Source: an uncultured Paracoccaceae bacterium (GTDB lineage Bacteria > Pseudomonadota > Alphaproteobacteria > Rhodobacterales > Rhodobacteraceae). From it: a DNA stretch of 64,000 nt. A program made the translations under genes and the position numbers. The notes beneath the pieces were generated by a model that was given only the letters and a program-made list of their open reading frames with translations, was not told where the DNA came from and made no database searches. Position 1 is the first letter of the stretch, and every line of letters starts with the position of its first letter. Positions 1 through 64,000 of the stretch are shown here, piece by piece. The stretch covers positions 62,001-126,000 of the forward strand of contig CANMIX010000006.1 in NCBI GenBank assembly GCA_947497985.1, in the 5' to 3' direction.

Positions 1-1
1 T

Positions 2-1060
2 TTGATTCGAGATGCGCTGAATCGCTTACCCTACCCGGGTGAGGGAACGTTGATTTCCAACGACATCGTGCGTGCGCTACGTGTCGAGGGCGGTCAGGTC
101 TCTATGGTGCTTGAGGCGCCAAATGCGGCTGTTGCGGCACAGATGGAGCCTTTGCGTCGCGCGGCCGAAGCTGCGGTTCTTGCGGTTGAGGGGGTCGTGG
201 CGGTTTCTGTTGTGTTGACGGCGCATCAATCCAGTGCTCCGGCGCCTGCGCCAAAGGGCGGGTTAAAGGTCGGCGGGCATATGTCACCGCAGTCAGGGCA
301 GATGCGCCCATCGGGTGTGGACCGCATTCTTGCTATTGGGTCAGGCAAGGGGGGCGTCGGTAAATCCACCGTCAGCGCAAACCTTGCAGTGGCATTGGCC
401 CGGCAGGGGCGGCGGGTTGGATTGCTGGATGCTGATATCTATGGGCCGAGCCAGCCGCGGATGATGGGTGTGTCTAAACGCCCTGCGAGCCCGGATGGAA
501 CGACCATCGAGCCGCTACAGGCGCATGGCGTAACGGTGATGTCGCTTGGTTTGATGGTTGAGGAGAAAGAGGCGATCATTTGGCGCGGGCCAATGCTGAT
601 GGGGGCCTTGCAGCAGTTGATGACCCAGGTGAACTGGGGTGAGTTGGACGTTCTGCTGGTGGATTTGCCTCCTGGCACTGGCGATGTGCAGCTGACTCTA
701 TGCAGCAAGTCCGAACCCACCGGAGCGATCGTCGTGAGCACGCCGCAGGATGTGGCGTTGCTGGATGCGCGCAAGGCGTTGGATATGTTTTCCAAGCTTA
801 AGACGCCCGTGCTGGGGCTGATCGAGAATATGTCCTTCTTTACTTGTCCTGACTGTGGTGGTGAGCACCACATCTTTGGTCACGGCGGTGTTGCCTCCGA
901 AGCCGAAGAATTGGGTATCCCGCTATTGGGCGCGTTGCCCATTGATCTGGAGACCCGTCTGGCCGGAGACGCAGGTCGCCCCGTTGCGCTTGGCGATGGC
1001 GCGATGGCTGACGCTTATATGAAAATGGCTCGGGGTTTGGTTCAGGGTGGCATGGCCTAA
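2..1060 (+). CDS. mrp: Mrp/NBP35-family iron-sulfur carrier ATPase (5' truncated by window edge)
   Basis: Cytosolic P-loop ATPase of the Mrp/ApbC/Nbp35 family, which carries and transfers Fe-S clusters to apoproteins. An N-terminal DUF59/MIP18-like region (about 1-75) is followed by an Ala/Pro-rich linker. The deviant Walker [11 protein letters not shown] lies at about 113-122 and the paired cysteines CPDC near 282-285 would bridge the cluster between subunits. The track starts at a TTG on base 2, but the reading frame is open to the window edge and family proteins usually have a few more N-terminal residues, so the true start is probably upstream. It is co-directional with the dcw cluster but separated from mraZ by the 743-nt leader. 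The family assignment is firm; the exact substrate proteins are unknown. Confidence 0.93.
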
Positions 1061-1086
1061 CGTTCACGCGTTTCTTGTCCCGCAAA

Positions 1087-1368
1087 TGGGCTGAAATGGG
1101 ACGCGCTGGTGAATTTGGGAATTTACGGCACTTTTGGGAAAGCATGGGAACCCGTCGCACAGTAGTGGGGCGGGTTCTTTCTATTGCCTGCTGGGAAAAA
1201 ATGGGCGGCATGGGAAAGCCTGGGATTTTCGGATAATTCGATTAAACGAATCACCCGTTCCGGCCTGGTTGGGTGGTTTTGGGCCGAAAATCAGGAACCT
1301 TTAGTGAACATGTGTTTCGCTGACCTGCTTCAGAATCCAGTCTTGGGAATTTATGGGAAAATTTTGGG
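1087..1368 (+). promoter_or_regulatory. Extended MraZ-box array (TGGG repeats at about 10-bp spacing)
   Basis: TGGG occurs at 1087, 1097, 1116, 1135, 1145, 1166, 1192, 1202, 1211, 1221, 1270, 1280, 1344, 1354 and 1365, often as TGGGAA, plus a TGGT at 1107. Within sub-arrays the boxes are 9-11 bp apart, one helical turn. E. coli MraZ is known to bind a few TGGGN repeats separated by 5 nt upstream of its own gene, so the pattern and its place before mraZ fit an autoregulatory operator. The number of boxes and the roughly 435-bp distance from the last box to the mraZ start are unusually large. Confidence 0.7.
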
Positions 1369-1509
1369 CTGCTTCGTGTTGGTCTATATGTAGTGAATTA
1401 TTTCAAATTCCCTACTATATTAGCTGAAATGTGACCGAATTGGGGCATCCAGCTTGATTGCTCTGTCGAGAGATGAGCCTCTGATGGGGGCTTGTTCTGA
1501 AAATAACAG

Positions 1510-1536
1510 TTGTCAGCCCATTAATTCCCATAGTAT
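1510..1536 (+). promoter_or_regulatory. Candidate promoter for the mraZ leader RNA
   Basis: TTGTCA (1510-1515) and TAGTAT (1531-1536) resemble -35 and -10 elements, but the 15-bp spacing is short. The position would start a transcript near 1543, giving a leader of about 210 nt up to the hairpin terminator. This is inferred from spacing only. Confidence 0.3.
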
Positions 1537-1542
1537 CCCTAT

Positions 1543-1753
1543 CTACATCGAGAGACGGAGAGCTGGGGCAACGAACGACCCCGACCAAAACTAAAAATAG
1601 CAGGTTTCATACAGGCCTTCGCTTTTTCGAAAAAAGAGAGATCCGGCGCGCGGGCGAGCAGACATCCCCCCAGGTGGCGCGCGCAGTCGGACACCCGCTC
1701 AGCGGGACGTGGAGGCGGGTTGATCAGTGGCAGCAGATCAACCCGCCCCTTTT
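1543..1753 (+). ncRNA. upsM: Probable UpsM-type sRNA / attenuated dcw leader
   Basis: In Rhodobacter sphaeroides the dcw cluster is preceded by an extended 5' leader whose transcript mostly stops at a terminator before mraZ, yielding the roughly 200-nt sRNA UpsM, which RNase E processes under stress. Here the same position holds a similar-sized segment. It contains an AU-rich stretch with CTTTTTCG, a CCCGC/GCGGG hairpin at 1694-1706, and a 12-bp terminator hairpin at 1714-1747. Assignment is by synteny, length and 3' structure; I did not compare sequences. The 5' end is only estimated. Confidence 0.6.
1714..1753 (+). terminator. Leader terminator/attenuator upstream of mraZ
   Basis: GGCGGGTTGATC (1714-1725) pairs perfectly with GATCAACCCGCC (1736-1747) across a 10-nt loop and is followed by CCTTTT. 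It lies 50 nt before the mraZ start, so it would end most leader transcripts, with read-through into the dcw genes. Confidence 0.8.
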
Positions 1754-1803
1754 CATTCTGGGGGACGGGACAGCGCCAAAGGCGCGATATAAGGAGCGGT
1801 CGT

Positions 1804-2295
1804 TTGGGTCGCAGGTTCAGAGGCGAAGGCCACCATAAGGTGGACACGAAGGGGCGGGTCTCAATTCCGGCTTCCTTTCGCCGTGTGCTTGAGGCTTCAG
1901 ACCCCAATTGGCAGCCCGGCGGCAATCCTGAACTGGTTATTGTGTACGGCGACCAGCGTCGTAAATTCTTAGAAGTCTATACGATCGACGCCATCAACGA
2001 GGTGGACGACAAGATCGACGCCTTGCCGCGCGGCTCAATGCAGCGCAAGATGTTACAGCGCATGTTCCACGGCCAATCTTTCCCGACCAATGTGGATGAG
2101 ACGGGCCGCTTGGTCCTGCCTGCAAAGCTGCGCAACAAGATCGAGCTGGATAAAGAGGCGTTCTTTATTGCGGCGGGTGATACGTTCCAGATTTGGAACC
2201 CTGAGACTTATGACGCTGAAGAGCTGGCTCAGGAAGAAAAGTGGATGGAAGAGCTGCCCGAAAATTTTGATCCGATGGAGTTTCTTGATGGCTAA
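1804..2295 (+). CDS. mraZ: Transcriptional regulator MraZ
   Basis: First gene of the dcw cluster. MraZ is a ring-forming DNA-binding repressor that binds TGGG repeats upstream of its own gene and counteracts RsmH. The product of about 163 residues has two SpoVT/AbrB-like halves, each with a DxxGR motif (DTKGR near 14-18 and DETGR near 98-102). I start it at TTG 1804 because AAGGAG lies 7 nt upstream and the family N-terminus GRRFRGE follows at once. The 28 extra residues in the track would be encoded across the terminator hairpin. rsmH begins 12 nt after the stop. Regulation by the TGGG array and the leader terminator is likely. Confidence 0.93.
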   Translation: MGRRFRGEGHHKVDTKGRVSIPASFRRVLEASDPNWQPGGNPELVIVYGDQRRKFLEVYTIDAINEVDDKIDALPRGSMQRKMLQRMFHGQSFPTNVDETGRLVLPAKLRNKIELDKEAFFIAAGDTFQIWNPETYDAEELAQEEKWMEELPENFDPMEFLDG

Positions 2296-2307
2296 GGTGA
2301 CTGGGCT

Positions 2308-3294
2308 ATGACGCAGACCGGGGGGAATGCACCGCATATACCAGTGTTGTTGAAGCCGCTTTTGGCTGCGGTTGCCCCCGTTTCGGGGACTTGGCTTGAT
2401 GGGACATTTGGCGCCGGTGGTTATAGCCGTGGCCTGTTGGAGGCCGGAGCAGATCATGTCATCGGAGTGGACCGCGACCCGCTTGCCATTGAAATTGCCG
2501 CAGGTTGGAAGGATCAATACGGCGAACGCCTGACGTTGCAGCCGGGCGTGTTTTCCAAGATGGACAGCTATGCATCTGATTTGGACGGCGTGGTGTTGGA
2601 TCTTGGCGTGTCCTCGATGCAGCTTGATCTGGCGGAGCGCGGGTTTTCTTTCATGCGCGACGGCCCACTTGATATGCGCATGTCGCAAGAGGGGCCAAAT
2701 GCGGCAGATCTTGTGGCTGAGCTGGATGAAGTGCAACTGGCTGAAATTCTGTTCATCTTTGGTGAGGAACGTGCGAGCCGCCGCATCGCCAAAGCGATCG
2801 TGCGCGAGCGCGAAATTGAACCGATCACCACGACGCTGCGCCTTGCTGGGATCATCGAGGGATGTCTGCCGCGGCCCAAACCGGGGCAGTCCCATCCTGC
2901 GACGCGCAGCTTTCAAGCGTTACGCATTGCGGTGAACCGCGAATACGAAGAGCTTTTTGAAGGCATGTTGGCCGCGGAGCGTGCTTTGAAACCGGGTGGC
3001 CTATTGGCTGTGGTGACATTCCATTCGGTCGAAGATCGCATGGTGAAACGGTTTTTCCAGCATCGTGCCGGACGCACCGGGCGGGCCAACCGCTATGCGC
3101 CTGAACTGGAAGAAACCCCAAATCAGTTTGAACTTGTCACGCGCAAGGCCGTTGGGCCGGATGACGATGAGCTTGCGGAAAACCCGCGGGCACGGTCGGC
3201 ACGGTTGCGCGTGGGGCGTCGCACAGCTGCTGAGCCCGAGGGCATTTCCGCCAAAGAGCTCGGCATGCCGCAACTGAAAGGCGCGCGCCGATGA
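2308..3294 (+). CDS. rsmH: 16S rRNA (cytosine(1402)-N4)-methyltransferase RsmH
   Basis: SAM-dependent methyltransferase (formerly MraW) that methylates N4 of C1402 in 16S rRNA in the cytoplasm. At 328 residues it has the family's usual length. It opens with HIPVLL and has a glycine-rich SAM-binding segment FGAGGYS near 31-37, and the family motif TRSFQALRI in the second half. It starts at an ATG 12 nt after mraZ, and its end overlaps ftsL by 4 nt (ATGA), so translation of the two is probably coupled. Confidence 0.96.
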
Positions 3295-3638
3295 GAACAC
3301 TTCTTTATATGGCCACTGCGATCTGCGTTTTTGGACTGGCGTTTTGGGCCTATCAGGAAAATTACGCCACGCAGCAGGCCTTGAAGGATACGCGCAGTTT
3401 GCAACGTCAGATTGGGGCTGCTCAGGCGCGCCTAAGCGTGTTGCGTGCGGAATGGGCCTATCTGAACCGGCCAGACCGTCTGCGTGAACTGGCCGAGTTG
3501 AACTTTGACCGGCTGGGTCTGTTGCCGTTGCGCCCTGATCAATTTGGTCGCGTAGACGAGATTGCCTTTCCTGAGACAGAGCTGGAAATCGAAAACGGCG
3601 TCGTCGTCTCAACCCTAAACGCGGAGCGAGAGCCATGA
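3291..3638 (+). CDS. ftsL: Cell division protein FtsL
   Basis: Small bitopic divisome protein that joins FtsQ and FtsB and helps activate FtsWI. The 115-residue product has one N-terminal membrane segment (about 4-20), a periplasmic coiled-coil region (about 25-60) and a [11 protein letters not shown] segment typical of FtsL proteins. It overlaps both rsmH and ftsI by 4 nt. FtsL diverges strongly between bacteria, so the call rests on topology, this motif and its position in the cluster. Confidence 0.88.
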
Positions 3639-5419
3639 TCCGCAAACCTCTGCGCCCACTGGCGCGTGTGCTGGCTGCGCGTGCAAACGGGGAAAACCCG
3701 GATGCGATTGAGCGCGAAAACCTGCGCGAACGCCATGCCGAAATGGCGGTGAAATCCCGCCAGCGCGCAGAAGGGCGGCTTTTGGTTTTGGGTGTTTTCT
3801 TTGTCTGTGCTTTTGCGGCAATTGCCGCCCGGATGGGAATGATGGCCACGGCCGAACCACAAGAACCGCTGGCCAATGTGGTGGGCGGCAGCATCGCCAT
3901 GCAGCGTGCGGACATTGTGGATCGTCAGGGGCGAATTCTGGCAACCAATTTCGAGACCCACTCTCTTTATGCGCAGCCGCCGCAGATGATCGATCCGGCC
4001 TATGCGGCCGATGAGCTGGTCAAAATCTTCCCGGACTTAGAACGCGACGACCTGCTGAAGGACTTCACCGGGAAGCGCAAATTCCTTTGGATCAAGAAAA
4101 AAATCAGCCCGGAACAAAAGCAAGCCGTACATGATATCGGCGACCCCGGTTTGATGTTTGGCCCACGCGAAATGCGGTTGTATCCCAATGGCCGTCTTGC
4201 ATCCCATGTGCTGGGTGGTGCGGGTTTTGGCAAAGAAGGGGTCAGCGCGGCCGAAGTGATTGGCGTGGCGGGGGTCGAAAAGCAGTTCGATAACTATCTG
4301 CGCGATCCGGCTAACGGCAATGCGCCGCTGCAGTTATCGCTCGACCTGACGGTGCAAACAGCGGCCGAACAGGTTTTGAGCGGCGGCATGGAATTGATGA
4401 ACGCCAAGGGTGCGACATCGATTGTGATGGACGTGCACACAGGCGAAGTGGTCTCGGTTGTCTCTTTCCCGGATTTCGATCCCAACGACCGTCCCCGTCC
4501 GCCGACAGACGGGTTTGATCCCTCGGTCAGCCCCTTGTTTAACCGCGCGGTTCAAGGCGTCTATGAGCTTGGCTCCACCTTCAAGATCTTTGCCGCAGCA
4601 CAGGCGTTGGATCTTGGGTTGGTAACGCCTGAAACGGTGATTGATATTCGCGGGCCCCTGCGCTGGGGAAAACATGCGATCCGCGACTTCCATTATTATG
4701 GTAAGGAAATGACGGTCTCAAAGATCATCGTCAAATCTTCCAATATCGGCACCGCGCGTCTGGCGCAGCAGATCGGTGTCGCGCAGCAAAAGTCTTTCTT
4801 GGATCGTTTGGGCCTGTTGGAGCCCACCCCGTTTGAAATCGTCGAAGCCCAGGGCGGCCAGCCTCTGTTGCCACCTAACTGGTCCGAACTTTCGGCCATG
4901 ACGATTTCCTACGGTCACGGTATCTCGACCACGCCGATGCATCTCGCGGCTGGCTATGCGGCTATTGCCAACGGCGGGCATTACGTGGCGCCCACCGTGT
5001 TGAAACAGAAGGGGCCGCAATACGGGCATCGCGTGATGTCCGAACAGGCTGCTGCGGCCTCGCGCGATATGCTGCGCAAAGTGGTCACCGAGGGCACCGC
5101 CTCTTTTGCCGAAGTGCCAGGGTATCAGGTTGCCGGTAAAACAGGGACAGCAGACAAGCCGCGCCCACGCGGTGGCTATTATGATGACAAAGTCATCGCG
5201 ACCTTTGCCACCATGTTCCCGGTCGATGATCCACAATATGTTCTCGTCGTGACCTTGGATGAGCCAGAAATCGTCGCACATGGCGAAGAGCGGAGAACCG
5301 CCGGTTGGACCGCTGTTCCTGTCGCGGCTGAGATGGTTTCGCGCCTTGCGCCATTGCTGGGCGTCCGTCCACGCGTTGAACCTGCAAAAGTTACAGGTAT
5401 AACGCTGACCTCAAACTGA
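3635..5419 (+). CDS. ftsI: Septal peptidoglycan transpeptidase FtsI (PBP3)
   Basis: Class B penicillin-binding protein that crosslinks septal peptidoglycan in partnership with FtsW. The 594 residues comprise a cytoplasmic N-terminus, one membrane anchor at about 48-65, a pedestal domain and a transpeptidase domain. Active-site motifs are visible: STFK (catalytic Ser-x-x-Lys), SSN and KTGT. The start ATG overlaps the ftsL stop. Nothing in the sequence is degraded. Confidence 0.97.
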   Translation: MIRKPLRPLARVLAARANGENPDAIERENLRERHAEMAVKSRQRAEGRLLVLGVFFVCAFAAIAARMGMMATAEPQEPLANVVGGSIAMQRADIVDRQGRILATNFETHSLYAQPPQMIDPAYAADELVKIFPDLERDDLLKDFTGKRKFLWIKKKISPEQKQAVHDIGDPGLMFGPREMRLYPNGRLASHVLGGAGFGKEGVSAAEVIGVAGVEKQFDNYLRDPANGNAPLQLSLDLTVQTAAEQVLSGGMELMNAKGATSIVMDVHTGEVVSVVSFPDFDPNDRPRPPTDGFDPSVSPLFNRAVQGVYELGSTFKIFAAAQALDLGLVTPETVIDIRGPLRWGKHAIRDFHYYGKEMTVSKIIVKSSNIGTARLAQQIGVAQQKSFLDRLGLLEPTPFEIVEAQGGQPLLPPNWSELSAMTISYGHGISTTPMHLAAGYAAIANGGHYVAPTVLKQKGPQYGHRVMSEQAAAASRDMLRKVVTEGTASFAEVPGYQVAGKTGTADKPRPRGGYYDDKVIATFATMFPVDDPQYVLVVTLDEPEIVAHGEERRTAGWTAVPVAAEMVSRLAPLLGVRPRVEPAKVTGITLTSN

Positions 5420-5433
5420 TCGTCGAGGGTACA

Positions 5434-6918
5434 ATGACCGTAGCGAGTGAAGTGCCGCTGAGCCAATTGGGGCTGACAGCCCGTGGAGGAGCGGACCCGA
5501 TGATCCGTGGTCTCGCAACGGACAGTCGAAAAGTGGCCAAAGGGTTTGTGTTTGCGGCACTTCCGGGCAGCCAGGTTCACGGCGCGAGGTTTATTGAAGT
5601 CGCGATTGAACAGGGCGCTGCTGCCATTTTGACCGATGTCGAAGGGGCTGCGATGGCTGCGGATGTGCTGGATAAGGCGTGCGTCGCGCAGGCCATCGTC
5701 GAAGATCCACGTCAGGCTTTGTCCGGTGCGGCGGCGCTTTGGTTCGGTGGTCAGCCCCAGACGATGGTAGCTGTGACTGGAACCAACGGCAAAACTTCTG
5801 TGGCGACTTTTGTGCGCCAGATTTGGTCCGAGCTGGGCTATAAGGCGATCAACGTCGGCACCACCGGCATCGAAGGCGCCTGGAGCCGCAAGCTTCATCA
5901 CACGACCCCAGACCCGATCACGCTGCATGCGGCCCTTGCAGAAGCTGCGGCGGCTGGCGTGACACATGCGGCAATGGAGGCCTCGTCTCATGGGCTGGAC
6001 CAGCGCCGCCTGCACGGCGTGCATCTGTCGGCGGCGGGATTTACGAATTTCACCCAGGACCATCTGGATTACCATGAAAGCTTTGATGCTTACTTCGCCG
6101 CCAAAGCCAGCCTATTCCGCAGCGTTCTGCCCGAGGACGGCGTCGCGGTTTTGAACATGAATGATCCGCGCGGTGTGGAAATGCGCGCCGTTGCCGCTGC
6201 AAAAGGGCAGGAAATCCTGTCGATAGGTCTTGGCCTGGGCGATCTGGCGCTCATTGGAACGCGCTATGATGCAAGTGGTCAGGACATCCGTTTTTCTTGG
6301 CACGACAAGCCGCATGTGGTGCGGCTGAACCTGATCGGAGGCTTTCAGGCTGAGAATGTCTTGTTGGCTGCGGGGCTGGTGATTGCCAGCGGCGAGGAAC
6401 CTGAAAAGGTCTTTGAGACCCTTCCACATCTAACAACCGTGCGCGGCCGCATGGAGCTGGCGGCGACACGTACAAATGGCGCAGCTGTTTTTGTTGATTA
6501 TGCTCATACACCTGACGCGATTGCGACGGCGGTCAAAGCGCTGCGCCCACATGTGTTGGGGCGGTTGATTGCAATTGTCGGTGCAGGCGGTGATCGCGAC
6601 ACCAGCAAACGCGCGCTGATGGGCGAGGCGGCGCAGGCCAATGCGGATGTGGTGATTGTCACCGATGACAACCCGCGCAGCGAAGATCCCGACGTGATCC
6701 GTGCGGCGGTGATGTCCGGTGCGCCTGATGCATATAATGTCGGTGACCGCGCCGAGGCGATTTTGCGTGGCGTTGATATGCTGGCCCCTGGCGATGCGTT
6801 GATTATCTGCGGCAAAGGCCACGAAAGCGGTCAGATCGTCGGTGACACCGTTCTGCCCTTTGATGACGTGGAGCAAGCAAGCATTGCCGTTGCGGCACTG
6901 GACGGAGGGATCGCCTGA
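5434..6918 (+). CDS. murE: UDP-MurNAc-L-Ala-D-Glu:meso-diaminopimelate ligase MurE
   Basis: Cytoplasmic Mur ligase that adds the third stem-peptide residue. The ATP-binding motif GTNGKTS lies near 112-118. The DNPR motif (in DDNPRSEDP, C-terminal domain) is the known signature for meso-diaminopimelate rather than lysine, which fits a Gram-negative cell wall. At 494 residues its length is normal. Its TGA overlaps the murF ATG (ATGTTG after CTG), so expression is probably coupled. Confidence 0.97.
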   Translation: MTVASEVPLSQLGLTARGGADPMIRGLATDSRKVAKGFVFAALPGSQVHGARFIEVAIEQGAAAILTDVEGAAMAADVLDKACVAQAIVEDPRQALSGAAALWFGGQPQTMVAVTGTNGKTSVATFVRQIWSELGYKAINVGTTGIEGAWSRKLHHTTPDPITLHAALAEAAAAGVTHAAMEASSHGLDQRRLHGVHLSAAGFTNFTQDHLDYHESFDAYFAAKASLFRSVLPEDGVAVLNMNDPRGVEMRAVAAAKGQEILSIGLGLGDLALIGTRYDASGQDIRFSWHDKPHVVRLNLIGGFQAENVLLAAGLVIASGEEPEKVFETLPHLTTVRGRMELAATRTNGAAVFVDYAHTPDAIATAVKALRPHVLGRLIAIVGAGGDRDTSKRALMGEAAQANADVVIVTDDNPRSEDPDVIRAAVMSGAPDAYNVGDRAEAILRGVDMLAPGDALIICGKGHESGQIVGDTVLPFDDVEQASIAVAALDGGIA

Positions 6919-8321
6919 TGTTGTGGACCGCAGAAGAAGCGCGCACCGCCACCGGCGGTCACACACCGGTGGACTGGTCCGTGAACGGGATCTCAATCGA
7001 CACCCGCACATTGCAGCCGGGTGATTTGTTCGTGGCCCTCAAAGCGGCACGTGACGGGCATGATTTTGTGGCGCAGGCCCTGGAGAAGGGGGCAGGCGCT
7101 GCATTGGTGACCCATGTTCCCGAAGGGGTAGACGCCGACGCGCCGTTGTTGATTGTAGATGATGTTCAAAGTGCGCTCGAAGCCTTGGGGCAGGCGGCGC
7201 GGTTGCGCACAAATGCCAAAGTGGTTGCCGTGACCGGTTCGGTTGGCAAAACCTCAACTAAAGAAATGTTGACGTCGATGTTGGGGGATCAAGGCAAAAC
7301 CCATGCCGCTGTCGCAAGTTACAACAACCACTGGGGGGTACCTCTGACCTTGGCGCGGATGCCACGCGATACTGAATTTGCAGTGATCGAAATTGGCATG
7401 AACCACCCCGGCGAAATTGCCCCATTGGCGCAACAGGCGCGCCCGCATGTGGCGATGGTCACAACCGTGGCTGCGGTGCATCTGGAAGCTTTTGAGGATG
7501 TCGAAGGAATTGCGCGTGAAAAAGCTGCGATACTGACCGGGTTGGAGCCCGGCGGAACCGCTGTGTTGAATGGGGACGTTGCGACATCAAGTGTCCTGGC
7601 AGAAGCCGCGAAGGCGCAGGGCTGCGCCACGCAATGGTTCGGCAAAACCTCTGCAACGCACAAGCTGGTGTCGGTTGCGGCCGAGGGGGAAGCCACCTTG
7701 GCGCAGGTCTCAATCGCGGATCAGGCTTATGCGCTTTCGATCCAATCCTTGGGCGCGCATTTTGCGATGAACGCGCTTGGCGCTTTGGCATGTGTTGATG
7801 CTTTGGGCGCAGATCTGGACCGCGCTGTGCAAAGCCTTGCAATGTGGTCACCGGTGCCAGGGCGCGGCGCGCGCTTGCAGCTTCCGTGGGACGACGGAAC
7901 GCTCACGGTCCTCGATGACAGTTATAATGCCAACCCCACATCTATTGCCGCCGCACTTGGCGTTCTTGCGCTGGTGCCAGCAGGTGGGCGCAAAATCGCC
8001 GTGTTGGGCGATATGAAAGAACTGGGCCCGGATGAAGTTGCGATGCATCAGGCGCTGGCTGACCTTGATGCCCTGGCTGAAATCGACACCGTGCACGGGG
8101 TCGGCCCCTTGATGACACATCTGCATGCGGTTTTGCCAACGGGTAAACGCGGCCAGCATTGGGCCTCAACCAAAGATGTGATCGCTCAGCTGCCCTCACA
8201 ACTAAAGGCGGGCGATGTGCTGCTGGCCAAAGGGTCTTTGAGCATCGGACTGGGAAAGCTTATTGACGCGCTGCGTGATATAAGCGATGCCCGCCCGAAT
8301 TCCAAAAATAACCATTCGTGA
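6918..8321 (+). CDS. murF: UDP-MurNAc-tripeptide:D-Ala-D-Ala ligase MurF
   Basis: Cytoplasmic Mur ligase that attaches the D-Ala-D-Ala dipeptide made by Ddl (encoded further on at 18.3 kb) to complete the pentapeptide. The P-loop GSVGKTS lies near 112-118, and the C-terminal domain has the LGDMKELG motif characteristic of MurF. At 467 residues it is full length. It overlaps murE and is followed after 16 nt by mraY. Confidence 0.96.
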   Translation: MLWTAEEARTATGGHTPVDWSVNGISIDTRTLQPGDLFVALKAARDGHDFVAQALEKGAGAALVTHVPEGVDADAPLLIVDDVQSALEALGQAARLRTNAKVVAVTGSVGKTSTKEMLTSMLGDQGKTHAAVASYNNHWGVPLTLARMPRDTEFAVIEIGMNHPGEIAPLAQQARPHVAMVTTVAAVHLEAFEDVEGIAREKAAILTGLEPGGTAVLNGDVATSSVLAEAAKAQGCATQWFGKTSATHKLVSVAAEGEATLAQVSIADQAYALSIQSLGAHFAMNALGALACVDALGADLDRAVQSLAMWSPVPGRGARLQLPWDDGTLTVLDDSYNANPTSIAAALGVLALVPAGGRKIAVLGDMKELGPDEVAMHQALADLDALAEIDTVHGVGPLMTHLHAVLPTGKRGQHWASTKDVIAQLPSQLKAGDVLLAKGSLSIGLGKLIDALRDISDARPNSKNNHS

Positions 8322-8337
8322 ATAGGACCACTAAGGC

Positions 8338-9420
8338 ATGTTATATTGGCTGACTGCGCTGTCAGATGGGGGCGACTTCTTCAACCTGTTCCGCTACATC
8401 ACCTTCCGAGCAGGTGGTGCGTTCCTGACGGCGTTGATCTTTGGCTTCCTGTTTGGCAAACCGCTGATCAACGTGCTGCGTAAAAGGCAGGGCAAAGGCC
8501 AGCCAATCCGTGATGATGGTCCCGAAAGCCATCTGTCCAAAGCGGGCACGCCGACAATGGGTGGATTGCTGATCGTCGGCGCTTTGGTCACCAGCACCTT
8601 GATGTGGGGCCGCTGGGACAATCCGTTCATCTGGATGGTGCTTTTGGTGACGCTTGGCTTTGGTCTGATTGGCTTTGCCGATGACTACGCCAAAGTATCC
8701 AAACAAAATACCAAAGGTGTCTCTGGCAAGGTCCGTCTGGCGCTTGGTGTTTTGATCGCGATTTTGGCCACGATGTGGGCGACGTATTTCCATCCCGAAG
8801 GGCTGCAGAACCAACTGGCCTTGCCGATCTTCAAAGACACTCTGATCAATATGGGGCTGTTGTATATCCCCTTTGGGATCTGTGTGATCGTGGGCTCGGC
8901 CAATGCGGTGAACCTGACCGATGGTTTGGATGGTCTGGCGATCATGCCTGCGATGATCGCGGGCGTAACCTTGGGTGTTATTGCCTACGTGGTTGGGCGC
9001 GCTGACTTTACCCAATACCTTGACGTGCACTACGTGGAAAACACTGGCGAGATCTTTATCTTTACTATGGCGTTGTTTGGCGCGGGCCTTGGCTTCCTGT
9101 GGTATAATGCGCCCCCCGCGGCTGTGTTCATGGGCGACACCGGCTCGCTGGCCTTGGGCGGTGCGCTTGGCGCAATCGCCGTTGCCACCAAACACGAACT
9201 GGTGCTGGCCATTGTTGGCGGTCTCTTTGTGGTCGAGGCGCTGTCGGTCATTATTCAGGTCTTCTACTTCAAACGCACCGGCAAACGCGTCTTCCTGATG
9301 GCGCCGATCCACCACCATTATGAGAAGAAGGGCTGGGCCGAACCCACCATCGTGATCCGCTTTTGGATCATTGCCCTGATCCTGGCCATGATCGGACTTG
9401 CCACCCTCAAGGTACGCTAA
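8338..9420 (+). CDS. mraY: Phospho-MurNAc-pentapeptide transferase MraY
   Basis: Inner-membrane enzyme that moves phospho-MurNAc-pentapeptide to undecaprenyl phosphate, forming lipid I. The 360-residue polytopic protein carries the signature FADDYAK, the NLTDGLDGL segment and the C-terminal HHHYEKKGW motif, which together hold the Mg2+ and substrate site. It is the last gene before an intrinsic terminator, so the first dcw transcript may end here. Confidence 0.97.
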
Positions 9421-9442
9421 CGCCTCGAACAAACGGACAAAA

Positions 9443-9468
9443 GGGTCGCCAATTGGCGGCCCTTTTTT
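9443..9468 (+). terminator. Intrinsic terminator after mraY
   Basis: GGGTCGCCAA pairs with TTGGCGGCCC (9443-9462, one G-U pair) and six T follow. It splits the dcw cluster between mraY and murD, implying that murD is mostly transcribed from a promoter in the 131-nt gap or by read-through. Confidence 0.8.
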
Positions 9469-9551
9469 GATGCGCTCCCTTGCAAGTTTTTGCGTTCTCG
9501 GTACAGGGTGGCCGCGAATGAGACGGCAGCGCAAAAGAAAAGGGGAACCGC

Positions 9552-10949
9552 ATGATCCCGGTGGTTGGTTTTAAGGGCGAAAAAGTTGCGGTTCTGGGAC
9601 TGGGTCGGTCAGGCCTGGCCACCGCACGTGCCCTGCGCGAAGGCGGGGCAGAGGCGGTTTGCTGGGACGACAACCCTGCCGCGCGTGACGCGGCCGAGGC
9701 TGAGGGTTTCGCCTGCCGCAGCCTCACCCGTGATGACGCTTTTGATGATATCGCAAGCCTCATTGTGTCGCCGGGTATTCCGCATCTCTACCCCACTCCC
9801 AATCCGGTTGTAAAAAAGGCGCTGATGGCTGGCGTGCCGGTCGACAATGACATTGGCCTGTTTTTCCGTTCCTTTGCCACGCGGGATTGGGACAAGTTTG
9901 AACAGATGCCCAAAGTCGTCGCGGTGACTGGATCTAATGGTAAATCCACCACGGTTGCACTGCTGCATCACATTTTGGAAGAGGCCGGGCGTGACAGTCA
10001 GTTGGCTGGCAATATCGGGCGCGGGGTGCTGGACATTGACCCGCCCGGCGATGGCGGTGTGGTGGTGTTGGAATTGTCCAGCTACCAGACCGACCTTGCG
10101 CGCGCGCTCACTCCGGATATCGCGGTTTTCACCAATCTTTCGCCAGATCATCTGGACCGTCACCACGGCATGGGCGGATACTTCGCAGCCAAACGACGCC
10201 TCTTTGCCGAAGGGGGACCAGATCGCGCGGTCATTGGCGTGGACGAAGATGAAGGGCTGTTCCTGGCGGGGCAACTGTCCGAAGGGGCCGCAGATGATCG
10301 CGTCTTGCGGATCTCATCAGGGCAAAAGCTGACAGGGCCGGGCTGGCAGGTCTTTGCCCGCAAAGGGTTCCTGAGTGAATACCGCAAAGGGCGGCAAGCG
10401 GCCTCTATCGACCTGCGCGACATGACCGGGCTGCCGGGCGCGCATAACCATCAAAATGCCTGTGCCGCCTATGCGGCCGCGCGCGCGCTTGGGCTTGCGC
10501 CACGTCAGATCGAAGGTGCCTTGGCCAGTTACCCCGGCCTGCCGCATCGCAGCCAAACCATCGCCGAGGTCGGCGGCGTGCGCTATGTCAACGACAGCAA
10601 GGCCACCAATGTCGACAGCGCGATCAAGGCCCTAAGCGCCTTCAAAAACATCCGCTGGATCTGCGGTGGTCTTGAAAAAGAAGGCGGGCTGGACGCCCTG
10701 AAAGGGCAGACCGGCAACGTACAAAAGGCCTATGTGATCGGTCGCGAAGCCGCCAATTTCGCCATGCAGCTAGATGTAGAGAGCGAGGTCTGCACCACGA
10801 TGGAACAGGCGGTTGCGCAGGCCATGCGTGATGCCAACGCCGGTGAAACAGTCCTGCTTGCTCCGGCTGCGGCGAGTTTTGATCAATACAACAGCTTCGA
10901 AAAACGTGGTGAGGACTTTATCGCCGAGGTACAGACACGGTTGGCATGA
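9552..10949 (+). CDS. murD: UDP-MurNAc-L-alanine:D-glutamate ligase MurD
   Basis: Cytoplasmic Mur ligase that adds D-glutamate, the second residue of the stem peptide. The 465-residue product has an N-terminal Rossmann-like UDP-binding domain ([10 protein letters not shown] near 18-27), the P-loop GSNGKSTT near 127-134 and a C-terminal domain with NDSKATN. It stands alone between the mraY terminator and two minus-strand genes, so it probably forms its own transcription unit. Confidence 0.96.
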
Positions 10950-11008
10950 TGTCTCGGGTGGTTACCGTTCTCTAGGGGGGTAACTGTTCCGTGTGAGCGA
11001 CGCGGTTC

Positions 11009-11539
11009 TTATGTCGCGTGCCGCGAATAAACGTTGTTCAGATATTGCTGGTCATCAATGCAAAAATACGTCTCACCCACATGCTCAAAGCCCTGTGAAC
11101 GATAGAACCGGATGGCAGGATCATTCTCAGCGTTGGTAGCAAGCCAAATGGACTTCGCTTGCAAGTGGCGACATTCGGTGAGAGCGGCTTGAAGTAGGCG
11201 TTTCCCGATGCCTTTTCCATGGTGGCGTGGCTGTACATAAAAGGTCGAGATTTCCACATCTGAGCACCCTTCTACCGGAGCTGTGCTTCCTGTGGAAAGG
11301 TGTATGAAGCCATCTATGCCTTCTGCATTATCCGAAACGATGAAGTGCTGAGTGGGGTCAAGTATGAGGGCCTTGATCTTGGACGGTGTGAACTCGTTGA
11401 GCGCGTAATCCGCAAACAAAGAATTCACGCCCTTTTTCAAGTAAGTTCCAACCCATACCTGGATGGAGATTGCAGCAATGCTGGAGGCATCGTCAACATG
11501 TGGCTTGCGGAGTGTCATTGCCCAAAGATGGCATGTCAT
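11009..11539 (-). CDS. GNAT family N-acetyltransferase
   Basis: Cytoplasmic acetyl-CoA-dependent acetyltransferase of unknown substrate. The 176-residue product shows the GNAT acetyl-CoA loop QPRHHGKGIGKRLL (about 103-116) and the C-terminal AIRFYRSQGFEHVG motif. A second in-frame ATG at 11518 gives a start MTLRKPHVDD that resembles many GNAT N-termini; neither start has a clear ribosome-binding site. The gene lies opposite to the surrounding dcw genes and looks less GC-rich than they do, which suggests later insertion. No function in wall synthesis is implied. Confidence 0.8.
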   Translation of the reverse strand: MTCHLWAMTLRKPHVDDASSIAAISIQVWVGTYLKKGVNSLFADYALNEFTPSKIKALILDPTQHFIVSDNAEGIDGFIHLSTGSTAPVEGCSDVEISTFYVQPRHHGKGIGKRLLQAALTECRHLQAKSIWLATNAENDPAIRFYRSQGFEHVGETYFCIDDQQYLNNVYSRHAT

Positions 11540-11610
11540 TCTCTGAAATCAATGAGAGATTGAGGCGGTTGGCAAACCAGTGCCACTGAAAGGTTCCAAC
11601 TCCGCGTATC

Positions 11611-12789
11611 CTATCCTTGCGCTATTGCCGTACCCGCTGCAAAACCTGACGCCCAGGCCCATTGGAAATTGAACCCGCCAAGCCATCCCGTTACGTCCAC
11701 GGCTTCGCCAATTGCGTAAAGGCCCGGTTGGGTTTTGGCTTCCATTGTTTTGGACGATAGGGCGTCGGTTGAAATGCCACCCAGCGTCACCTCGGCGGTG
11801 CGGTAGCCTTCGGTGCCGGAAGGTTTCAAGTCCCACGACGACAGCGCGTCGCATAGTTCTTGCAGGGCTGCGTCGGAATGGTCTGCGAGGCGACCTGAAA
11901 TTTTTAGTTGAGGTGTCAGATGATCCACCAAGCGGGCAGGCAGGTGTTTGGCCAGCTCGGTCGTCAGCGCCTTGCGTCCAGAGGCTTGTCGTTGGCTGCG
12001 CAGTTTTTCATAAAGGGTCCCGTCGGGGATCAGGTTGACCATGATCTCCTCCCCTTCGTGCCAATAGGACGACAGCTGCAGCACTGATGGGCCTGACAGG
12101 CCGCGATGGGTGAACAGCAGCGCTTCGTCAAAGCTTTTGCGTTGGTTGGACAGGCGGGCGGGCAGGGCGACACCAGCCAAAGGTTTGAAACGGTCCTCGG
12201 CAAAGGTAAAGGGGACAAGGCCCGCGCGGGTGTCAATCAGCGGCAAGTCAAACTGGCGCGCCAGATCATAGGCAAGGCCGGTGGCGCCCATTTTCGGAAT
12301 GGACTTCCCGCCCGTTGCCAGCACCAGGTTGCGGCATGCAACCTTGACTGCTTTGCCGCCCGTCACAAGGGAGAGGTCAAAACCATCGGGCGTTTGGGTG
12401 ACTGATTGAACGGACGTCTCAAGCCAGAGATCAGCACCAGCCTGTTTCAGCTCCTGCACCAGCATCGCTACGATTTGTTTCGCCGAGCCATCGCAAAACA
12501 ACTGGCCCAGTGTCTTTTCATGCCAAGCGATCCCGTGGCGGTCCACCAGTTCGACAAAGTCCCACTGGGTGTATCGCGCCATCGCTGATTTGCAGAAATG
12601 CGGGTTTCCCGACAGGTAGTTTTCGGCGCTGGCATACATATTGGTGAAATTACAGCGCCCCCCGCCGGAGATACGGATCTTCTCGCCAGGGTTCTTGGCG
12701 TGATCCACCACCAGAACATCACCGCCGGCGTGGGCCGCACACATCATGCCAGCTGCGCCAGCGCCAAGAATGACTGTTTGATACTGCAT
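11611..12789 (-). CDS. BaiN/HI0933-family NAD(P)/FAD-dependent oxidoreductase
   Basis: Flavoprotein of the HI0933/YhiN/BaiN family, of unassigned reaction in most bacteria. The N-terminus carries the FAD dinucleotide-binding motif GAGAAGMMCA, followed by GEKIRISGGGRCNFTN (about 36-51), a family hallmark. The C-terminal part has TLGGISTD and the second FAD-contact segment GWLGGFNFQWAWASG. I start at ATG 12789 (392 residues) because the Rossmann fold begins 7 residues later; the 31 upstream residues in the track look non-native. It lies antisense between murD and ftsW, next to the GNAT gene. Confidence 0.88.
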   Translation of the reverse strand: MQYQTVILGAGAAGMMCAAHAGGDVLVVDHAKNPGEKIRISGGGRCNFTNMYASAENYLSGNPHFCKSAMARYTQWDFVELVDRHGIAWHEKTLGQLFCDGSAKQIVAMLVQELKQAGADLWLETSVQSVTQTPDGFDLSLVTGGKAVKVACRNLVLATGGKSIPKMGATGLAYDLARQFDLPLIDTRAGLVPFTFAEDRFKPLAGVALPARLSNQRKSFDEALLFTHRGLSGPSVLQLSSYWHEGEEIMVNLIPDGTLYEKLRSQRQASGRKALTTELAKHLPARLVDHLTPQLKISGRLADHSDAALQELCDALSSWDLKPSGTEGYRTAEVTLGGISTDALSSKTMEAKTQPGLYAIGEAVDVTGWLGGFNFQWAWASGFAAGTAIAQG

Positions 12790-12966
12790 AAAGGGGCATT
12801 GGCGCGGATTACTGCCAAACGCAAGAGGAAGAGACTGGCCTGAGACGAAGTTTGTGGTTACAGTCCCCTTAATGACCCTCACAAGAGGGCGTATTTGAGG
12901 CAGATATAAACAGACTACCCCGCAGAATTACGTAAATGGGGTGGCAGAAACGGCGGCGGTGATCCC

Positions 12967-14136
12967 ATGACTGAAATGGTCTATGGAGCGGTTCCGGTAC
13001 AAACCGGTGAACCTATTCTTCCCAAATGGTGGCGGACACTGGACAAGTGGACGATGACCTGCATCCTCATCTTGTTTGTGGTTGGGCTGCTGTTGGGGCT
13101 TGCGGCCTCGGTGCCCTTGGCGGCGCGCAACGGGTTTGACAATTTCCACTATGTGCAACGGCAGGCCGCCTTTGGCCTGATGGCGTTGATGGCGATGGTG
13201 GTGACGTCGATGATGTCGCCAACCATGGTGCGGCGGGCAGCGGTTTTGGGGTTTGCAGGCGCGTTTGTGGCCTTGATGCTATTGCCATTTTTGGGCACCG
13301 ATTTTGGCAAGGGGGCCGTGCGCTGGTACAGCCTTGGCTTTGCCTCGGTGCAACCATCCGAATTTTTGAAGCCAACGTTCATTGTTGTTGCAGCCTGGCT
13401 GATTGCGTCAAGCCAACAGATTAACGGACCACCTGGTACGCTGATTTCTTTTGGTCTTTGCATCACGGTTGTGATGTTCCTGGTGATGCAGCCAGATTTT
13501 GGTCAATCCTGTCTGGTTCTGTTCGGCTGGGGCGTGATGTATTTTGTTGCGGGCGCGCCAATGCTGTTGCTTGTGGTGATGGCCAGCGTGGTCGTTTTAG
13601 GCGGCATCGTGGCCTATTCATCCTCGGAACACTTTGCCCGCCGGATCGACGGGTTTCTGAACCCGGACGTGGATCCAACCACCCAGCTTGGCTATGCGAC
13701 CAATGCGATCCGCGAAGGCGGTTTGTTTGGTGTTGGCGTCGGCGAGGGGCAGGTGAAATGGTCGCTGCCGGATGCGCATACAGATTTCATCATTGCCGTG
13801 GCGGCCGAAGAATACGGTCTGGTGCTCGTGGTGATTGTAATCGCGCTTTACATGCTTGTGGTCGTGCGTTCGTTGTTCCGCCTGATGAAGGAACGCGACA
13901 CGTTTATCCGCCTCGCCGGGACCGGTCTGGTGTGCATGTTCGGCGTGCAGGCAATGATCAATATGGGTGTTGCGGTTCGCTTGCTTCCCGCCAAAGGCAT
14001 GACGCTTCCCTTTGTTAGCTATGGCGGTTCCTCCTTGATTGCTGGCGGAATTGCAGTAGGCATGCTCTTGGCATTTACCCGCAGCAGACCCCAAGGCGAA
14101 ATCGCCGATTTCCTGCGCGGAAGTGGCCGGGGCTAA
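12967..14136 (+). CDS. ftsW: Septal peptidoglycan glycosyltransferase FtsW
   Basis: SEDS-family polytopic membrane protein that polymerises lipid II at the division site with FtsI. At 389 residues with roughly ten membrane segments it has normal size. The family motif [14 protein letters not shown] is near the C-terminus, and the large periplasmic loop is seen before it. It is preceded by an 84-nt gap with CGGCGGTGATCCC just before the ATG, so the ribosome-binding site is modest. It opens the second plus-strand block of dcw genes. Confidence 0.96.
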
Positions 14137-14159
14137 CGGATTACGGAAGACGGATTGCT

Positions 14160-15251
14160 ATGGCGCAGAAATTGCTTTTGATGGCTGCTGGTGGAACAGG
14201 CGGCCACATGTTCCCCGCTCAGGCCTTGGCTGAGGCGATGTTGCGAAAAGGCTGGCGGGTCAAGCTTTCGACTGATCCACGGGGTGCCCGTTACACCGGC
14301 GCGTTTCCTCATACATGCGAAATTGTGCAAGCCGCGTCGTCCACCTTTGCGCGCGGCGGAGTGTTAGCCAAAGCTTTGGTTGGACCCAAGATCGCGATAG
14401 GAACCGCCGGGATGGCTGTGCAGATGTTGCGGGACAAGCCTGACGTTGTTGTTGGATTTGGCGGCTACCCGTCGATCCCGGCGCTTGGTGCTGCGACACT
14501 GTTGAAGCTGCCGCGGATGATCCACGAACAAAATGGCGTGCTTGGTCGGGTTAATCAGATCTTTGCCAAACGCGTGGCGCAGGTCGCTTGTGGCGTCTGG
14601 CCGACGGAATTGCCCGAAGGGGCTGTTGGCGTACATGTGGGCAACCCCGTACGCTCGGCTGTTTTGGAGCGTGCCGGTGCCGGATATATTGCCCCCGGTG
14701 ACTATCCGATGGAGATTCTGGTGATGGGGGGAAGCCAAGGGGCGCGGATCTTGTCCGATGTTGTCCCACCGGCGATCGCAAATCTGCCCATGGAAATTCT
14801 GCAGCATCTGCGTGTTTCCCATCAGGCCCGCGCCGAGGATCACGACCGGGTGTCAGCCTATTACGCAGAACATGCAATCAACGCGGATGTGCAGCCGTTC
14901 TTTAGCGACGTGCCCAAGCGATTGACCGAGGCGCAGCTGGTGATCTCTCGCTCTGGCGCATCGTCGGTGGCAGATATTTCCGTCATCGGGCGCCCGTCGA
15001 TCCTGATCCCCTTTGCGGCGGCGGCTGGCGACCATCAATCCGCCAACGCACGTGGTCTGGTTGACGCAAGTGCCGCTGTATTGATGCCCGAAAGCGCCCT
15101 TGACGTTTCTGTCCTGACAGAGCACATGACCGCAATTCTGAGTAACCCCATGGCCGCACTGCAAATGGCCAACGCAGCGCTCTCCACCGGTATCCCCGAC
15201 GCAACCGATCGTCTGGTGGCTGAGGTTGAGCGTCTCGCAGAGGAAGGATAA
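14160..15251 (+). CDS. murG: UDP-GlcNAc:lipid I N-acetylglucosaminyltransferase MurG
   Basis: Peripheral inner-membrane GT28 glycosyltransferase that converts lipid I to lipid II. The 363 residues show the N-terminal acceptor-site motif [10 protein letters not shown] (about 11-20), the [11 protein letters not shown] segment (about 122-132) and the nucleotide-binding GGSQGA in the C-terminal half. It starts 24 nt after ftsW and ends 2 nt before murC, consistent with one operon. Confidence 0.97.
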
Positions 15252-15253
15252 AC

Positions 15254-16651
15254 ATGAACCCTGCAACCAAACTGCCCGGCGACGTAGGTCCGATCCATTT
15301 TGTTGGGATCGGAGGGATCGGCATGTCGGGCATTGCTGAAGTTCTGTTGAACCTAGGCTATGTGGTGCAGGGCTCTGACCTGAAATCCTCCAAGATCACC
15401 CAGCGTCTGGAGTCCTTGGGCGCAACTGTGTTCGAAGGCCAAAGCGCTGAAAATCTGGAAGACGCATCTGTTGTTGTGATCTCTTCCGCAATCAAGCCCG
15501 GCAATCCAGAGCTGGATCAGGCCCGCCTAAAGGGTCTGCCGGTGGTACGTCGCGCGGAAATGCTCGCGGAACTTATGCGCCTGAAATCCAACATCGCGAT
15601 TGCAGGCACCCACGGCAAAACCACCACCACCACGATGATGGCGGAATTGATGGTGCATGGGAAGTTCGACCCGACCGTGGTGAACGGCGGCATCATCCAC
15701 GCCTATGGCTCTAACGCGCGGATGGGGCAGGGCGAATGGATGGTCGTTGAAGCGGACGAAAGCGACGGCACCTTCAACCGGCTGCCCGCGACCATTGCCG
15801 TAGTCACAAATATCGATCCCGAACATATGGAACACTGGGGCAGCATCGAAAACCTGCGTCAGGGGTTTTATGACTTTGTCTCCAATATCCCATTCTACGG
15901 CGTCGCGGTCTGCTGCACCGACCACCCCGAAGTGCAAGCGCTTGTCGGCCGTATCTCGGACCGCCGTGTTGTGACCTATGGCTTTAACGCCCAAGCTGAC
16001 GTGCGCGCGGTAAACTTGACCTACAAAGGCGGCATAGCGCATTTTGATATCCATCTTCAGGCCGAAGACACGGTGATCGAGGGCTGCACCCTGCCAATGC
16101 CCGGCGACCACAATGTCTCAAACGCGCTGTCGGCCGTGGCCGTGTCGCGCCACCTTGGCATGCGCTCGGCTGAGATCCGCGAAGCACTGGCCAAATTTGG
16201 CGGTGTGAACCGCCGCTTTACCAAAGTGGGCGAAGTCGATGGCGTCACCATTATCGATGACTACGGCCACCACCCGGTAGAAATTGCCGCCGTCCTCAAA
16301 GCCGCGCGCCAAGCCAGCGAAGGCCGTGTCATCGCCGTGCATCAACCCCACCGTTATTCACGTCTCGCCAATCTGTTTGACGACTTCTGCGCCTGCTTTA
16401 ACGAAGCCGACGTCGTCGCCATTGCCGAAGTCTTTGCCGCCGGCGAAGAGCCGATCGAAGGGGCAGGGCGTGATGATCTGGTCGAAGGCCTCATCCGACA
16501 TGGCCACCGTCACGCACGTGCCATCCTGAACGAAGACGATTTGGAACGTCTTGTCCGCGAACAAGCCCGCCCCGGCGATATGGTTGTCTGCCTTGGCGCC
16601 GGTACCATTTCCACCTGGGCCAATGGCCTGCCCGCACGGCTTCAGGCATAG
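15254..16651 (+). CDS. murC: UDP-N-acetylmuramate:L-alanine ligase MurC
   Basis: Cytoplasmic Mur ligase that adds L-alanine to UDP-MurNAc, the first peptide step. The N-terminal UDP-binding loop [12 protein letters not shown] (about 15-26), the ATP P-loop GTHGKTTT (about 118-125) and the C-terminal HQPHRYSR are all MurC signatures. At 465 residues it is complete. Its start follows the murG stop after 2 nt. Confidence 0.97.
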
Positions 16652-16660
16652 GAGACGCCC

Positions 16661-16906
16661 GTGAATCTGTCCTTGATCCTCGCCTGTCTGTGGGTTGTGT
16701 CAGCAAACCTGATCGCCATGCTGCCGAGCAAGGACAACCACTGGACCTATGCCTATATCCTGATCGGCATCGGCATTCCGTTGCTTGGCTATGTCACCTA
16801 TGAAAACGGCCCCTGGTGGGGGCTGGCCCTGCTGATCGCCGGCATGTCCATCCTGCGCTGGCCAGTGATTTACCTGTGGCGGTGGATTACCAAAAGCGGT
16901 CGTTGA
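16661..16906 (+). CDS. DUF2484 family small membrane protein
   Basis: 81-residue protein with a GTG start after GGAGACGCCC. It has three hydrophobic segments (about 2-19, 30-44 and 52-70) joined by short polar loops with WTYAY and ENGPWWG. The family, as I know it, is found mainly in Rhodobacterales between murC and murB and has no assigned role. The position suggests a link to the envelope or division, but that is inference. Its TGA overlaps the TTG that would start the next small ORF. Confidence 0.78.
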   Translation: MNLSLILACLWVVSANLIAMLPSKDNHWTYAYILIGIGIPLLGYVTYENGPWWGLALLIAGMSILRWPVIYLWRWITKSGR

Positions 16907-17208
16907 ATTTGGGGCATTCTCCTTTGCTCCTGATTTTCGCATGTACCGTTTCAAGTTTCCTTGGAACAGCATTCTTGGGATGCAAAGACTGGCGGCGCGG
17001 AGCACGGGTCCTATTCGGCGCTGCATGTATGTTGCTGCTGTTGCTCATTGGATTAAGGGGTGTCTCTGATTGGGGTATTGACCGAGCGGCACTTGGCATT
17101 TTCATCATCTTCCATTTGGTATACATGCTCACGGGGCGTTTGGGGTGGCTGGCAGGACGTCAGTGGAGAAAAGGAATTCGCAGTGAACATCGAAGGTCTA
17201 AAAGGTAA
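16903..17208 (+). CDS. Possible small membrane protein between DUF2484 and murB
   Basis: An unrecognised reading frame. If started at TTG 16903, which overlaps the DUF2484 stop (TTGA), it gives 101 residues with three likely membrane segments (near 6-24, 34-50 and 57-74) and a basic tail ending RRSKR. The 3' end overlaps murB by 26 nt. Hydrophobic pattern and coupling favour a real gene. The rare start codon and lack of a known family argue for caution. The longer track ORF beginning at 16816 overlaps DUF2484 heavily and is unlikely. Confidence 0.45.
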
Positions 17209-18100
17209 GCTTACAGAAAATCGCGCGCTCTCAAGCCTGACGTGGCTGCGTGTGGGTGGTCCTGCGGATTATCTGTTTCAGCCGGCGGACGTCGATGATC
17301 TGGCGCTGTTTCTGCGGGAGCTGGACCCAAGCATTGCTGTCTTTCCCATGGGCGTTGGCTCCAACCTCATCGTGCGGGACGGCGGCTTGCGCGCGGTTGT
17401 GATCCGCTTGGGGCGTGGGTTTAACGGGATTGAGGTCGACGGCCAGATCGTGACCGCCGGTGCCGCAGCCCTTGACGCGCATGTGGCAAAGAAGGCGGCG
17501 GATGCGGGTGTGGATCTGACATTTTTGCGCACAATCCCGGGCTCGATTGGTGGTGCGGTCCGTATGAACGCAGGCTGTTATGGGTCCTATGTGGCGGATG
17601 TCTTTCAATCCGCGACCATTGTCACCCGGCAGGGCGAGATCCGCGAGATCGGCGCTGACGAGCTGAACTTTCAATACCGCCAGTCTGATCTGTCTGAGGG
17701 CGCGGTGCTGGTTTCGGCCACGCTCAAAGGTCCCATTGGGGATGCGGCTGAGCTGACCGCGCGCATGGATGCGCAGGTCAAAAAACGCGATGAGACCCAG
17801 CCCACCAAAGAGCGCAGCGCAGGCTCGACCTTTCGCAACCCGGCAGGGTTTTCGTCGACGGGGCGCGCCGATGATGTGCATGATTTGAAGGCTTGGAAGG
17901 TCATCGACAACGCAGGTTTGCGCGGCGCCACACGCGGAGGCGCGCAGATGAGCGAGAAACATTCCAATTTCATGATCAATACCGGTGGCGCAACTGCCGC
18001 AGACCTTGAAGGTTTGGGCGAAGAGGTGCGAAAAACTGTTTACGACGATTCTGGCATCACGCTAGAATGGGAAATCATGAGAATTGGCGAGCCGCTTTAA
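17183..18100 (+). CDS. murB: UDP-N-acetylenolpyruvoylglucosamine reductase MurB
   Basis: FAD- and NADPH-dependent cytoplasmic enzyme that reduces UDP-GlcNAc-enolpyruvate to UDP-MurNAc. The 305 residues show the FAD-binding pattern [12 protein letters not shown], the [12 protein letters not shown] segment and [10 protein letters not shown] with the proton-donating serine. I start at GTG 17183 because AAGGA lies about 8 nt upstream; the track's 41 extra residues overlap the upstream ORF and are not MurB-like. It is followed by a 206-nt gap before ddl. Confidence 0.95.
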
Positions 18101-18306
18101 CGTGATATTGCCCAAACAGGCATCTTGGTTAATGGGCGTTAGGTTTTTGCTAACTTTCGTGGCCTAATGGTTAACGGGTCGCCCGCAGTGCGTTAGTATT
18201 TGCATGCATCAAGGTGTGAGGCGACTGGGGGAAACCCCACAATATTTGCCCAAAAGGGCACTAACAATAAGGGGCGCAAATGCCCCGTAAGCTTTTGAGG
18301 CGCGGT
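18101..18306 (+). promoter_or_regulatory. murB-ddl intergenic leader with short tandem hairpins
   Basis: The gap contains ATGGTTAAC at 18167-18175, the complement of TTAACCAT, which is a described CtrA half-site form. It is followed by three short hairpins: GGGGAAACCCC-like near 18230, GCCCAAAAGGGC near 18247 and GGGGCGCAAATGCCCC near 18271-18286. No T tract follows them, so they are not intrinsic terminators. They could be a structured 5' leader for ddl-ftsQ-ftsA. The regulatory reading is speculative. Confidence 0.3.
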
Positions 18307-19230
18307 ATGGTGAGTGGGACGAGCACGGCACTCCCAAAAGTCGCAGTATTGATGGGTGGACCTTCGGCGGAACGCGAAGTGTCCTTGTCATCAGGTCGTG
18401 AATGTGCGGCCGCACTGCGCGGGGAAGGATTTGAGGTTGTCGAAACCGACGCTGGCGTCGATCTGGTCGATCGACTGACTGGCGTAAAACCGGATGTTGT
18501 TTTTAATGCGCTTCACGGTCGGTGGGGTGAAGATGGCTGCGTTCAAGGCGTTCTGGAATGGCTGAAGATCCCTTACACGCACTCTGGCGTCTTGGCCTCG
18601 GCGCTTGCGATGGACAAACAACGGTCCAAGGAAGCGTTTCGCGCGGCTGGATTGCCGGTCGCGCAAAGCGGTCTGTATGCCAAGGACGATGTCGCCCGTA
18701 CCCACGTTATGCCCGCGCCTTACGTGGTGAAGCCGAACAACGAAGGCTCAAGCGTTGGCATCTATCTGGTGCATGAAAACAGCAACACTCCGCCACAGCT
18801 GGATGACACGATGCCCGACCAGGTCCTGGTTGAAGCCTTTGTGCCCGGGCGCGAGTTGACCGTCTCTGTCCTTGAGGATCGCGCGCTAACCGTGACGGAT
18901 ATCCTGACGGACGGTTGGTATGACTATGATGCGAAGTACAAACCGGGCGGATCGCGCCATGTAGTGCCAGCGAACCTCCCGGCTGAGATTTTTGACCTGT
19001 GCATGGATTATGCGGTCAGGGCCCATCAGGCGCTTGGCTGCCGTGGTCTCAGTCGAACCGATTTCCGGTGGGACGAGGGCAAAGGCAAGGACGGTTTGAT
19101 CCTTCTCGAGGTCAACACCCAACCTGGAATGACGCCGACCTCATTGTCGCCAGAACAGGCGGTGCACTGCGGTCTGACCTTTGGCCAGCTGTGTGCCGCT
19201 CTGGTGGAGGATGCCTCGTGCGATCGCTGA
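18307..19230 (+). CDS. ddl: D-alanine--D-alanine ligase
   Basis: ATP-grasp enzyme of the cytoplasm that makes the D-Ala-D-Ala dipeptide used by MurF. With ATG 18307 (GAGG 6 nt upstream) the protein has 307 residues and starts shortly before VAVLMGGPSAERE, the family N-terminus. Further motifs are FNALHGRWGEDG, VVKPNNEGSSVG and the metal-binding LLEVNTQPGMT. The track's nine extra residues come from a leader sequence and seem unlikely. Its 3' end overlaps ftsQ by 13 nt. Confidence 0.95.
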   Translation: MVSGTSTALPKVAVLMGGPSAEREVSLSSGRECAAALRGEGFEVVETDAGVDLVDRLTGVKPDVVFNALHGRWGEDGCVQGVLEWLKIPYTHSGVLASALAMDKQRSKEAFRAAGLPVAQSGLYAKDDVARTHVMPAPYVVKPNNEGSSVGIYLVHENSNTPPQLDDTMPDQVLVEAFVPGRELTVSVLEDRALTVTDILTDGWYDYDAKYKPGGSRHVVPANLPAEIFDLCMDYAVRAHQALGCRGLSRTDFRWDEGKGKDGLILLEVNTQPGMTPTSLSPEQAVHCGLTFGQLCAALVEDASCDR

Positions 19231-20114
19231 TCCAAAGAGTTCTGTCCAAGGCCACAGCCCACAAGATCGATCCCGCACCTTCGCGTCTGAAGTATCGTAT
19301 CCAGCGCTGGATGTTGACCCCTGGTATTCGCATGGGGGTGCGTTTTGGTGTGCCGATCTGTGCGGTGGCTGTCGGGCTCAGCATCTTCTTGGCGGATGAT
19401 GCGCGCCGCGATCTGATTGTCAGCACCGCCAATGAATTGCGCGCAGAATTTGAAAACCGGCCTGAGTTTCTGGTTAACGTCATGGCCATCGACGGTGCAG
19501 GGCGGGATCTATCCGAAGACATTCGCGAAGTCATGTCGATTGATTTTCCGCTTAGTTCCTTTGACTTGGAATTGAGCGACTTGCGCGAGCTGGTGGAAGG
19601 GCTTGACCCTGTGAAATCCGCCAAGGTCCGGATCCGCCCTGGCGGGATATTGCAGGTCGACGTTGTAGAGCGCACCCCGGCTGTGGTGTGGCGTACCCAT
19701 GACGGTCTGGCGTTGCTGGATGAAACTGGGGCATTCGTTGCTGAACTGGGGAGCCGTGATCTGCATCCCTTGCTGCCGTTGATTGTAGGGCAGGGTGCGG
19801 ATGAATACGTGGCGGAAGCCTTGCAGTTGGTGGACGCGTCTCGCCCGTTAAGCGGGCGTCTGCGTGGTTTGGTGCGCATCGGCGAGCGGCGCTGGGATGT
19901 GGTTCTGGATCGAGAACAGCGCATTTTGCTGCCGACCGGTGACCCACTGTCCGCACTGGAGCGTGTGATTGCCGTCAGCGAGGTGCAGGAGCTGCTTGAA
20001 CGGGACGTGGCTGTGGTCGATATGCGCTTGGCGGCGCGTCCAACTGTGCGTATGACCGAATACGCAGTCGAAAATTGGTGGCACATTAAACAAACCAACG
20101 CAGGCAACCCGTAA
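19218..20114 (+). CDS. ftsQ: Cell division protein FtsQ
   Basis: Bitopic divisome protein that recruits FtsL/FtsB and links early and late division proteins. I start it at GTG 19218, with GGAGG 7 nt upstream and 13 nt inside ddl, giving 298 residues rather than the 371 of the track. It has a cytoplasmic N-terminus, one membrane segment (about 38-55), a POTRA domain (about 78-145, with a VEGLDPVKSAKVR segment) and the FtsQ beta domain with ERTPAVVWR. Confidence 0.92.
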   Translation: MRSLIQRVLSKATAHKIDPAPSRLKYRIQRWMLTPGIRMGVRFGVPICAVAVGLSIFLADDARRDLIVSTANELRAEFENRPEFLVNVMAIDGAGRDLSEDIREVMSIDFPLSSFDLELSDLRELVEGLDPVKSAKVRIRPGGILQVDVVERTPAVVWRTHDGLALLDETGAFVAELGSRDLHPLLPLIVGQGADEYVAEALQLVDASRPLSGRLRGLVRIGERRWDVVLDREQRILLPTGDPLSALERVIAVSEVQELLERDVAVVDMRLAARPTVRMTEYAVENWWHIKQTNAGNP

Positions 20115-20115
20115 C

Positions 20116-21450
20116 ATGGCAGATCTCTATCAATCACAACGTGCAATGCGGCAGATGCGTCGGTTGGCGATGCAGCGTGGTGTGGTGGCGATCCTGGATG
20201 TCGGAAGTTCCAAAATCGCCTGCCTGATTCTGCGCTTTGACGGTCCGGATCGTCTGGGCGAAGATGGTTCTGTGGGCTCCCTTGCTGGACAGTCCGGATT
20301 TCGCGTCATCGGTGCCAACACAACCCGGTCACGCGGTGTGCAATTCGGTGAAATCTCCGCGATGCAGGAAACCGAACGTGCGATCCGTACCGCCGTTCAA
20401 GGTGCGCAGAAAATGGCCGCCGTGCGGGTTGATCATGTCATCGCCTGTTTCTCAGGCGCGCATCCCCGGTCTTATGGCCTTAATGCGCAGGTCGATCTGG
20501 AAGGGCAGGAGGTCACCGAAAATGAGGTGGCACGGGTTCTTGCGGCCTGCGAAGTTCCGGAATACGGCGGCGACCGCGAAGTTTTGCACGCCCAACCGAT
20601 CAACTTTGCCTTGGATCACCGCTCTGGCCTCAGCGATCCGCGTGGTCAGATTGGTCATGCGCTGGAAGTTGACATGCATATGTTGACCGTTGATGCGCCG
20701 ATTGTTCAAAACCTCGTCCATTGTATCAAGCGCTGCGACCTTGAACTGGCGGGGATTGCGTCTTCGGCCTATGCCTCGGGTTTTTCCGCTCTCGTGGAAG
20801 ATGAGCAGGAACTGGGCGCGGCCTGTATCGATATGGGGGGCGGTTCTACCTCCATCTCGGTCTTTATGAAGAAACACATGATCTATGCCGATGCCGTGCG
20901 CATGGGGGGAGATCACATCACCAGCGACATTTCCATGGGGTTGAGCGTTCCAACGGCCAACGCCGAGCGGATCAAGACCTTTTGTGGCGGCGTTCAGGCC
21001 ACCGGTGCAGACGATCGCGACATGATTGATATCGGCGGGGATACAGGTGACTGGGAGCATGACCGGCGCACGGTCAGTCGGGCAGAACTGATCGGCATAA
21101 TGCGTCCGCGTGTGGAAGAAATCCTCGAGGAAGTCCGCGCGCGTCTGGATGCGGCCGGGTTTGAACATTTGCCTAGCCAACAGATCGTTTTGACCGGGGG
21201 CTCCAGCCAGATCATGGGGCTTGACGGTTTGGCCACACGTATTTTGGGTCATCAGGTGCGTCTGGGGCGTCCGCTTCGGGTGCATGGTCTGCCGCAATCC
21301 GCGACGGGCCCCAGTTTTGCGTCATCTGTCGGGCTTTGCCTTCTGGCAGCTCATCCCCAGGATGAATGGTGGGATTTTGAAATGCCCGTTGATAAGCACA
21401 CCCGTGGCACATTCCGCCGTGCGGTGCGTTGGTTCAAAGAGAATTGGTAA
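20116..21450 (+). CDS. ftsA: Cell division protein FtsA
   Basis: Actin-like ATPase that tethers FtsZ filaments to the inner membrane. The 444 residues show the phosphate-binding segment AILDVGSSKIACLI (about 25-38), the second phosphate loop CIDMGGGSTSISVF and the adenosine motif VLTGGSSQI. The C-terminal RRAVRWFKENW is a short amphipathic helix typical of the membrane-targeting sequence. It starts 1 nt after ftsQ and is followed by a 335-nt gap before ftsZ, so ftsZ probably has its own promoters. Confidence 0.95.
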   Translation: MADLYQSQRAMRQMRRLAMQRGVVAILDVGSSKIACLILRFDGPDRLGEDGSVGSLAGQSGFRVIGANTTRSRGVQFGEISAMQETERAIRTAVQGAQKMAAVRVDHVIACFSGAHPRSYGLNAQVDLEGQEVTENEVARVLAACEVPEYGGDREVLHAQPINFALDHRSGLSDPRGQIGHALEVDMHMLTVDAPIVQNLVHCIKRCDLELAGIASSAYASGFSALVEDEQELGAACIDMGGGSTSISVFMKKHMIYADAVRMGGDHITSDISMGLSVPTANAERIKTFCGGVQATGADDRDMIDIGGDTGDWEHDRRTVSRAELIGIMRPRVEEILEEVRARLDAAGFEHLPSQQIVLTGGSSQIMGLDGLATRILGHQVRLGRPLRVHGLPQSATGPSFASSVGLCLLAAHPQDEWWDFEMPVDKHTRGTFRRAVRWFKENW

Positions 21451-21785
21451 TCGGGCGTGACAGCGCCTTCGATTATCGCTAATACTTCATTAATTGCCGC
21501 AGAATGCCGGCACACAGGCGGTCGAGCAGGCCTCCATTTTACCGAAAGATGTTCACCGTAGGTCTGCCCTGCGGCGCTCTCGTTCGTTGTGTCTGCTCTG
21601 GCTGTCTCCGCAATATCTGCCCTGATCGGCGAAATGCCGCGTTTTTTTACCCTTAAATCGGCCATATTTTGTGGTCGCTTGTGCATTAGGGGATGACGCG
21701 TCAACTGTCGTTGGGTAGACTTGATGTAATGTAGGACAGGAAAATGCCCTTTGCGGGAGGGCTATAAAACACAGGCGGATAGATC
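21451..21785 (+). other. ftsA-ftsZ intergenic region
   Basis: A 335-nt non-coding gap likely to hold ftsZ promoters, although I cannot name a convincing -35/-10 pair. At 21627-21648 a short CGGC/GCCG hairpin is followed by seven T, a weak terminator candidate. Just before ftsZ the leader includes GGGAGGGCTATAAAACA. No gene-like ORF is seen. Confidence 0.6.
21627..21648 (+). terminator. Weak terminator candidate after ftsA
   Basis: A 4-bp stem CGGC-GAAAT-GCCG followed by CG and TTTTTTT. The T tract is good but the stem is short, so termination would be partial at best. Confidence 0.3.
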
Positions 21786-23453
21786 ATGGCTTTGAACCTT
21801 TCGATGCCCGGACAAGAAGAACTGCGGCCGCGGATCACGGTGTTTGGTGTCGGCGGGGCCGGCGGCAATGCTGTGAACAATATGATTGCCAAGGAGCTGG
21901 ATGGCGTCGAATTCGTCGTTGCCAACACAGACGCACAGGCGCTGCAACAAAGTTCAGCCAAAAGCCGCGTGCAGCTTGGTGTCAAAGTCACCGAAGGTCT
22001 TGGCGCCGGCGCGCGCCCCTCGGTTGGCTCAGCCGCAGCTGAAGAAAGCATTGAACAGATTGTCGACCATCTGGCGGGGGCACATATGTGCTTTATCACC
22101 GCTGGTATGGGCGGCGGCACCGGAACCGGAGCAGCCCCAATCATCGCGCAGGCCGCGCGTGAGCTGGGTGTGCTGACCGTCGGTGTGGTGACCAAACCCT
22201 TCCAGTTCGAAGGCGGCAAACGCATGCGCCAGGCCGAAGAGGGTGTGGAATCGCTGCAAAAAGTTGTCGATACCCTGATTATCATTCCGAACCAAAACTT
22301 GTTCCGTCTGGCAAATGAGAAAACAACCTTCACCGAAGCCTTCTCGATGGCGGACGATGTCCTTTATCAAGGTGTCAAAGGCGTGACCGACTTGATGGTC
22401 CGTCCGGGTCTCATCAACCTCGACTTTGCGGACGTACGTGCCGTGATGGACGAGATGGGCAAAGCGATGATGGGCACCGGCGAAGGCGAAGGCGAAGATC
22501 GTGCGGTTCAGGCGGCCGAAAAGGCCATCGCGAACCCGCTGTTGGACGAGATTTCGCTGCGCGGCGCAAAAGGTGTGTTGATCAACATCACCGGCAGCCA
22601 CGACCTGACCCTGTTCGAATTGGACGAAGCTGCCAACCGCATCCGCGAGGAAGTGGACCCCGAGGCGAACATCATTGTGGGTTCCACTCTGGACACCGAA
22701 ATGGACGGCAAGATGCGCGTCTCTGTCGTGGCCACTGGTATTGATGCAACCGACGTGAACACCGACATGCCGGTGCCGCGTCGTCCGATGTCTGCGCCAC
22801 TGACGCAAACCGTTTCTGTTGAAGCCAAAGCACCTGAGGCCGCGCCTCTGGAGCTGAACAATGTGGCGACACGTGTCGAAGAGCCTGTTGCACAGCCCCA
22901 AGAGCCGTCGTTGTTTGAAGGTATGGAGCCTGCCGCAAGCGCAGAGCCCGAGCCGGAAGTGATTGAACACAGCGAACCAATGGGCGACGACGGCTTGCCG
23001 CCGCCAGCCTATCGTCCCGCTGTATCGGACTTCCAGCCGCAACCTGATACCATGCAAGAAACCAACCCAGGTTTTGTTGCGCCCAAAGCACCAGCGCCCG
23101 GCACACCGTCGCCCGAAGCTTTGCAACGTCTTCAGGCCGCCGCCGCCGCAGCGCAACCCCAGCAGCGTATGAACCCGCAGGTTCAGCAACCCGTAGCCGC
23201 GCCACAGGCAGAACAGCCTGCACAGCAGCAGGATGCTGCAGAACAGCGCCGTTTCGGGCTGAATTCGCTGATCCACCGGATGACCAATAATAATCAACCG
23301 GATCATGGTCAAAACGCTCCGATGCGACAGCAACCACCGGTGCAGCAGGCAGCTGCGCCACAGGCCGCTCCGGCGCCGCAACCGCAGCGCCAAGGCGACC
23401 CGGATCAGGAGCGGATTGAAATTCCGGCGTTTCTCCGCCGTCAGGCCAACTAA
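21786..23453 (+). CDS. ftsZ: Cell division protein FtsZ
   Basis: Tubulin-like GTPase that polymerises into the Z ring in the cytoplasm. The GTPase core (about 12-325) has [13 protein letters not shown] and the tubulin signature [11 protein letters not shown] long Pro/Gln/Ala/Glu-rich linker follows (about 330-538), and the protein ends with the conserved tail [12 protein letters not shown], which binds FtsA and other partners. At 555 residues it is much longer than E. coli FtsZ because of the linker, as is common in alphaproteobacteria. A terminator lies directly downstream. Confidence 0.97.
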
Positions 23454-23476
23454 ATATTTCAGATGTTACGGATCGA

Positions 23477-23506
23477 AAGGCCGCCGGAAGGCGGCTTTTC
23501 TGTTTT
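23477..23506 (+). terminator. Intrinsic terminator after ftsZ
   Basis: GCCGCC-GGAA-GGCGGC (23480-23495), extended by A-T pairs, is followed by TTTTCTGTTTTT. This compact GC stem with a tetraloop and U-rich tail is a clear terminator. Confidence 0.8.
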
Positions 23507-23661
23507 TAAACAGGTGCTTAGGTCAGTGTGAGCGAGGTTTTGCCTATTGGTTTCACCCGTGTTTCAATCCGTTACAAAGATTGAATTGTGACTTTTCTGC
23601 GAAACTCTTAACTCTTTTGAACAGGCGATCTATGCGATCGTTGCAACGAACGAGGCACAGT

Positions 23662-24597
23662 GTGCAAAATACGCTTAAAGCATCGGTGACTTTCGACGGC
23701 GTGGGCCTTCACTCAGGCAAACCTGTTCGTATGAAGCTCATCCCGGCTCCTGCGGGACATGGCATCGTATTTAAGCGCACTGATATCGCTTTGGGTAACA
23801 CAGTTGTTCCAGCCATCTGGAATTTGGTTGAACGCTCGCCGCTGTGTACGCGCCTCGTCAATACGTCCAAAGTATCAGTTTCAACTGTCGAACATATCAT
23901 GGCCGCGCTTGCAGGCTGTGGGGTCCATAACGCTCTGGTCGAGCTTGACGGTCCGGAAGTTCCGATCATGGATGGCTCCTCTGCGCATTTTGTTCGTGGG
24001 ATCATGAAACACGGTGTGGCTCGTCAGACCCAGCCGATCACCGCTTATCGTGTAAAGAAAGAAGTCAGCGTGACCAACGCCGAAGGCGCACGGGCGACGC
24101 TGAAGCCTTCAGATCGTTTGAAAATCGAATTCCATATTGATTTTGCGGATCAGGCCATCGGCCAGCAGACCCGCAGCATGGATATGCGCAATGGCGCCTT
24201 TGCTCGTGAGCTGTGCGAATGTCGTACGTTCTGCCGCCGCTCTGATGTGGACGCGATGCAGGCGGCTGGTTTGGCTTTGGGTGGCGTGCCCGGTGAAAAT
24301 GCGGTTGTCTTTGACGGAATGTCAGTCGAAAGCGGAGGTGGTCTACGCCACTCTGACGAACCTGTGCGCCACAAAATGCTGGACGCATTGGGCGATCTGG
24401 CACTGGCTGGTGGGCCGATCTTTGGTCACTACATTGGCGATCGTGCCGGTCATTCGTTGACCAATACTTTGCTGCGCGCATTGTTTGATATGCCCGGTGC
24501 AGTTGAGCAGGTGCTGTGTGATCCAATCATGATTTCCCGCCTTCCGGGGCAAGGGCTTGTCTGGGATGAAATCCCACAACAACGCCGGGTTGCATGA
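23662..24597 (+). CDS. lpxC: UDP-3-O-acyl-N-acetylglucosamine deacetylase LpxC
   Basis: Zinc hydrolase catalysing the committed step of lipid A synthesis in the cytoplasm. Visible motifs are the N-terminal TFDGVGLHSGKPV, zinc-ligand region STVEHIMAAL, PIMDGSSAHFV and HKMLDALGDLAL with the second histidine and aspartate. I favour GTG 23662 (311 residues; GAGG 6 nt upstream), which begins VQNTLKASVTF like family members. ATG 23632 would add ten residues. The track start inside ftsZ is excluded by the intervening terminator. Confidence 0.93.
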   Translation: MQNTLKASVTFDGVGLHSGKPVRMKLIPAPAGHGIVFKRTDIALGNTVVPAIWNLVERSPLCTRLVNTSKVSVSTVEHIMAALAGCGVHNALVELDGPEVPIMDGSSAHFVRGIMKHGVARQTQPITAYRVKKEVSVTNAEGARATLKPSDRLKIEFHIDFADQAIGQQTRSMDMRNGAFARELCECRTFCRRSDVDAMQAAGLALGGVPGENAVVFDGMSVESGGGLRHSDEPVRHKMLDALGDLALAGGPIFGHYIGDRAGHSLTNTLLRALFDMPGAVEQVLCDPIMISRLPGQGLVWDEIPQQRRVA

Positions 24598-24634
24598 TCC
24601 CTGCGACTTTCTGAAAGCTGTCGAAATTTATCTA

Positions 24635-24655
24635 GGCCCGCAACGCGGGCCTTTT
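24635..24655 (+). terminator. Intrinsic terminator after lpxC
   Basis: GGCCCGC-AAC-GCGGGCC (24635-24651) followed by TTTT. It closes the dcw/lpxC block. Confidence 0.75.
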
Positions 24656-24849
24656 GCGTGCGGCGTATGTTTTCAGTGACAAAAGGGGGCAAAGGTCGCG
24701 TTCTCTTGACCAGCATACCCTTGACCAAGCGGCATATTCCGGGCCAAGTGAACGTGATAGGGGCGAAAGGCATTTTGTCCTACAAATGATTGTGCTAGAC
24801 CCTGCACGGTGGGGTGCGCCCCGGTTGGAATGACGACGAGGTTAGACAT

Positions 24850-25701
24850 ATGTTCGGCATCAGAGCGGCCACAAAATTCGCGGGTTCAGTTCTTCTGGTG
24901 GCGGTCCTTGCAGGCTGCGGTGGCGCAGACGGGGACGCAGCAGCACGTTCGGAAAACCTTGAAATCTTTACGCCTCAGCAGATCTTTGAACGGGGCGAAT
25001 TTGAGCTTGCGCGCAAACGCAACAAGGACGCGGCCTATTTCTTTTCCGAAGTTGAACGCCTCTACCCCTATTCCGATTGGGCCCGGCAGGCCTTGATTAT
25101 GCAGGCCTTTACCTTCCACGGTGGCAAAGATTACGAGAGCAGCCGCGGTGCTGCGCAACGGTTCATCGACTTCTACCCAACTGATGACGATGCGGCCTAT
25201 GCGCAATACCTGCTGGCGCTCAGCTACTATGATCAGATCGACGAGATTGGCCGCGACCAGGGACTGACCTTCCAGGCGCTACAGGCGCTGCGCACCGTGA
25301 TCGAAGTCTATCCAGACAGCGAATATGCAAGCTCGGCGATTCTAAAATTTGACCTGGCTTTTGACCACCTCGCGGCCAAGGAGATGGAAATCGGGCGCTA
25401 TTATCTGCGCCAGGGGCACTTCACCTCGGCGATCAACCGCTTCCGCGTGGTTGTCGAAGATTTCCAGACCACATCTCACACCGCTGAAGCACTGCACCGT
25501 CTGGTTGAGGCCTATCTGTCCCTCGGCCTCACCAATGAGGCACAGACTGCAGGTGCCGTTCTGGGTCACAACTATCAATCGACCGAATGGTACGAGGATA
25601 GCTTCAAACTTCTCACGGCCAATGGGCTCAAACTCAAAGACCGTGGTGGCAATTGGTTGAGCCAAATTTACCGCCAATCGGTCAAAGGGGAATGGTTGTA
25701 A
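24850..25701 (+). CDS. bamD: Outer-membrane assembly lipoprotein BamD
   Basis: Essential TPR lipoprotein of the BAM complex that inserts beta-barrel proteins into the outer membrane. From ATG 24850 the 283-residue precursor has a lipoprotein signal peptide ending in the lipobox LAGC (about 17-20). The YfiO-type TPR array follows, with FERGEFELARKRNKDAAYF and VEVYPDSEYASSA-like helices. The track's 12 additional residues precede the signal peptide and are rejected. recN begins 27 nt downstream, so the two may share a transcript. Confidence 0.93.
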   Translation: MFGIRAATKFAGSVLLVAVLAGCGGADGDAAARSENLEIFTPQQIFERGEFELARKRNKDAAYFFSEVERLYPYSDWARQALIMQAFTFHGGKDYESSRGAAQRFIDFYPTDDDAAYAQYLLALSYYDQIDEIGRDQGLTFQALQALRTVIEVYPDSEYASSAILKFDLAFDHLAAKEMEIGRYYLRQGHFTSAINRFRVVVEDFQTTSHTAEALHRLVEAYLSLGLTNEAQTAGAVLGHNYQSTEWYEDSFKLLTANGLKLKDRGGNWLSQIYRQSVKGEWL

Positions 25702-25728
25702 CCGCTGGTACAGGAATAGGGCGGGGCC

Positions 25729-27381
25729 ATGCTTCGAGCGCTTGAAATCCGAGACATGTTGATCATTGATCACCTGGAGCTGCAGTTTCAGCCCGGGCTC
25801 AATGTGTTGACTGGTGAAACGGGTGCAGGGAAATCTATCCTTCTGGATTCACTGGGTTTTGTTCTGGGGTGGCGTGGCCGGTCCGAATTGGTGCGGCAGG
25901 GTGCCAAACAGGGCGAAGTGCTGGCCGAATTCGACCTGCCGGAGGATCACCCGGCCCACGCTGTTCTCGAAGAGGCTGGATTGCCGGTTAGTGATGAACT
26001 GTTGCTGCGGCGCGTAAACACGGCAGACGGGCGCAAGACGGCATGGGTCAATGATCGACGCTGTTCCGGCGACGTTCTGCGTGCCCTTTCTGCGACCCTT
26101 CTGGAACTTCACGGCCAACATGATGACAGGGGGCTTTTGAACCCACGCGGTCACCGGGGCATGTTGGATCACTTTGCCAAAGCAGACACGCTGTTGGCCA
26201 AGACCCGGAAAACTTGGACTGCGGTATCTTTGGCGCGCAAGGCTGTTGAGGCGACACGCAGCGCATTGGAGGCTGCCCGAGCCGAGGAAGAATTCCTACG
26301 CCACGCTGTGGCTGAACTGGACAAGCTGGCGCCGGAACCGGGGGAGGAGGAGACCCTCGATATCCGCCGTCGGCAGATGCAAAATGCAGAGAAAATTCGC
26401 GGCGATATTGCCCGCGCCTATGCCTTGCTGACCGAAGGTGCGGAGCAAACAACATCCGAGGCCTATCGTTGGCTCGAAAGTGTCAGCGGCGAGGGGACAG
26501 AGGGTCTGGCGGCACCTCTGGCGGCTTTGGACCGTGCGTTGGCAGAGCTCGGCGAAGCGGAATCCTCTGTGGGTCGTATCCTGAACAGCCTTGATTTCGA
26601 CCCAACGGAGCTAGAGACCTGCGAAGAACGCCTTTTTGACATCCGGGCTTTGGCGCGCAAGCATGATGTTCTGCCGGATGAGCTGGCGACCTATGCGGAT
26701 CGTCTGCGTGAAAAGTTGATGGCGCTGGATGCTGGGGATGATAATCTCGAAGAGCAGGAGCAGGCTCTGAGGGCGGCGCAGGCGGCCTATGATGCAGCAG
26801 CCGAAAAACTCAGTGCGGCGCGGCGCAAACATGCCGCCAAGCTGGATAAGGCCGTCATGGCGGAACTTGCCCCGCTCAAGATGGAGCGTGCTGTTTTCCA
26901 GACTGAAATCACGTCCGCAGAACCGAGCGCAGAAGGGACTGATGGCGTCGCCTTTACTGTGGCCACCAACCCAGGTGCTCCTTCGGGGCCGCTGAACAAG
27001 ATTGCATCAGGCGGGGAACTCAGCCGGTTTCTGCTCGCGCTCAAGGTCTGTCTGCGCGGCGAAGACGCCAGTAAAACACTGATCTTTGATGAGATCGACC
27101 GCGGCGTCGGTGGTGCAACCGCTGATGCGGTTGGCCGTCGCCTGCGTGCACTTGCCGACGGCAGCCAGGTTCTGGTGGTCACCCACTCGCCGCAGGTTGC
27201 CGCCCAGGGCGCGCATCACTGGCGGGTGCAGAAACGGGTCACAAACGGCATTACCTTGTCACAGGTGGTTCCTCTGCCGGATGACGCGCGCGTGGATGAG
27301 ATCGCGCGTATGGTTGCTGGTGACACGATCACGGATGAGGCGCGCGGTGCGGCCAAAGCTCTGCTCCTGCAGGAGAGCTGA
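25729..27381 (+). CDS. recN: DNA repair protein RecN
   Basis: SMC-like ATPase that acts early in double-strand break repair on the nucleoid. The 550 residues comprise an N-terminal ABC half with Walker A TGETGAGKS (about 28-36), a central coiled-coil region (about 150-370) rich in Ala/Glu/Leu, and a C-terminal half with the ABC signature ASGGELSRF and Walker B LIFDEIDRGVGG. Length and motif order are typical. I see no LexA-type box upstream that I can assign with confidence. Confidence 0.96.
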   Translation: MLRALEIRDMLIIDHLELQFQPGLNVLTGETGAGKSILLDSLGFVLGWRGRSELVRQGAKQGEVLAEFDLPEDHPAHAVLEEAGLPVSDELLLRRVNTADGRKTAWVNDRRCSGDVLRALSATLLELHGQHDDRGLLNPRGHRGMLDHFAKADTLLAKTRKTWTAVSLARKAVEATRSALEAARAEEEFLRHAVAELDKLAPEPGEEETLDIRRRQMQNAEKIRGDIARAYALLTEGAEQTTSEAYRWLESVSGEGTEGLAAPLAALDRALAELGEAESSVGRILNSLDFDPTELETCEERLFDIRALARKHDVLPDELATYADRLREKLMALDAGDDNLEEQEQALRAAQAAYDAAAEKLSAARRKHAAKLDKAVMAELAPLKMERAVFQTEITSAEPSAEGTDGVAFTVATNPGAPSGPLNKIASGGELSRFLLALKVCLRGEDASKTLIFDEIDRGVGGATADAVGRRLRALADGSQVLVVTHSPQVAAQGAHHWRVQKRVTNGITLSQVVPLPDDARVDEIARMVAGDTITDEARGAAKALLLQES

Positions 27382-27493
27382 ACGTTGCACCCCCCCTGTC
27401 ACCTCGAAACTTCGGATAAAAACGCGTTTTTTTACGATGTCTTAGAGGTGCTCTGGTTGACAGTGAAGGACAACACACAACGCACTGTCTCTT

Positions 27494-29182
27494 ATGCTCC
27501 GCTCCATTAACGCATTTCTGCATACCCTTTATCAGGATTGGCGCGCGTCCATGCGCTCATCCTGGCGCGTGTTGCGTCAACGGGGGCCGAGCCAATTTCA
27601 GTTCTGGTTGATCGCCCTCGTCATTGGGATTTCCGCTGGTGCGGCCGCCTTGTTCTTTCGCAAGGCCATTAACGGGCTGCAAGCCTGGGCTTATGGGGCC
27701 GAGGACGTGGACTTTATTCATTCCTTCGCCGATGGATTGCCTTGGTACATGTTGCTGCTGATCCCGACCTGTGGCGGATTGATCGTTGGGATCGTGCTGC
27801 ACCACTTCACGCCTGACGCGCGTGTGCGGTCCGTGGCAGATGTGATTGAAGGGGCTGCACTGCATGACGGTCGAGTCGAACGGCGCGCGGGCCTTGCCTC
27901 TGCTTTTGCCTCGCTTGTAACGCTCAGCACCGGCGGCTCCTCGGGGCGAGAGGGGCCGGTGGTGCATTTGGCCGGTGTGATCTCCACCTGGGTCAGCAAT
28001 TGGATCCGTGCGGACGCGATCACCGGGCGTGATCTTCTGGGCTGCGCCGTTGCAGGTGCCGTGTCGGCCAGTTTCAACGCACCGATTGCGGGAGCGCTGT
28101 TCGCGCTTGAAGTTGTACTGCGCCACTTTGCGGTGCACGCCTTTGCCCCCATCGTCATTGCCTCGGTTGCAGGTACCGTGATCAACCGTCTGGAGTTCGG
28201 AAATGTCGCCGAATTCGACCTGGTCACACCGGGTGAGTTGCAATTCTACGTGGAGCTGCCAGCGTTCTTGTTACTGGGCGCGGTTTGCGGCGTTGTGGCC
28301 GTGGTCTTGATGCGGTCGATCTTTTTTACCGAGCAATTGGTGAATACCATTCAGGACGCATCCGGTCTGCCGCGCTGGTTACGCCCGGCGATATCTGGGG
28401 CCTTGCTGGGCTTCATCGCAATCTGGTTCCCGCATATCATTGGGGTGGGATATGAGACCACCGCGCTTGCCTTGATGGGGCAGTTGACCGTGCAGCAGTG
28501 TATTCTGTTTGTGTTCATCAAAACTGCGGCCGTTGCAATTACCATGGGCGGCCGCATGGGGGGCGGCGTGTTCTCGCCCGCTTTGATGATTGGTGCGTTG
28601 ACCGGGCTGGCCTTTGGCTGGATCGCCACAAGTATTCTACCCGAGGTTTCTGGCGTTCACACGCTTTACGCCTTTGCTGGGATGGGCGCTGTGGCGGCCG
28701 CTGTTTTGGGTGCGCCGATTTCCACGACGCTGATTGTGTTTGAACTGACCGGAGATTGGCAGATTGGCCTCGCGGTGATGGTGGCCATTTCCGTGTCTAC
28801 GGCTTTTGCATCCCAGGTCGTCGACCGCTCATTCTTTTTGACCCAGCTGGAAAACCGTGGGATTCACTGTGCGGCGGGACCGCAGGACTATGTCTTGGCG
28901 TTACAGAATTGCGGCGGGCTGATGCGCCCGTTGGGCGATGCACGTGGCCCGTCTGAGGCGCTGTGCCGGACCTTGATGGCGGATGGTGTGCTTCTTCCCG
29001 TCACTGCGACCCTCGACAGTGCCATGCCGTTATTTGAGCGAGAGCAAGATCTGGAATACATCCCGATCATTGAGGCAGCTGAAGACGGCAGTCCTGAGCT
29101 TTTGGGGGCTCTGTACCATATTGATGCACTCAAGGCCTATAACACGGCCCTCGCGGCGGCGGCAGCAGAAGAACACAGCTGA
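27494..29182 (+). CDS. CLC-family chloride channel/transporter with degenerate CBS-like tail
   Basis: Polytopic inner-membrane anion transporter of the CLC family. The core (about 40-440) contains SGREGP with the gating glutamate, SFNAPIAGALFALE and GGRMGGGVFSPAL. The C-terminal 110 residues resemble a weak single CBS-type segment. Compared by eye with E. coli CLC-ec1, the GSGIP motif is replaced by RSVAD, the internal proton glutamate (E203) by valine, and the pore tyrosine (Y445) by tryptophan. Transport may therefore not be coupled to protons as in CLC-ec1. The substrate anion is unknown. Confidence 0.88.
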   Translation: MLRSINAFLHTLYQDWRASMRSSWRVLRQRGPSQFQFWLIALVIGISAGAAALFFRKAINGLQAWAYGAEDVDFIHSFADGLPWYMLLLIPTCGGLIVGIVLHHFTPDARVRSVADVIEGAALHDGRVERRAGLASAFASLVTLSTGGSSGREGPVVHLAGVISTWVSNWIRADAITGRDLLGCAVAGAVSASFNAPIAGALFALEVVLRHFAVHAFAPIVIASVAGTVINRLEFGNVAEFDLVTPGELQFYVELPAFLLLGAVCGVVAVVLMRSIFFTEQLVNTIQDASGLPRWLRPAISGALLGFIAIWFPHIIGVGYETTALALMGQLTVQQCILFVFIKTAAVAITMGGRMGGGVFSPALMIGALTGLAFGWIATSILPEVSGVHTLYAFAGMGAVAAAVLGAPISTTLIVFELTGDWQIGLAVMVAISVSTAFASQVVDRSFFLTQLENRGIHCAAGPQDYVLALQNCGGLMRPLGDARGPSEALCRTLMADGVLLPVTATLDSAMPLFEREQDLEYIPIIEAAEDGSPELLGALYHIDALKAYNTALAAAAAEEHS

Positions 29183-29275
29183 TTTGTGCCGGTCTGGCTG
29201 TGTCCGATCAGCGGAAAAACACTCACATCACGCGCGATCACAATATGTGATCTTTTTGCACCGTACACTGGTTAA

Positions 29276-29551
29276 ATGTTTCTTTCATTTGATTTGGAAG
29301 CGTTAACCAAGAAAAATAATTGTGAACGAGCAGTTAATCACAATTTTGCGGAAAACAGCGAAATGTGCCCACAAGACATAAGCCCCAAGCGGGTTGATAT
29401 AAAAAAAGTGAATTCGGACAGTGATCACGCGCGTAGAGCGTTGGATTCACTCATAGATTTCGCAATTGAATGTGCGATGGAATTCCATCAGCCATCGTCA
29501 GACGAACGTATGTCGTCCGTTAAACGCGATTTGTGTTGTAAGATTTATTGA
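29276..29551 (+). CDS. Hypothetical protein, unrecognised
   Basis: A 91-codon ORF with no family I recognise. The C-terminal half has a helix-like segment DHARRALDSLIDFAIECAMEFH; four cysteines are scattered. No good ribosome-binding site precedes ATG 29276; an internal ATG at 29363 gives 62 residues but is also poorly preceded. Base composition is lower in GC than the neighbours. It could be a recent or lineage-specific small gene, or chance. Confidence 0.3.
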   Translation: MFLSFDLEALTKKNNCERAVNHNFAENSEMCPQDISPKRVDIKKVNSDSDHARRALDSLIDFAIECAMEFHQPSSDERMSSVKRDLCCKIY

Positions 29552-29665
29552 AACAAACGGGTCACAAATTCGCGCGAAACCACTCCAGATAGATCGCGAA
29601 TTTGTTGATGTTTGTTAATAGACGGCAGACGTTGAGTTAATGATCTGCAATGGTTGCATCAAAAA

Positions 29666-29697
29666 AGCGCAGCTCCAATGGAGCGCGCTTTTGTTTT
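29666..29697. terminator. Bidirectional terminator between the AT-rich gap and the DUF427 gene
   Basis: AGCGC-A-GCTCC pairs with GGAGCGCGCT across AAT (29666-29689, single bulged A). It is flanked by AAAAA on the left and TTTTGTTTT on the right, so it can act for transcripts from both sides. Confidence 0.75.
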
Positions 29698-29719
29698 AGC
29701 CAATCATGTCAGCCTGGGT

Positions 29720-30061
29720 TTAGACCTTTTCGACCTTCAGGCTTTCGATCGCGGCAAAGGCAACAAAGTCTTTCACCTCGGCCAAAGCTGGTGTCGGTTT
29801 CTCAAAAGACCAAGCGGCATCGCGCGTGGTGGAGGACAGGTTGACGATGTCGAAAAAGATCGCCGTGCCTTTGTCCGCTTCTTCCACGGTCTTGCCGTTC
29901 TCATCCAACATCGCCATGGCAATGTCTTCGCGAGGGAAGAAATGTACAGGAGCAGACTCGCCATCGGTCAGTTCCAGAACCCGTGTGCTCTCTCCCAGAA
30001 CAGCCCCCCCGGAGCGTACAACCCAGGTGCCTTCGGTCTTGCGAATGCGGATATCGCTCAT
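29720..30061 (-). CDS. DUF427 domain-containing protein
   Basis: Small cytosolic protein (113 residues from ATG 30061, which has GAGGGATC upstream) of the DUF427 family, whose biochemical role is not established. The family pattern is visible as VRSGGAVLGES, FPREDIAMAML and a final AAWSFEKP region. It lies 64 nt downstream of pepP on the same strand and may be co-transcribed with it. A bidirectional terminator follows its stop. Confidence 0.8.
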   Translation of the reverse strand: MSDIRIRKTEGTWVVRSGGAVLGESTRVLELTDGESAPVHFFPREDIAMAMLDENGKTVEEADKGTAIFFDIVNLSSTTRDAAWSFEKPTPALAEVKDFVAFAAIESLKVEKV

Positions 30062-30125
30062 GTTATGATCCCTCAATCGTTCAGAGTGTTACAGGCTTGT
30101 GCCCGTTATTTGTAACAGGAAGGTT

Positions 30126-31916
30126 TCAAACTTCCCGCGTCGCTTCGGCCAGCCATGCTTTTGCATGCGGTGTCAGATACGGCGCAAGCTTTTCTGCGAC
30201 TTGGGAATGATAGGTGTTCAACCATTCCTTTTCATCTGCGCTCAACATATCTGCGACAATCAGTCGTTGATCTATCGGAGCGTAAGTCAGAGTACGCCAT
30301 GACAGAAAGTCGCGCTCTGGATCACCGCCTGGCAGGGCAGTGGCTTTCTCTACCACCACAAGGTTCTCAATGCGAATACCAAATGCACCCTCGCGGTAAT
30401 AACCCGGCTCATTGGACAGGATCATACCCTCTTGTAACGCAACGTCACTGACACGGCTCAACCGTTGCGGACCCTCGTGAACACTAAGGTAGGCGCCAAC
30501 ACCGTGGCCAAGCCCATGGTTAAAGTCCTGTTCTGCGAGCCACAGCGGCATGCGCCCGACGCATTCGATGTCACGTCCGGCCAACCCGCGCGGCCAGCGC
30601 AGCCGCGACATGGCGATCATGCCCTGCAGAACACGGGTGAAACAGGCGCGTTCCTCTGTGCCCGGTGTGCCAATGGCAATCGTACGTGTGATGTCAGTGG
30701 TGCCGTCCAGATACTGGCCGCCGCTGTCTAGAACCAACAGTTGGCCGTCTTCTAAGGTGGCGTTGGTCTCTTCGGTCACACGGTAATGCATGATCGCGCC
30801 GTTAGGGCCGGTGCCGGCAATGGTGTCAAAGCTGATTTCGCGCAAGCCGGGATCGCGACGGCGCAGCTCTTCCAGCCGTTTGACCACATCTATTTCAGTG
30901 CAATTGCTTGGCGCTTGCGCGTCAAGCCAGGCCAACAGCTCTACCACAGCGGCCCCATCCCGCAGGTGCGCCGCAGCGCTGCCCTCGATCTCAGCCTTGT
31001 TCTTGATTGCCTTGGGGAGAGCACAGGGATCATTACCAAGCTGCATGCGCGCGCCCAGTCGATCCGCAATGATTTGTGGCACCGTGGCTTTGTCGACCAG
31101 AACCGATCCGTTCAACCCGCCCAGAAAGTCGAGGAACTCTGCCGGGTCGTGTTGGATGACGCCCTGTCCGAAATTCACTGCGGACTGGGCCAGCTTGTCT
31201 GCTTTGATAAAGAGGTCTACGTGACCTGTGTCCTGCAAAACAGCAAAACACAGCGCCACCGGATTATGGGCGACATCAGAGCCACGGATATTCAACAGCC
31301 ACATAATGCTGTCAGGCAATGTTAAAACCGCGGCGGAATGTCCGGCGGACTTAAGCTCTGCAGACAAGCGTTGTGTTTTTTGTTCGATGGTCTCACCCGC
31401 ATGGCTGTCCGGGTGGTGTGTCACCGGCTGTGCGGGCGCATCTGGCTGGTCGTTCCAAATCAGATCGACCAGGTTTTCGCTTTGGCTCAAGGTGATACCA
31501 CTGTCGGCCAGTGCACTCTCCAACTGTGCGATTTGCCCTGCTGAATACAACCAAGGATCAAAGCCGATTTTGCCGCCTTGGGGGAGCTGCTCTTTGAGCC
31601 AGTGGGCAAGGGACACTTCGGGCCACGGCACAGGAGTGAACTCGGTTGCCACTTGTTGCTTCACCTGGGAGCGGTAGCGTCCGTCGATGAAAACCCCGGC
31701 ACTGTGACGTAAGGCGGCGCAAAAGCCAGCCGATCCGGTGAAACCCGTAAGCCATGCCAAACGTTCGTCCCGTTCAGACACATACTCCCCCTGATGGGCG
31801 TCCGCGCGTGGAACCAAGAACCCGTCGAGATCAGCACGCGCCATCTCGCGACGTAGCTTTTCCAGGCGCGGAGGCCCTTGTTCAGGACGGGCAGTCACGT
31901 CAAAGCTTTGGTACAT
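30126..31916 (-). CDS. pepP: Xaa-Pro aminopeptidase (M24B family)
   Basis: Metal-dependent aminopeptidase that releases an N-terminal residue preceding proline, acting in cytosolic peptide turnover. The 596-residue form has two N-terminal creatinase-like domains (about 1-310) and a C-terminal pita-bread domain. Metal ligands are seen in VLDSGGQYLDGTTDITRT, in GLGHGVGAYLSVHEGP and in SNEPGYYREG with a final RIENL. This matches the long M24B aminopeptidase P type rather than the 440-residue E. coli PepP. The symbol is used in that broad sense. Confidence 0.9.
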   Translation of the reverse strand: MYQSFDVTARPEQGPPRLEKLRREMARADLDGFLVPRADAHQGEYVSERDERLAWLTGFTGSAGFCAALRHSAGVFIDGRYRSQVKQQVATEFTPVPWPEVSLAHWLKEQLPQGGKIGFDPWLYSAGQIAQLESALADSGITLSQSENLVDLIWNDQPDAPAQPVTHHPDSHAGETIEQKTQRLSAELKSAGHSAAVLTLPDSIMWLLNIRGSDVAHNPVALCFAVLQDTGHVDLFIKADKLAQSAVNFGQGVIQHDPAEFLDFLGGLNGSVLVDKATVPQIIADRLGARMQLGNDPCALPKAIKNKAEIEGSAAAHLRDGAAVVELLAWLDAQAPSNCTEIDVVKRLEELRRRDPGLREISFDTIAGTGPNGAIMHYRVTEETNATLEDGQLLVLDSGGQYLDGTTDITRTIAIGTPGTEERACFTRVLQGMIAMSRLRWPRGLAGRDIECVGRMPLWLAEQDFNHGLGHGVGAYLSVHEGPQRLSRVSDVALQEGMILSNEPGYYREGAFGIRIENLVVVEKATALPGGDPERDFLSWRTLTYAPIDQRLIVADMLSADEKEWLNTYHSQVAEKLAPYLTPHAKAWLAEATREV

Positions 31917-32259
31917 GCAATAGGCTCCTGTCGCGGAATAATGGCCAAATCAGCGCGCTAAGTTAGGCGGGCATTCGGGGTCCGAAAGTTGTTCCATGTT
32001 GCCCAAGAAGGCGCAAGCCACAGATCAAGGGGCCGCATTAAAAACAAGAGCTCCCGCCCGTTTTTGTACATCAAATAGATGCCCAAATCCCCGTTGGGCG
32101 TAGCGCCGCGCTGATGCGCGGCGCGGGCACTGTCGCAAGGGCAGCGTATACCAACCCGCCGCGCGTTAGCGCGGCCCGGCCCAACGCTTGGCCTTGCATC
32201 TGTGATGCACGTGCCCAAGGGGCGGGAGCCCCCTGTCAGTTGCATGGAGCACCTTATTT
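31917..32259. other. Intergenic region between pepP and cobT
   Basis: A 343-nt gap. The left half (about 31917-32090) shows nothing I can assign apart from the pepP upstream region. The right half holds a dense series of hairpins described separately. The minus-strand ORF of 95 codons here is an effect of GC-rich palindromes. Confidence 0.6.
32093..32232. repeat. Multi-hairpin palindromic intergenic element
   Basis: Four stems in 140 nt: GCGCCGCGC-TGAT-GCGCGGCGC (32103-32124), GCCGCGC-GTTA-GCGCGGC (32158-32175), TGCATC-TGT-GATGCA (32195-32209) and GGGGC-GGGA-GCCCC (32219-32232). TTGGGC and GCCCAA segments flanking them could pair at longer range. It lies just downstream of cobT and could stabilise or end its mRNA, but no T tract follows. 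The look is that of a dispersed REP-like element; no second copy occurs in this window. Confidence 0.5.
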
Positions 32260-34140
32260 CTAGCTTACTTTGCGCATTCCCATCACGCGCGCGCGGGCGC
32301 GTGGGTCGCTGTCGAACAAGGCCGCCAGCTGTTCGGTCATGGCACCGGCCAGTTGTTCCACATCCGTGATGGTTACCGCACGGTCATAATATCGCGTCAC
32401 GTCGTGCCCAATGCCGATCGCAAGTAGCTCCACCTGACGGCGGCGTTCCACCATTGCGATCACGTCCCGCAGGTGCTTCTCCAAATAGTTCGCGGGGTTC
32501 ACCGACAGGGTGGAATCATCCACCGGTGCGCCGTCTGAGATGACCATCAAGATTTTACGCGCCTCAGGGCGACCAACCATACGTCGATGTGCCCATTCCA
32601 GCGCTTCGCCGTCGATGTTTTCCTTCAGCAGGCCTTCTTTCATCATCAGGCCCAAATTGGCACGGGTCCGGCGCATAGGTGCGTCAGCGGATTTATAGAT
32701 GATGTGGCGCAGATCGTTCAGACGGCCGGGTTGTTGCGGACGCCCGTCGTTCAGCCAGGCCTCACGCGCCTGTCCACCTTTCCAAGCACGGGTGGTAAAG
32801 CCGAGCACTTCGACCTTTACGTTGCACCGCTCCAGCGTGCGCGCCAAAACATCGGCGCAGATCGCAGCGATGGAAATTGGACGTCCCCGCATCGAGCCGG
32901 AATTGTCCAGCAGCAGCGTCACCACTGTATCGCGGAACTCTGTGTCATGTTCGATCTTGAACGACAGAGGCGTCGTTGGATTGGCAACCACGCGCGCCAG
33001 ACGGCCTGCATCGAGAATGCCTTCCTCGAGGTCAAATTCCCACGACCGGTTTTGTTGCGCCTGCAGACGGCGTTGCAGCTTGTTGGCCAGACGGCTTACG
33101 GCACCTTTTAAGGGTTCCAGCTGCTGGTCGAGATAGGCGCGCAGACGCTCCAGCTCGGCAGGTTCAGCCAGATCTTCCGCGGCGATTTCCTCATCATGGG
33201 CGTCAAGGAACACTTTGTAGTCCGGATCGGCCTCAGACACCGGTGGCGGTGGTGGCGGATCAAGCGGTGCCTCGCCTTCGGGCATCTCGGTCTCGTCCGT
33301 CATCTCCTCTTCGGCCATGTCGTCCATATTGACCTGCGCCTGACTTTCGTCCTGCTGCTGTTCCTGGGCCTGTTCCGGAGAGGCGTCGGTGTCGTCCTGC
33401 TCCTCTTCGTCCTGACCCGAGGAATCTGGGTCTTCCTGATCGTCGGTATCTTCTTCTTCGGCGTCGACGTCTTCATCTTCGCCCAGGTCATCGGGGTCGT
33501 CGCCCAGCTGGTCGCCATAGCCGAGGTCGTCAATCATCCGGCGCGCAAACTTGGCAAAGGCCGATTGATCGGCCAGCGTCTCGTCCAGGTTTTCCAAAGT
33601 TTCGCCAGCTTGGGATTCGATGAACCCACGCCACAGCTCCATCACGTTTGCAGCGGCGGCTGGCAGGGGGCGGCCGGTGGCCAAATGCCGGATCAGATAG
33701 CCCGCAGAAACCGCAAGCGGAGCCTCGGCCGAGGTTTTGACCTGATCGTAGCCTTTGCGCAGCGCTTCGTGGGTGATCTTGACGTCGATGTTGGAGGCCG
33801 TGCCGGGCATGTCGCGCGCGCCCATTGCCTCACAGCGGGCGGTTTCCATCGCCTCGTAAAGCTCACGCGCTATGTCGCCGGGAGGGGCGTATTTCGCGTG
33901 CAGCTGATCATTGTGATAACGGCGCTTTAACGCCAGCGCATCAGCCGTGCCGCGTGCCAGCAGAACCTCATCCCGGGTCATCCGGCGCGAGACTTGTGGC
34001 AGGCGCATGGTGTCGCCCGACAGGCCCGCCGGGTCGACGGTGTAATTGACCGAAAGCTCCGCATCATCGGCCATGACCTTGGTGGCTTCAGCCAGAGCTT
34101 TTTTGAACGGATCCGCCGGGTTGTCGTTTGGTTTGCTCAC
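32260..34140 (-). CDS. cobT: Aerobic cobaltochelatase subunit CobT
   Basis: Subunit of the ATP-dependent CobNST chelatase that inserts cobalt into hydrogenobyrinic acid a,c-diamide in aerobic cobalamin synthesis. The 626 residues include an N-terminal helical domain, a very acidic Asp/Glu/Gln-rich linker (about 205-300, then a Pro run) and a C-terminal von Willebrand A domain with MIDAS motif DNSGSMRG. It starts at GTG 34140, overlapping the racemase-like gene by 4 nt (GTGA). It presumably partners CobS encoded just upstream; CobN is not in the window. Confidence 0.95.
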
Positions 34141-34838
34141 GTCTTCATAGCCACTTCATCTAGACTTTTGCTGCCACATGCGAGATCGGATAGAACCGCC
34201 ACATGCACATCAAGCGCATCTATTACTGTATACCCCGGATCCTGTCCGTCAAAGGCAAGGTTCAGATCTGTCCCCGCTAGAACAACCGCGTTCGCACCAT
34301 GGTCTTGGACCATACGTTTGCCCGCATCCAGCAACAGGGCACGTTGCTCGGAGTCGCATCGTCCGGCTACGGCCATATCCAAATAGGTCTGGCCAAGGAG
34401 ATCGATTTCATCATCCAGCGCAACTGCGTCCGTCTTGTACAACTGGCCAAAAAGTCTGGTGCGCATTGCAACCCGCGTTCCTAAAAGCCCAACCTTGTAG
34501 ATGCCTTCGGTTACAAAAAAATTGTCCAAAGGTGCCAAGCCCGAGACGATGGGCAGCGAAGAAAGGGCTGCCAATTCGTTGACACAAAAATGCGCACCCA
34601 GAGACGTTAGGGCCACACAATCACATCCGGCGCTTTTCAGGCTGTCGATCTGGCGCGCAAAAATCTCGGCCTGTGCACCACGTTCATCGGCCAGGTTGTT
34701 GCGGATCAGGGTCTGGATATCGCCATGGCTGATAGTGAGATCAAGCTTTGAACCGCGCGCGTCCACCGCAGTGGTGAGCCGCTGATAGTAGACGATTGTC
34801 GCTGCAACGCCGATCCCGCCGATTAGGCCAATATGCAT
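34137..34838 (-). CDS. Aspartate/glutamate racemase-like protein lacking both catalytic cysteines
   Basis: A 233-residue member of the Asp/Glu/hydantoin racemase fold. It begins [15 protein letters not shown], which parallels GLLGGMSWEST of YgeA-type racemases. In active members two cysteines act as acid and base, in CNTxH and GCTE motifs. Here those positions read ALTSLGAH and LAGTDL, so both appear substituted, and racemase activity is doubtful. It starts 19 nt after cobS and overlaps cobT by 4 nt, so it is translated together with the chelatase subunits. A role in cobalamin synthesis is unproven. Confidence 0.75.
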
Positions 34839-34857
34839 ATCCGCTATCCCTTGTGTC

Positions 34858-35844
34858 TTATCCCAAGCTCACGCTTGCGGCGCTTTCGGGCAGCTCTTCG
34901 TCAAAGCAGCGCTGGTAGAATTCCGCTACGGTCTGGCGTTCCAGCTCGTCGCATTTGTTCAGGAACGACAGGCGGAAGGCATAGCCGACGTCACGGAAGA
35001 TCTCGGCGTTTTGGGCCCAGTTGATCACAGTCCGCGGCGACATAACCGTCGACAGATCGCCGTTCATGAATGCAGTCCGGGTCAGATCGGCGACCGTCAC
35101 CATCTGGCTGATCTTTTTGCGGCCTTCGGCGGTGTTGTAATGGGGCGCTTTGGACAGAACGATATTGGTTTCCGCATCAATGCTGAGGTAGTTCAGCGTC
35201 GCGACCAGCGACCAACGGTCCATCTGGGCCTGGTTGATCTGTTGGGTGCCGTGGTACAGGCCCGTGGTATCCCCCAAGCCAACGGTGTTGGCGGTCGCAA
35301 ACAGGCGGAAGTTCGGGTTCGGCGTAATGATCTCATTCTGGTCGAGAAGCGTCAGCTTACCGTCTGTTTCCAGAACCCGCTGGATCACGAACATCACATC
35401 CGCACGGCCTGCATCATATTCGTCGAAAACAATCGCAACCGGGTTGCGCAGCGCCCAGGGCAGGATACCTTCGTGGAATTCGGTGACCTGCTTGCCGTCA
35501 CGCAGTTTGATTGCGTCCTTACCGATCAAGTCGATCCGGCTGATGTGGCTGTCAAGGTTCACACGCACCGACGGCCAGTTCAGGCGCGAGGCGACCTGTT
35601 CAATGTGGGTCGACTTACCCGTGCCGTGGTAACCTTGGATCATGACACGGCGGTTGTGGCTGAAGCCTGCCAGAATTGCGAGCGTGGTGTCGGGGTCGAA
35701 TTTGTATGTTGGGTCCAGCTCTGGCACGCGATCTGTGCGCTCAGCAAAGCCTTTGACGGTCATATCCGTATCAATGCCAAATACATCACGTACCGAAATT
35801 GTCTCAGTCGGTTTTGCGTCGATGTCCAGAAATCCGTCGCTCAT
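34858..35844 (-). CDS. cobS: Aerobic cobaltochelatase subunit CobS
   Basis: AAA+ ATPase subunit of the CobNST cobaltochelatase; with CobT it forms the ring that drives cobalt insertion. From ATG 35844 the protein has 328 residues, beginning [14 protein letters not shown]. Walker A is GYHGTGKST (about 75-83), Walker B VFDEYDAG (about 140-147), and a sensor segment [10 protein letters not shown] follows. The track's 30 upstream residues are unlike the family. First gene of the cobS-racemase-cobT set. Confidence 0.95.
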
Positions 35845-35998
35845 TGCCGTCGTCCTTGTTCTCACGCCGCCCCGGTGGGCAGATCTTTCCCGCCGATTGG
35901 TGCCCGATCTGGACGCCAAGGGCAAGAGGATCAAACGTCCCAGTACAATTCAATTTCGATTTCTGATCTGTGGTTGATCTTTCGTTGCGTCAAAGACG

Positions 35999-36031
35999 AA
36001 AAACCCGCTCACTGGGCAGGCAGTGAACGGG
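35999..36031 (-). terminator. Terminator after the ICMT-like gene (minus strand)
   Basis: On the minus strand CCCGTTCACTG and CAGTGAGCGGG pair across CCTGCC (36004-36031, one mismatch) and are followed by TTTTT. It lies 24 nt past the stop of the methyltransferase-like gene. Confidence 0.75.
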
Positions 36032-36055
36032 GCGAAATCCGACGGTCTGACGTGC

Positions 36056-36667
36056 TCAGAGCGCTTCTTTGATGTTTTGATGCACCCGCAGCAGGCTGCG
36101 TTCATCGACAAACCGTGGGGTGGTTTTCATATACTCAGCAAACGCACGACCGTAGCCTTGCAGCAACCAGCGTTCTTCGTTCAGGACAAACAGGAAGTAG
36201 AGCGCGAAAAGCGCGGCGGCAAAACCCAGCGTGATCAGCGAACCCGATGTGATGCCGAGACCCACCGTTGCCAGGACCGAGGTCACATATTGGGGATTGC
36301 GCGAGTAGGCATACATGCCGCCCGTCACCAACCCGTCGCTCTCGCAGTAGGTGTTGTCGAGACCAAGAAATTTGTAGCCCCGCAGCGTGATGCCAAAGGC
36401 CACGATCATAATGGGCAGGCCAATCGCATAGCGTGCCCAATGGCCAAACCCACCTACAAAGACCTCACAGATCGCAAAGACCACAGTTGCACCGCAAAAA
36501 ACGCGGAAGATGCCAAAGGCCAGGTGATGACGCCAACCTTCTGCTGCGGGCCACAGGCCAAGCTCGGGGCATCGCAGGCTCAATGTCAGATGTGCGCCCA
36601 GTGAAAGGGCCGAAATAATCGCGGTCCAGAGTGCGATTTGATGAAGGCTGTTAAAAAGATCTGTCAT
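36056..36667 (-). CDS. Isoprenylcysteine carboxyl methyltransferase (ICMT/PEMT-like) family membrane protein
   Basis: Polytopic membrane protein with about five hydrophobic segments; 203 residues from ATG 36667. The C-terminal part carries the family's SAM-binding pattern YAYSRNPQYV followed by a membrane segment and NEERWLLQGYGRAFAEYM. Bacterial members methylate small lipophilic or unknown substrates; none can be named here. The 89 extra upstream residues in the track run through non-coding sequence. It is not tightly linked to cobS. Confidence 0.82.
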   Translation of the reverse strand: MTDLFNSLHQIALWTAIISALSLGAHLTLSLRCPELGLWPAAEGWRHHLAFGIFRVFCGATVVFAICEVFVGGFGHWARYAIGLPIMIVAFGITLRGYKFLGLDNTYCESDGLVTGGMYAYSRNPQYVTSVLATVGLGITSGSLITLGFAAALFALYFLFVLNEERWLLQGYGRAFAEYMKTTPRFVDERSLLRVHQNIKEAL

Positions 36668-36823
36668 CGGCCCCGTCCGCACGCCCACCGGGAGCGGCCC
36701 ATTGCTGTGTTTCAGGAATAGCTGCAGCGCAACCTGCGCCGCTCCTTCGCTGGTACCAATTGAGTGTAACAAAAAATCGGACGTTTTGAGACAGCAGTGC
36801 TGCACTGTATCTGGTTCACGTCG

Positions 36824-36863
36824 AAAACAACAAAGCCCCGACCTTGGGATCGGAGCTTTGTTG
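36824..36863 (-). terminator. Terminator after the J-domain gene (minus strand)
   Basis: CAACAAAGC pairs with GCTTTGTTG (36828-36836 with 36855-36863), with an inner CCGA/TCGG stem. On the minus strand TTTTC follows. It sits about 29 nt beyond the dnaJ-like stop. Confidence 0.75.
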
Positions 36864-36891
36864 AATTTCGCGGCAGTGGGCGTCGTTGTTA

Positions 36892-37518
36892 CTATTTGAA
36901 CGAGCGGCTGTCTTTGACCTGATCCCAGGCCCACATGACTTCTTGCAGCTGTTCCTCCTGGCTGCGGTCACCGCCATTCATGTCGGGGTGCAGCACTTTG
37001 ATCAGCTTTTTATAGGCTTTGCGGATGTCGGCCTTGGTCCAATCGTCCTTGGCCTCCAGAACCTCTAGCGCGCGACGCTCGGTTGGGGGCAGGCGACGGC
37101 CAACGGCACCACCGCTGCGACCCGGGTTCTGTGTTGCATTGCCACCCAGCACCTGATGCGGGTCCTCAATGCCGAGCCGCGCCCAGGCGCGCGCTTCGGG
37201 GTCACCCAGCGGTTTGGTCTCGCGTTCCCAGACTTTGTCTTTGGAACGTTGTGCGTTCAGCTCGGCCTCTGTGGTGCCTTCAAAGAAGTTCCACTTTTGA
37301 TTGTACTCGCGGATGTGGTCCTGGCAGAACCAGTAGAAATCATCCAATACATCGGGCGCCTTGGGGGCGCGGAATTTTCCCGCCAGCTCACACCCTGGAT
37401 GGTCGCATTGACGAACCGAGGTTTCCGAGGCACCAGACGCGCTGCGACGGCCCCGCGGGTTCTTCTTCTTGGAAGTGCTGACGGACATATCAAAACCGAA
37501 AGGATCTGACTTGCTCAT
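36892..37518 (-). CDS. J-domain (DnaJ-like) molecular chaperone
   Basis: Cytosolic co-chaperone candidate that would stimulate DnaK through its J domain. The 208 residues have an unusual N-terminal part with a cysteine pair region RQCDHPGCELAG (about 36-47) and WFCQDH. The J domain is at the C-terminus (about 148-205) with the required HPD in LHPDMNGGD. It lacks the Gly/Phe and zinc-finger regions of true DnaJ. It is divergent from bolA (107-nt gap). Proteins of this type next to bolA and cobST are, to my knowledge, a common Rhodobacterales arrangement. Confidence 0.88.
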   Translation of the reverse strand: MSKSDPFGFDMSVSTSKKKNPRGRRSASGASETSVRQCDHPGCELAGKFRAPKAPDVLDDFYWFCQDHIREYNQKWNFFEGTTEAELNAQRSKDKVWERETKPLGDPEARAWARLGIEDPHQVLGGNATQNPGRSGGAVGRRLPPTERRALEVLEAKDDWTKADIRKAYKKLIKVLHPDMNGGDRSQEEQLQEVMWAWDQVKDSRSFK

Positions 37519-37625
37519 GGGGGGTCACCTTCTGGACGCATCTATTCGACTCGGGATTGGCATTCTAATCTACGGTGCAGGAGATAGAAGGGGGGTAGAG
37601 GAATTTTTATGGAGATAAGCGGAAA

Positions 37626-37880
37626 ATGAGCATGCGAGACGAAATCGAAAACCAGCTGCGTGCAGCCTTTGCCCCAAGCGAGTTGGAGGTGGTGGACGAC
37701 AGTGACAGCCATCGCGGCCATGCAGGGCATGACGGACGTGGTGAAAGCCACTTTAACGTGCGTATTCGCGCCGAAAGCTTTGCCGCGCAAAATCGGGTGG
37801 CCCAGCATCGCGCAATTCATAAAGCTCTCAAAGATGTGATGCCCAAAATCCACGCATTGGCGCTGGATGTAGGCGCCTGA
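37626..37880 (+). CDS. bolA: BolA family protein
   Basis: Small (84 residues) cytosolic protein of the BolA family, which pairs with monothiol glutaredoxins in iron-sulfur or iron handling and in some bacteria affects morphology and stress response. The family core FNVRIRAESF and QHRAIHKAL are seen, with a histidine-rich loop SHRGHAGHDG that could supply a cluster ligand. ATG 37626 or the ATG two codons later may be used. A hairpin TAGGCGCCT/AGGCGCCTA overlaps its stop. Confidence 0.9.
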   Translation: MSMRDEIENQLRAAFAPSELEVVDDSDSHRGHAGHDGRGESHFNVRIRAESFAAQNRVAQHRAIHKALKDVMPKIHALALDVGA

Positions 37881-37891
37881 CCAGGCGCCTA
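37870..37891. terminator. Hairpin at the bolA stop codon
   Basis: A perfect 9-bp stem TAGGCGCCT-GACC-AGGCGCCTA spans the bolA TGA. There is no T tract on either side, so it may protect or separate the convergent transcripts instead of ending them intrinsically. Confidence 0.35.
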
Positions 37892-37920
37892 ACCCATTGA
37901 TCGCACGCGTGACTGGCGGA

Positions 37921-38451
37921 TCAGCTGTCGCCGTCGGTCTGCTGAGTCGCGCGCCGTTTCAACGCAGTGGTGAGGCCGGACACCGGGCTCACTTCCTCCA
38001 CGCCATCATCTTTGAGCATCCGCACAGCGCCTGGACCCGGCACGGATGGCGCGGTGGGCGAAGCCTCAGGATCTCCAGCAAAAGCGATTTCATCTTCCTC
38101 AAGCGATAAAGGTGGCTCAGCAGGTAAATCCGGCTGAGCTTCTGCGCGCGGCGTCTCAACAACGGGTGTGGTCGGCGCCGAGACTGCCTCAGATGCCATC
38201 ACGTTTTGCACGGATTGCTCAATTGCGCGGCGAAACACCAACACATTGCGCCAGTTGGTGGTCGAGCTTGTCAGCCCGGACCGTTCCTCGGATGGCAGCA
38301 ATTCAGCCCGCAGGTATTCCCACCCTTCTGCAGCCATTTCATTCAGCGTAATCTCCACCGAATTGGCAAAACGTGCCTCGGGCGTTTTTACCCCCTTGGC
38401 CTTGGTGCCTTTTGCAGGCGCGGGAACGACCTTGTATTCAAATGCGGACAT
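37921..38451 (-). CDS. DUF4177-like domain protein with acidic/proline tail
   Basis: 176-residue protein of unknown role. The N-terminal part (about 1-72, MSAFEYKVVPAP...NEMAAEGWEYLRAE...NVLVFRR) matches the DUF4177 pattern. The remainder is low-complexity, rich in Ala, Pro and Glu and probably disordered. ATG 38451 is preceded by AGGAGA at good spacing; the track begins one codon earlier at TTG. It is convergent with bolA. Confidence 0.7.
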   Translation of the reverse strand: MSAFEYKVVPAPAKGTKAKGVKTPEARFANSVEITLNEMAAEGWEYLRAELLPSEERSGLTSSTTNWRNVLVFRRAIEQSVQNVMASEAVSAPTTPVVETPRAEAQPDLPAEPPLSLEEDEIAFAGDPEASPTAPSVPGPGAVRMLKDDGVEEVSPVSGLTTALKRRATQQTDGDS

Positions 38452-38932
38452 CAAATTTCTCCTGGATCTTACCTCCGAGGTTTAGCGATTGCGCCGAGTG
38501 CGTCAACTCCCGTCTCATCCACACATATGCACAGCCGCGTATTCGTCGCGTGCCAGTTGTACGGGATGCCGGTCTTGGTTTGGGAAAATTAGGCCAGGTT
38601 GCGACTGTCCCACTGCTTTAGATGCCACCTGTGGCCTTTTACCTAGGCTTTTTTAAATCCGTATTTCGCAACGATCAATGTTCAGCCGCCTAACGCGGCT
38701 CAAACCTCTGGCGCATATCGCTCGCTGCAATGGGACGTTTGGTCCAAAATCCGTTCCAACCTGCGGCATTAGGGGAGAATACTTACCGTTTTGCGAAGCT
38801 TTCCTGTCTGCGCTGTTCGAATTGTCGATGAATTTGCGATGAAGTCCGTGAGGTGAGTGAGATCTAAATGAAACAACCTTAACGATAGGCTGAATTGAAG
38901 TGTTGTTAGTATGGTGTTCGGAAGGTTGCAGG
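38452..38932 (+). other. Gap between the DUF4177-like gene and the chemoreceptor gene
   Basis: 481 nt without a supported gene. A weak GCCT/AGGC stem with six T lies near 38633-38655, and AGCCGC-CTAAC-GCGGCT forms a hairpin at 38684-38700. The right end should hold the chemoreceptor promoter; I cannot define it. Several short ORFs on both strands look random. Confidence 0.5.
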
Positions 38933-41269
38933 ATGTTCAAGTTACCCGATTGGAAACTCGCTTGGAAGTTACCACTCACAATTGCGGTGCCATCGTTGTG
39001 TTTGGTCACCGCACTTAGCGCTACGCAGCTGCGGCAAGCGTCACACGCTATCGAAGAAGATCACCGCGCCGCTTATACAAGTTACGTGCATGAAAAAGGC
39101 GCGGCTATCGAACGTTGGCTAGATGAAGCGCGGCGCGACGTGACTGCGCTTGCGGACAGTGTGGCGATAACCTCGGCGGTTACGGATTTTTCCAACGGTT
39201 GGCGGATCCATGGAAACGACGCCTCCGCCGATCTGCGTCGTATGTATATCACCGAAAATTCAAACCCGATCGGTCAAAAGGACGATCTGACAACGGCGCA
39301 AGACGGCTCCTTATGGACACAGGCCCATGAACGCCATCATGTCGGGCTAAGATCGTTTCTGCAAGCCCGAGGCTATCACGACGTGTTCTTGTTTGATACC
39401 GCTGGAAACCTCGTCTATTCGGTTGCCAAAGAAGATGACTTTGCTCTGAACTTCAACGACGGAGAATACGCCGACAGCGGTCTGGGCGAAGCGTTCAAAG
39501 AGGGAAATCGGCTTGAAGCAGGCCAGCTGCACGCGACCGAGATCTTGGCGTATGCCGCTAACGCGAGCGAACCGGTCATGTTCTTGTCCGCACCCGTGTT
39601 TGTGAACGGGCGCCGGGCTGGCGTCGTCGCCGTGCAACTGCCGCTGGATAAAATGCAGATCATCCTGTCGGAGTCTGAATTGCTCGGCGAAAGTGGTGAG
39701 ATTTACTTGGTCAGCAGCAAAGGAAAGGCACTGTCGGATTCACGTCACGAAGGCGGTCATAAAGCCCTGGATACACTGCCAGATCTGGATCAGATTGGAT
39801 ACGCCTTGTCAGGAGACGAGGTCTACACGCCGGCTTCGGCAGGTGTTCATGGATCCACCGTGATTTCCGAGACCTATCACGTGGACTCTCTTTATGGTGA
39901 AAGTTGGGGCCTTGTGTTTGAAATTGACCGCGCCGAGGCGATGAAGTTCGTCCATCGCGCCACGATTTCTGGTGTCATTGAAATGGCGGTTACCGGCGTA
40001 TTGCTTTGTTTCCTGGTGTGGTTCCTTGTGAAGCAGGTGATCAAACGGATTGAACATCTCGCGAGTGAACTGCAGCAAATTGCCGACGAGAACTATGATC
40101 AGGAAATCCTGGGCCAAGACCGTACCGACGAAGTTGGTTTCATTTCTAAAACCATCGCCAATTTGCAAGTCCGCCTGAAAGAAGGCGCCGAAGCCCAAGC
40201 GCGTGAGGAAATCGTCCAAAAGGACAACAAGCGCGTTGTGGAATTGTTGAGCTCGGCACTCATGAGCTTGTCAGAGGGTGATTTCAGAAACCAAGTACTG
40301 GAGTTCTTCCCAGTTGAGCACAAAAAGCTCCGGTACAGTATCAACGATGCTTTGACTGGCCTAAACGATGTTATCGTTACGGTGCGCGAAACAGCGCTGA
40401 ACATCGATAAAGGCGCGACAGAGGTCGCCGGTGCTGCCGATACCCTGTCAGAACGCACAGAATCGCAAGCTGCTACGCTTGAGCAGACAGTTGCCGCGTT
40501 GGAAGAAGTCACCACCAGCGTACGTTTGGCAACGGAACATGTGGAGACCGTGGAAACTACCGTTGAAACCGCGCGCAGCAAAGCCGAAGAGAGCGGCGGT
40601 GTTGTTTCTGAGACGATTGAAGCGATGACCGAAATCGAAGCGTCATCTTCTCAGATCGAGCAGATCATCGGTGTGATCGACGACATCGCATTCCAGACAA
40701 ACCTTTTGGCGCTAAATGCCGGTGTGGAAGCGGCTCGCGCGGGTGAAGCAGGGCGCGGATTTGCCGTCGTCGCCTCCGAGGTGCGTGGATTGGCGCAACG
40801 ATCTGCTGATGCGGCGCGTGAAATCAAAACTCTCATCGAATCCAGTGGCCAGCAAGTCAGCAGAGGGGTTGAGATGGTTGGTCGTACCGGCGAGGCTCTG
40901 TCAGTGATTGTCGGCCAGGTCAAAGACATCTCGGGCCTAGTGCAGCAGATCGCACAGACATCGCGTGAACAATCCACGGCTCTGTCAGAGATTAACACTG
41001 GTATCTCACAGTTGGATCAATTCACCCAACGAAACGCCGCCATGGTCGAGGAAAGCACAGCGGCGTCACACTTGCTGCGCGCTGATGTGAACAAACTGGT
41101 TGGTCACGTCGACAAGTTCAAAACCACTGAACACTCGTCGGGATCGCAGGCCGCAATAACGCAAGCCCCTCAGCCTCCGGCCCTTGCTGCACCGGCCGTG
41201 GACTTTGTCGAAGAAGATCGCAATGTGGTTGCGATGGCGGCAAATGACGACAAATGGACTTCGTTCTAA
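38933..41269 (+). CDS. Methyl-accepting chemotaxis protein with C-terminal docking-like motif
   Basis: Transmembrane chemoreceptor of 778 residues from ATG 38933. There is one membrane segment at about 12-30 and a periplasmic Cache-type sensor domain (about 32-340, with GYHDVFLFDTAGNLVYS and GEIYLVSSKGK). A second membrane segment is at about 347-368, then HAMP (about 365-420), a second HAMP-like region and the signalling coiled coil. The hairpin tip reads IDDIAFQTNLLALNAGVEAAR. The last residues KWTSF resemble the xWxxF peptide that docks CheR/CheB in other receptors. No che gene is adjacent; the ligand is unknown. Confidence 0.93.
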   Translation: MFKLPDWKLAWKLPLTIAVPSLCLVTALSATQLRQASHAIEEDHRAAYTSYVHEKGAAIERWLDEARRDVTALADSVAITSAVTDFSNGWRIHGNDASADLRRMYITENSNPIGQKDDLTTAQDGSLWTQAHERHHVGLRSFLQARGYHDVFLFDTAGNLVYSVAKEDDFALNFNDGEYADSGLGEAFKEGNRLEAGQLHATEILAYAANASEPVMFLSAPVFVNGRRAGVVAVQLPLDKMQIILSESELLGESGEIYLVSSKGKALSDSRHEGGHKALDTLPDLDQIGYALSGDEVYTPASAGVHGSTVISETYHVDSLYGESWGLVFEIDRAEAMKFVHRATISGVIEMAVTGVLLCFLVWFLVKQVIKRIEHLASELQQIADENYDQEILGQDRTDEVGFISKTIANLQVRLKEGAEAQAREEIVQKDNKRVVELLSSALMSLSEGDFRNQVLEFFPVEHKKLRYSINDALTGLNDVIVTVRETALNIDKGATEVAGAADTLSERTESQAATLEQTVAALEEVTTSVRLATEHVETVETTVETARSKAEESGGVVSETIEAMTEIEASSSQIEQIIGVIDDIAFQTNLLALNAGVEAARAGEAGRGFAVVASEVRGLAQRSADAAREIKTLIESSGQQVSRGVEMVGRTGEALSVIVGQVKDISGLVQQIAQTSREQSTALSEINTGISQLDQFTQRNAAMVEESTAASHLLRADVNKLVGHVDKFKTTEHSSGSQAAITQAPQPPALAAPAVDFVEEDRNVVAMAANDDKWTSF

Positions 41270-41340
41270 CGGGGATAACTAGGCAGACGTGCCGATGCCA
41301 GCGGTGCACCGACTGAATGAAAGCCCGGTGCTAGGTCTGT

Positions 41341-41377
41341 AAAAAACAGTTAAGCCCCCAATAAGGGGGCTTAACTG
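41341..41377 (-). terminator. Terminator of gatB (minus strand)
   Basis: A perfect 13-bp stem CAGTTAAGCCCCC/GGGGGCTTAACTG with loop AATAA (41347-41377). On the minus strand six T follow (41346-41341). Transcripts of the chemoreceptor gene coming from the left also meet this stem. Confidence 0.85.
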
Positions 41378-41393
41378 CGTTCTAAATAGGGCC

Positions 41394-42908
41394 TTAACTC
41401 TTAAGCTTTTGGGCCACCAGCTGGTTCACAGCTTTGGGGTTTGCTTTGCCACCGGTGGCTTTCATTACTTGGCCAACAAACCAACCCGCCAGTTTTGGGT
41501 TCTCTTTGGCTTTTTCGACTTGCGCGGGGTTTGCCGCGATTATCTCGTCCAGCGCGGCTTCGATGGCGCCGGTGTCTGTCACCTGCTTCATGCCGCGCTC
41601 TTCGACGATCTGCGCCGGATCGCCACCTTCGGTATAGACGATTTCAAACAAGTCTTTGGCAATTTTACCCGAGATCGCGTCTGATGCGATCAGGTCAATG
41701 ATGCCACCCAACTGTTCCGGAGAAACCGGGCTGTCAGTGATCGATTTGTCTTCGTCCTTGTTCAGACGACCAAACAGCTCGTTGATCACCCAGTTGGCGG
41801 CCAGCTTGCCGGAACGTGCCTTGGCCACCGCTTCAAAGTACTCGGCGGCTTCAACTTCGGCGGTCAGAACCGATGCGTCATAATCGGTCAGGCCAAAGTC
41901 TGCGATGAACCGCGCCTTTTTCGCATCCGGAAGCTCCGGCAGGTTAGCGGCGATATCGTCAACCCAAGCCTGTTCAATTTCCAGCGGCAGCAAATCAGGA
42001 TCAGGGAAATAACGATAGTCATGCGCTTCTTCTTTGGAGCGCATCGACCGTGTCTCTCCCTTGTCGGGATCATACAGGCGGGTTTCCTGCTCGATCTCAC
42101 CGCCTGCTTCGACGATCTGGATCTGACGGCGGGCTTCGACATCGATCGCTTGTTGGATGAACCGCATAGAGTTCATGTTCTTAATCTCGCAGCGGGTGCC
42201 AAGATGAGAAAAATCGCCGGTTTCCTGGAATTTCTCATATTGACCTGGAAGACAGATAGACACGTTCACATCTGCACGCAGGTTGCCGTTTTGCATGTTC
42301 CCGTCGCAGGTGCCGAGATATTGTAGGATCTGGCGCAGTTTGGCGATATAGGCAGCCGCTTCTTCGGGGCCGCGAATATCGGGGCGTGAGACGATTTCCA
42401 TCAGGCAGACGCCCGTGCGGTTCAGGTCGACAAAGGACATGTTCGGATCCATGTCGTGAACCGATTTGCCCGCGTCCTGTTCCATGTGGATGCGTTCCAC
42501 ACGTACGTTACGCGCGGTGCCGTCGCCAAGTTCAACCAGAACTTCACCTTCGCCTACGATCGGGTGATAGAGTTGCGAAATCTGATAGCCCTGTGGCAAG
42601 TCAGGGTAGAAATAGTTTTTGCGGTCAAAGGCGGACCACAGGTTGATTTCGGCCTTGAGGCCCAGGCCTGTGCGCACGGTCTGTTCCACGCAATAGTCAT
42701 TGATAACGGGCAACATGCCAGGCATTGCGGCATCAACAAAGGCCACATTGGAATTCGGCTCAGCACCGAATTTGGTGGAGGCGCCCGAGAAGAGCTTGGC
42801 GTTTGAGCTCACCTGAGCGTGCACCTCCATACCAATGACCAGTTCCCAGTCATGTTTGGCGCCCGCGATTACTTTGGGCTTGGGGAGTTCATATGTCAGG
42901 TCGAGCAT
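41394..42908 (-). CDS. gatB: Aspartyl/glutamyl-tRNA(Asn/Gln) amidotransferase subunit B
   Basis: Cytosolic GatCAB subunit that binds and activates misacylated Glu-tRNA(Gln) (or Asp-tRNA(Asn)) for amidation. From ATG 42908 the 504 residues begin [13 protein letters not shown], then [12 protein letters not shown]. The family motifs [27 protein letters not shown] and the C-terminal YqeY-like tail with [17 protein letters not shown] are present. gatC and gatA are not adjacent, as in many alphaproteobacteria. The track's 37 extra residues are not family-like. Confidence 0.96.
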
Positions 42909-43136
42909 GGTTTCGCCGTCTCCACTATCATCTGTTATCTTGCGTTCTAGGCCTGCACGCGCGCAGGGGCAAGGGGGAAGCGCCCGCTTCGCCTGTTCCG
43001 CTTGGTGCAAGTGTTGCACGGCAGGCGTTCGCTGGTGTCGGGGATGGTTAAGGCGCGGTCGATATTCTCTCTTGGCCAGGATTAAAGCTGGGCGTAAGTG
43101 TTATGCCCCACCGCCCCAAAAAAGGAGAGGTCGCCC

Positions 43137-45485
43137 GTGGACACCCAAACCCGAATTGCCCAGATCATTGCAACTGAAATTGGTGCTGCCGCCAAACAGG
43201 TCAATGCCGCGGTGGAGCTGTTGGATGGTGGGGCGACAGTGCCCTTTGTGGCGCGGTATCGTAAAGAGGTGACCGGAGGCTTGGATGACACACAGCTGCG
43301 CAAACTGGACGAACGGCTGGCCTATCTGCGCGAGCTGGAAGCGCGGCGGACAACGATCCTTGACTCGATCAAATCGCAAGACAAGCTGACATCGGAGCTC
43401 GCGACATCCATTGCCGGGGCGGAGACGAAGGCGCAGCTGGAGGATATCTATTTACCCTATAAGCCCAAGCGCCGCACCAAAGCGATGATCGCGCGGGAAA
43501 ACGGGTTGGAGCCTTTGGTTGAGGCGATCCTGGCCGACCGGGCTGCGGATCCAGAAACGCTGGCAGCGACATATATCTGCGACGCGGTTGCAACCACCAA
43601 GGATGCGCTGAACGGTGCGCGCGATATCTTGACCGAGCGGATGACCGAGAACGCCAGCCTGATTGGCCGTCTGCGCGACTTTATGCAGCGCGAAGCGGTT
43701 TTGACTGCACGGGTGGTCGAAGGTGAAGAGCAAAAAGGAGCAAAGTTTTCGGACTATTTTGACCATACCGAGGCTTGGTCCAAAGTGCCCTCCCACCGGG
43801 CGTTGGCGATGCTGCGGGGCGCAAACGAAGGGGTCTTGTCCGTTGACGTGACCCCGGGCGGCGAAGACGGTGTTGCGCGGGCCGAAGCCATGGTTGGTGC
43901 AGAACTGGGCGCGCGCAGTCAGGGCAAAGGGGACATTTGGCTGCGCAAAGTTGCGGGCTGGACCTGGCGGGTGAAATTGTCCTTGTCACTGATGTTGGAG
44001 CTGATGGGCGATCTGCGCGCTCGTGCGCAGGACGAGGCGATCGAAGTGTTTGCCCGCAACCTCAAAGATCTGCTTTTTGCGGCGCCAGCCGGTGCGCGAC
44101 CGACTCTTGGGTTGGACCCGGGCATTCGCACCGGCGTCAAAGCGGCGGTGGTTGATGCGACCGGGAAATTGGTGGCCACCGCAACCCTATACCCGTTTCA
44201 GCCCAAGAATGACCTGCGCGGTGCACAGGTGCAAATCCTGAAACTGATCACTGAACACGGCGTGGAACTGGTGGCCATCGGCAACGGAACCGCCAGCCGG
44301 GAAACCGAACGTATGGTGGCCGAGGTGCTGGCCAATCTGCCGGCCAAAGTCAAAGCGCCAACCAAAGTTGTTGTGTCCGAAGCCGGTGCCTCGGTCTATT
44401 CCGCGTCCGAACTTGCAGCGCGGGAATTCCCGGATCTGGATGTCTCGTTGCGCGGTGCGGTGTCGATTGCGCGTCGTTTGCAAGACCCGCTGGCGGAATT
44501 GGTGAAGATTGAGCCCAAGTCCATCGGCGTTGGGCAATACCAACATGATGTGGATCAGCACAAACTGTCCAAATCGCTGGATGCGGTGATTGAAGATGTG
44601 GTGAACGGTGTCGGAGTGGATCTGAACATGGCTTCTGCACCATTGTTGGCGCGGGTCTCTGGGCTGGGGCCGGGCTTGGCCGAAGCGGTTGTGGCACACC
44701 GCGATTTGAACGGGGCCTTTCGATCCCGTCGGGAGTTGTTGAAGGTGGCGCGTCTGGGGCCAAAAGCGTTTGAACAATGCGCAGGTTTCCTGCGGATCCG
44801 TGACGGTAAAGAGCCGCTTGATGCATCCGGTGTCCACCCGGAAGCCTATGCGGTTGCCCGCAAGATCGTGTCGGCCTGTGGCCGCGATATTCGCAGCCTC
44901 ATGGGCGACAGCGCGGCGCTGACAAAAGTGCGGGCCGAGGATTTTGTCGATGCCACCTTTGGCCTGCCGACTGTGCGGGACATCCTGTCGGAGCTGGACA
45001 AACCGGGCCGCGATCCGCGCCCATCATTCAAGACCGCGACCTTTGCCGATGGGGTGGAGGAGATCACCGACCTCAAACCCGGAATGGTGTTGGAGGGTAC
45101 CGTGACCAATGTCGCGGCCTTTGGCGCCTTTGTGGACATTGGTGTTCATCAGGATGGCCTGGTTCACGTCAGCCAGCTGGCGGATCGGTTTGTCAAAGAT
45201 CCACATGACGTGGTGAAAACCGGTCAGGTCGTCAAGGTCACGGTGACCGAGGTGGATGTGCCGCGCAAACGCATTGGTCTGACCATGCGCAAGGACGGCG
45301 GTGTCTCAGCAAAGCAGGACCGCAACGCACGCAGCGACACCGGTGGGCGCTCAAAATCAAACCCCAAACGCAACATGTCCGCCAGCCCGCAAAAGGGTTC
45401 CCCAAATAAGGGTAAATCCCAAGGTGGACAACAGGATACCGGGGCGCTGGGCGCGGCATTGATGGATGCATTCAAAAAACGCTAG
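43137..45485 (+). CDS. tex: Tex family RNA-binding transcription accessory protein
   Basis: Cytosolic nucleic-acid-binding protein of the Tex/YhgF family, linked to transcription and gene expression under stress. The 782 residues from GTG 43137 (GGAGAGG upstream) contain the N-terminal Tex helical domain, a YqgF-like RNase H fold domain with [16 protein letters not shown], helix-hairpin-helix repeats ([12 protein letters not shown]) and an S1 RNA-binding domain near 640-710. The tail is basic and Gly/Gln-rich. Family length and order are normal. Confidence 0.95.
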
Positions 45486-45489
45486 ACCT

Positions 45490-45522
45490 AAAAGGCGCGG
45501 CGCATCACTGACATGCGCCGCG
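45490..45522 (-). terminator. Terminator between tex and the minus-strand 434-aa gene
   Basis: CGCGGCGCAT and ATGCGCCGCG (45496-45522) form a 10-bp stem with a 7-nt loop. On the minus strand CTTTT follows, so it mainly serves the minus-strand gene; tex transcripts meet the stem without a T tract. Confidence 0.6.
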
Positions 45523-45529
45523 TCAGCAC

Positions 45530-46834
45530 TCAGTCGGGCAACACTTCCAGACCTGATCGGGTGAATTGCACCTGATGACCCTGGGCCAGTTCTTCGCGGA
45601 AGCAGTGTTTTAGGAAACGATGTGCATTGGCACGTCCACGGGCGGCGAACCGCTGGGGCGATCGAACTTGTGCATTATTGGCAAAGCCCACCGACGCATG
45701 TGCCCAGTGGAGCGGATGGATCTCTTTTAGGTGGTCGCGTACCAACCAGTCCGAGGCCCGCGCGATTGTCTCGCGTACAATGTCCACCTCGGGGGCGGCA
45801 TCTTCACGTAGGTCCAGCCCTACCGCACAAAAGGCGATCAAGAGGTTGACGGTTTCCTGAGATGGGCGGTTTTCGACGATGTCGCGCAAACCTTCCATGA
45901 AGAACGGCACATCCAGCGATAGGCATGCCTGATCCTCAGTTGTGAGCGCGTCGAAATAGGTCCAAGTGTACCCGCCAGCTCCCCAGATTTCTTGGGTGCG
46001 TACAGCCGTACGTCGGGCCTCCAGCTCGAGCGCGTCGGACGAGCCGGTGCGTGACGGAGCCATGGCCGAACCGAGGGCGCGCATATTGCGGAAATTTAAC
46101 GGATCAAGTTCGATTAACTGGGCAAAAGCATCGGCAAGCCGCACCGGCGGTTCTTTTTGGGTGGCCATCGTTGTGCAATAGGCGGACAGAAGGAACGGGC
46201 TGTCGGCGGCCTCGTCCCGCAGTGGCTGCATCAAGGCCCAGGCCCGTTTGAAATGCGCCTGCGCGCGGTTCTCATAGGTTTGCGCCGCAAGGTTCATCGC
46301 CGCCTCGCTGCGCCAGGCCCAACCCAAATCCATATGGGTCAAAGCAACCACCGCATTCATGAACGGTGTGCAGCCCATGGACAGGCGCGCCTCTTCCAGC
46401 GCCATGATCCCTGCCAGCAAAGGAGCGTCATCCGGGTTGGGGCAGGTTTCCAGCGCCTGTTCTGTGCCATGCATCACGTCGGAGCGCGCACCAAATGCTA
46501 GAATATCGGCAATGGGCAATCCGGCTCCGGTTGCGGCGCGGGTACGGTCGGCTTGCGCAATTGCGGTAACAATATCGTCCCAACGTTCCTGGCGTGCAAG
46601 AAACAGCCCTTTGTCCCGGGCATCTTGGCTTTGTTGTTCGTCCTCGCTTTGGGTTCGAACAGCAATTGACACCGGTTCAGCGATGTCATCGCTCTCCTGC
46701 TCGACCTTGCCAGTGAAGGAAAACGGCAGCGAGGTCATCCGGGGCAGGTGAGACCGGACTGGATCGACCGCTTTTTTCAAAGGGGCAAGAGAGCGCAGCA
46801 GAACTTGGGCCGCAGGATGGGGAGCTTTGAGCAT
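45530..46834 (-). CDS. Conserved-looking hypothetical protein (helical, 434 aa)
   Basis: I do not recognise the family. The protein is soluble-looking and largely helical, without signal peptide or membrane segment. It has a low-complexity Glu/Ser/Asp/Gln region (about 40-75). The remainder has Ala/Leu-rich helical pairs (for example YENRAQAHFKRAWALM) that recall TPR-like repeats, and a Trp/Tyr-rich stretch GAGGYTWTYFDAL. Codon use matches its neighbours, so it appears to be a genuine gene. An internal ATG at 46738 (MTSLPF) is an alternative start. It lies beside pepN but has its own downstream hairpin. Confidence 0.7.
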   Translation of the reverse strand: MLKAPHPAAQVLLRSLAPLKKAVDPVRSHLPRMTSLPFSFTGKVEQESDDIAEPVSIAVRTQSEDEQQSQDARDKGLFLARQERWDDIVTAIAQADRTRAATGAGLPIADILAFGARSDVMHGTEQALETCPNPDDAPLLAGIMALEEARLSMGCTPFMNAVVALTHMDLGWAWRSEAAMNLAAQTYENRAQAHFKRAWALMQPLRDEAADSPFLLSAYCTTMATQKEPPVRLADAFAQLIELDPLNFRNMRALGSAMAPSRTGSSDALELEARRTAVRTQEIWGAGGYTWTYFDALTTEDQACLSLDVPFFMEGLRDIVENRPSQETVNLLIAFCAVGLDLREDAAPEVDIVRETIARASDWLVRDHLKEIHPLHWAHASVGFANNAQVRSPQRFAARGRANAHRFLKHCFREELAQGHQVQFTRSGLEVLPD

Positions 46835-46996
46835 TTAGTTTTTCCGCAGATTGGCAGCATCTTGGGTGTGCTCAGGATCTTCGGAATTTGGGGCGCAAAA
46901 ATGGCCTTTGTGGGGATTTCCAGAAGCGAAATCGCAAAAGTTAATGCTTTATTACACCTATTTGGCTCGAACCTCACGGATTGTTCACAAATGCGA

Positions 46997-47024
46997 AACC
47001 GTGGCGAAGTTTTTCGCCACGGTT
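46997..47024 (-). terminator. Terminator hairpin after pepN (minus strand)
   Basis: A perfect 12-bp stem AACCGTGGCGAA/TTCGCCACGGTT with a 4-nt loop lies 8 nt beyond the pepN stop. On the minus strand TTTCGCATTTG overlaps and follows the stem, a weak U tract. Confidence 0.65.
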
Positions 47025-47031
47025 CAATGTA

Positions 47032-49596
47032 TTAGGCATCCAGAATGCGTGAAACCATTTCTGCTGTGTCGCGGCTTAGACCGTCGCGCGCCATGATCTG
47101 GCGCATCGCATCACCCATCATTTGTTGGCGCGGGGCGTCATAGCGTTTCCATGTCTGGAAAGCGGCACACATGCGGGCGGTTGTCTGCGGATTAAGAGAA
47201 TCCAAAGCCAGCAGTTTTTCCGCCAGCAGCGCATAGCCTGCACCATTCATATTGTGGAACCCAGCGTGATGCCCGGCAAGGGCGCCCATCACGGCACGGA
47301 ACCGGTTCGGGTTCTTAATCGTGAATAGCGAATGGTCACACAGGCCTCGTGCCACATCAGCGGTTTTTTCCGGCTTGGTGGCCGCAACCTGCAGGGCAAA
47401 CCATTTGTCCATCACAAGACGGTCGTCTTGCCATTGGTCAAAGAACGCCTGCGACTGGGTTGTCCCTTTTTCGGCCCTAAGCAAACAGGCAAGTGCCGCG
47501 TATTGCAGCGTCATGTTATCCGCAGCTTCATATTGCTTGGCCGCAGCCGCGCCGCCATCCAAACGGGTAAGCAGTGACAGGGTCGACCCGTTCAACGCGC
47601 GTTTGCCGGCCCCTTCGGCATCAGGCACGTAAGCGCCATCAACCGTGGTGTCCGCATACAGGCGGGGCAGGCTGTCAGAGAGGGCTTGCGCGAGGCTTTG
47701 GGTGAATGTTTCTGCCGCGTCATAGATCTTGGCCGGGTCCGGGGTGTGACCCTGTTCGAACAAGGCTTGCGCAATCTGTGACTGGCTGGGTGGTTGCAGG
47801 ACCAGCGCTCGGAACGCCGGGTCCTGGGTGTCATCGCGCACCAGCTTGGTCAACGCCTCCAGATACTCCGCATCCGGGGCAGCCCCCTGCAGGACCATCC
47901 GCAACCGGGTGTCCGTGGCCAGGGCATTGCCGGCTTCCCAGCGATTGAACGGATCGGTGTCATGGGCCAACAGGAAGGCACGTTCTGCATTGGTGGTGTC
48001 ACGTTGCAATGTGACCGGGGCCGAAAACTCCCGCAGGATCGAAGGCACGGGCTTTGCGGTCAAACCGTCAAAGGTAAAGCTCTGCTGTGCTTCGGTCATC
48101 TCCAAGACGGTGGTCGGTTGGATCTCATCCCCATTTTCCCCCAACAGACCAACCGCAATCGGGATCACACGCGGGGCTTTGTCCGGCTGCCCCGGTGTTG
48201 GCGCGGTTTCCTGTTCAAAGGTCAGGGTGAGCGTTCCGTCGGCATAGCTTTCGGTGACCTTCAGCTTGGGGGTGCCGGCCTGACTGTACCACAATTTGAA
48301 TTGGGTCATGTCCCGACCGGTGGAGTCTTCAAAGACTTTCAACCAATCCTCAATCGTGCAGGCCTGCCCATCATGGCGATCGAAATAAAGGTCCAGCGCT
48401 TTGTAATAGGCGTCATCCCCGACCAGCCGTTTCAGCATGCCGATCACTTCGGCACCTTTCTCGTAAACGGTCGCGGTGTAGAAGTTGTTGATCTCCTGGA
48501 ACTGCTCGGGGCGCGGCGGGTGTGCCAGCGGGCCGCCGTCTTCGGGGAACTGGCGCGCGCGCAGGGTAATCACATCGTCGATCCGCTTCACCGGGGCGGA
48601 GCGCATGTCAGAGGTGAACTGCGCATCCCGGTAGACGGTCAACCCTTCCTTGAGGCACAGCTGGAACCAATCGCGGCAGGTGATCCGGTTGCCTGTCCAG
48701 TTGTGGAAATACTCATGGGCGATGATCGCCTCAATCCGTTCGAAATTTGCATCCGTCGATGTCTCGGGCGAGGCCAAAACGCAGGATGAGTTGAAAATGT
48801 TCAACCCTTTGTTCTCCATCGCTCCCATGTTGAAGTCATCAACCGCGACAATATTGAAAATATCCAAGTCATATTCGCGACCATAGACCTCTTCGTCCCA
48901 GGTCATCGACTTTTTCAGCGCTTCCATGCCAAAGGCGCATTTCCCTTCATCGCCGGGACGGACCCAGATGTTCAGCTCAACGTCTTTGCCCGATTGCGTG
49001 GTGAAGCGATCCGGGTGATTGACCAATTCTCCGGCGACCAAGGCAAACAGATAGGCCGGTTTGGGCCAGGGATCGTGCCATTCGGCAAAGCCTTGACCAG
49101 ACGCGCCGGGGTTGCCGTTGGACAAAAGCACCGGCTCTTCGCCTTCGATCCGTACCGTGAAGGTCGACATCACATCGGGGCGGTCGGGATAAAAGGTGAT
49201 TTTGCGAAACCCTTCGGCCTCACATTGGGTGCAATACATGCCGTTCGACATATAAAGCCCTTCCAGCGCGGTGTTGCCCTTGGGGTTGATCTCGACCTCG
49301 GCTTCCCAGGTGAAGGAATGATCGGGAACCGCACATTCCAGCCCGCCGTCCACCATGTTGGGTGTTACCTCTGCGCCGTCGATCTTGGCGTGGATCAGTT
49401 TTAGCTCCTCACCGTGCAAAAAGAACCGCGGATCGGCGGCATCTGCCTTGGGTGTAAACCGGATCTTGCTGATCACCCGCGTGGATTCCGGGGCCAGTTT
49501 GAAGGTCAGCGCGACGTCTTCAACTTCAAAGCCGAATGGTTTGTAATCTTTAAGGTAAAAGGTCTGCGGGCTGCTGGCCGGAGAGGCATCTTTCAT
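47032..49596 (-). CDS. pepN: Aminopeptidase N (M1 family)
   Basis: Zinc metallopeptidase of the cytosol that removes N-terminal residues during peptide degradation. From ATG 49596 it has 854 residues. The exopeptidase motif GAMENKG precedes the zinc site HEYFHNWTGNR with the distal glutamate in KEGLTVYRD; the C-terminal half is the alpha-helical PepN cap. Length is close to E. coli PepN (870). The track's 13 extra residues lack a ribosome-binding site as good as AGGATC before 49596. It is divergent from glcB. Confidence 0.95.
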   Translation of the reverse strand: MKDASPASSPQTFYLKDYKPFGFEVEDVALTFKLAPESTRVISKIRFTPKADAADPRFFLHGEELKLIHAKIDGAEVTPNMVDGGLECAVPDHSFTWEAEVEINPKGNTALEGLYMSNGMYCTQCEAEGFRKITFYPDRPDVMSTFTVRIEGEEPVLLSNGNPGASGQGFAEWHDPWPKPAYLFALVAGELVNHPDRFTTQSGKDVELNIWVRPGDEGKCAFGMEALKKSMTWDEEVYGREYDLDIFNIVAVDDFNMGAMENKGLNIFNSSCVLASPETSTDANFERIEAIIAHEYFHNWTGNRITCRDWFQLCLKEGLTVYRDAQFTSDMRSAPVKRIDDVITLRARQFPEDGGPLAHPPRPEQFQEINNFYTATVYEKGAEVIGMLKRLVGDDAYYKALDLYFDRHDGQACTIEDWLKVFEDSTGRDMTQFKLWYSQAGTPKLKVTESYADGTLTLTFEQETAPTPGQPDKAPRVIPIAVGLLGENGDEIQPTTVLEMTEAQQSFTFDGLTAKPVPSILREFSAPVTLQRDTTNAERAFLLAHDTDPFNRWEAGNALATDTRLRMVLQGAAPDAEYLEALTKLVRDDTQDPAFRALVLQPPSQSQIAQALFEQGHTPDPAKIYDAAETFTQSLAQALSDSLPRLYADTTVDGAYVPDAEGAGKRALNGSTLSLLTRLDGGAAAAKQYEAADNMTLQYAALACLLRAEKGTTQSQAFFDQWQDDRLVMDKWFALQVAATKPEKTADVARGLCDHSLFTIKNPNRFRAVMGALAGHHAGFHNMNGAGYALLAEKLLALDSLNPQTTARMCAAFQTWKRYDAPRQQMMGDAMRQIMARDGLSRDTAEMVSRILDA

Positions 49597-49772
49597 CGCG
49601 TCTGATCCTATTGTCTGGTCGTCACTGCGCGGCAATTGCCGGATGCTTTATCAGTAGGAGCCTTAGTGCGGCGCAGCAAGGGCAGGGTGCATTTTTGACG
49701 CTCCATTGTTCGTGCAGCGCCGGGAAGCGCGGCACATATATCGGTAATTTTTGAAAATCCTATTTTTAAATT

Positions 49773-49784
49773 GGTAAAGTTACC
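49773..49784. promoter_or_regulatory. Inverted repeat GGTAA-AG-TTACC upstream of glcB
   Basis: A 12-bp dyad 75 nt before the glcB start, inside an AT-rich stretch of the pepN-glcB divergent region. The form resembles operators of GntR-type regulators that control glycolate or glyoxylate genes, but no such regulator gene is next to it. Assignment is tentative. Confidence 0.3.
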
Positions 49785-49859
49785 TGACCGGTTTATGTGC
49801 AAGATGTGGGCGCTTTCCTGTAGGGAAGGGCAAATAGCGACGACGAAGGGGAACAGGAT

Positions 49860-51962
49860 ATGCGCGCGATCAACGGTTTGCAGGTGGCAGAAGAGCTGGC
49901 CACATTTATCGAAACCCAGGCATTGCCGGGAACAGACGTCACCGCCGAAGCCTTTTGGGCAGGGCTGGATGGTCTGGTAAACGGCATGGGCGACGAAAAT
50001 CGCGCGCTCCTCGCAAAACGGGCTGAGTTGCAAAGTCAGATCGACGGCTGGCACGCGGCGCGCAAAGGTCAGCCTCATGATGCCGCCGCATATGAGGCCT
50101 TCCTGCGAGAGATCGGATACCTCCTGCCTGAGGGCGATGATTTTGCCATCGACACCACAAATGTGGACCCCGAAATCGCCCAGATGTCCGGCCCACAGCT
50201 GGTGGTGCCCATCACCAACGCACGCTTTGCCCTGAATGCTGCCAATGCCCGTTGGGGCAATTTGTATGATGCGTTTTATGGCACCGATGCTTTGGGTGAT
50301 CTGCCCTCTGGCAAAGGTTATGATCTGGACCGCGGCGCCAAGGTGATTGCCGCTGCCAAAGCATTTCTGGACCAAGCCTTGCCGCTGGACGGCACAACCT
50401 GGGCCGAGGTCACAGATGTCGCCACCGCTCCCTTGCAGGACAAAGGTCAATACTTGGGCCAGATGGAGCAAGGGGGCTGGAAGGGGTTTCTGTTCCAGAA
50501 CAACGGGCTAAAGATTGAAGTTCTGGTTAATGCCGACAATGAGATCGGCAAAAGTGACCCCGCACATATCGCGGCCGTGAACCTCGAAGCGGCCCTCTCC
50601 ACCATTATGGATTGCGAAGACTCCGTGGCCTGTGTGGATGCCACCGATAAGGTTGGCGCTTATTCCAACTGGCTTGGCCTGATGAAACGCGATCTGGTTG
50701 AGACTTTTGAAAAGGGTGGCAAAACCGTCACCCGCAAACTGCATGAGGATGCGACCTATACCGGGCCGGACGGATCTGCGGTGCCGGTCAAATGCCGCTC
50801 GCTTTTGCTGGTGCGCAATGTGGGCCATCTGATGACCACACCAGCCGTGTTGGACGCAGAAGGGCGAGAAGCGGGCGAGGGCCTGTTGGACGCAATGGTC
50901 ACAGTGATGATCGCCATTCATGACCTCAACGCGGCGGGCGGCAACTCGGGACATGGCTCGGTCTATGTGGTCAAGCCTAAGATGCACGGCCCCGAGGAAG
51001 TTGCCTTTGCAACCAAGATCTTTGACCAAGTCGAAGACGTGCTGGGTCTGGCGCGCAACACGGTCAAGATCGGCATAATGGATGAGGAACGCCGCACCTC
51101 GGTGAACCTCAAAGAGTGCATTCGCGCCGCCAAATCCCGCGTGGCCTTTATCAACACCGGTTTCCTGGATCGCACCGGCGATGAAATCCACACCTCGATG
51201 GAAGCCGGCCCCATGCGCCCCAAAGGCGAGATGAAAACCACGCCCTGGATCGCCTCCTATGAGGATCGCAACGTGGACATCGGCCTGGCGTGTGGGCTGC
51301 AGGGCCGTGCACAGATCGGCAAAGGCATGTGGGCCATGCCCGATCTGATGGCAGACATGCTGGAGGCCAAAATCGGCCACCCCAAATCCGGCGCGTCCTG
51401 TGCCTGGGTGCCATCGCCGACTGCGGCCACTTTGCACGCGATGCATTATCACGCGGTTGATGTGACGGCCGTGCAAAATACGATCAAAGCGGGTGGCGCC
51501 CGTGGCTCGCTTGCGGATCTGCTGACCATCCCGGTCATGCAAGGCGAAAACCTCAGCGCGGAGCAAATCACCACAGAGATTGAAAACAATGCCCAAGGTA
51601 TCCTTGGCTATGTGGTGCGTTGGGTCGATCAGGGCGTTGGCTGTTCCAAAGTGCCGGACATCAACAACGTGGGCCTGATGGAAGACCGCGCCACCTGCCG
51701 GATTTCCTCGCAAGCGCTGGCCAACTGGCTGCACCACGGGATTGTCAGCAAAGAACAGGTGATGGCCGCGATGCAGAAAATGGCCGCCGTTGTCGATGGG
51801 CAGAACGCGGGCGATCCGTCTTATGTCCCTATGGCTCCGGGGTTTGAAGGCGTGGCTTTTCAGGCGGCCTGTGATCTGGTGTTCAAAGGGCGGGTCCAGC
51901 CTTCGGGTTACACTGAGCCAGTACTGCACAGCCGCCGCCTTCAGTTGAAGGCCGAAAGCTAA
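49860..51962 (+). CDS. glcB: Malate synthase G
   Basis: Single-chain malate synthase that condenses glyoxylate with acetyl-CoA to malate, feeding two-carbon compounds into the TCA cycle. At about 700 residues it is the G isoform. Visible segments include [17 protein letters not shown] (about 243-259), [18 protein letters not shown] and the C-terminal cysteine-containing [22 protein letters not shown] 49860 is preceded by GAAGGGGAACAGG. The glcG-like gene downstream, although past a terminator, fits glycolate/glyoxylate metabolism. Confidence 0.96.
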
Positions 51963-51980
51963 GGCGCGAAAAACACGGAC

Positions 51981-52007
51981 AAAGGGCAGGGTGAACCTGC
52001 CCTTTTT
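51981..52007 (+). terminator. Intrinsic terminator after glcB
   Basis: AAAGGGCAGG-GTGAA-CCTGCCCTTT followed by T (51981-52007). The stem and U tract are strong, so glcG is probably expressed by read-through or its own promoter. Confidence 0.85.
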
Positions 52008-52031
52008 GCATTGAAATAAGGGAAGAGAGAT

Positions 52032-52457
52032 ATGGGAATTTCACTGGAGCAGGCCAAGAAAATCATCGACGTTACCCGTGCCAAAGGCCGTGAGATGGCG
52101 CTGAAACCTTTGTCGGTTGTGGTGCTGGATGCAGGCGGTCATGTGCTGGCCTTTGAACGCGAAGACGGCGCTGCACCGGGGCGGTTTGGCATTGCACGGG
52201 GCAAGGCCTATGGCGCGGTCATGTTGGGCATGGCCGGCACTGCGCAGATGGCGCGCGCCGAACAGCAAGCCTATTTTATGGCCGCAGTGAATGGCGTCTA
52301 TGGTGGGCAGGTTGTGCCGGTTCCAGGGGGCATTCTGGTGCGCGATGCGGATGGCGCAGTGTTGGGCGCGGTTGGCGTCACCGGCGATACATCCGACAAT
52401 GATGCAGTTGCCGGTCAAAGCGGGATCGAGGCCGCGGGTCTGGTCGCCGAGATCTGA
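52032..52457 (+). CDS. GlcG/HbpS (DUF336) family heme-binding-like protein
   Basis: 141-residue cytosolic protein of the GlcG/HbpS family. The pattern is LEQAKKIIDVTRAKG, VVVLDAGGHVLAFEREDGA and the C-terminal VGAVGVTGDTSDNDA. In E. coli glcG lies in the glycolate operon next to glcB, and Streptomyces HbpS binds heme; the common function is unclear. The 69-nt distance to glcB on the same strand supports a shared physiological role despite the terminator. Confidence 0.87.
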   Translation: MGISLEQAKKIIDVTRAKGREMALKPLSVVVLDAGGHVLAFEREDGAAPGRFGIARGKAYGAVMLGMAGTAQMARAEQQAYFMAAVNGVYGGQVVPVPGGILVRDADGAVLGAVGVTGDTSDNDAVAGQSGIEAAGLVAEI

Positions 52458-52687
52458 TCGCAACGGGTCAAACGTACCAATTCAGGCCAAGTTAAGAGAG
52501 ATGTGCTATAGAGTTGAGGGCGCGGGTGCTGAATTTTTATGCATCTTTTGGCTTCAACGTTTGTGCATCTCTCAACACTTGCTTGCGCTGGCTTGCAGAG
52601 TTGTCACACCGCGCACCAAACTTGTAGAACCCTTCCGATGCGTGCCAAGCTGCACCACGTACCACAGGCCAAAACAATAGGTGTCAT

Positions 52688-53437
52688 ATGTCGCGTCCAC
52701 GCGTCGGGATTATCGGAAACTCATACCTGCTGGATGACAGCTACCCGGTGCATGCCAATGGCACCATGAATTCCGAGGCAATTGCCGATGTGTCTGGCTG
52801 TCTGCCATTGATGATCCCAGCGGATCCACGATTTGTGTCAGTCGATGAGCTGTTAGAGGCCTTTGATGGCTTCCTGCTGACCGGCGGACGTCCAAATGTG
52901 CACCCCAATGAATACGGCGAACCCGCAACCGAGGCGCATGGCGCCTTTGATCGGGCGCGCGACGCCATCACATTGCCTTTGGTGCGGGCCTGTGTGGAGC
53001 GTGGCCAGCCGTTCTTTGGCATCTGTCGCGGCTTCCAAGAGGTCAATGTCGCCATGGGTGGCACACTGTACCCCGAGATCCGCGATCTGCCGGGGCGTAT
53101 GAACCACCGGATGCCGCCCAACGGCACGCTGGAAGAGAAATTTGCTCTGCGTCACACTGTGAGCTTTTCCACTGACGGGCCGTTTGCCCGCCTGTTTGGT
53201 GCCGATCAGGTCATGACCAACACGTTGCACGGGCAGGGGATCAAACAGCCTGGACAGCGGGTGGTGGTGGATGGCCAGGCCGAAGATGGCACCCCAGAGG
53301 CGATCTATATCAAGGACGCGCCGGGATTTACCTTGTCGGTCCAGTGGCATCCAGAATACCGCGCGCCCACGGACCCAATCTCGCGCCCCTTGTTTGAGGC
53401 CTTTGGCGAGGCCGTTCACAATTGGGCGCAGGCCTGA
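52688..53437 (+). CDS. Class I glutamine amidotransferase (gamma-glutamyl-GABA hydrolase type)
   Basis: 249-residue cytosolic hydrolase of the peptidase C26/PuuD-like family. The nucleophile elbow GICRG (cysteine near 111) and the catalytic HPE in QWHPEY (about 220) are both present, with LTGGRPNVHPNEYGE matching the substrate-side loop of gamma-glutamyl-gamma-aminobutyrate hydrolases. No puuA or polyamine genes are adjacent, so the natural substrate, perhaps a gamma-glutamylated amine, is uncertain. It is preceded by 230 nt of non-coding sequence. Confidence 0.86.
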   Translation: MSRPRVGIIGNSYLLDDSYPVHANGTMNSEAIADVSGCLPLMIPADPRFVSVDELLEAFDGFLLTGGRPNVHPNEYGEPATEAHGAFDRARDAITLPLVRACVERGQPFFGICRGFQEVNVAMGGTLYPEIRDLPGRMNHRMPPNGTLEEKFALRHTVSFSTDGPFARLFGADQVMTNTLHGQGIKQPGQRVVVDGQAEDGTPEAIYIKDAPGFTLSVQWHPEYRAPTDPISRPLFEAFGEAVHNWAQA

Positions 53438-53876
53438 CCAGCCGACCTCTTCTCTCGACGAAGGTTGCGCGCGTGATATGTACTGCCAAGATCGCGCAAC
53501 CGTGGTTCTACGCCACCTGATCTATTTATCCGGGACTGGTGGTGCCTAGAAAATTGGCATCGCCTGTGGGTGGCGTGGTTACCTGCTATGAAAACTATGT
53601 GAATTTGTCCAATCGGGTCGCAAAGGGCTTGGATTGGTCGAAAAAACCAGTGTACAAATGTATGCAGCGCATTTCGAAAAGTGAAAACTGCGCTAAAATT
53701 CGACTGAAACAGAACATCAGTCGCTAGAATTGCTGCATTGCGGAAATTGTCTTCGATCTGCCGCAATTTGTATATTTTTGTTCCCTAACTCCCTTCCTGT
53801 GACAGCTTGTCGCAAGACGTGTTCGGATTTGTTCGCGAAACTATGTTGCGTGACGAATAGGGGAAAGTGACCAATT
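53438..53876 (+). other. Gap between the amidotransferase and small ICMT-like genes
   Basis: 439 nt with no supported gene. A 9-bp stem GGTTGCGCG/CGCGCAACC with a 21-nt loop lies at 53463-53501. ATTGCGG/CCGCAAT (53737-53767) with a T-rich flank lies nearer the next gene. The 62-codon ORF at 53539-53727 has no ribosome-binding site or known motif. Confidence 0.5.
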
Positions 53877-54344
53877 GTGAGTGGTAATGCGTTAAGACGG
53901 TGGCTGGACATTCCACCGTTCTGGCTCCTGTTCTCCATGGTATCTGTGTGGATCCAAGGTCGTATTTTCCCGATGGGAATGGCGGTCCGGGACTGGATTT
54001 CCCCGGTTGCCGGCTGGGTGTTATGCGCATGCGCGGCCGGGGTGACGCTGGCAGCTGTGGTGCAAATGCGCCGCTTCAGAACCACGGTTCATCCTCATGA
54101 TAACGCTAGCTTTCTTGTGACTACGGGGGTGTTTAAATTCTCCCGTAATCCGATATATCTGTCCGATGTATTGGTGTTGCTGGCCATGGTCGTATGGGCG
54201 GGCACCAGCGCGTCGATGATCATCGTGGTGGCATTCGTTTGTGTGTTGCAACACCGGTTTATTCGTATCGAGGAACAAAGGTTAAAGGCCCTGTTCCCCA
54301 GCGAATGGACCGAGTATAGGAACAAGACGCGACGATGGATTTAA
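53877..54344 (+). CDS. Small ICMT/PEMT-like methyltransferase family membrane protein
   Basis: 155-residue protein with about four membrane segments, starting at GTG 53877 after GGGGAAAGTGACCAATT. The C-terminal region shows FKFSRNPIYLSD and EEQRLKALFPSEWTEYRNKTRRW, the pattern of the isoprenylcysteine methyltransferase-like family that binds SAM at the membrane. It is a distinct, shorter relative of the protein at 36 kb. The substrate is unknown. Confidence 0.82.
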   Translation: MSGNALRRWLDIPPFWLLFSMVSVWIQGRIFPMGMAVRDWISPVAGWVLCACAAGVTLAAVVQMRRFRTTVHPHDNASFLVTTGVFKFSRNPIYLSDVLVLLAMVVWAGTSASMIIVVAFVCVLQHRFIRIEEQRLKALFPSEWTEYRNKTRRWI

Positions 54345-54355
54345 CGGCCTTTCAG

Positions 54356-54426
54356 CCGATACCGGACGGGTATCGGGGATCTAGCGGGACTTTGGTGATG
54401 GGTCTCGCACTCTGAATTTCGAAATT
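54356..54426 (+). promoter_or_regulatory. Hairpin and palindrome upstream of pntA
   Basis: CCGATACC/GGTATCGG (54356-54376) forms an 8-bp stem just after the ICMT-like gene, without a T tract. It is followed by the perfect 12-bp palindrome AATTTCGAAATT (54415-54426), 50 nt before pntA. The palindrome could be an operator for pntAB; no regulator can be named. Confidence 0.3.
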
Positions 54427-54476
54427 GCGATCCCAGCCCGACAGGGTGCGGACGTAACAAACGAGGGGGAACGTAC

Positions 54477-56048
54477 GTGAAATTAGGTACGCCAAAAGAA
54501 ACTTTTGCCGGGGAGGCGCGGGTCGCGATGACCCCGGACTCGGCACGCCAGTTGCAGAAGCTGGGATATGATTGTGCAATCGAAAGCGGAGCAGGCGCGG
54601 CAGCCGGCTTTAGCGACGATCTGTACAAAGAAGCCGGTGTCGAGATTATCGATGGTGCCGCGGAACTTTGGAAAGCGGTTGATATCGTTGCCAAGGTCCG
54701 TGAACCCGACGAGACCGAGCTGACATATCTGGAAGCCGGAAAGACGCTGATCTCATTCTTCAATCCCGCCGGGAATGAAGCGGGCATGGAAGCGGCAAAG
54801 TCTTCCGGTGCCAATGTGATCGCGATGGAAATGGTTCCGCGTATCTCACGTGCGCAGAAAATGGACGCCCTGTCGTCCATGGCCAATATCGCAGGCTACC
54901 GCGCTGTGATCGAAGCCGGTAACAACTTTGGCCGCTTCTTCACCGGTCAGGTGACCGCCGCGGGTAAAGTGCCCCCGGCTAAGGTTCTGGTTGTTGGTGC
55001 GGGTGTTGCGGGTCTTGCCGCAATCGGGACCTCGACCTCGCTGGGTGCGATTACCTATGCGTTTGACGTGCGCCCCGAAGTGGCAGAGCAGGTCGAATCC
55101 ATGGGCGCTGAATTCGTCTATCTGGACTTTGACGAAGAACAGCAGGATGGTGCGGCCACCGGTGGGTATGCCTCGGTTCAGTCCGAAGAATTCCGCAACG
55201 CACAGCTCGCCAAATTCCGCGAGATTGCGCCTGACATCGATATCGTGATCACCACCGCGCTGATCCCGAACCGCCCCGCGCCCAAACTCTGGCTCGAGGA
55301 TATGGTTCAGGCGATGAAGCCAGGTTCGGTTATCATTGACCTTGCGGCCGAACGTGGCGGCAACGCCGAAGGCACTGTCAAGGACGAGAAAATCGTCACC
55401 GACAACGGTGTGACCATTGTGGGCTACACCGATTTCCCAAGCCGGATGGCAACCCAGTCCTCCAGCCTGTACTCCACCAACATCCGTCACATGATGACCG
55501 ACCTAACCCCTGAAAAGGACGGTAAGGTTAATCACAACATGGAAGACGATGTGATCCGTGGGGCAACTGTCACCCACGAAGGCGAAATCACCTTCCCACC
55601 GCCGCCGCCAAAAGTGGCAGCGATTGCGGCCAAGCCCAAGGAAGTGGTCCCTGAGCTGACGCCCGAAGAAAAACGCGCCCAAGAAGTGGCCGCGTTTAAA
55701 GCGCAAACCAAGCAGCAGGTTACCCTGTTGGCAGTTGGTGCAGCGGTTCTGTTGGGGGTCGGCCTGATCGCACCCGCCAGCTTTATGCAGCACTTCATCG
55801 TCTTTGTTCTGTCGATCTTCATTGGCTTCCAGGTGATCTGGAATGTGTCGCACTCCCTGCACACGCCGCTGATGGCGGTAACCAATGCGATCTCTTCGAT
55901 CATCATTCTGGGCGCGCTGATGCAAATTGGCTCTGGCTCGTGGTTGGTGATCCTGCTGGGGGCCTTGTCGGTCTTTATGGCCGGGATCAATATCTTTGGC
56001 GGCTTCCTCGTGACACGGCGCATGCTCGCCATGTTCCAAAAATCGTAA
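54477..56048 (+). CDS. pntA: NAD(P) transhydrogenase subunit alpha
   Basis: Alpha subunit of the proton-translocating membrane transhydrogenase that reduces NADP+ with NADH using the proton gradient. The 523 residues include the N-terminal NAD(H)-binding dI domain (about 1-380, with [17 protein letters not shown] and the Rossmann segment [16 protein letters not shown]) and the RQD-loop-like region [13 protein letters not shown]. Four membrane segments at about 415-515 follow. It starts at GTG 54477. pntB follows after 12 nt, forming one operon. Confidence 0.95.
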
Positions 56049-56060
56049 AGGACAGGGACA

Positions 56061-57494
56061 ATGGAATTCGGATTTACGACCGCGGCCTATGTTGTCGCAG
56101 CAGTTCTCTTCATCCTGTCCCTGGGTGGTCTCTCAGGTCAGGAAAGCGCCAAGCGCGCTGTTTGGTATGGCATGGTCGGCATGGCGCTGGCGGTGTTTGC
56201 AACTCTTATCGGCCCAGGCTCCGGCCTGTGGGTGCTGTCGATCCTGCTGATCGCAGGTGGTGGCCTCATCGGGTATATGCTGGCGTCCAAGGTCGAAATG
56301 ACCCAGATGCCGGAACTGGTGGCAGGCATGCACGCCCTTGTGGGTCTGGCAGCTGTCTTTGTGGGCCTGAACGCCCATATCGAGCTGGGTCGCGTTTTGG
56401 CGATGGACGACAGCGCCAAGAAAACGCTTGAGGGGTTTGCCGCCCTTCTGGCCAAGAAAGATGGCGTGGAAATCGGCATCCTGCGGGTTGAACTGTTCCT
56501 GGGCGTCTTTATCGGTGCTGTGACCTTTACCGGTTCAGTTGTTGCTTATGGCAAACTGTCCGGCAAGCTCACCTCTGCGGCGACCAAACTGCCAGGTGGT
56601 CACCTGCTGAACATCGCAGCCGCGGTGATCTCGGTTCTGACGCTGTTCTGGTACATGGGCTCCGGTGGGTTCTTCCCGCTGTTCATCATGACACTGGCCG
56701 CGCTGTTCATCGGCTACCACCTGATCATGGGCATCGGCGGCGCGGATATGCCGGTTGTTGTCTCCATGCTGAACTCCTACTCAGGCTGGGCAGCGGCGGC
56801 GATTGGTTTCTCCCTCGGCAACGACCTCTTGATCGTTGTGGGTGCGCTTGTGGGCTCCTCAGGTGCGATCCTGTCTTACATCATGTGTAAGGCGATGAAC
56901 CGCTCGTTTGTCTCCGTGATCCTCGGCGGCTTTGGTGGCGCTTCTGGCCCAGCGATGGAAGTCGAAGGCGAGCAGATCGCAATCGACGCTGACGGTGTTG
57001 CGGCAGCTCTGGAAGATGCGGATAGCGTTGTCATCATCCCAGGCTACGGTATGGCGGTTGCACAGGCACAGCAGAATGTGGCGGAACTGACCCGTCGCCT
57101 GCGCGCCAAAGGCAAGAACGTCCGCTTTGCGATCCACCCGGTTGCCGGTCGTCTGCCAGGCCACATGAACGTTCTTCTGGCAGAAGCCAAAGTGCCTTAC
57201 GACATCGTTCTGGAAATGGAAGAGATCAACGACGACTTCCCTGAAACCGATGTTGCGATTGTCATTGGCTCCAATGACATCGTGAACCCGGCCGCACAGG
57301 AAGATCCGAACTCTCCAATCGCAGGTATGCCGGTTCTGGAATGCTGGAAAGCCAAACAGGTGTTTGTCTCCAAACGGGGGCAGGGCACCGGGTATTCCGG
57401 TATCGAGAACCCGCTGTTCTACAAAGAGAACACGCGCATGTTCTACGGTGATGCAAAAGCCTCGCTCGACAGCCTGCTGACGATGATCAGCTAA
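56061..57494 (+). CDS. pntB: NAD(P) transhydrogenase subunit beta
   Basis: Beta subunit of the transhydrogenase. The N-terminal half (about 1-265) is a set of membrane helices carrying the proton path; the C-terminal dIII domain (about 300-477) binds NADP(H), with [28 protein letters not shown] and [14 protein letters not shown]. At 477 residues it is typical. A strong terminator follows within 25 nt. Confidence 0.96.
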
Positions 57495-57518
57495 GCAGCA
57501 GCTTGGATCATGAATGTG

Positions 57519-57546
57519 AAAACCCCGCCTTTTGGGCGGGGTTTTT
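57519..57546. terminator. Bidirectional terminator between pntB and the HxlR gene
   Basis: AAAACCCCGCC pairs with GGCGGGGTTTT across a short T-rich loop (57519-57546), with T on both strands' 3' sides. It ends pntAB and can also end the convergent HxlR transcript. Confidence 0.85.
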
Positions 57547-57577
57547 GTTTGTGGAATTGACAGTCAGAGGTGGGCGT

Positions 57578-57958
57578 TCATTCCGCGGCTTGCGTGACCG
57601 GCGTGTCCGGGAAACCCTGTCCCGGCACCCATCCTTCGGCGTCCCATTTCAGCGCAACCTCATGCAAGGCGCGCAGGGCCTGATGTAAGTCACGTCCATG
57701 TTCGGTCATCTCGTAACTGACCTCTGGTGGAATCGTGGGCTTCTGGGTGCGCAGAACCAGTCCGTTTTTCTCTAGCATTCGCAGCCGGTCGGTCAAAACC
57801 TTGGCCGAGATTTCCGGCATCAATCCCATCAATTCGCCAAACCGCAGCGGGCTCTCGGTAGAGAGGTGCCACAGAATGGTGGTGGTCCAGCGACCCGTCA
57901 CCGCTCGCAACACAGGATCCATCGGGCAGGCGATACAAGACGCTCCTTTGATAGCCAT
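57578..57958 (-). CDS. HxlR-family transcriptional regulator
   Basis: Winged-helix regulator of the HxlR/MarR-like group, 126 residues from ATG 57958. The pattern DPVLRAVTGRWTTTILWHL, LRFGELMGLMPEISAKVLTDRLRMLE and PPEVSYEMTEHGRDL is diagnostic. Two N-terminal cysteines (C8 and C11 in SCIACP) recall redox-sensing HxlR members that control quinone or aldehyde detoxification. It is divergent from the flavoprotein gene with palindromic sites in between. The longer track start runs through those operators. Confidence 0.9.
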   Translation of the reverse strand: MAIKGASCIACPMDPVLRAVTGRWTTTILWHLSTESPLRFGELMGLMPEISAKVLTDRLRMLEKNGLVLRTQKPTIPPEVSYEMTEHGRDLHQALRALHEVALKWDAEGWVPGQGFPDTPVTQAAE

Positions 57959-57976
57959 GGGCTCACTTTCTTTTTG

Positions 57977-58002
57977 GTAACCGGTTACTAAATGGTAATT
58001 AC
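57977..58002. promoter_or_regulatory. Candidate HxlR operators
   Basis: The perfect palindrome GTAACCGGTTAC (57977-57988) and the shorter GTAATTAC (57995-58002) lie 16 bp apart centre to centre in the 101-nt divergent region. Each shares the half-site GTAA. They sit 19 nt upstream of the regulator start, well placed for joint control of both genes. Confidence 0.55.
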
Positions 58003-58059
58003 TTACTTTTTGAATGTAGGTTTGCCATCTCTTCTTTGCAATCACAAAGGAGAATGCAG

Positions 58060-58635
58060 ATGGCACGGATCGAAATTATCTATTTCTCAGGCTACGGCCA
58101 CACCGCACGCCAAGCGCAGGCGGTTCTGGAAGGCGCACAGACCAAGGGAGAGGCCCGTCTGTGGGCGATCCCTGATGATGGCGTGGTCTCGGACGAATTA
58201 TGGGCGGCGGCGGATGCAGCAGACGCGCTGATCTTTGGTGCGCCGACCTATATGGGGAACGCCCCATGGCAATTTAAACGCTTTGCCGATGACAGCTCTA
58301 AACGCTGGGCGGACCGGACGTGGGCCGACAAATTTGTAGGCGGTTTCACCAATTCCGGCAGCAACCTTGGCGACAAGGGGGAGACGTTGAACTATTTCCG
58401 CGTTCTGGCGGGGCAGCACGGCATGTTGTGGGTGCCGTTGAACCAGATGCCAGCCAACACGCTGGACAGCACGTCCGACGATCGCAATTGGGGTGGCGGC
58501 ACAGCAGGCGCGGTTGCAACATCGCCCGCGGATTCTTCGCCAGAACAGGCCCCCAGCGCCGGTGATCTGAAATCGGCCCATGACTATGGCGTGCGCCTTG
58601 CGGGATTTGCGGCGGCGCGGGCTGCCCTGGTTTAA
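58060..58635 (+). CDS. Flavodoxin/WrbA-like NAD(P)H-dependent oxidoreductase
   Basis: 191-residue FMN-binding flavodoxin-fold protein from ATG 58060 (AAAGGAG 7 nt upstream). The FMN phosphate loop region reads YFSGYGHTARQA; PTYMGNAPWQFK and FTNSGSNLGDKGET match WrbA-type contacts. Such proteins reduce quinones by two electrons and protect against redox cycling. Divergence from an HxlR regulator with N-terminal cysteines supports a stress-induced role. The track's upstream 8 residues overlap the ribosome-binding site. Confidence 0.88.
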   Translation: MARIEIIYFSGYGHTARQAQAVLEGAQTKGEARLWAIPDDGVVSDELWAAADAADALIFGAPTYMGNAPWQFKRFADDSSKRWADRTWADKFVGGFTNSGSNLGDKGETLNYFRVLAGQHGMLWVPLNQMPANTLDSTSDDRNWGGGTAGAVATSPADSSPEQAPSAGDLKSAHDYGVRLAGFAAARAALV

Positions 58636-58669
58636 GCGCTAACAGCACAGCACAAAATCCACCCAACTG

Positions 58670-58702
58670 GGGGCGTTTGCCACAAGCCAAACGTCCCTTT
58701 TT
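58670..58702 (+). terminator. Intrinsic terminator after the WrbA-like gene
   Basis: GGGGCGTTTG pairs with CAAACGTCCC across an 8-nt loop (one G-U pair) and five T follow. Confidence 0.78.
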
Positions 58703-58917
58703 GCGTGTTATCAAAGGGTTAAATAGCCGCTCGCAGGCCAGGAAATGTTTCGCGTGCGAAACAATAGGGCAGGTTTGCTGACCTTGAATTCGAACCCTTA
58801 TTTGTAACTGTTTTTGCTGATGTATACTTTAGTATTCCTTTAACTCATTGAAACAGAACGGTTATTTACAAAGCGATGCGGCTTCACTAGGGTCCGTGCA
58901 AGATCAAGGAGCCACCG

Positions 58918-60198
58918 ATGACCACACTGCAGGACCACCCGCTGCGTTACCAATTGGTGAACGAGCTGCATGCACGCCCGTTCCCGACCATGCGCGCGCC
59001 AAGTACGGTGATCTATTTCGCGGTAAAACAGCCGACGGAAGCGGTGTCTCGGGATCGCGCCAAGGATGTGGAGCATCTGATCGCCCTGTTGGATCGCCAC
59101 GGCGAGCCGCATCCAACGCCGGGTGCCACCCATCATTCGGCGACGCTGGGTCGCTATCACCTCAAATGGGAGCAGCACACCGAATTTGTGAGCTACATGC
59201 TCTATTGTGACGGTGTCGGGGATCGCGCCTTTGACCCGTTGGATTTTAATGCTTTCCCTGCGGAGTGGCGGGCGCAGATACCGGGGCAGGTGATCGCTTC
59301 GGCGATGATCCGCGTGATGGTGCGCCCGGAAGAAAGTGCCATCCGCAAATCGGTCGAGGACTGGATGGTCCCCGAAAGCCTGACGGTGTCGCGGGTTCTG
59401 GATGATAGTGCCGTATTGGCTGGGGATTTCCGGATTGATGCGGCGGGCCACATGCGGTTTGCGGTCTTTGTCAGCGACGGCACCGGCCCTAAACGCATTG
59501 GCCGCGTGGTGCAGCGCTTGTGCGAGGTGGAGACTTACCGCGCCATGTCAATGTTGGGCTTCTCCCGCGCACGTGGGCTGGCACCAACAATTGGCGCGCT
59601 GGACACCCATCTGAGTGAGATGATGCAAGAAATGACAGGGCAGTCGGTGGATGCGGCGGCGACATTGAACCAATTGTTGACCGTGGCGGCTGAACTCGAA
59701 TCCCTTGGCGCGCGCTCGGCCTTTCGGTTTGGGGCAACCGGCGCCTATGAGGCCTTGGTGAACCAACGTGTCAGCCTGCTGCGTGAAGAGCGGTTTCAGG
59801 GCTACCAGACTTTTACGGAATTTATGATCCGCCGGTATGAGCCGGCGATGCGCACGGTGAAGTCCACCGAAGGGCGATTGGCGACATTGGCGGATCGGGC
59901 GCGGCGCGCAGGCGAATTGTTGCGCACCCGTGTCGATGTGGAACGCAGCGCCCAAAACCAGGCCCTGCTGGAAAGCATGGACCGGCGCGCAGACCTGGCG
60001 TTGCGTCTGCAACACACGGTCGAGGGGCTCTCTGTTGTCGCAATTAGCTATTATGCGGTCTCACTTGCCTCATATGCACTCTATCCGTTGACAAAAGCAC
60101 TGGATATTTCCAAAGGAACGTTGACAGCGATTGTCACCGTCCCGGTGATTTTCTTAGTATGGTGGTTAGTGCAGCGGATCAAAAAGAGCCTTCATTGA
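58918..60198 (+). CDS. DUF3422 family protein
   Basis: 426-residue protein of the DUF3422 family, function unknown. It begins DHPLRYQLVNELHARPFP, the family's characteristic N-terminus. A long soluble part with helical segments is followed by a predicted coiled-coil region (about 290-365) and two membrane segments near the C-terminus (about 370-390 and 400-418), with a basic end QRIKKSLH. It would be a membrane-anchored protein facing the cytoplasm. ATG 58918 is preceded by AAGGAGCCACCG. Confidence 0.85.
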   Translation: MTTLQDHPLRYQLVNELHARPFPTMRAPSTVIYFAVKQPTEAVSRDRAKDVEHLIALLDRHGEPHPTPGATHHSATLGRYHLKWEQHTEFVSYMLYCDGVGDRAFDPLDFNAFPAEWRAQIPGQVIASAMIRVMVRPEESAIRKSVEDWMVPESLTVSRVLDDSAVLAGDFRIDAAGHMRFAVFVSDGTGPKRIGRVVQRLCEVETYRAMSMLGFSRARGLAPTIGALDTHLSEMMQEMTGQSVDAAATLNQLLTVAAELESLGARSAFRFGATGAYEALVNQRVSLLREERFQGYQTFTEFMIRRYEPAMRTVKSTEGRLATLADRARRAGELLRTRVDVERSAQNQALLESMDRRADLALRLQHTVEGLSVVAISYYAVSLASYALYPLTKALDISKGTLTAIVTVPVIFLVWWLVQRIKKSLH

Positions 60199-60274
60199 TC
60201 CACCGGGGTGTGAACTGTATCACATTCTTATCGAGTGCTTTGGTTGATACTAATACAACGTAGACAGCACATGG

Positions 60275-60595
60275 ATGATGACCATGAAACTCAAACAAGT
60301 GGAAGGTCGCCACGCGGGTATTGCGAACCGGCTGCGGCTGATCCGTGACTATTACCAGCTTTCCAGCAAGGATTTTGCCCAACAAGCTGATGTTTCTATC
60401 AAGTCTTATTCGCAATGGGAATCCGGCGATTTCCGGATCTCAATCGACGGTGCGCTTTCTATCGGTGCCCGTTTTGGCATTACATTGGACTACATCTACC
60501 TTGGGCGAATTGATACACTCCCCCTTGCCCTTGGTCTCAGTCTGAAAGATGCCGAAACCACAGCTATAAAAAAGGCCCCCATTCCTGCTGAATGA
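60275..60595 (+). CDS. XRE-family helix-turn-helix protein
   Basis: 106-residue cytosolic DNA-binding protein. The HTH domain (about 15-78) reads NRLRLIRDYYQLSSKDFAQQ, then KSYSQWESG and a last helix ALSIGARFGITLDYIYLG, as in Cro/CI-like regulators. The C-terminal tail is short and carries no effector domain. ATG 60275 or ATG 60284 may be used. Its stop lies inside the hairpin of the downstream terminator, so gene and terminator overlap. Target genes are unknown. Confidence 0.85.
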   Translation: MMTMKLKQVEGRHAGIANRLRLIRDYYQLSSKDFAQQADVSIKSYSQWESGDFRISIDGALSIGARFGITLDYIYLGRIDTLPLALGLSLKDAETTAIKKAPIPAE

Positions 60596-60607
60596 GGGCC
60601 CTTTTTT
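60571..60607. terminator. Bidirectional terminator overlapping the XRE stop
   Basis: GGCCC-C-CATT and AATG-A-GGGCC form a stem with one internal mismatch, flanked by AAAAAA on the left and TTTTTTT on the right. It serves the XRE gene and the convergent peptide-transport operon. Confidence 0.8.
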
Positions 60608-60622
60608 TGCTCGTTGTATCGC

Positions 60623-61585
60623 TCAGCGGCCACGAATGCGTGGATCCAATGCGTCACGCAGACCATCGCCAAGGTAGTTCACGCTCAACACTGTGAGCGA
60701 GATCAGCAGGCCTGGAAAGATCACCCGTTCCGGGTACAAGATCATCCGATCCACGGAATCGTTCAGCAGACGGCCCCAAGTCGGAAAATCCGGTGGGAAA
60801 CCAAAGCCAAGGAACGACAGTGAGCTTTCGGCGATAATGGCTGTCGCAATACCCAGCGTCGCGGACACCATGATTGGTGACAGCACGTTTGGCAGAATGT
60901 GGCGGATCACCATCTTACTGTTGGTGGTGCCGACAGAGCGCGCGGCCAGTACGAACTCACGTTCTTTGATCGCCAGTACGTCGCCGCGCACAATCCGTGC
61001 GGTGGGCATCCAACTGGTGATGCCGATCAGGCAGACGATCAGCACAAAGACACCGCCTTCTGGGCCAATGGCCTGCGCGAGGGACTCGCGAAACAGGACC
61101 GCAGCCACCAGGATCATTGGCAGCAGGGGCAGGGCCAGAAAAAGATCGGTCAGGCGCATCAACAACCCGTCGAGCCGTTTGAAGTAACCGGCTACGACGC
61201 CAACCAATGTGCCAACCAGCAAGGCAAGAACCATAGCCGCCATACCAACGGCGATCGAAACACGGCCGCCAAACATCAGACGTGCCAGCGTATCACGGCC
61301 CAGGTTGTCAGTGCCCAACGGATAGGCCCAATCCATCTTGGCGCCGCTGTCCCAAAGGGCCGTGTAAATGGGGCGCATGTCCCGCAGCCGCAGGAAGTCC
61401 CGACCAGTTGGAACGAACTTTGCGTCGTTCCAATAGACAAAGGGCCCAACCAATACGAGCGCCAGGATCGACACAAACAGCACGCCGCCCATCAGGGCGC
61501 CGCGGTGGGATTTGAACTGGTCCCAGACATCCAGCCATTGGCTGCGTGGTGCGGCAGCGGGGGCGGGGGTGCTCAACTCAGTCAT
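60623..61585 (-). CDS. Peptide ABC transporter permease, OppC-like
   Basis: Inner-membrane permease of a dipeptide/oligopeptide importer. From ATG 61585 the 320 residues include an extended N-terminus, six or so membrane segments and the EAA loop region AARSVGTTNSKMVIRHILPN that contacts the ATPase. LGTDNLGRDTLARLMFGGR is a hallmark of DppC/OppC proteins. The start overlaps the oppB-like gene by 8 nt. ATPase genes are not present downstream; after the terminator the next gene is convergent. Confidence 0.92.
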   Translation of the reverse strand: MTELSTPAPAAAPRSQWLDVWDQFKSHRGALMGGVLFVSILALVLVGPFVYWNDAKFVPTGRDFLRLRDMRPIYTALWDSGAKMDWAYPLGTDNLGRDTLARLMFGGRVSIAVGMAAMVLALLVGTLVGVVAGYFKRLDGLLMRLTDLFLALPLLPMILVAAVLFRESLAQAIGPEGGVFVLIVCLIGITSWMPTARIVRGDVLAIKEREFVLAARSVGTTNSKMVIRHILPNVLSPIMVSATLGIATAIIAESSLSFLGFGFPPDFPTWGRLLNDSVDRMILYPERVIFPGLLISLTVLSVNYLGDGLRDALDPRIRGR

Positions 61586-62585
61586 AACGGATCCTCGGGT
61601 CGAGAATGCCATACAGCACATCGGCGATCAGATTGAACAGCACGATGAGCACGGCAAAGATAAAGGTCAGGGTTTGCACCATTGGCAGATCGTTGGCCTG
61701 GATTGCACCAATCAACAATTGGCCGATACCGTTTACCTTGAACACTTGTTCGGTGATGATGGCTCCGCCAAAGATCGACGGGATCCCCAGCGCGATTACG
61801 GTGACCACAGGGATCATCGAATTGCGCAGCACATGGACCATCACGACGACGTATTCTCCCAAACCTTTGGCGCGCGCGGTGCGCACATAGTCCTGGTTGA
61901 GGTTGTCGAGCATGGAGGCCCGCATGAACCGTGACAGCTGTGCGGTGATCTGCAGCGCAAGGACCATGACTGGCATGATCATCTGTTTCAGCTGATACAG
62001 GAAGCTTTCCCAATCTGTGACTTTGTGGGTGGTGTCATAGATCGACGGGAACCAGCCCAGTTGGACCGAGAAGATCACAATCACCAAAACGCCGGAAAAG
62101 AACGGTGGTACCGAAAAGCCGACCATCGACACAAAGGTGCCGAGCTGGTCGAACCAGCTGTATTGTTTGTAGGCTGAATAGATACCAATCGGGATCGCAA
62201 TCAGGATGGCCACAATATAGGCCGTTCCAACAACAGACAGGGTCTGCGGCAAGCGCTGAACTACGATGTCCATCACCGGAGAACGGGTCTGCCACGAGAT
62301 GACCCGCAACTTGTCTTCAGCGAAGGATGTGCCGAACAAGGAGTCGATCAGAACCTGTGGTTCGATCCAAAAGAATTGCACAAGCCATTTCCAGAAACGG
62401 ATGTGCATCGGCTCGCCCAATCCCAGGGCAAGGCGCATTTTCTCTTTGACTTCGGCAGGCACCGTCAGAGGAACCTGCGCCATGGGATCGCCAGGGGCGA
62501 GCTCCAGAAGCAAAAAGATCGCCAGGCTGATGAAAAGCAGTGTGGGCACTGCAAGGATCAGCCGTCGTATCGTGAACGTCAGCAT
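61578..62585 (-). CDS. Peptide ABC transporter permease, OppB-like
   Basis: Partner permease of the peptide importer. From ATG 62585 the 335 residues begin MLTFTIRRLILAVPTLLFIS, a typical DppB/OppB first membrane helix, then LAPGDP. The EAA loop is seen in YVRTARAKGLGEYVVVMVHVLRN split over two helices, and the C-terminus ends DPRIRYD as usual. It forms an operon with the binding protein upstream and OppC downstream. Confidence 0.92.
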   Translation of the reverse strand: MLTFTIRRLILAVPTLLFISLAIFLLLELAPGDPMAQVPLTVPAEVKEKMRLALGLGEPMHIRFWKWLVQFFWIEPQVLIDSLFGTSFAEDKLRVISWQTRSPVMDIVVQRLPQTLSVVGTAYIVAILIAIPIGIYSAYKQYSWFDQLGTFVSMVGFSVPPFFSGVLVIVIFSVQLGWFPSIYDTTHKVTDWESFLYQLKQMIMPVMVLALQITAQLSRFMRASMLDNLNQDYVRTARAKGLGEYVVVMVHVLRNSMIPVVTVIALGIPSIFGGAIITEQVFKVNGIGQLLIGAIQANDLPMVQTLTFIFAVLIVLFNLIADVLYGILDPRIRYD

Positions 62586-62689
62586 CGAAGGGGACGCCTT
62601 TATTTCTGTTATGATTATCGTTGGGTGCCAGTCAGACACGGTCCTACATGAACCGGCCGAGGCCGTGTATGCAACGTCTGAATGGCAAT

Positions 62690-62714
62690 CGGCCCCGGTC
62701 AGAAACCGGGGCCG
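62690..62714 (-). other. Intercistronic hairpin between the binding protein and permease genes
   Basis: A perfect 10-bp GC-rich stem CGGCCCCGGT/ACCGGGGCCG with loop of 5 nt lies 17 nt past the binding-protein stop. No T tract follows on the minus strand. Such stems in ABC operons often protect the upstream binding-protein mRNA and lower permease expression. Confidence 0.6.
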
Positions 62715-62731
62715 TGTAACACATCAGGCGG

Positions 62732-64000
62732 TTACTTGATGCGGTACCAGTCTGCGATGTTCCACAGCTCGCTGTCCCAGACGTTCAAATCCACACCACC
62801 CAGGGTGTTGGATACGCCGGACAGACGGCCACGGTGAACCAGCGGGATCATACCGCCTTTTTCAAAGACCATGGTGTTCAGCTGTTGGCCGATTTCCACA
62901 CGCTTTTCAAAGTCCGCAGTTTTGGTCAGTTCCAAATGCAGCGCGTCATACTCTTCGTCACAGAAACGGGAGATGTTTTCACCCTGCCACTGGCTGTCAG
63001 GCGAAGGTGCCTGTGCACACAGGCCGTTGCCGAAATAGGACTGCGGGTCGGTGCCTGCAAAGGTGTTGGCGTACATTTCCACGTCTGCATAGAACTTTTG
63101 GAAGGTATCAGGGGAGCCCGGATCGCCGCCAAAGAAGACAGATGCGTTCACGTTGCGCAGTTCGGTTTCAACACCGATCTCGCTCCACCACTGTTTGATA
63201 AGCGCTTGGAAGTCCTGACGTACAGCGTTGGTTGAGGTTTGGTACAGCATGGACAAAGGCACGCCGTCTTTTTCGCGGATGCCGTCGCCGTCGGTGTCGA
63301 CGATGCCTGCGTCATCCAGCAGCTTGTTGGCGCCAGCGATATCCTGAACGTCACAGCCTTCTGGGTGGATCGCGTAAGCTTCGGGTGCTGGAACCCAGGA
63401 ACAGGTCACTTTACCCGCTTTGCCATAGCCGATTTCAACCAGCAATGGGCGGTCGATTGCCATGGACAGTGCTTTGTAAACCGCAGGGTCACCCAAGAAC
63501 GGGTGCGGACGGATCGCTGCGCGCTCATCCGGGCCAAGCGCGGGATCGGGGTTGGTGTTGTTGATCATGATCCGCTCGACCAATGGACCAAAGCCCGCAA
63601 CCGCAACGCCTTTGCCGCCTGCTTCCATCTGGGCAATCACATCGGGTGCCAGCTGCAGGTTCCAGGCATAGTCAAACTCGCCGGTTTCCATAACAGCACG
63701 ACCCGCCGCCGCTGCGTCACCGCCACCTTTGAACAGAACGCGACCAAAGGCAGGTTTTGCCGGATCACGGTAGTTTTCATTGGCGACATAGGTGATTACG
63801 TCGTTCGGCTTGAACTCTTCAACCACAAACGGGCCGGTGCCGATGGGGCCAAAGTTCGCCTCGGTGCACTCAGGTGCCTTGGCGCCCATGCAGTCTTTGA
63901 ACTGAGCCATTTGCAGGATCGGGCTTTCGACGCCAACAAAGGGGCCATATGGCGCAGGTGTCGGGCCTTCGAAGTTCACAACAACGGTCAGATCGTCAGG
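62732..64000 (-). CDS. Peptide ABC transporter substrate-binding protein (5' end beyond window)
   Basis: Family 5 solute-binding protein of the periplasm, which would deliver peptides to the two permeases encoded downstream. 422 C-terminal residues are visible. The frame stays open to base 64000, so the signal peptide and N-terminal lobe lie outside the window, and the track's GTG at 63979 is internal. Family features include GTGPFVVEEFKPNDVITYVANENYRD-like text (GTGPFVVEEF quoted) and the AIDRPLLVEIGYGKAG segment. The peptide specificity cannot be judged. Confidence 0.92.
   Translation of the reverse strand, partial: PDDLTVVVNFEGPTPAPYGPFVGVESPILQMAQFKDCMGAKAPECTEANFGPIGTGPFVVEEFKPNDVITYVANENYRDPAKPAFGRVLFKGGGDAAAAGRAVMETGEFDYAWNLQLAPDVIAQMEAGGKGVAVAGFGPLVERIMINNTNPDPALGPDERAAIRPHPFLGDPAVYKALSMAIDRPLLVEIGYGKAGKVTCSWVPAPEAYAIHPEGCDVQDIAGANKLLDDAGIVDTDGDGIREKDGVPLSMLYQTSTNAVRQDFQALIKQWWSEIGVETELRNVNASVFFGGDPGSPDTFQKFYADVEMYANTFAGTDPQSYFGNGLCAQAPSPDSQWQGENISRFCDEEYDALHLELTKTADFEKRVEIGQQLNTMVFEKGGMIPLVHRGRLSGVSNTLGGVDLNVWDSELWNIADWYRIK

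Follow-up and report, generated by a model that had tools for sequence, protein, structure and literature searches.

The question raised by the mraZ leader of an uncultured Paracoccaceae bacterium is whether it gives rise to an orthologue of UpsM, a small RNA (sRNA) of R. sphaeroides, and whether that RNA is under the same control by a second sRNA, StsR. UpsM of R. sphaeroides (formerly RSs0682, Weber et al. 2016) starts 268 nt before mraZ and is 206 nt long; the same work described the RNA, with its R2-R4 structure, for the Rhodobacteraceae and gave start-site data of several species (PMC5089854). RNase E cleaves UpsM at position 694,720, which gives a 130-nt product (PMC6238624). The control by StsR (formerly RSs0827), a 72-nt RpoHI/HII-dependent sRNA, was published for R. 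sphaeroides in 2021 (NAR 2021, gkab491). According to three papers that cite this work (PMC8307010, PMC8625941, PMC11354728), StsR binds to UpsM and to the leader of dcw, alters the fold and permits cleavage by RNase E, so that the level of dcw mRNA falls. Since UpsM was published in 2016 and its control by StsR in 2021, this RNA pair is already of a known kind.

The window, i.e. the whole stretch of 64,000 nucleotides that was analysed, opens with a gene encoding an Mrp/NUBPL-type ATPase, which is followed by about 740 bp of intergenic DNA and then by mraZ, the first gene of the dcw operon (1804-2295, plus strand; TTG start; Pfam MraZ PF02381, E = 1.4e-17). Located 3' of mraZ are, in order, rsmH/mraW, a small gene at the ftsL position (probably ftsL), a gene for a penicillin-binding protein and two Mur ligase genes, which places the leader at the head of a dcw operon, as expected for UpsM. 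For comparison we used the mraZ loci of 80 relatives from the Roseobacter clade, giving 81 leaders including that of the window. On the evidence presented below, we consider it highly probable that the leader is an orthologue of R. sphaeroides UpsM and forms part of an StsR-triggered cleavage circuit that lowers dcw output.

The predicted terminator hairpin and promoter region upstream of mraZ

The initial annotation had described a perfect 12-bp hairpin with a T tract 50 nt before mraZ, and this description holds. The hairpin, P4 (1714-1753, plus strand), consists of the 5' arm GGCGGGTTGATC (1714-1725), the loop AGTGGCAGCA (1726-1735) with the nearly invariant core UGGCAGC, and the 3' arm GATCAACCCGCC (1736-1747). 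The arms form 12 perfect pairs and are followed by CCTTTT (1748-1753), with the TTG start codon of mraZ located 50 nt further. P4 is thus a predicted Rho-independent terminator in front of mraZ and would form the 3' end of UpsM. A generic terminator scan of the window did not list P4, because that scan demands five Ts in eight positions and a loop no longer than 8 nt. The T tract is weak, having four Ts after CC, and the tract of the UpsM hairpin of R. sphaeroides, GCTTTCGTTTC, is just as poor. In that species, the terminator has been found experimentally to stop most transcripts, with a read-through of about 1 in 100 (PMC5089854). As termination is efficient there despite an equally poor tract, the weak tract of P4 is no argument against termination.

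A strict script detected the P4 hairpin 5' of mraZ in 76 of the 80 relatives, and the terminator loop motif GTGGCAGC is present in all 81 leaders. Compensatory changes occur at 8 of the 12 pairs of P4, 99.5% of its cells are paired and its loop positions are 92-100% conserved. A search for further terminator loops of this kind returned CAGTGGCAGCAG at one other site in the genome, where a matching hairpin is missing.

In a UpsM leader, a single promoter about 260-270 nt upstream of mraZ would serve both the sRNA and the dcw mRNA. Alignment of the R. sphaeroides start site to the window puts the start at about 1545 (+/- 3) by homology. Directly upstream, we predict a core promoter at 1510-1540 (plus strand) with the hexamers TTGTCA and TATCCC, which were recognised by eye; a generic promoter consensus scan of the window reported no hexamers at 1510-1540. 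The triplet CCAT-N-TTCCCAT-N-ATCCC (minus-strand reading), which resembles MraZ boxes, overlaps this predicted core promoter and does so in 77 of the 80 relatives; in R. sphaeroides it lies directly upstream of the mapped start site. Further upstream, TGGG(A) boxes spaced at 10 bp form arrays (1087-1368, plus strand) that are probable MraZ operators, and boxes of this type recur at 1516-1540, inside the predicted promoter. The region 1061-1545 contains seven TGGG pairs at exactly 10 bp, versus 0.07 in shuffled sequences (maximum 2), and the relatives have a mean of 2.1 such pairs versus 0-0.03 in flanking regions. Binding of MraZ to repeats of this type is established. The arrangement of boxes and promoter looks like autoregulation by MraZ of the promoter that would produce UpsM.

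Structure of the leader RNA and its comparison with UpsM

The presence of a UpsM-like sRNA had initially been proposed from position and length alone, and primary sequences had not been compared. To make this comparison, we built a covariance model (R1) from 23 Roseobacter-clade mraZ leaders, leaving R. sphaeroides out, and thus applied the covariance approach suggested by the initial annotation in the reverse direction. Genome G046 is R. sphaeroides 2.4.1, as its PufL shows 100% identity to the R. sphaeroides PufL of known structure. The RNase E site reported for UpsM, 694,720 (PMC6238624), falls inside the mraZ leader of this genome. R1 matches this leader end to end at the published UpsM locus (L208:2189-2347, full model length, 139.9 bits, E = 8e-39). 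In the window, it matches the core at 1599-1758, again over the full model length, with 178.9 bits. The two RNAs are therefore homologous in sequence and structure, and what had been a proposal from position and length is now supported by a positive primary-sequence comparison.

With the start placed by alignment to R. sphaeroides, the inferred primary transcript of the UpsM orthologue spans 1545-1753 (plus strand) and would be about 209 nt long, in agreement with the roughly 210 nt previously estimated and close to the 206 nt of R. sphaeroides UpsM; one covariance model fits both. The RNAs also share their place before mraZ, the conserved loops and a common order of elements, namely the P1/R1 stem, an StsR-complementary site, R2, R3 and the terminator R4. 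They differ in the distance from the terminator end to mraZ, which is 50 nt in the window, whereas R. sphaeroides has 62 nt (268 minus 206), and the small open reading frame (sORF) of R. sphaeroides has been reported for that species alone. An sRNA likewise arises from leader attenuation in the case of SreA/SreB of Listeria, a parallel that has been drawn before (PMC5089854). Those sRNAs derive from SAM riboswitches, whereas no Rfam family, riboswitches included, gave a match above its gathering score anywhere in our window.

None of 200 shuffled sequences folds as well as the inferred transcript (z = -3.7). In an alignment of 53 sequences, R. sphaeroides and further genera of the family among them, three helices covary: 16 of 28 pairs have compensatory changes on both sides, and none of 500 shuffles was as good. 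Standard pairs make up 97.5% of the paired cells. The alignment was fitted to the model and is thereby biased towards it, but slid controls fall to 22-44%. Among the individual elements, hairpin P2 (R2 of Weber et al.; 1642-1691, plus strand, stem 1642-1652/1680-1691) has the nearly invariant loop GCGAGCAGACAUCCCCCCAGGUGG, whose positions are 92-100% conserved in the 53 family-wide sequences, and its stem is 97.6% paired. The small hairpin P3, CCCGC-UCA-GCGGG (1694-1706, plus strand), shows compensatory changes at four of its five pairs. A fourth stem, P1, is formed in the minimum-energy fold by 1548-1560 and 1617-1630 (both plus strand) and spans the RNase E cleavage region, the equivalent of which, mapped from the published R. 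sphaeroides site, is held by its 3' strand. The strands of P1 match in a species-specific manner: the pairing of strands from the same species has a mean energy of -16.5 kcal/mol versus -13.0 kcal/mol for permuted partners, and none of 5000 permutations was as good.

The leader core is highly conserved, with a mean identity to the window of 0.87. The coding sequence of mraZ reaches 0.79 (0.53 at its third codon positions), the 5' domain 0.65 and the segment separating the hairpin from mraZ 0.56. The motif TTCATACAGGC is present in 81 of 81 leaders and CGAGCAGACATCCCCCCAG in 78 of 81. A 128-codon antisense frame covers 1539-1925 of the window. A peptide encoded by the conserved stretch, be it on one strand or the other, is nevertheless hardly conceivable: 74 of the 80 relatives have no open stretch of 120 amino acids there, the spacers between the conserved blocks differ by single bases among relatives, and the changes in the stems are compensatory rather than codon-like. 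The antisense frame and the small reading frames of the leader were set aside as candidates, as they are not conserved among relatives.

The StsR orthologue and its predicted pairing with the leader

A scan of the genome for sequences complementary to the conserved block at 1600-1616 returned, among chance matches, an intergenic locus outside the window (L090; G000:C4:241226-241302, minus strand) that encodes an StsR orthologue. It is about 76 nt long up to the end of its T-run, comparable to the 72 nt of StsR, and its first 41 nt are near-invariant. The gene possesses a strong terminator of its own and is preceded by a conserved promoter of the RpoH type, CTTGG...TATA, a motif from which we infer the sigma-factor dependence. 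A covariance model built from StsR loci (R2) also detects the StsR of R. sphaeroides (E = 1e-22), and our sequence was set against the R. sphaeroides locus found with this model. In most of the sampled genomes of the family (L090, L101 to L126), the stsR promoter is preceded by a strongly conserved AAACTTTTA-GCTTGG stretch, which exceeds a plain -35 element in length.

The block at 1600-1616 (plus strand), block A, has the sequence GCAGGUUUCAUACAGGC, which is a perfect 17-nt complement of the StsR orthologue and contains the TTCATACAGGC motif found in all leaders. We predict that block A is the StsR binding site. The corresponding site of R. sphaeroides UpsM (GCAGGCUUC) has one mismatch, whereas that of the window has none. 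StsR folds as a hairpin whose loop bears GCCUGUAU, the complement of AUACAGGC in block A. In a co-fold of StsR and UpsM, 17 pairs are formed with a gain of -16.3 kcal/mol, and P1 is opened; the hybrid of the StsR arm, at -46.8, is better than 1000 of 1000 shuffles (-31.8 +/- 3.1). The leader thus appears in silico to be a target of StsR. In the R. sphaeroides locus L208, both the reported cleavage site (694,720) and the 130-nt product point to CGC-UUUCAUCC directly after block A, and the equivalent region of the window (1617-1630) is present within the conserved P1 stem. The proposal that the leader RNA is processed under stress gains support from the StsR orthologue, which is predicted to pair perfectly with it over 17 nt.

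A second contact is possible. The sequence CGAGCAG in the P2 loop (1655-1661, plus strand) is the complement of the StsR 5' end CUGCUCG, and it is collinear with the first contact, lying across the cleavage region from block A. Several leaders in which P2 is otherwise degraded (G324, G118 and G218) keep the GAGCA core, and this survival favours a second contact, which is absent from the StsR-UpsM co-fold. StsR is almost invariant, and convincing covariation between StsR and UpsM is lacking. In G025 and G094, where StsR is changed, covariation was considered and rejected, since the hybrid energies with their own leaders are no better than with other leaders.

The following mechanism would account for these features. 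Transcription would begin near 1545 and in most cases end at P4, yielding an abundant RNA of about 209 nt, and a read-through minority would give mraZ and dcw mRNAs headed by this leader. In stressed or stationary-phase cells, the RpoH-type promoter would produce StsR, whose loop sequence GCCUGUAU would dock on AUACAGGC of block A, with the pairing then growing to 17 bp. This pairing is predicted to open P1 and so expose the RNase E region that directly follows block A. RNase E would then cut free UpsM as well as the leader on the dcw mRNA, with less dcw output as the result. The efficiency of termination, the dependence on RNase E and Hfq and the effect on the dcw level are presumed to resemble those in R. 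sphaeroides. A relative of UpsM and a matching StsR in the same genome indicate that the known stress brake on cell division very probably works in this marine bacterium. The idea that the mechanism extends to this lineage is supported by the homology and by the StsR partner; an extension to Rhodobacteraceae had already been reported in 2016 (PMC5089854). What we add is proof at the sequence level for the lineage, the StsR orthologue with its pairing bases, the covariation test of P1 and the family-wide distribution of both RNAs, part of which may be contained in the 2021 StsR paper. The pairing also names the exact bases for mutation.

Conserved loops and distribution in the family

The C-rich loop of P2, GAGCAGACAUCCCCCCAGG, and the loop core of P4, UGGCAGC, are nearly invariant, and their stems change by compensation. 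Pairing with StsR accounts for at most part of the P2 loop, and the strict conservation of the loops beyond this share points to a further binding partner, which would concern one of the most abundant sRNAs in the model species. We tentatively suggest that the P2 and P4 loops might bind an extra factor that sets read-through, in which case the dcw leader would be a regulated attenuator in nearly all Rhodobacteraceae, and that StsR might clamp 1600-1616 and 1655-1661 around the RNase E region.

Taken further, a protein, RNA or metabolite acting on the two loops would set dcw read-through and the sRNA would be a by-product. A bare terminator requires no loop sequence, and StsR covers block A and perhaps CGAGCAG, so that loops conserved at 92-100% amid compensating stems fit this explanation. 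It is rather doubtful, however, given that the leader matches no Rfam family, that the fold contains no antiterminator rivalling P4, that Weber et al. found no conservation of the putative R2-R4 switch within the family (PMC5089854), and that scanning the genome for complements of the C-rich loop at one mismatch gave just sites inside long reading frames, i.e. no non-coding partner. The same scan bears on another explanation, in which UpsM acts mainly in trans, its loops serve as seeds for mRNAs (the C-rich loop pairing with Shine-Dalgarno regions) and their conservation mirrors the set of targets. C-rich loops are typical seeds of sRNAs. UpsM of R. sphaeroides, moreover, makes up about 60% of the Hfq-bound sRNA, and its overexpression alters the transcriptome (PMC5089854). 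The location of all near-perfect complements inside long reading frames argues against a main role in trans, although short seeds would escape such a scan, and we regard this role as somewhat unlikely.

Orthology with UpsM and control by StsR, the reading that we prefer, also agree with the distribution of the two RNAs. The 12-mer CTGTATGAAACC, which is common to StsR and the complement of the UpsM site, was found in 392 of 398 genomes of the family, representing 349 of 353 genera, mostly in about two copies per genome, and a control with the reversed pattern was mostly absent. Among 22 genomes with a weak or single 12-mer signal, StsR was found in all 22 and UpsM in 15. These results bear on a further alternative, namely that the hairpin and U tract represent a plain intrinsic terminator that merely damps dcw and that the complementarity to StsR is due to chance. 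With this complement kept in nearly every genome, and even in several leaders that have lost most of their other elements, and with a leader core that exceeds the mraZ coding sequence and its third codon positions in identity, such an explanation is very improbable.

No UpsM was detected in the sample of the class outside the family, and among about 380 genomes outside the family just two weak StsR matches were obtained (E = 3e-5 and 6e-5 per genome). The UpsM-StsR pair is thus present in nearly all sampled genera of the Rhodobacteraceae and was not found with confidence in the other alphaproteobacteria sampled. At the sequence level, this settles it as a family-wide device coupling the output of cell-division genes to stress. 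R1 and R2 are supplied as covariance models for the two RNAs.

The leaders of two family members with small genomes (L198 in G084 and L199 in G153) are cut down to the promoter boxes and the StsR site, and the P2 and P4 sequences are lost. These reduced leaders are natural minimal versions of UpsM, and the survival of the StsR site as nearly their sole element suggests that this site is the core function of the leader. Another hairpin, followed by a short T run, was judged by eye to precede mraZ in G084.

The mraZ leaders of G054, G381 and G174 (L202, L201 and L206, respectively) gave no recognisable UpsM block, and the contig of G016 was too short. The first three genomes nevertheless carry StsR and may reveal its action in the absence of UpsM. 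The StsR seed bases are altered in G054 and G381 (GTCTGTACGAAACC). The leaders of these two genomes contain GGGGTAGCGGTT...AATAATAATTCCACGACCGACTACCCC, which resembles a different long hairpin replacing UpsM.

Follow-up and report, generated by a model that had tools for sequence, protein, structure and literature searches.

The window, a 64,000-nucleotide stretch (contig C6:62001–126000) from the 4.19-Mb draft genome of a marine Roseobacter-group bacterium whose nearest named relatives in our comparison set are Epibacterium ulvae and Tritonibacter species, carries a divergent gene pair in which an HxlR/DUF24 regulator and a WrbA-like flavoprotein have their start codons facing apart across a 101-nt gap (57959–58059). 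The winged-helix regulator of 126 amino acids is encoded on the minus strand (57578–57958, with its ATG at 57958 and its stop codon ending at 57578), and the flavodoxin-fold FMN flavoprotein of 191 amino acids is encoded on the plus strand (58060–58635, with its ATG at 58060 and its stop at 58635). A promoter scan of the 101-nt gap found no sigma-70-like promoter. The flavoprotein transcript may end at a possible intrinsic terminator with an 11-bp stem and a T tail (58669–58698, plus strand), a weak candidate given that such structures were no more numerous than expected from shuffled sequence. Just 3′ of pntB, a GC-rich hairpin with a T run (57520–57550), which the scan did not list, probably serves as a terminator oriented toward the 3′ end of the hxlR gene. 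On the far side of the pair, 60275–60595 encodes a small HTH_19/HTH_3 protein of 106 amino acids that adjoins a DUF3422 gene and distantly resembles RstR-type repressors.

The regulator scored 82.7 bits against PF01638 (cut-off 20.8, E = 1.7e-23), which places it in the HxlR/DUF24 family, and the best fold matches of its predicted structure (pLDDT 87.5) were HxlR, HypR, YodB and QsrR. An earlier note on this DNA had described an HxlR regulator with two N-terminal cysteines, C8 and C11, in the region that described HxlR sensors use; both residues are indeed there, they are the only cysteines in the protein, and C11 aligns with the sensing Cys11 of Bacillus subtilis HxlR. This residue has been described as conserved, with a role in sensing electrophiles or oxidants in other MarR/DUF24 members (PMC7835342). 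C11, which lies in a CPMD motif just before a helix at residues 13–20, was invariant in an alignment of 30 orthologues and paralogues and is present in every member of the clade (31/31). The regulator therefore has the N-terminal cysteine of HxlR/DUF24 thiol sensors, a feature that is not diagnostic: an equivalent of C11 occurs in 23 of 30 background HxlR proteins, among them each of the three paralogues that the same genome encodes, so by itself it is no mark of redox sensing. We consider C11 permissive rather than diagnostic, as judged from these alignments.

C8 was found in just three of the 31 clade members, namely the window protein and those of loci L009 and L010 (with CIAC, CLGC or CISC). 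The C8–C11 thiol pair is thus not a conserved mechanism, and the suggestion of a two-cysteine switch needs amending; C11 is likely the cysteine that matters. We also considered a YodB-type two-cysteine disulfide switch, which we rejected because the window regulator has no C-terminal cysteine like Cys101, the partner cysteine in YodB (PMC8063818). QsrR is reportedly modified at a single cysteine, Cys5 (PMC6798810); should the window protein act as a thiol sensor, a QsrR-like modification of C11 alone would be the simplest mechanism.

The divergent partner had been called WrbA-like, and this description holds. It matches FMN_red (6.3e-9), its nearest solved structures by sequence are the WrbA-like 3d7n from Agrobacterium tumefaciens (7.7e-52) and then PnpB and WrbA (1.6e-14 for WrbA), and its model (pLDDT 96.4) has 3d7n as the top fold (fold E 6.8e-19, 47% identity in the fold alignment). 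Residues of the FMN loops and the H-G motif (S10, G13, H14, T15, P62, T63, G95, F96 and H120) are invariant or nearly so among 32 relatives, and the flavodoxin fold with FMN-binding loops assigns the protein to the WrbA-like flavodoxin superfamily. With 3d7n and Escherichia coli WrbA it shares, besides the fold, an S-x-Y-G-H FMN loop, a P-T-x-x-G-N type loop and the H-G motif; it differs from E. coli WrbA in belonging to a separate 3d7n-like subgroup, for which our literature search found no tested function. The cut-offs for WrbA type IV were not reached (65.8 of 132.5 bits for TIGR01755 and 74.6 of 141 bits for NF002999), and we therefore rejected filing the enzyme as WrbA and kept WrbA-like. 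Since it falls under these cut-offs, quinone activity is suggested by relation only; the protein is a probable NAD(P)H:quinone or related oxidoreductase.

The two genes retain their divergent arrangement in 18 distinct loci of Roseobacteraceae. Close orthologues of both, in this orientation, occur in Epibacterium ulvae, Tritonibacter litoralis, T. aquimaris, Cognatishimia activa and other Roseobacteraceae, and a flavoprotein of the same family is also faced by more distant regulators (~50% identity). The pair is flanked by pntB and the DUF3422 gene in the window and in six close loci, in the order pntB, hxlR, flavoprotein, DUF3422 (56061–60198 in the window). At L043 and L089 it is inverted between the same two neighbors, as would be expected of two genes that form one unit. 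This conservation, along with a conserved predicted operator in the gap, supports the proposal that the regulator and flavoprotein form a self-contained unit. Two flavoprotein matches contain stop codons, an in-frame TAG in G238 and a TAA in G313, located inside the matched region or at its end (L057 and L078).

The intergenic gap had been reported to hold two dyads, and both are found: GTAACCGGTTAC at 57977–57988, and GTAATTAC at 57995–58002, which extends to GTAATTACTTAC at 57995–58006. An alignment of the gap among nine close orthologues showed conserved blocks at both. We performed an unsupervised motif search, allowing one site per sequence, on 30 regulator upstream regions that included regulators facing other genes. 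The search converged on a single 24-bp oriented element with the consensus TGGTTACTnnnnnGTACCTACTTn, and its window copy, CGGTTACTAAATGGTAATTACTTA on the plus strand (57982–58005), overlaps both dyads and is the predicted operator, of the class GGTTACT-N5-GTRCCTACTT. The motif carries 26.7 bits of information over all rows and 27.9 bits over the window and distant rows, compared with 8.6–9.2 bits in eight shuffles, although the figure overstates independence because the rows are related. The core of the predicted operator in the window reads GTTACN6GTAATTACTT (57984–58004), and the shared core consists of the GTTAC half and a GTAATTACTT block. The right half of the first dyad is part of this element and the second dyad supplies its right half, while only close orthologues and a few more distant loci retain the left GTAAC half of the first dyad, which is lost in most distant relatives. 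Thus the dyads stand as conserved blocks but not as independent sites, the better description being one composite element, GTTAC-N6-GTRNYTACTT. This comparison with relatives likely defines the DNA site bound by the regulator.

With at most two mismatches and in constant orientation, the core pattern was found upstream of 18/18 flavoprotein genes that face a clade regulator and in 0/14 flavoprotein loci without one; in a shuffle control this level of match was reached in 8 of 900 cases. The element is common to the entire regulator clade and tracks the regulator, not the flavoprotein. A search of the bacterium's own genome for a wider regulon found one exact match to the operator, in the window gap, and two with a single mismatch, a yield not exceeding that of a reversed-pattern control. 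The single exact match suggests that the regulon is local, and it probably consists of the HxlR/flavoprotein divergon alone. The dodecamer GTAACNNGTTAC occurs at four places in the 4.19-Mb genome as opposed to seven for its reversed control, and taken alone it is weak evidence; the site goes beyond chance because it is conserved among relatives. We set aside the other genomic copies of GTAACNNGTTAC as unrelated: neither the two that precede a LacI-type gene (L005) nor the one at L008 adjoins an HxlR gene. The L005 copies are two tandem palindromes 23 bp apart (~1501–1535; G000:C3:52125–52159) and are likely the LacI-type regulator's own operators.

In a tree of 61 HxlR proteins, the window regulator falls in a Roseobacteraceae clade (support 96/86) whose members face different partners: the flavoprotein in 18 rows spread over several sublineages, genes for DoxX_2 and/or the ring-opening dioxygenase LigB in 12 rows that form one clade (99/97), and an isochorismatase-like hydrolase in one row. 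Regulators with the same operator that face DoxX_2 and/or LigB (4,5-DOPA dioxygenase-like) genes were seen at L045, L093, L094, L095, L102–L104, L107 and L110–L112, an arrangement reminiscent of the control of catDE in B. subtilis. In B. subtilis and Staphylococcus aureus, YodB, CatR and QsrR control quinone reductases, nitroreductases and catechol dioxygenases (PMC6212828, PMC6798810). Because the partner set of the clade parallels these regulons, the analogy suggests that the signal is a quinone or a catechol.

We propose, with a probability of about 0.6, that the pair is a local, autoregulated stress divergon in which the HxlR protein is a repressor that senses a quinone or other electrophile through C11, leading to induction of the WrbA-like FMN enzyme. 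In this model, a regulator dimer would bind the single composite operator between the two start codons and control its own gene together with that of the flavoprotein, most likely as a repressor. The C11 thiol, at the start of helix alpha1 and near the dimer interface, would react with a quinone, another electrophile or an oxidant by S-alkylation or S-thiolation, as in QsrR, and the resulting change in DNA binding would turn on the FMN enzyme, which could then reduce the quinone by two electrons.

The closest described analogues are the Campylobacter jejuni systems RrpA-mdaB and RrpB-nfrA, which share with the window divergon a small regulator with a conserved N-terminal cysteine that is divergent from a flavin-dependent reductase; the window also has the conserved intergenic element of such divergons. 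The C. jejuni divergons are autoregulated and induced by quinones or flavins, with binding to inverted repeats in the intergenic region and an N-terminal cysteine switch (PMC8765430). RrpA and RrpB are also the best named NCBIfam models for the window regulator, but it remains far from their cut-offs (52.3 of 185 bits for NF047367 and 44 of 175 bits for NF047364). The systems differ in the reductase, which is MdaB or NfrA rather than a 3d7n-type flavoprotein, and in the inverted repeats (TATCAT and TTATAA); RrpA is moreover an activator with four cysteines. As RrpA activates mdaB while RrpB represses, the sign of regulation in the window divergon is uncertain, and we favor repression. S. aureus QsrR and B. 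subtilis YodB and CatR share the HxlR/DUF24 fold and the N-terminal sensing cysteine, and they control quinone reductases and ring-cleavage dioxygenases, a set mirrored by the flavoprotein and DoxX/LigB partners of the clade. They differ in controlling several target genes, compared with the local single-operator regulon predicted here; QsrR has low sequence similarity to the window regulator (E = 0.014), and Cys101 of YodB has no equivalent in it.

The main competing explanation is a non-thiol autorepressor, either constitutive or ligand-binding, in which C11 persists as a structural leftover of the family and induction is due to a small aromatic or flavin compound that binds non-covalently, or to another metabolic signal. 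The presence of C11 in most HxlR proteins whatever their neighbors is compatible with this explanation, and the isochorismatase-like, LigB dioxygenase and flavoprotein neighbors of the clade suggest aromatic substrates, beyond oxidants alone. We nevertheless regard it as doubtful, since C11 is invariant throughout the clade though much of the flanking N-terminus varies, and since every characterized HxlR/DUF24 sensor that we found in the literature uses this cysteine. An intramolecular C8–C11 disulfide switch limited to a small lineage would explain the CxxC motifs of the three proteins that have C8, and C. jejuni RrpA likewise has an extra upstream Cys8 in addition to its conserved Cys13 (PMC8765430). 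It is improbable given that the 28 of 31 clade members lacking C8 keep the operator, and most of those in the close group have the flavoprotein neighbor as well; residues 1–6 are also of low confidence in the model, and C8 falls within the low-scoring first block.

B. subtilis HxlR (7bzd/7bze/7bzg) is the closest solved homologue of the window regulator both in sequence (3.7e-19) and in fold, and its Cys11 aligns with C11, which would be in keeping with an aldehyde sensor of the same type. HxlR is an activator, however, and its formaldehyde sensing requires Lys13 for a Cys11–Lys13 methylene bridge (PMC7835342). The window regulator has Met13, and residue 13 is M, V or L across the clade; we therefore rejected the HxlR-type crosslink. 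With no aldehyde-handling gene adjoining the pair in addition, formaldehyde sensing is very unlikely. It is less probable still that chance accounts for the two dyads and that the genes are merely neighbors: the genome count of GTAACNNGTTAC against its reversed control would fit such an account, yet the operator is conserved and follows the regulator, and the pair is kept across many genera and genomic contexts. We conclude that a C11-based electrophile-responsive repressor is the preferred reading of this divergon.

Taken as a single locus, the pair is ordinary, and a divergent regulator and flavin enzyme is an arrangement already known in kind. Our literature search found nothing specific on alphaproteobacterial HxlR/WrbA pairs and no characterized HxlR regulator from the clade of the window protein. 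The locus offers a defined predicted operator and a few residues on which quinone or electrophile sensing in marine alphaproteobacteria could be tested, and the clade supplies natural variants, with or without C8, with a C-terminal cysteine or with other target enzymes, for comparing sensor chemistries. We tentatively suggest, at somewhat less than even odds, that in this Roseobacteraceae clade the operator has stayed constant while the partner (flavoprotein, DoxX/LigB or isochorismatase-like hydrolase) and the thiol chemistry (one cysteine, N-terminal CxxC, or N- plus C-terminal two-cysteine) vary. If true, the clade would be a natural series in which an electrophile sensor changes its target and its chemistry with the DNA site unchanged. 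The sister flavoprotein-linked regulators at L044, L060, L061, L092 and L105 all have a C-terminal cysteine at about residue 108–110 that is absent from most of the clade, and this residue may mark a YodB-like two-cysteine form.
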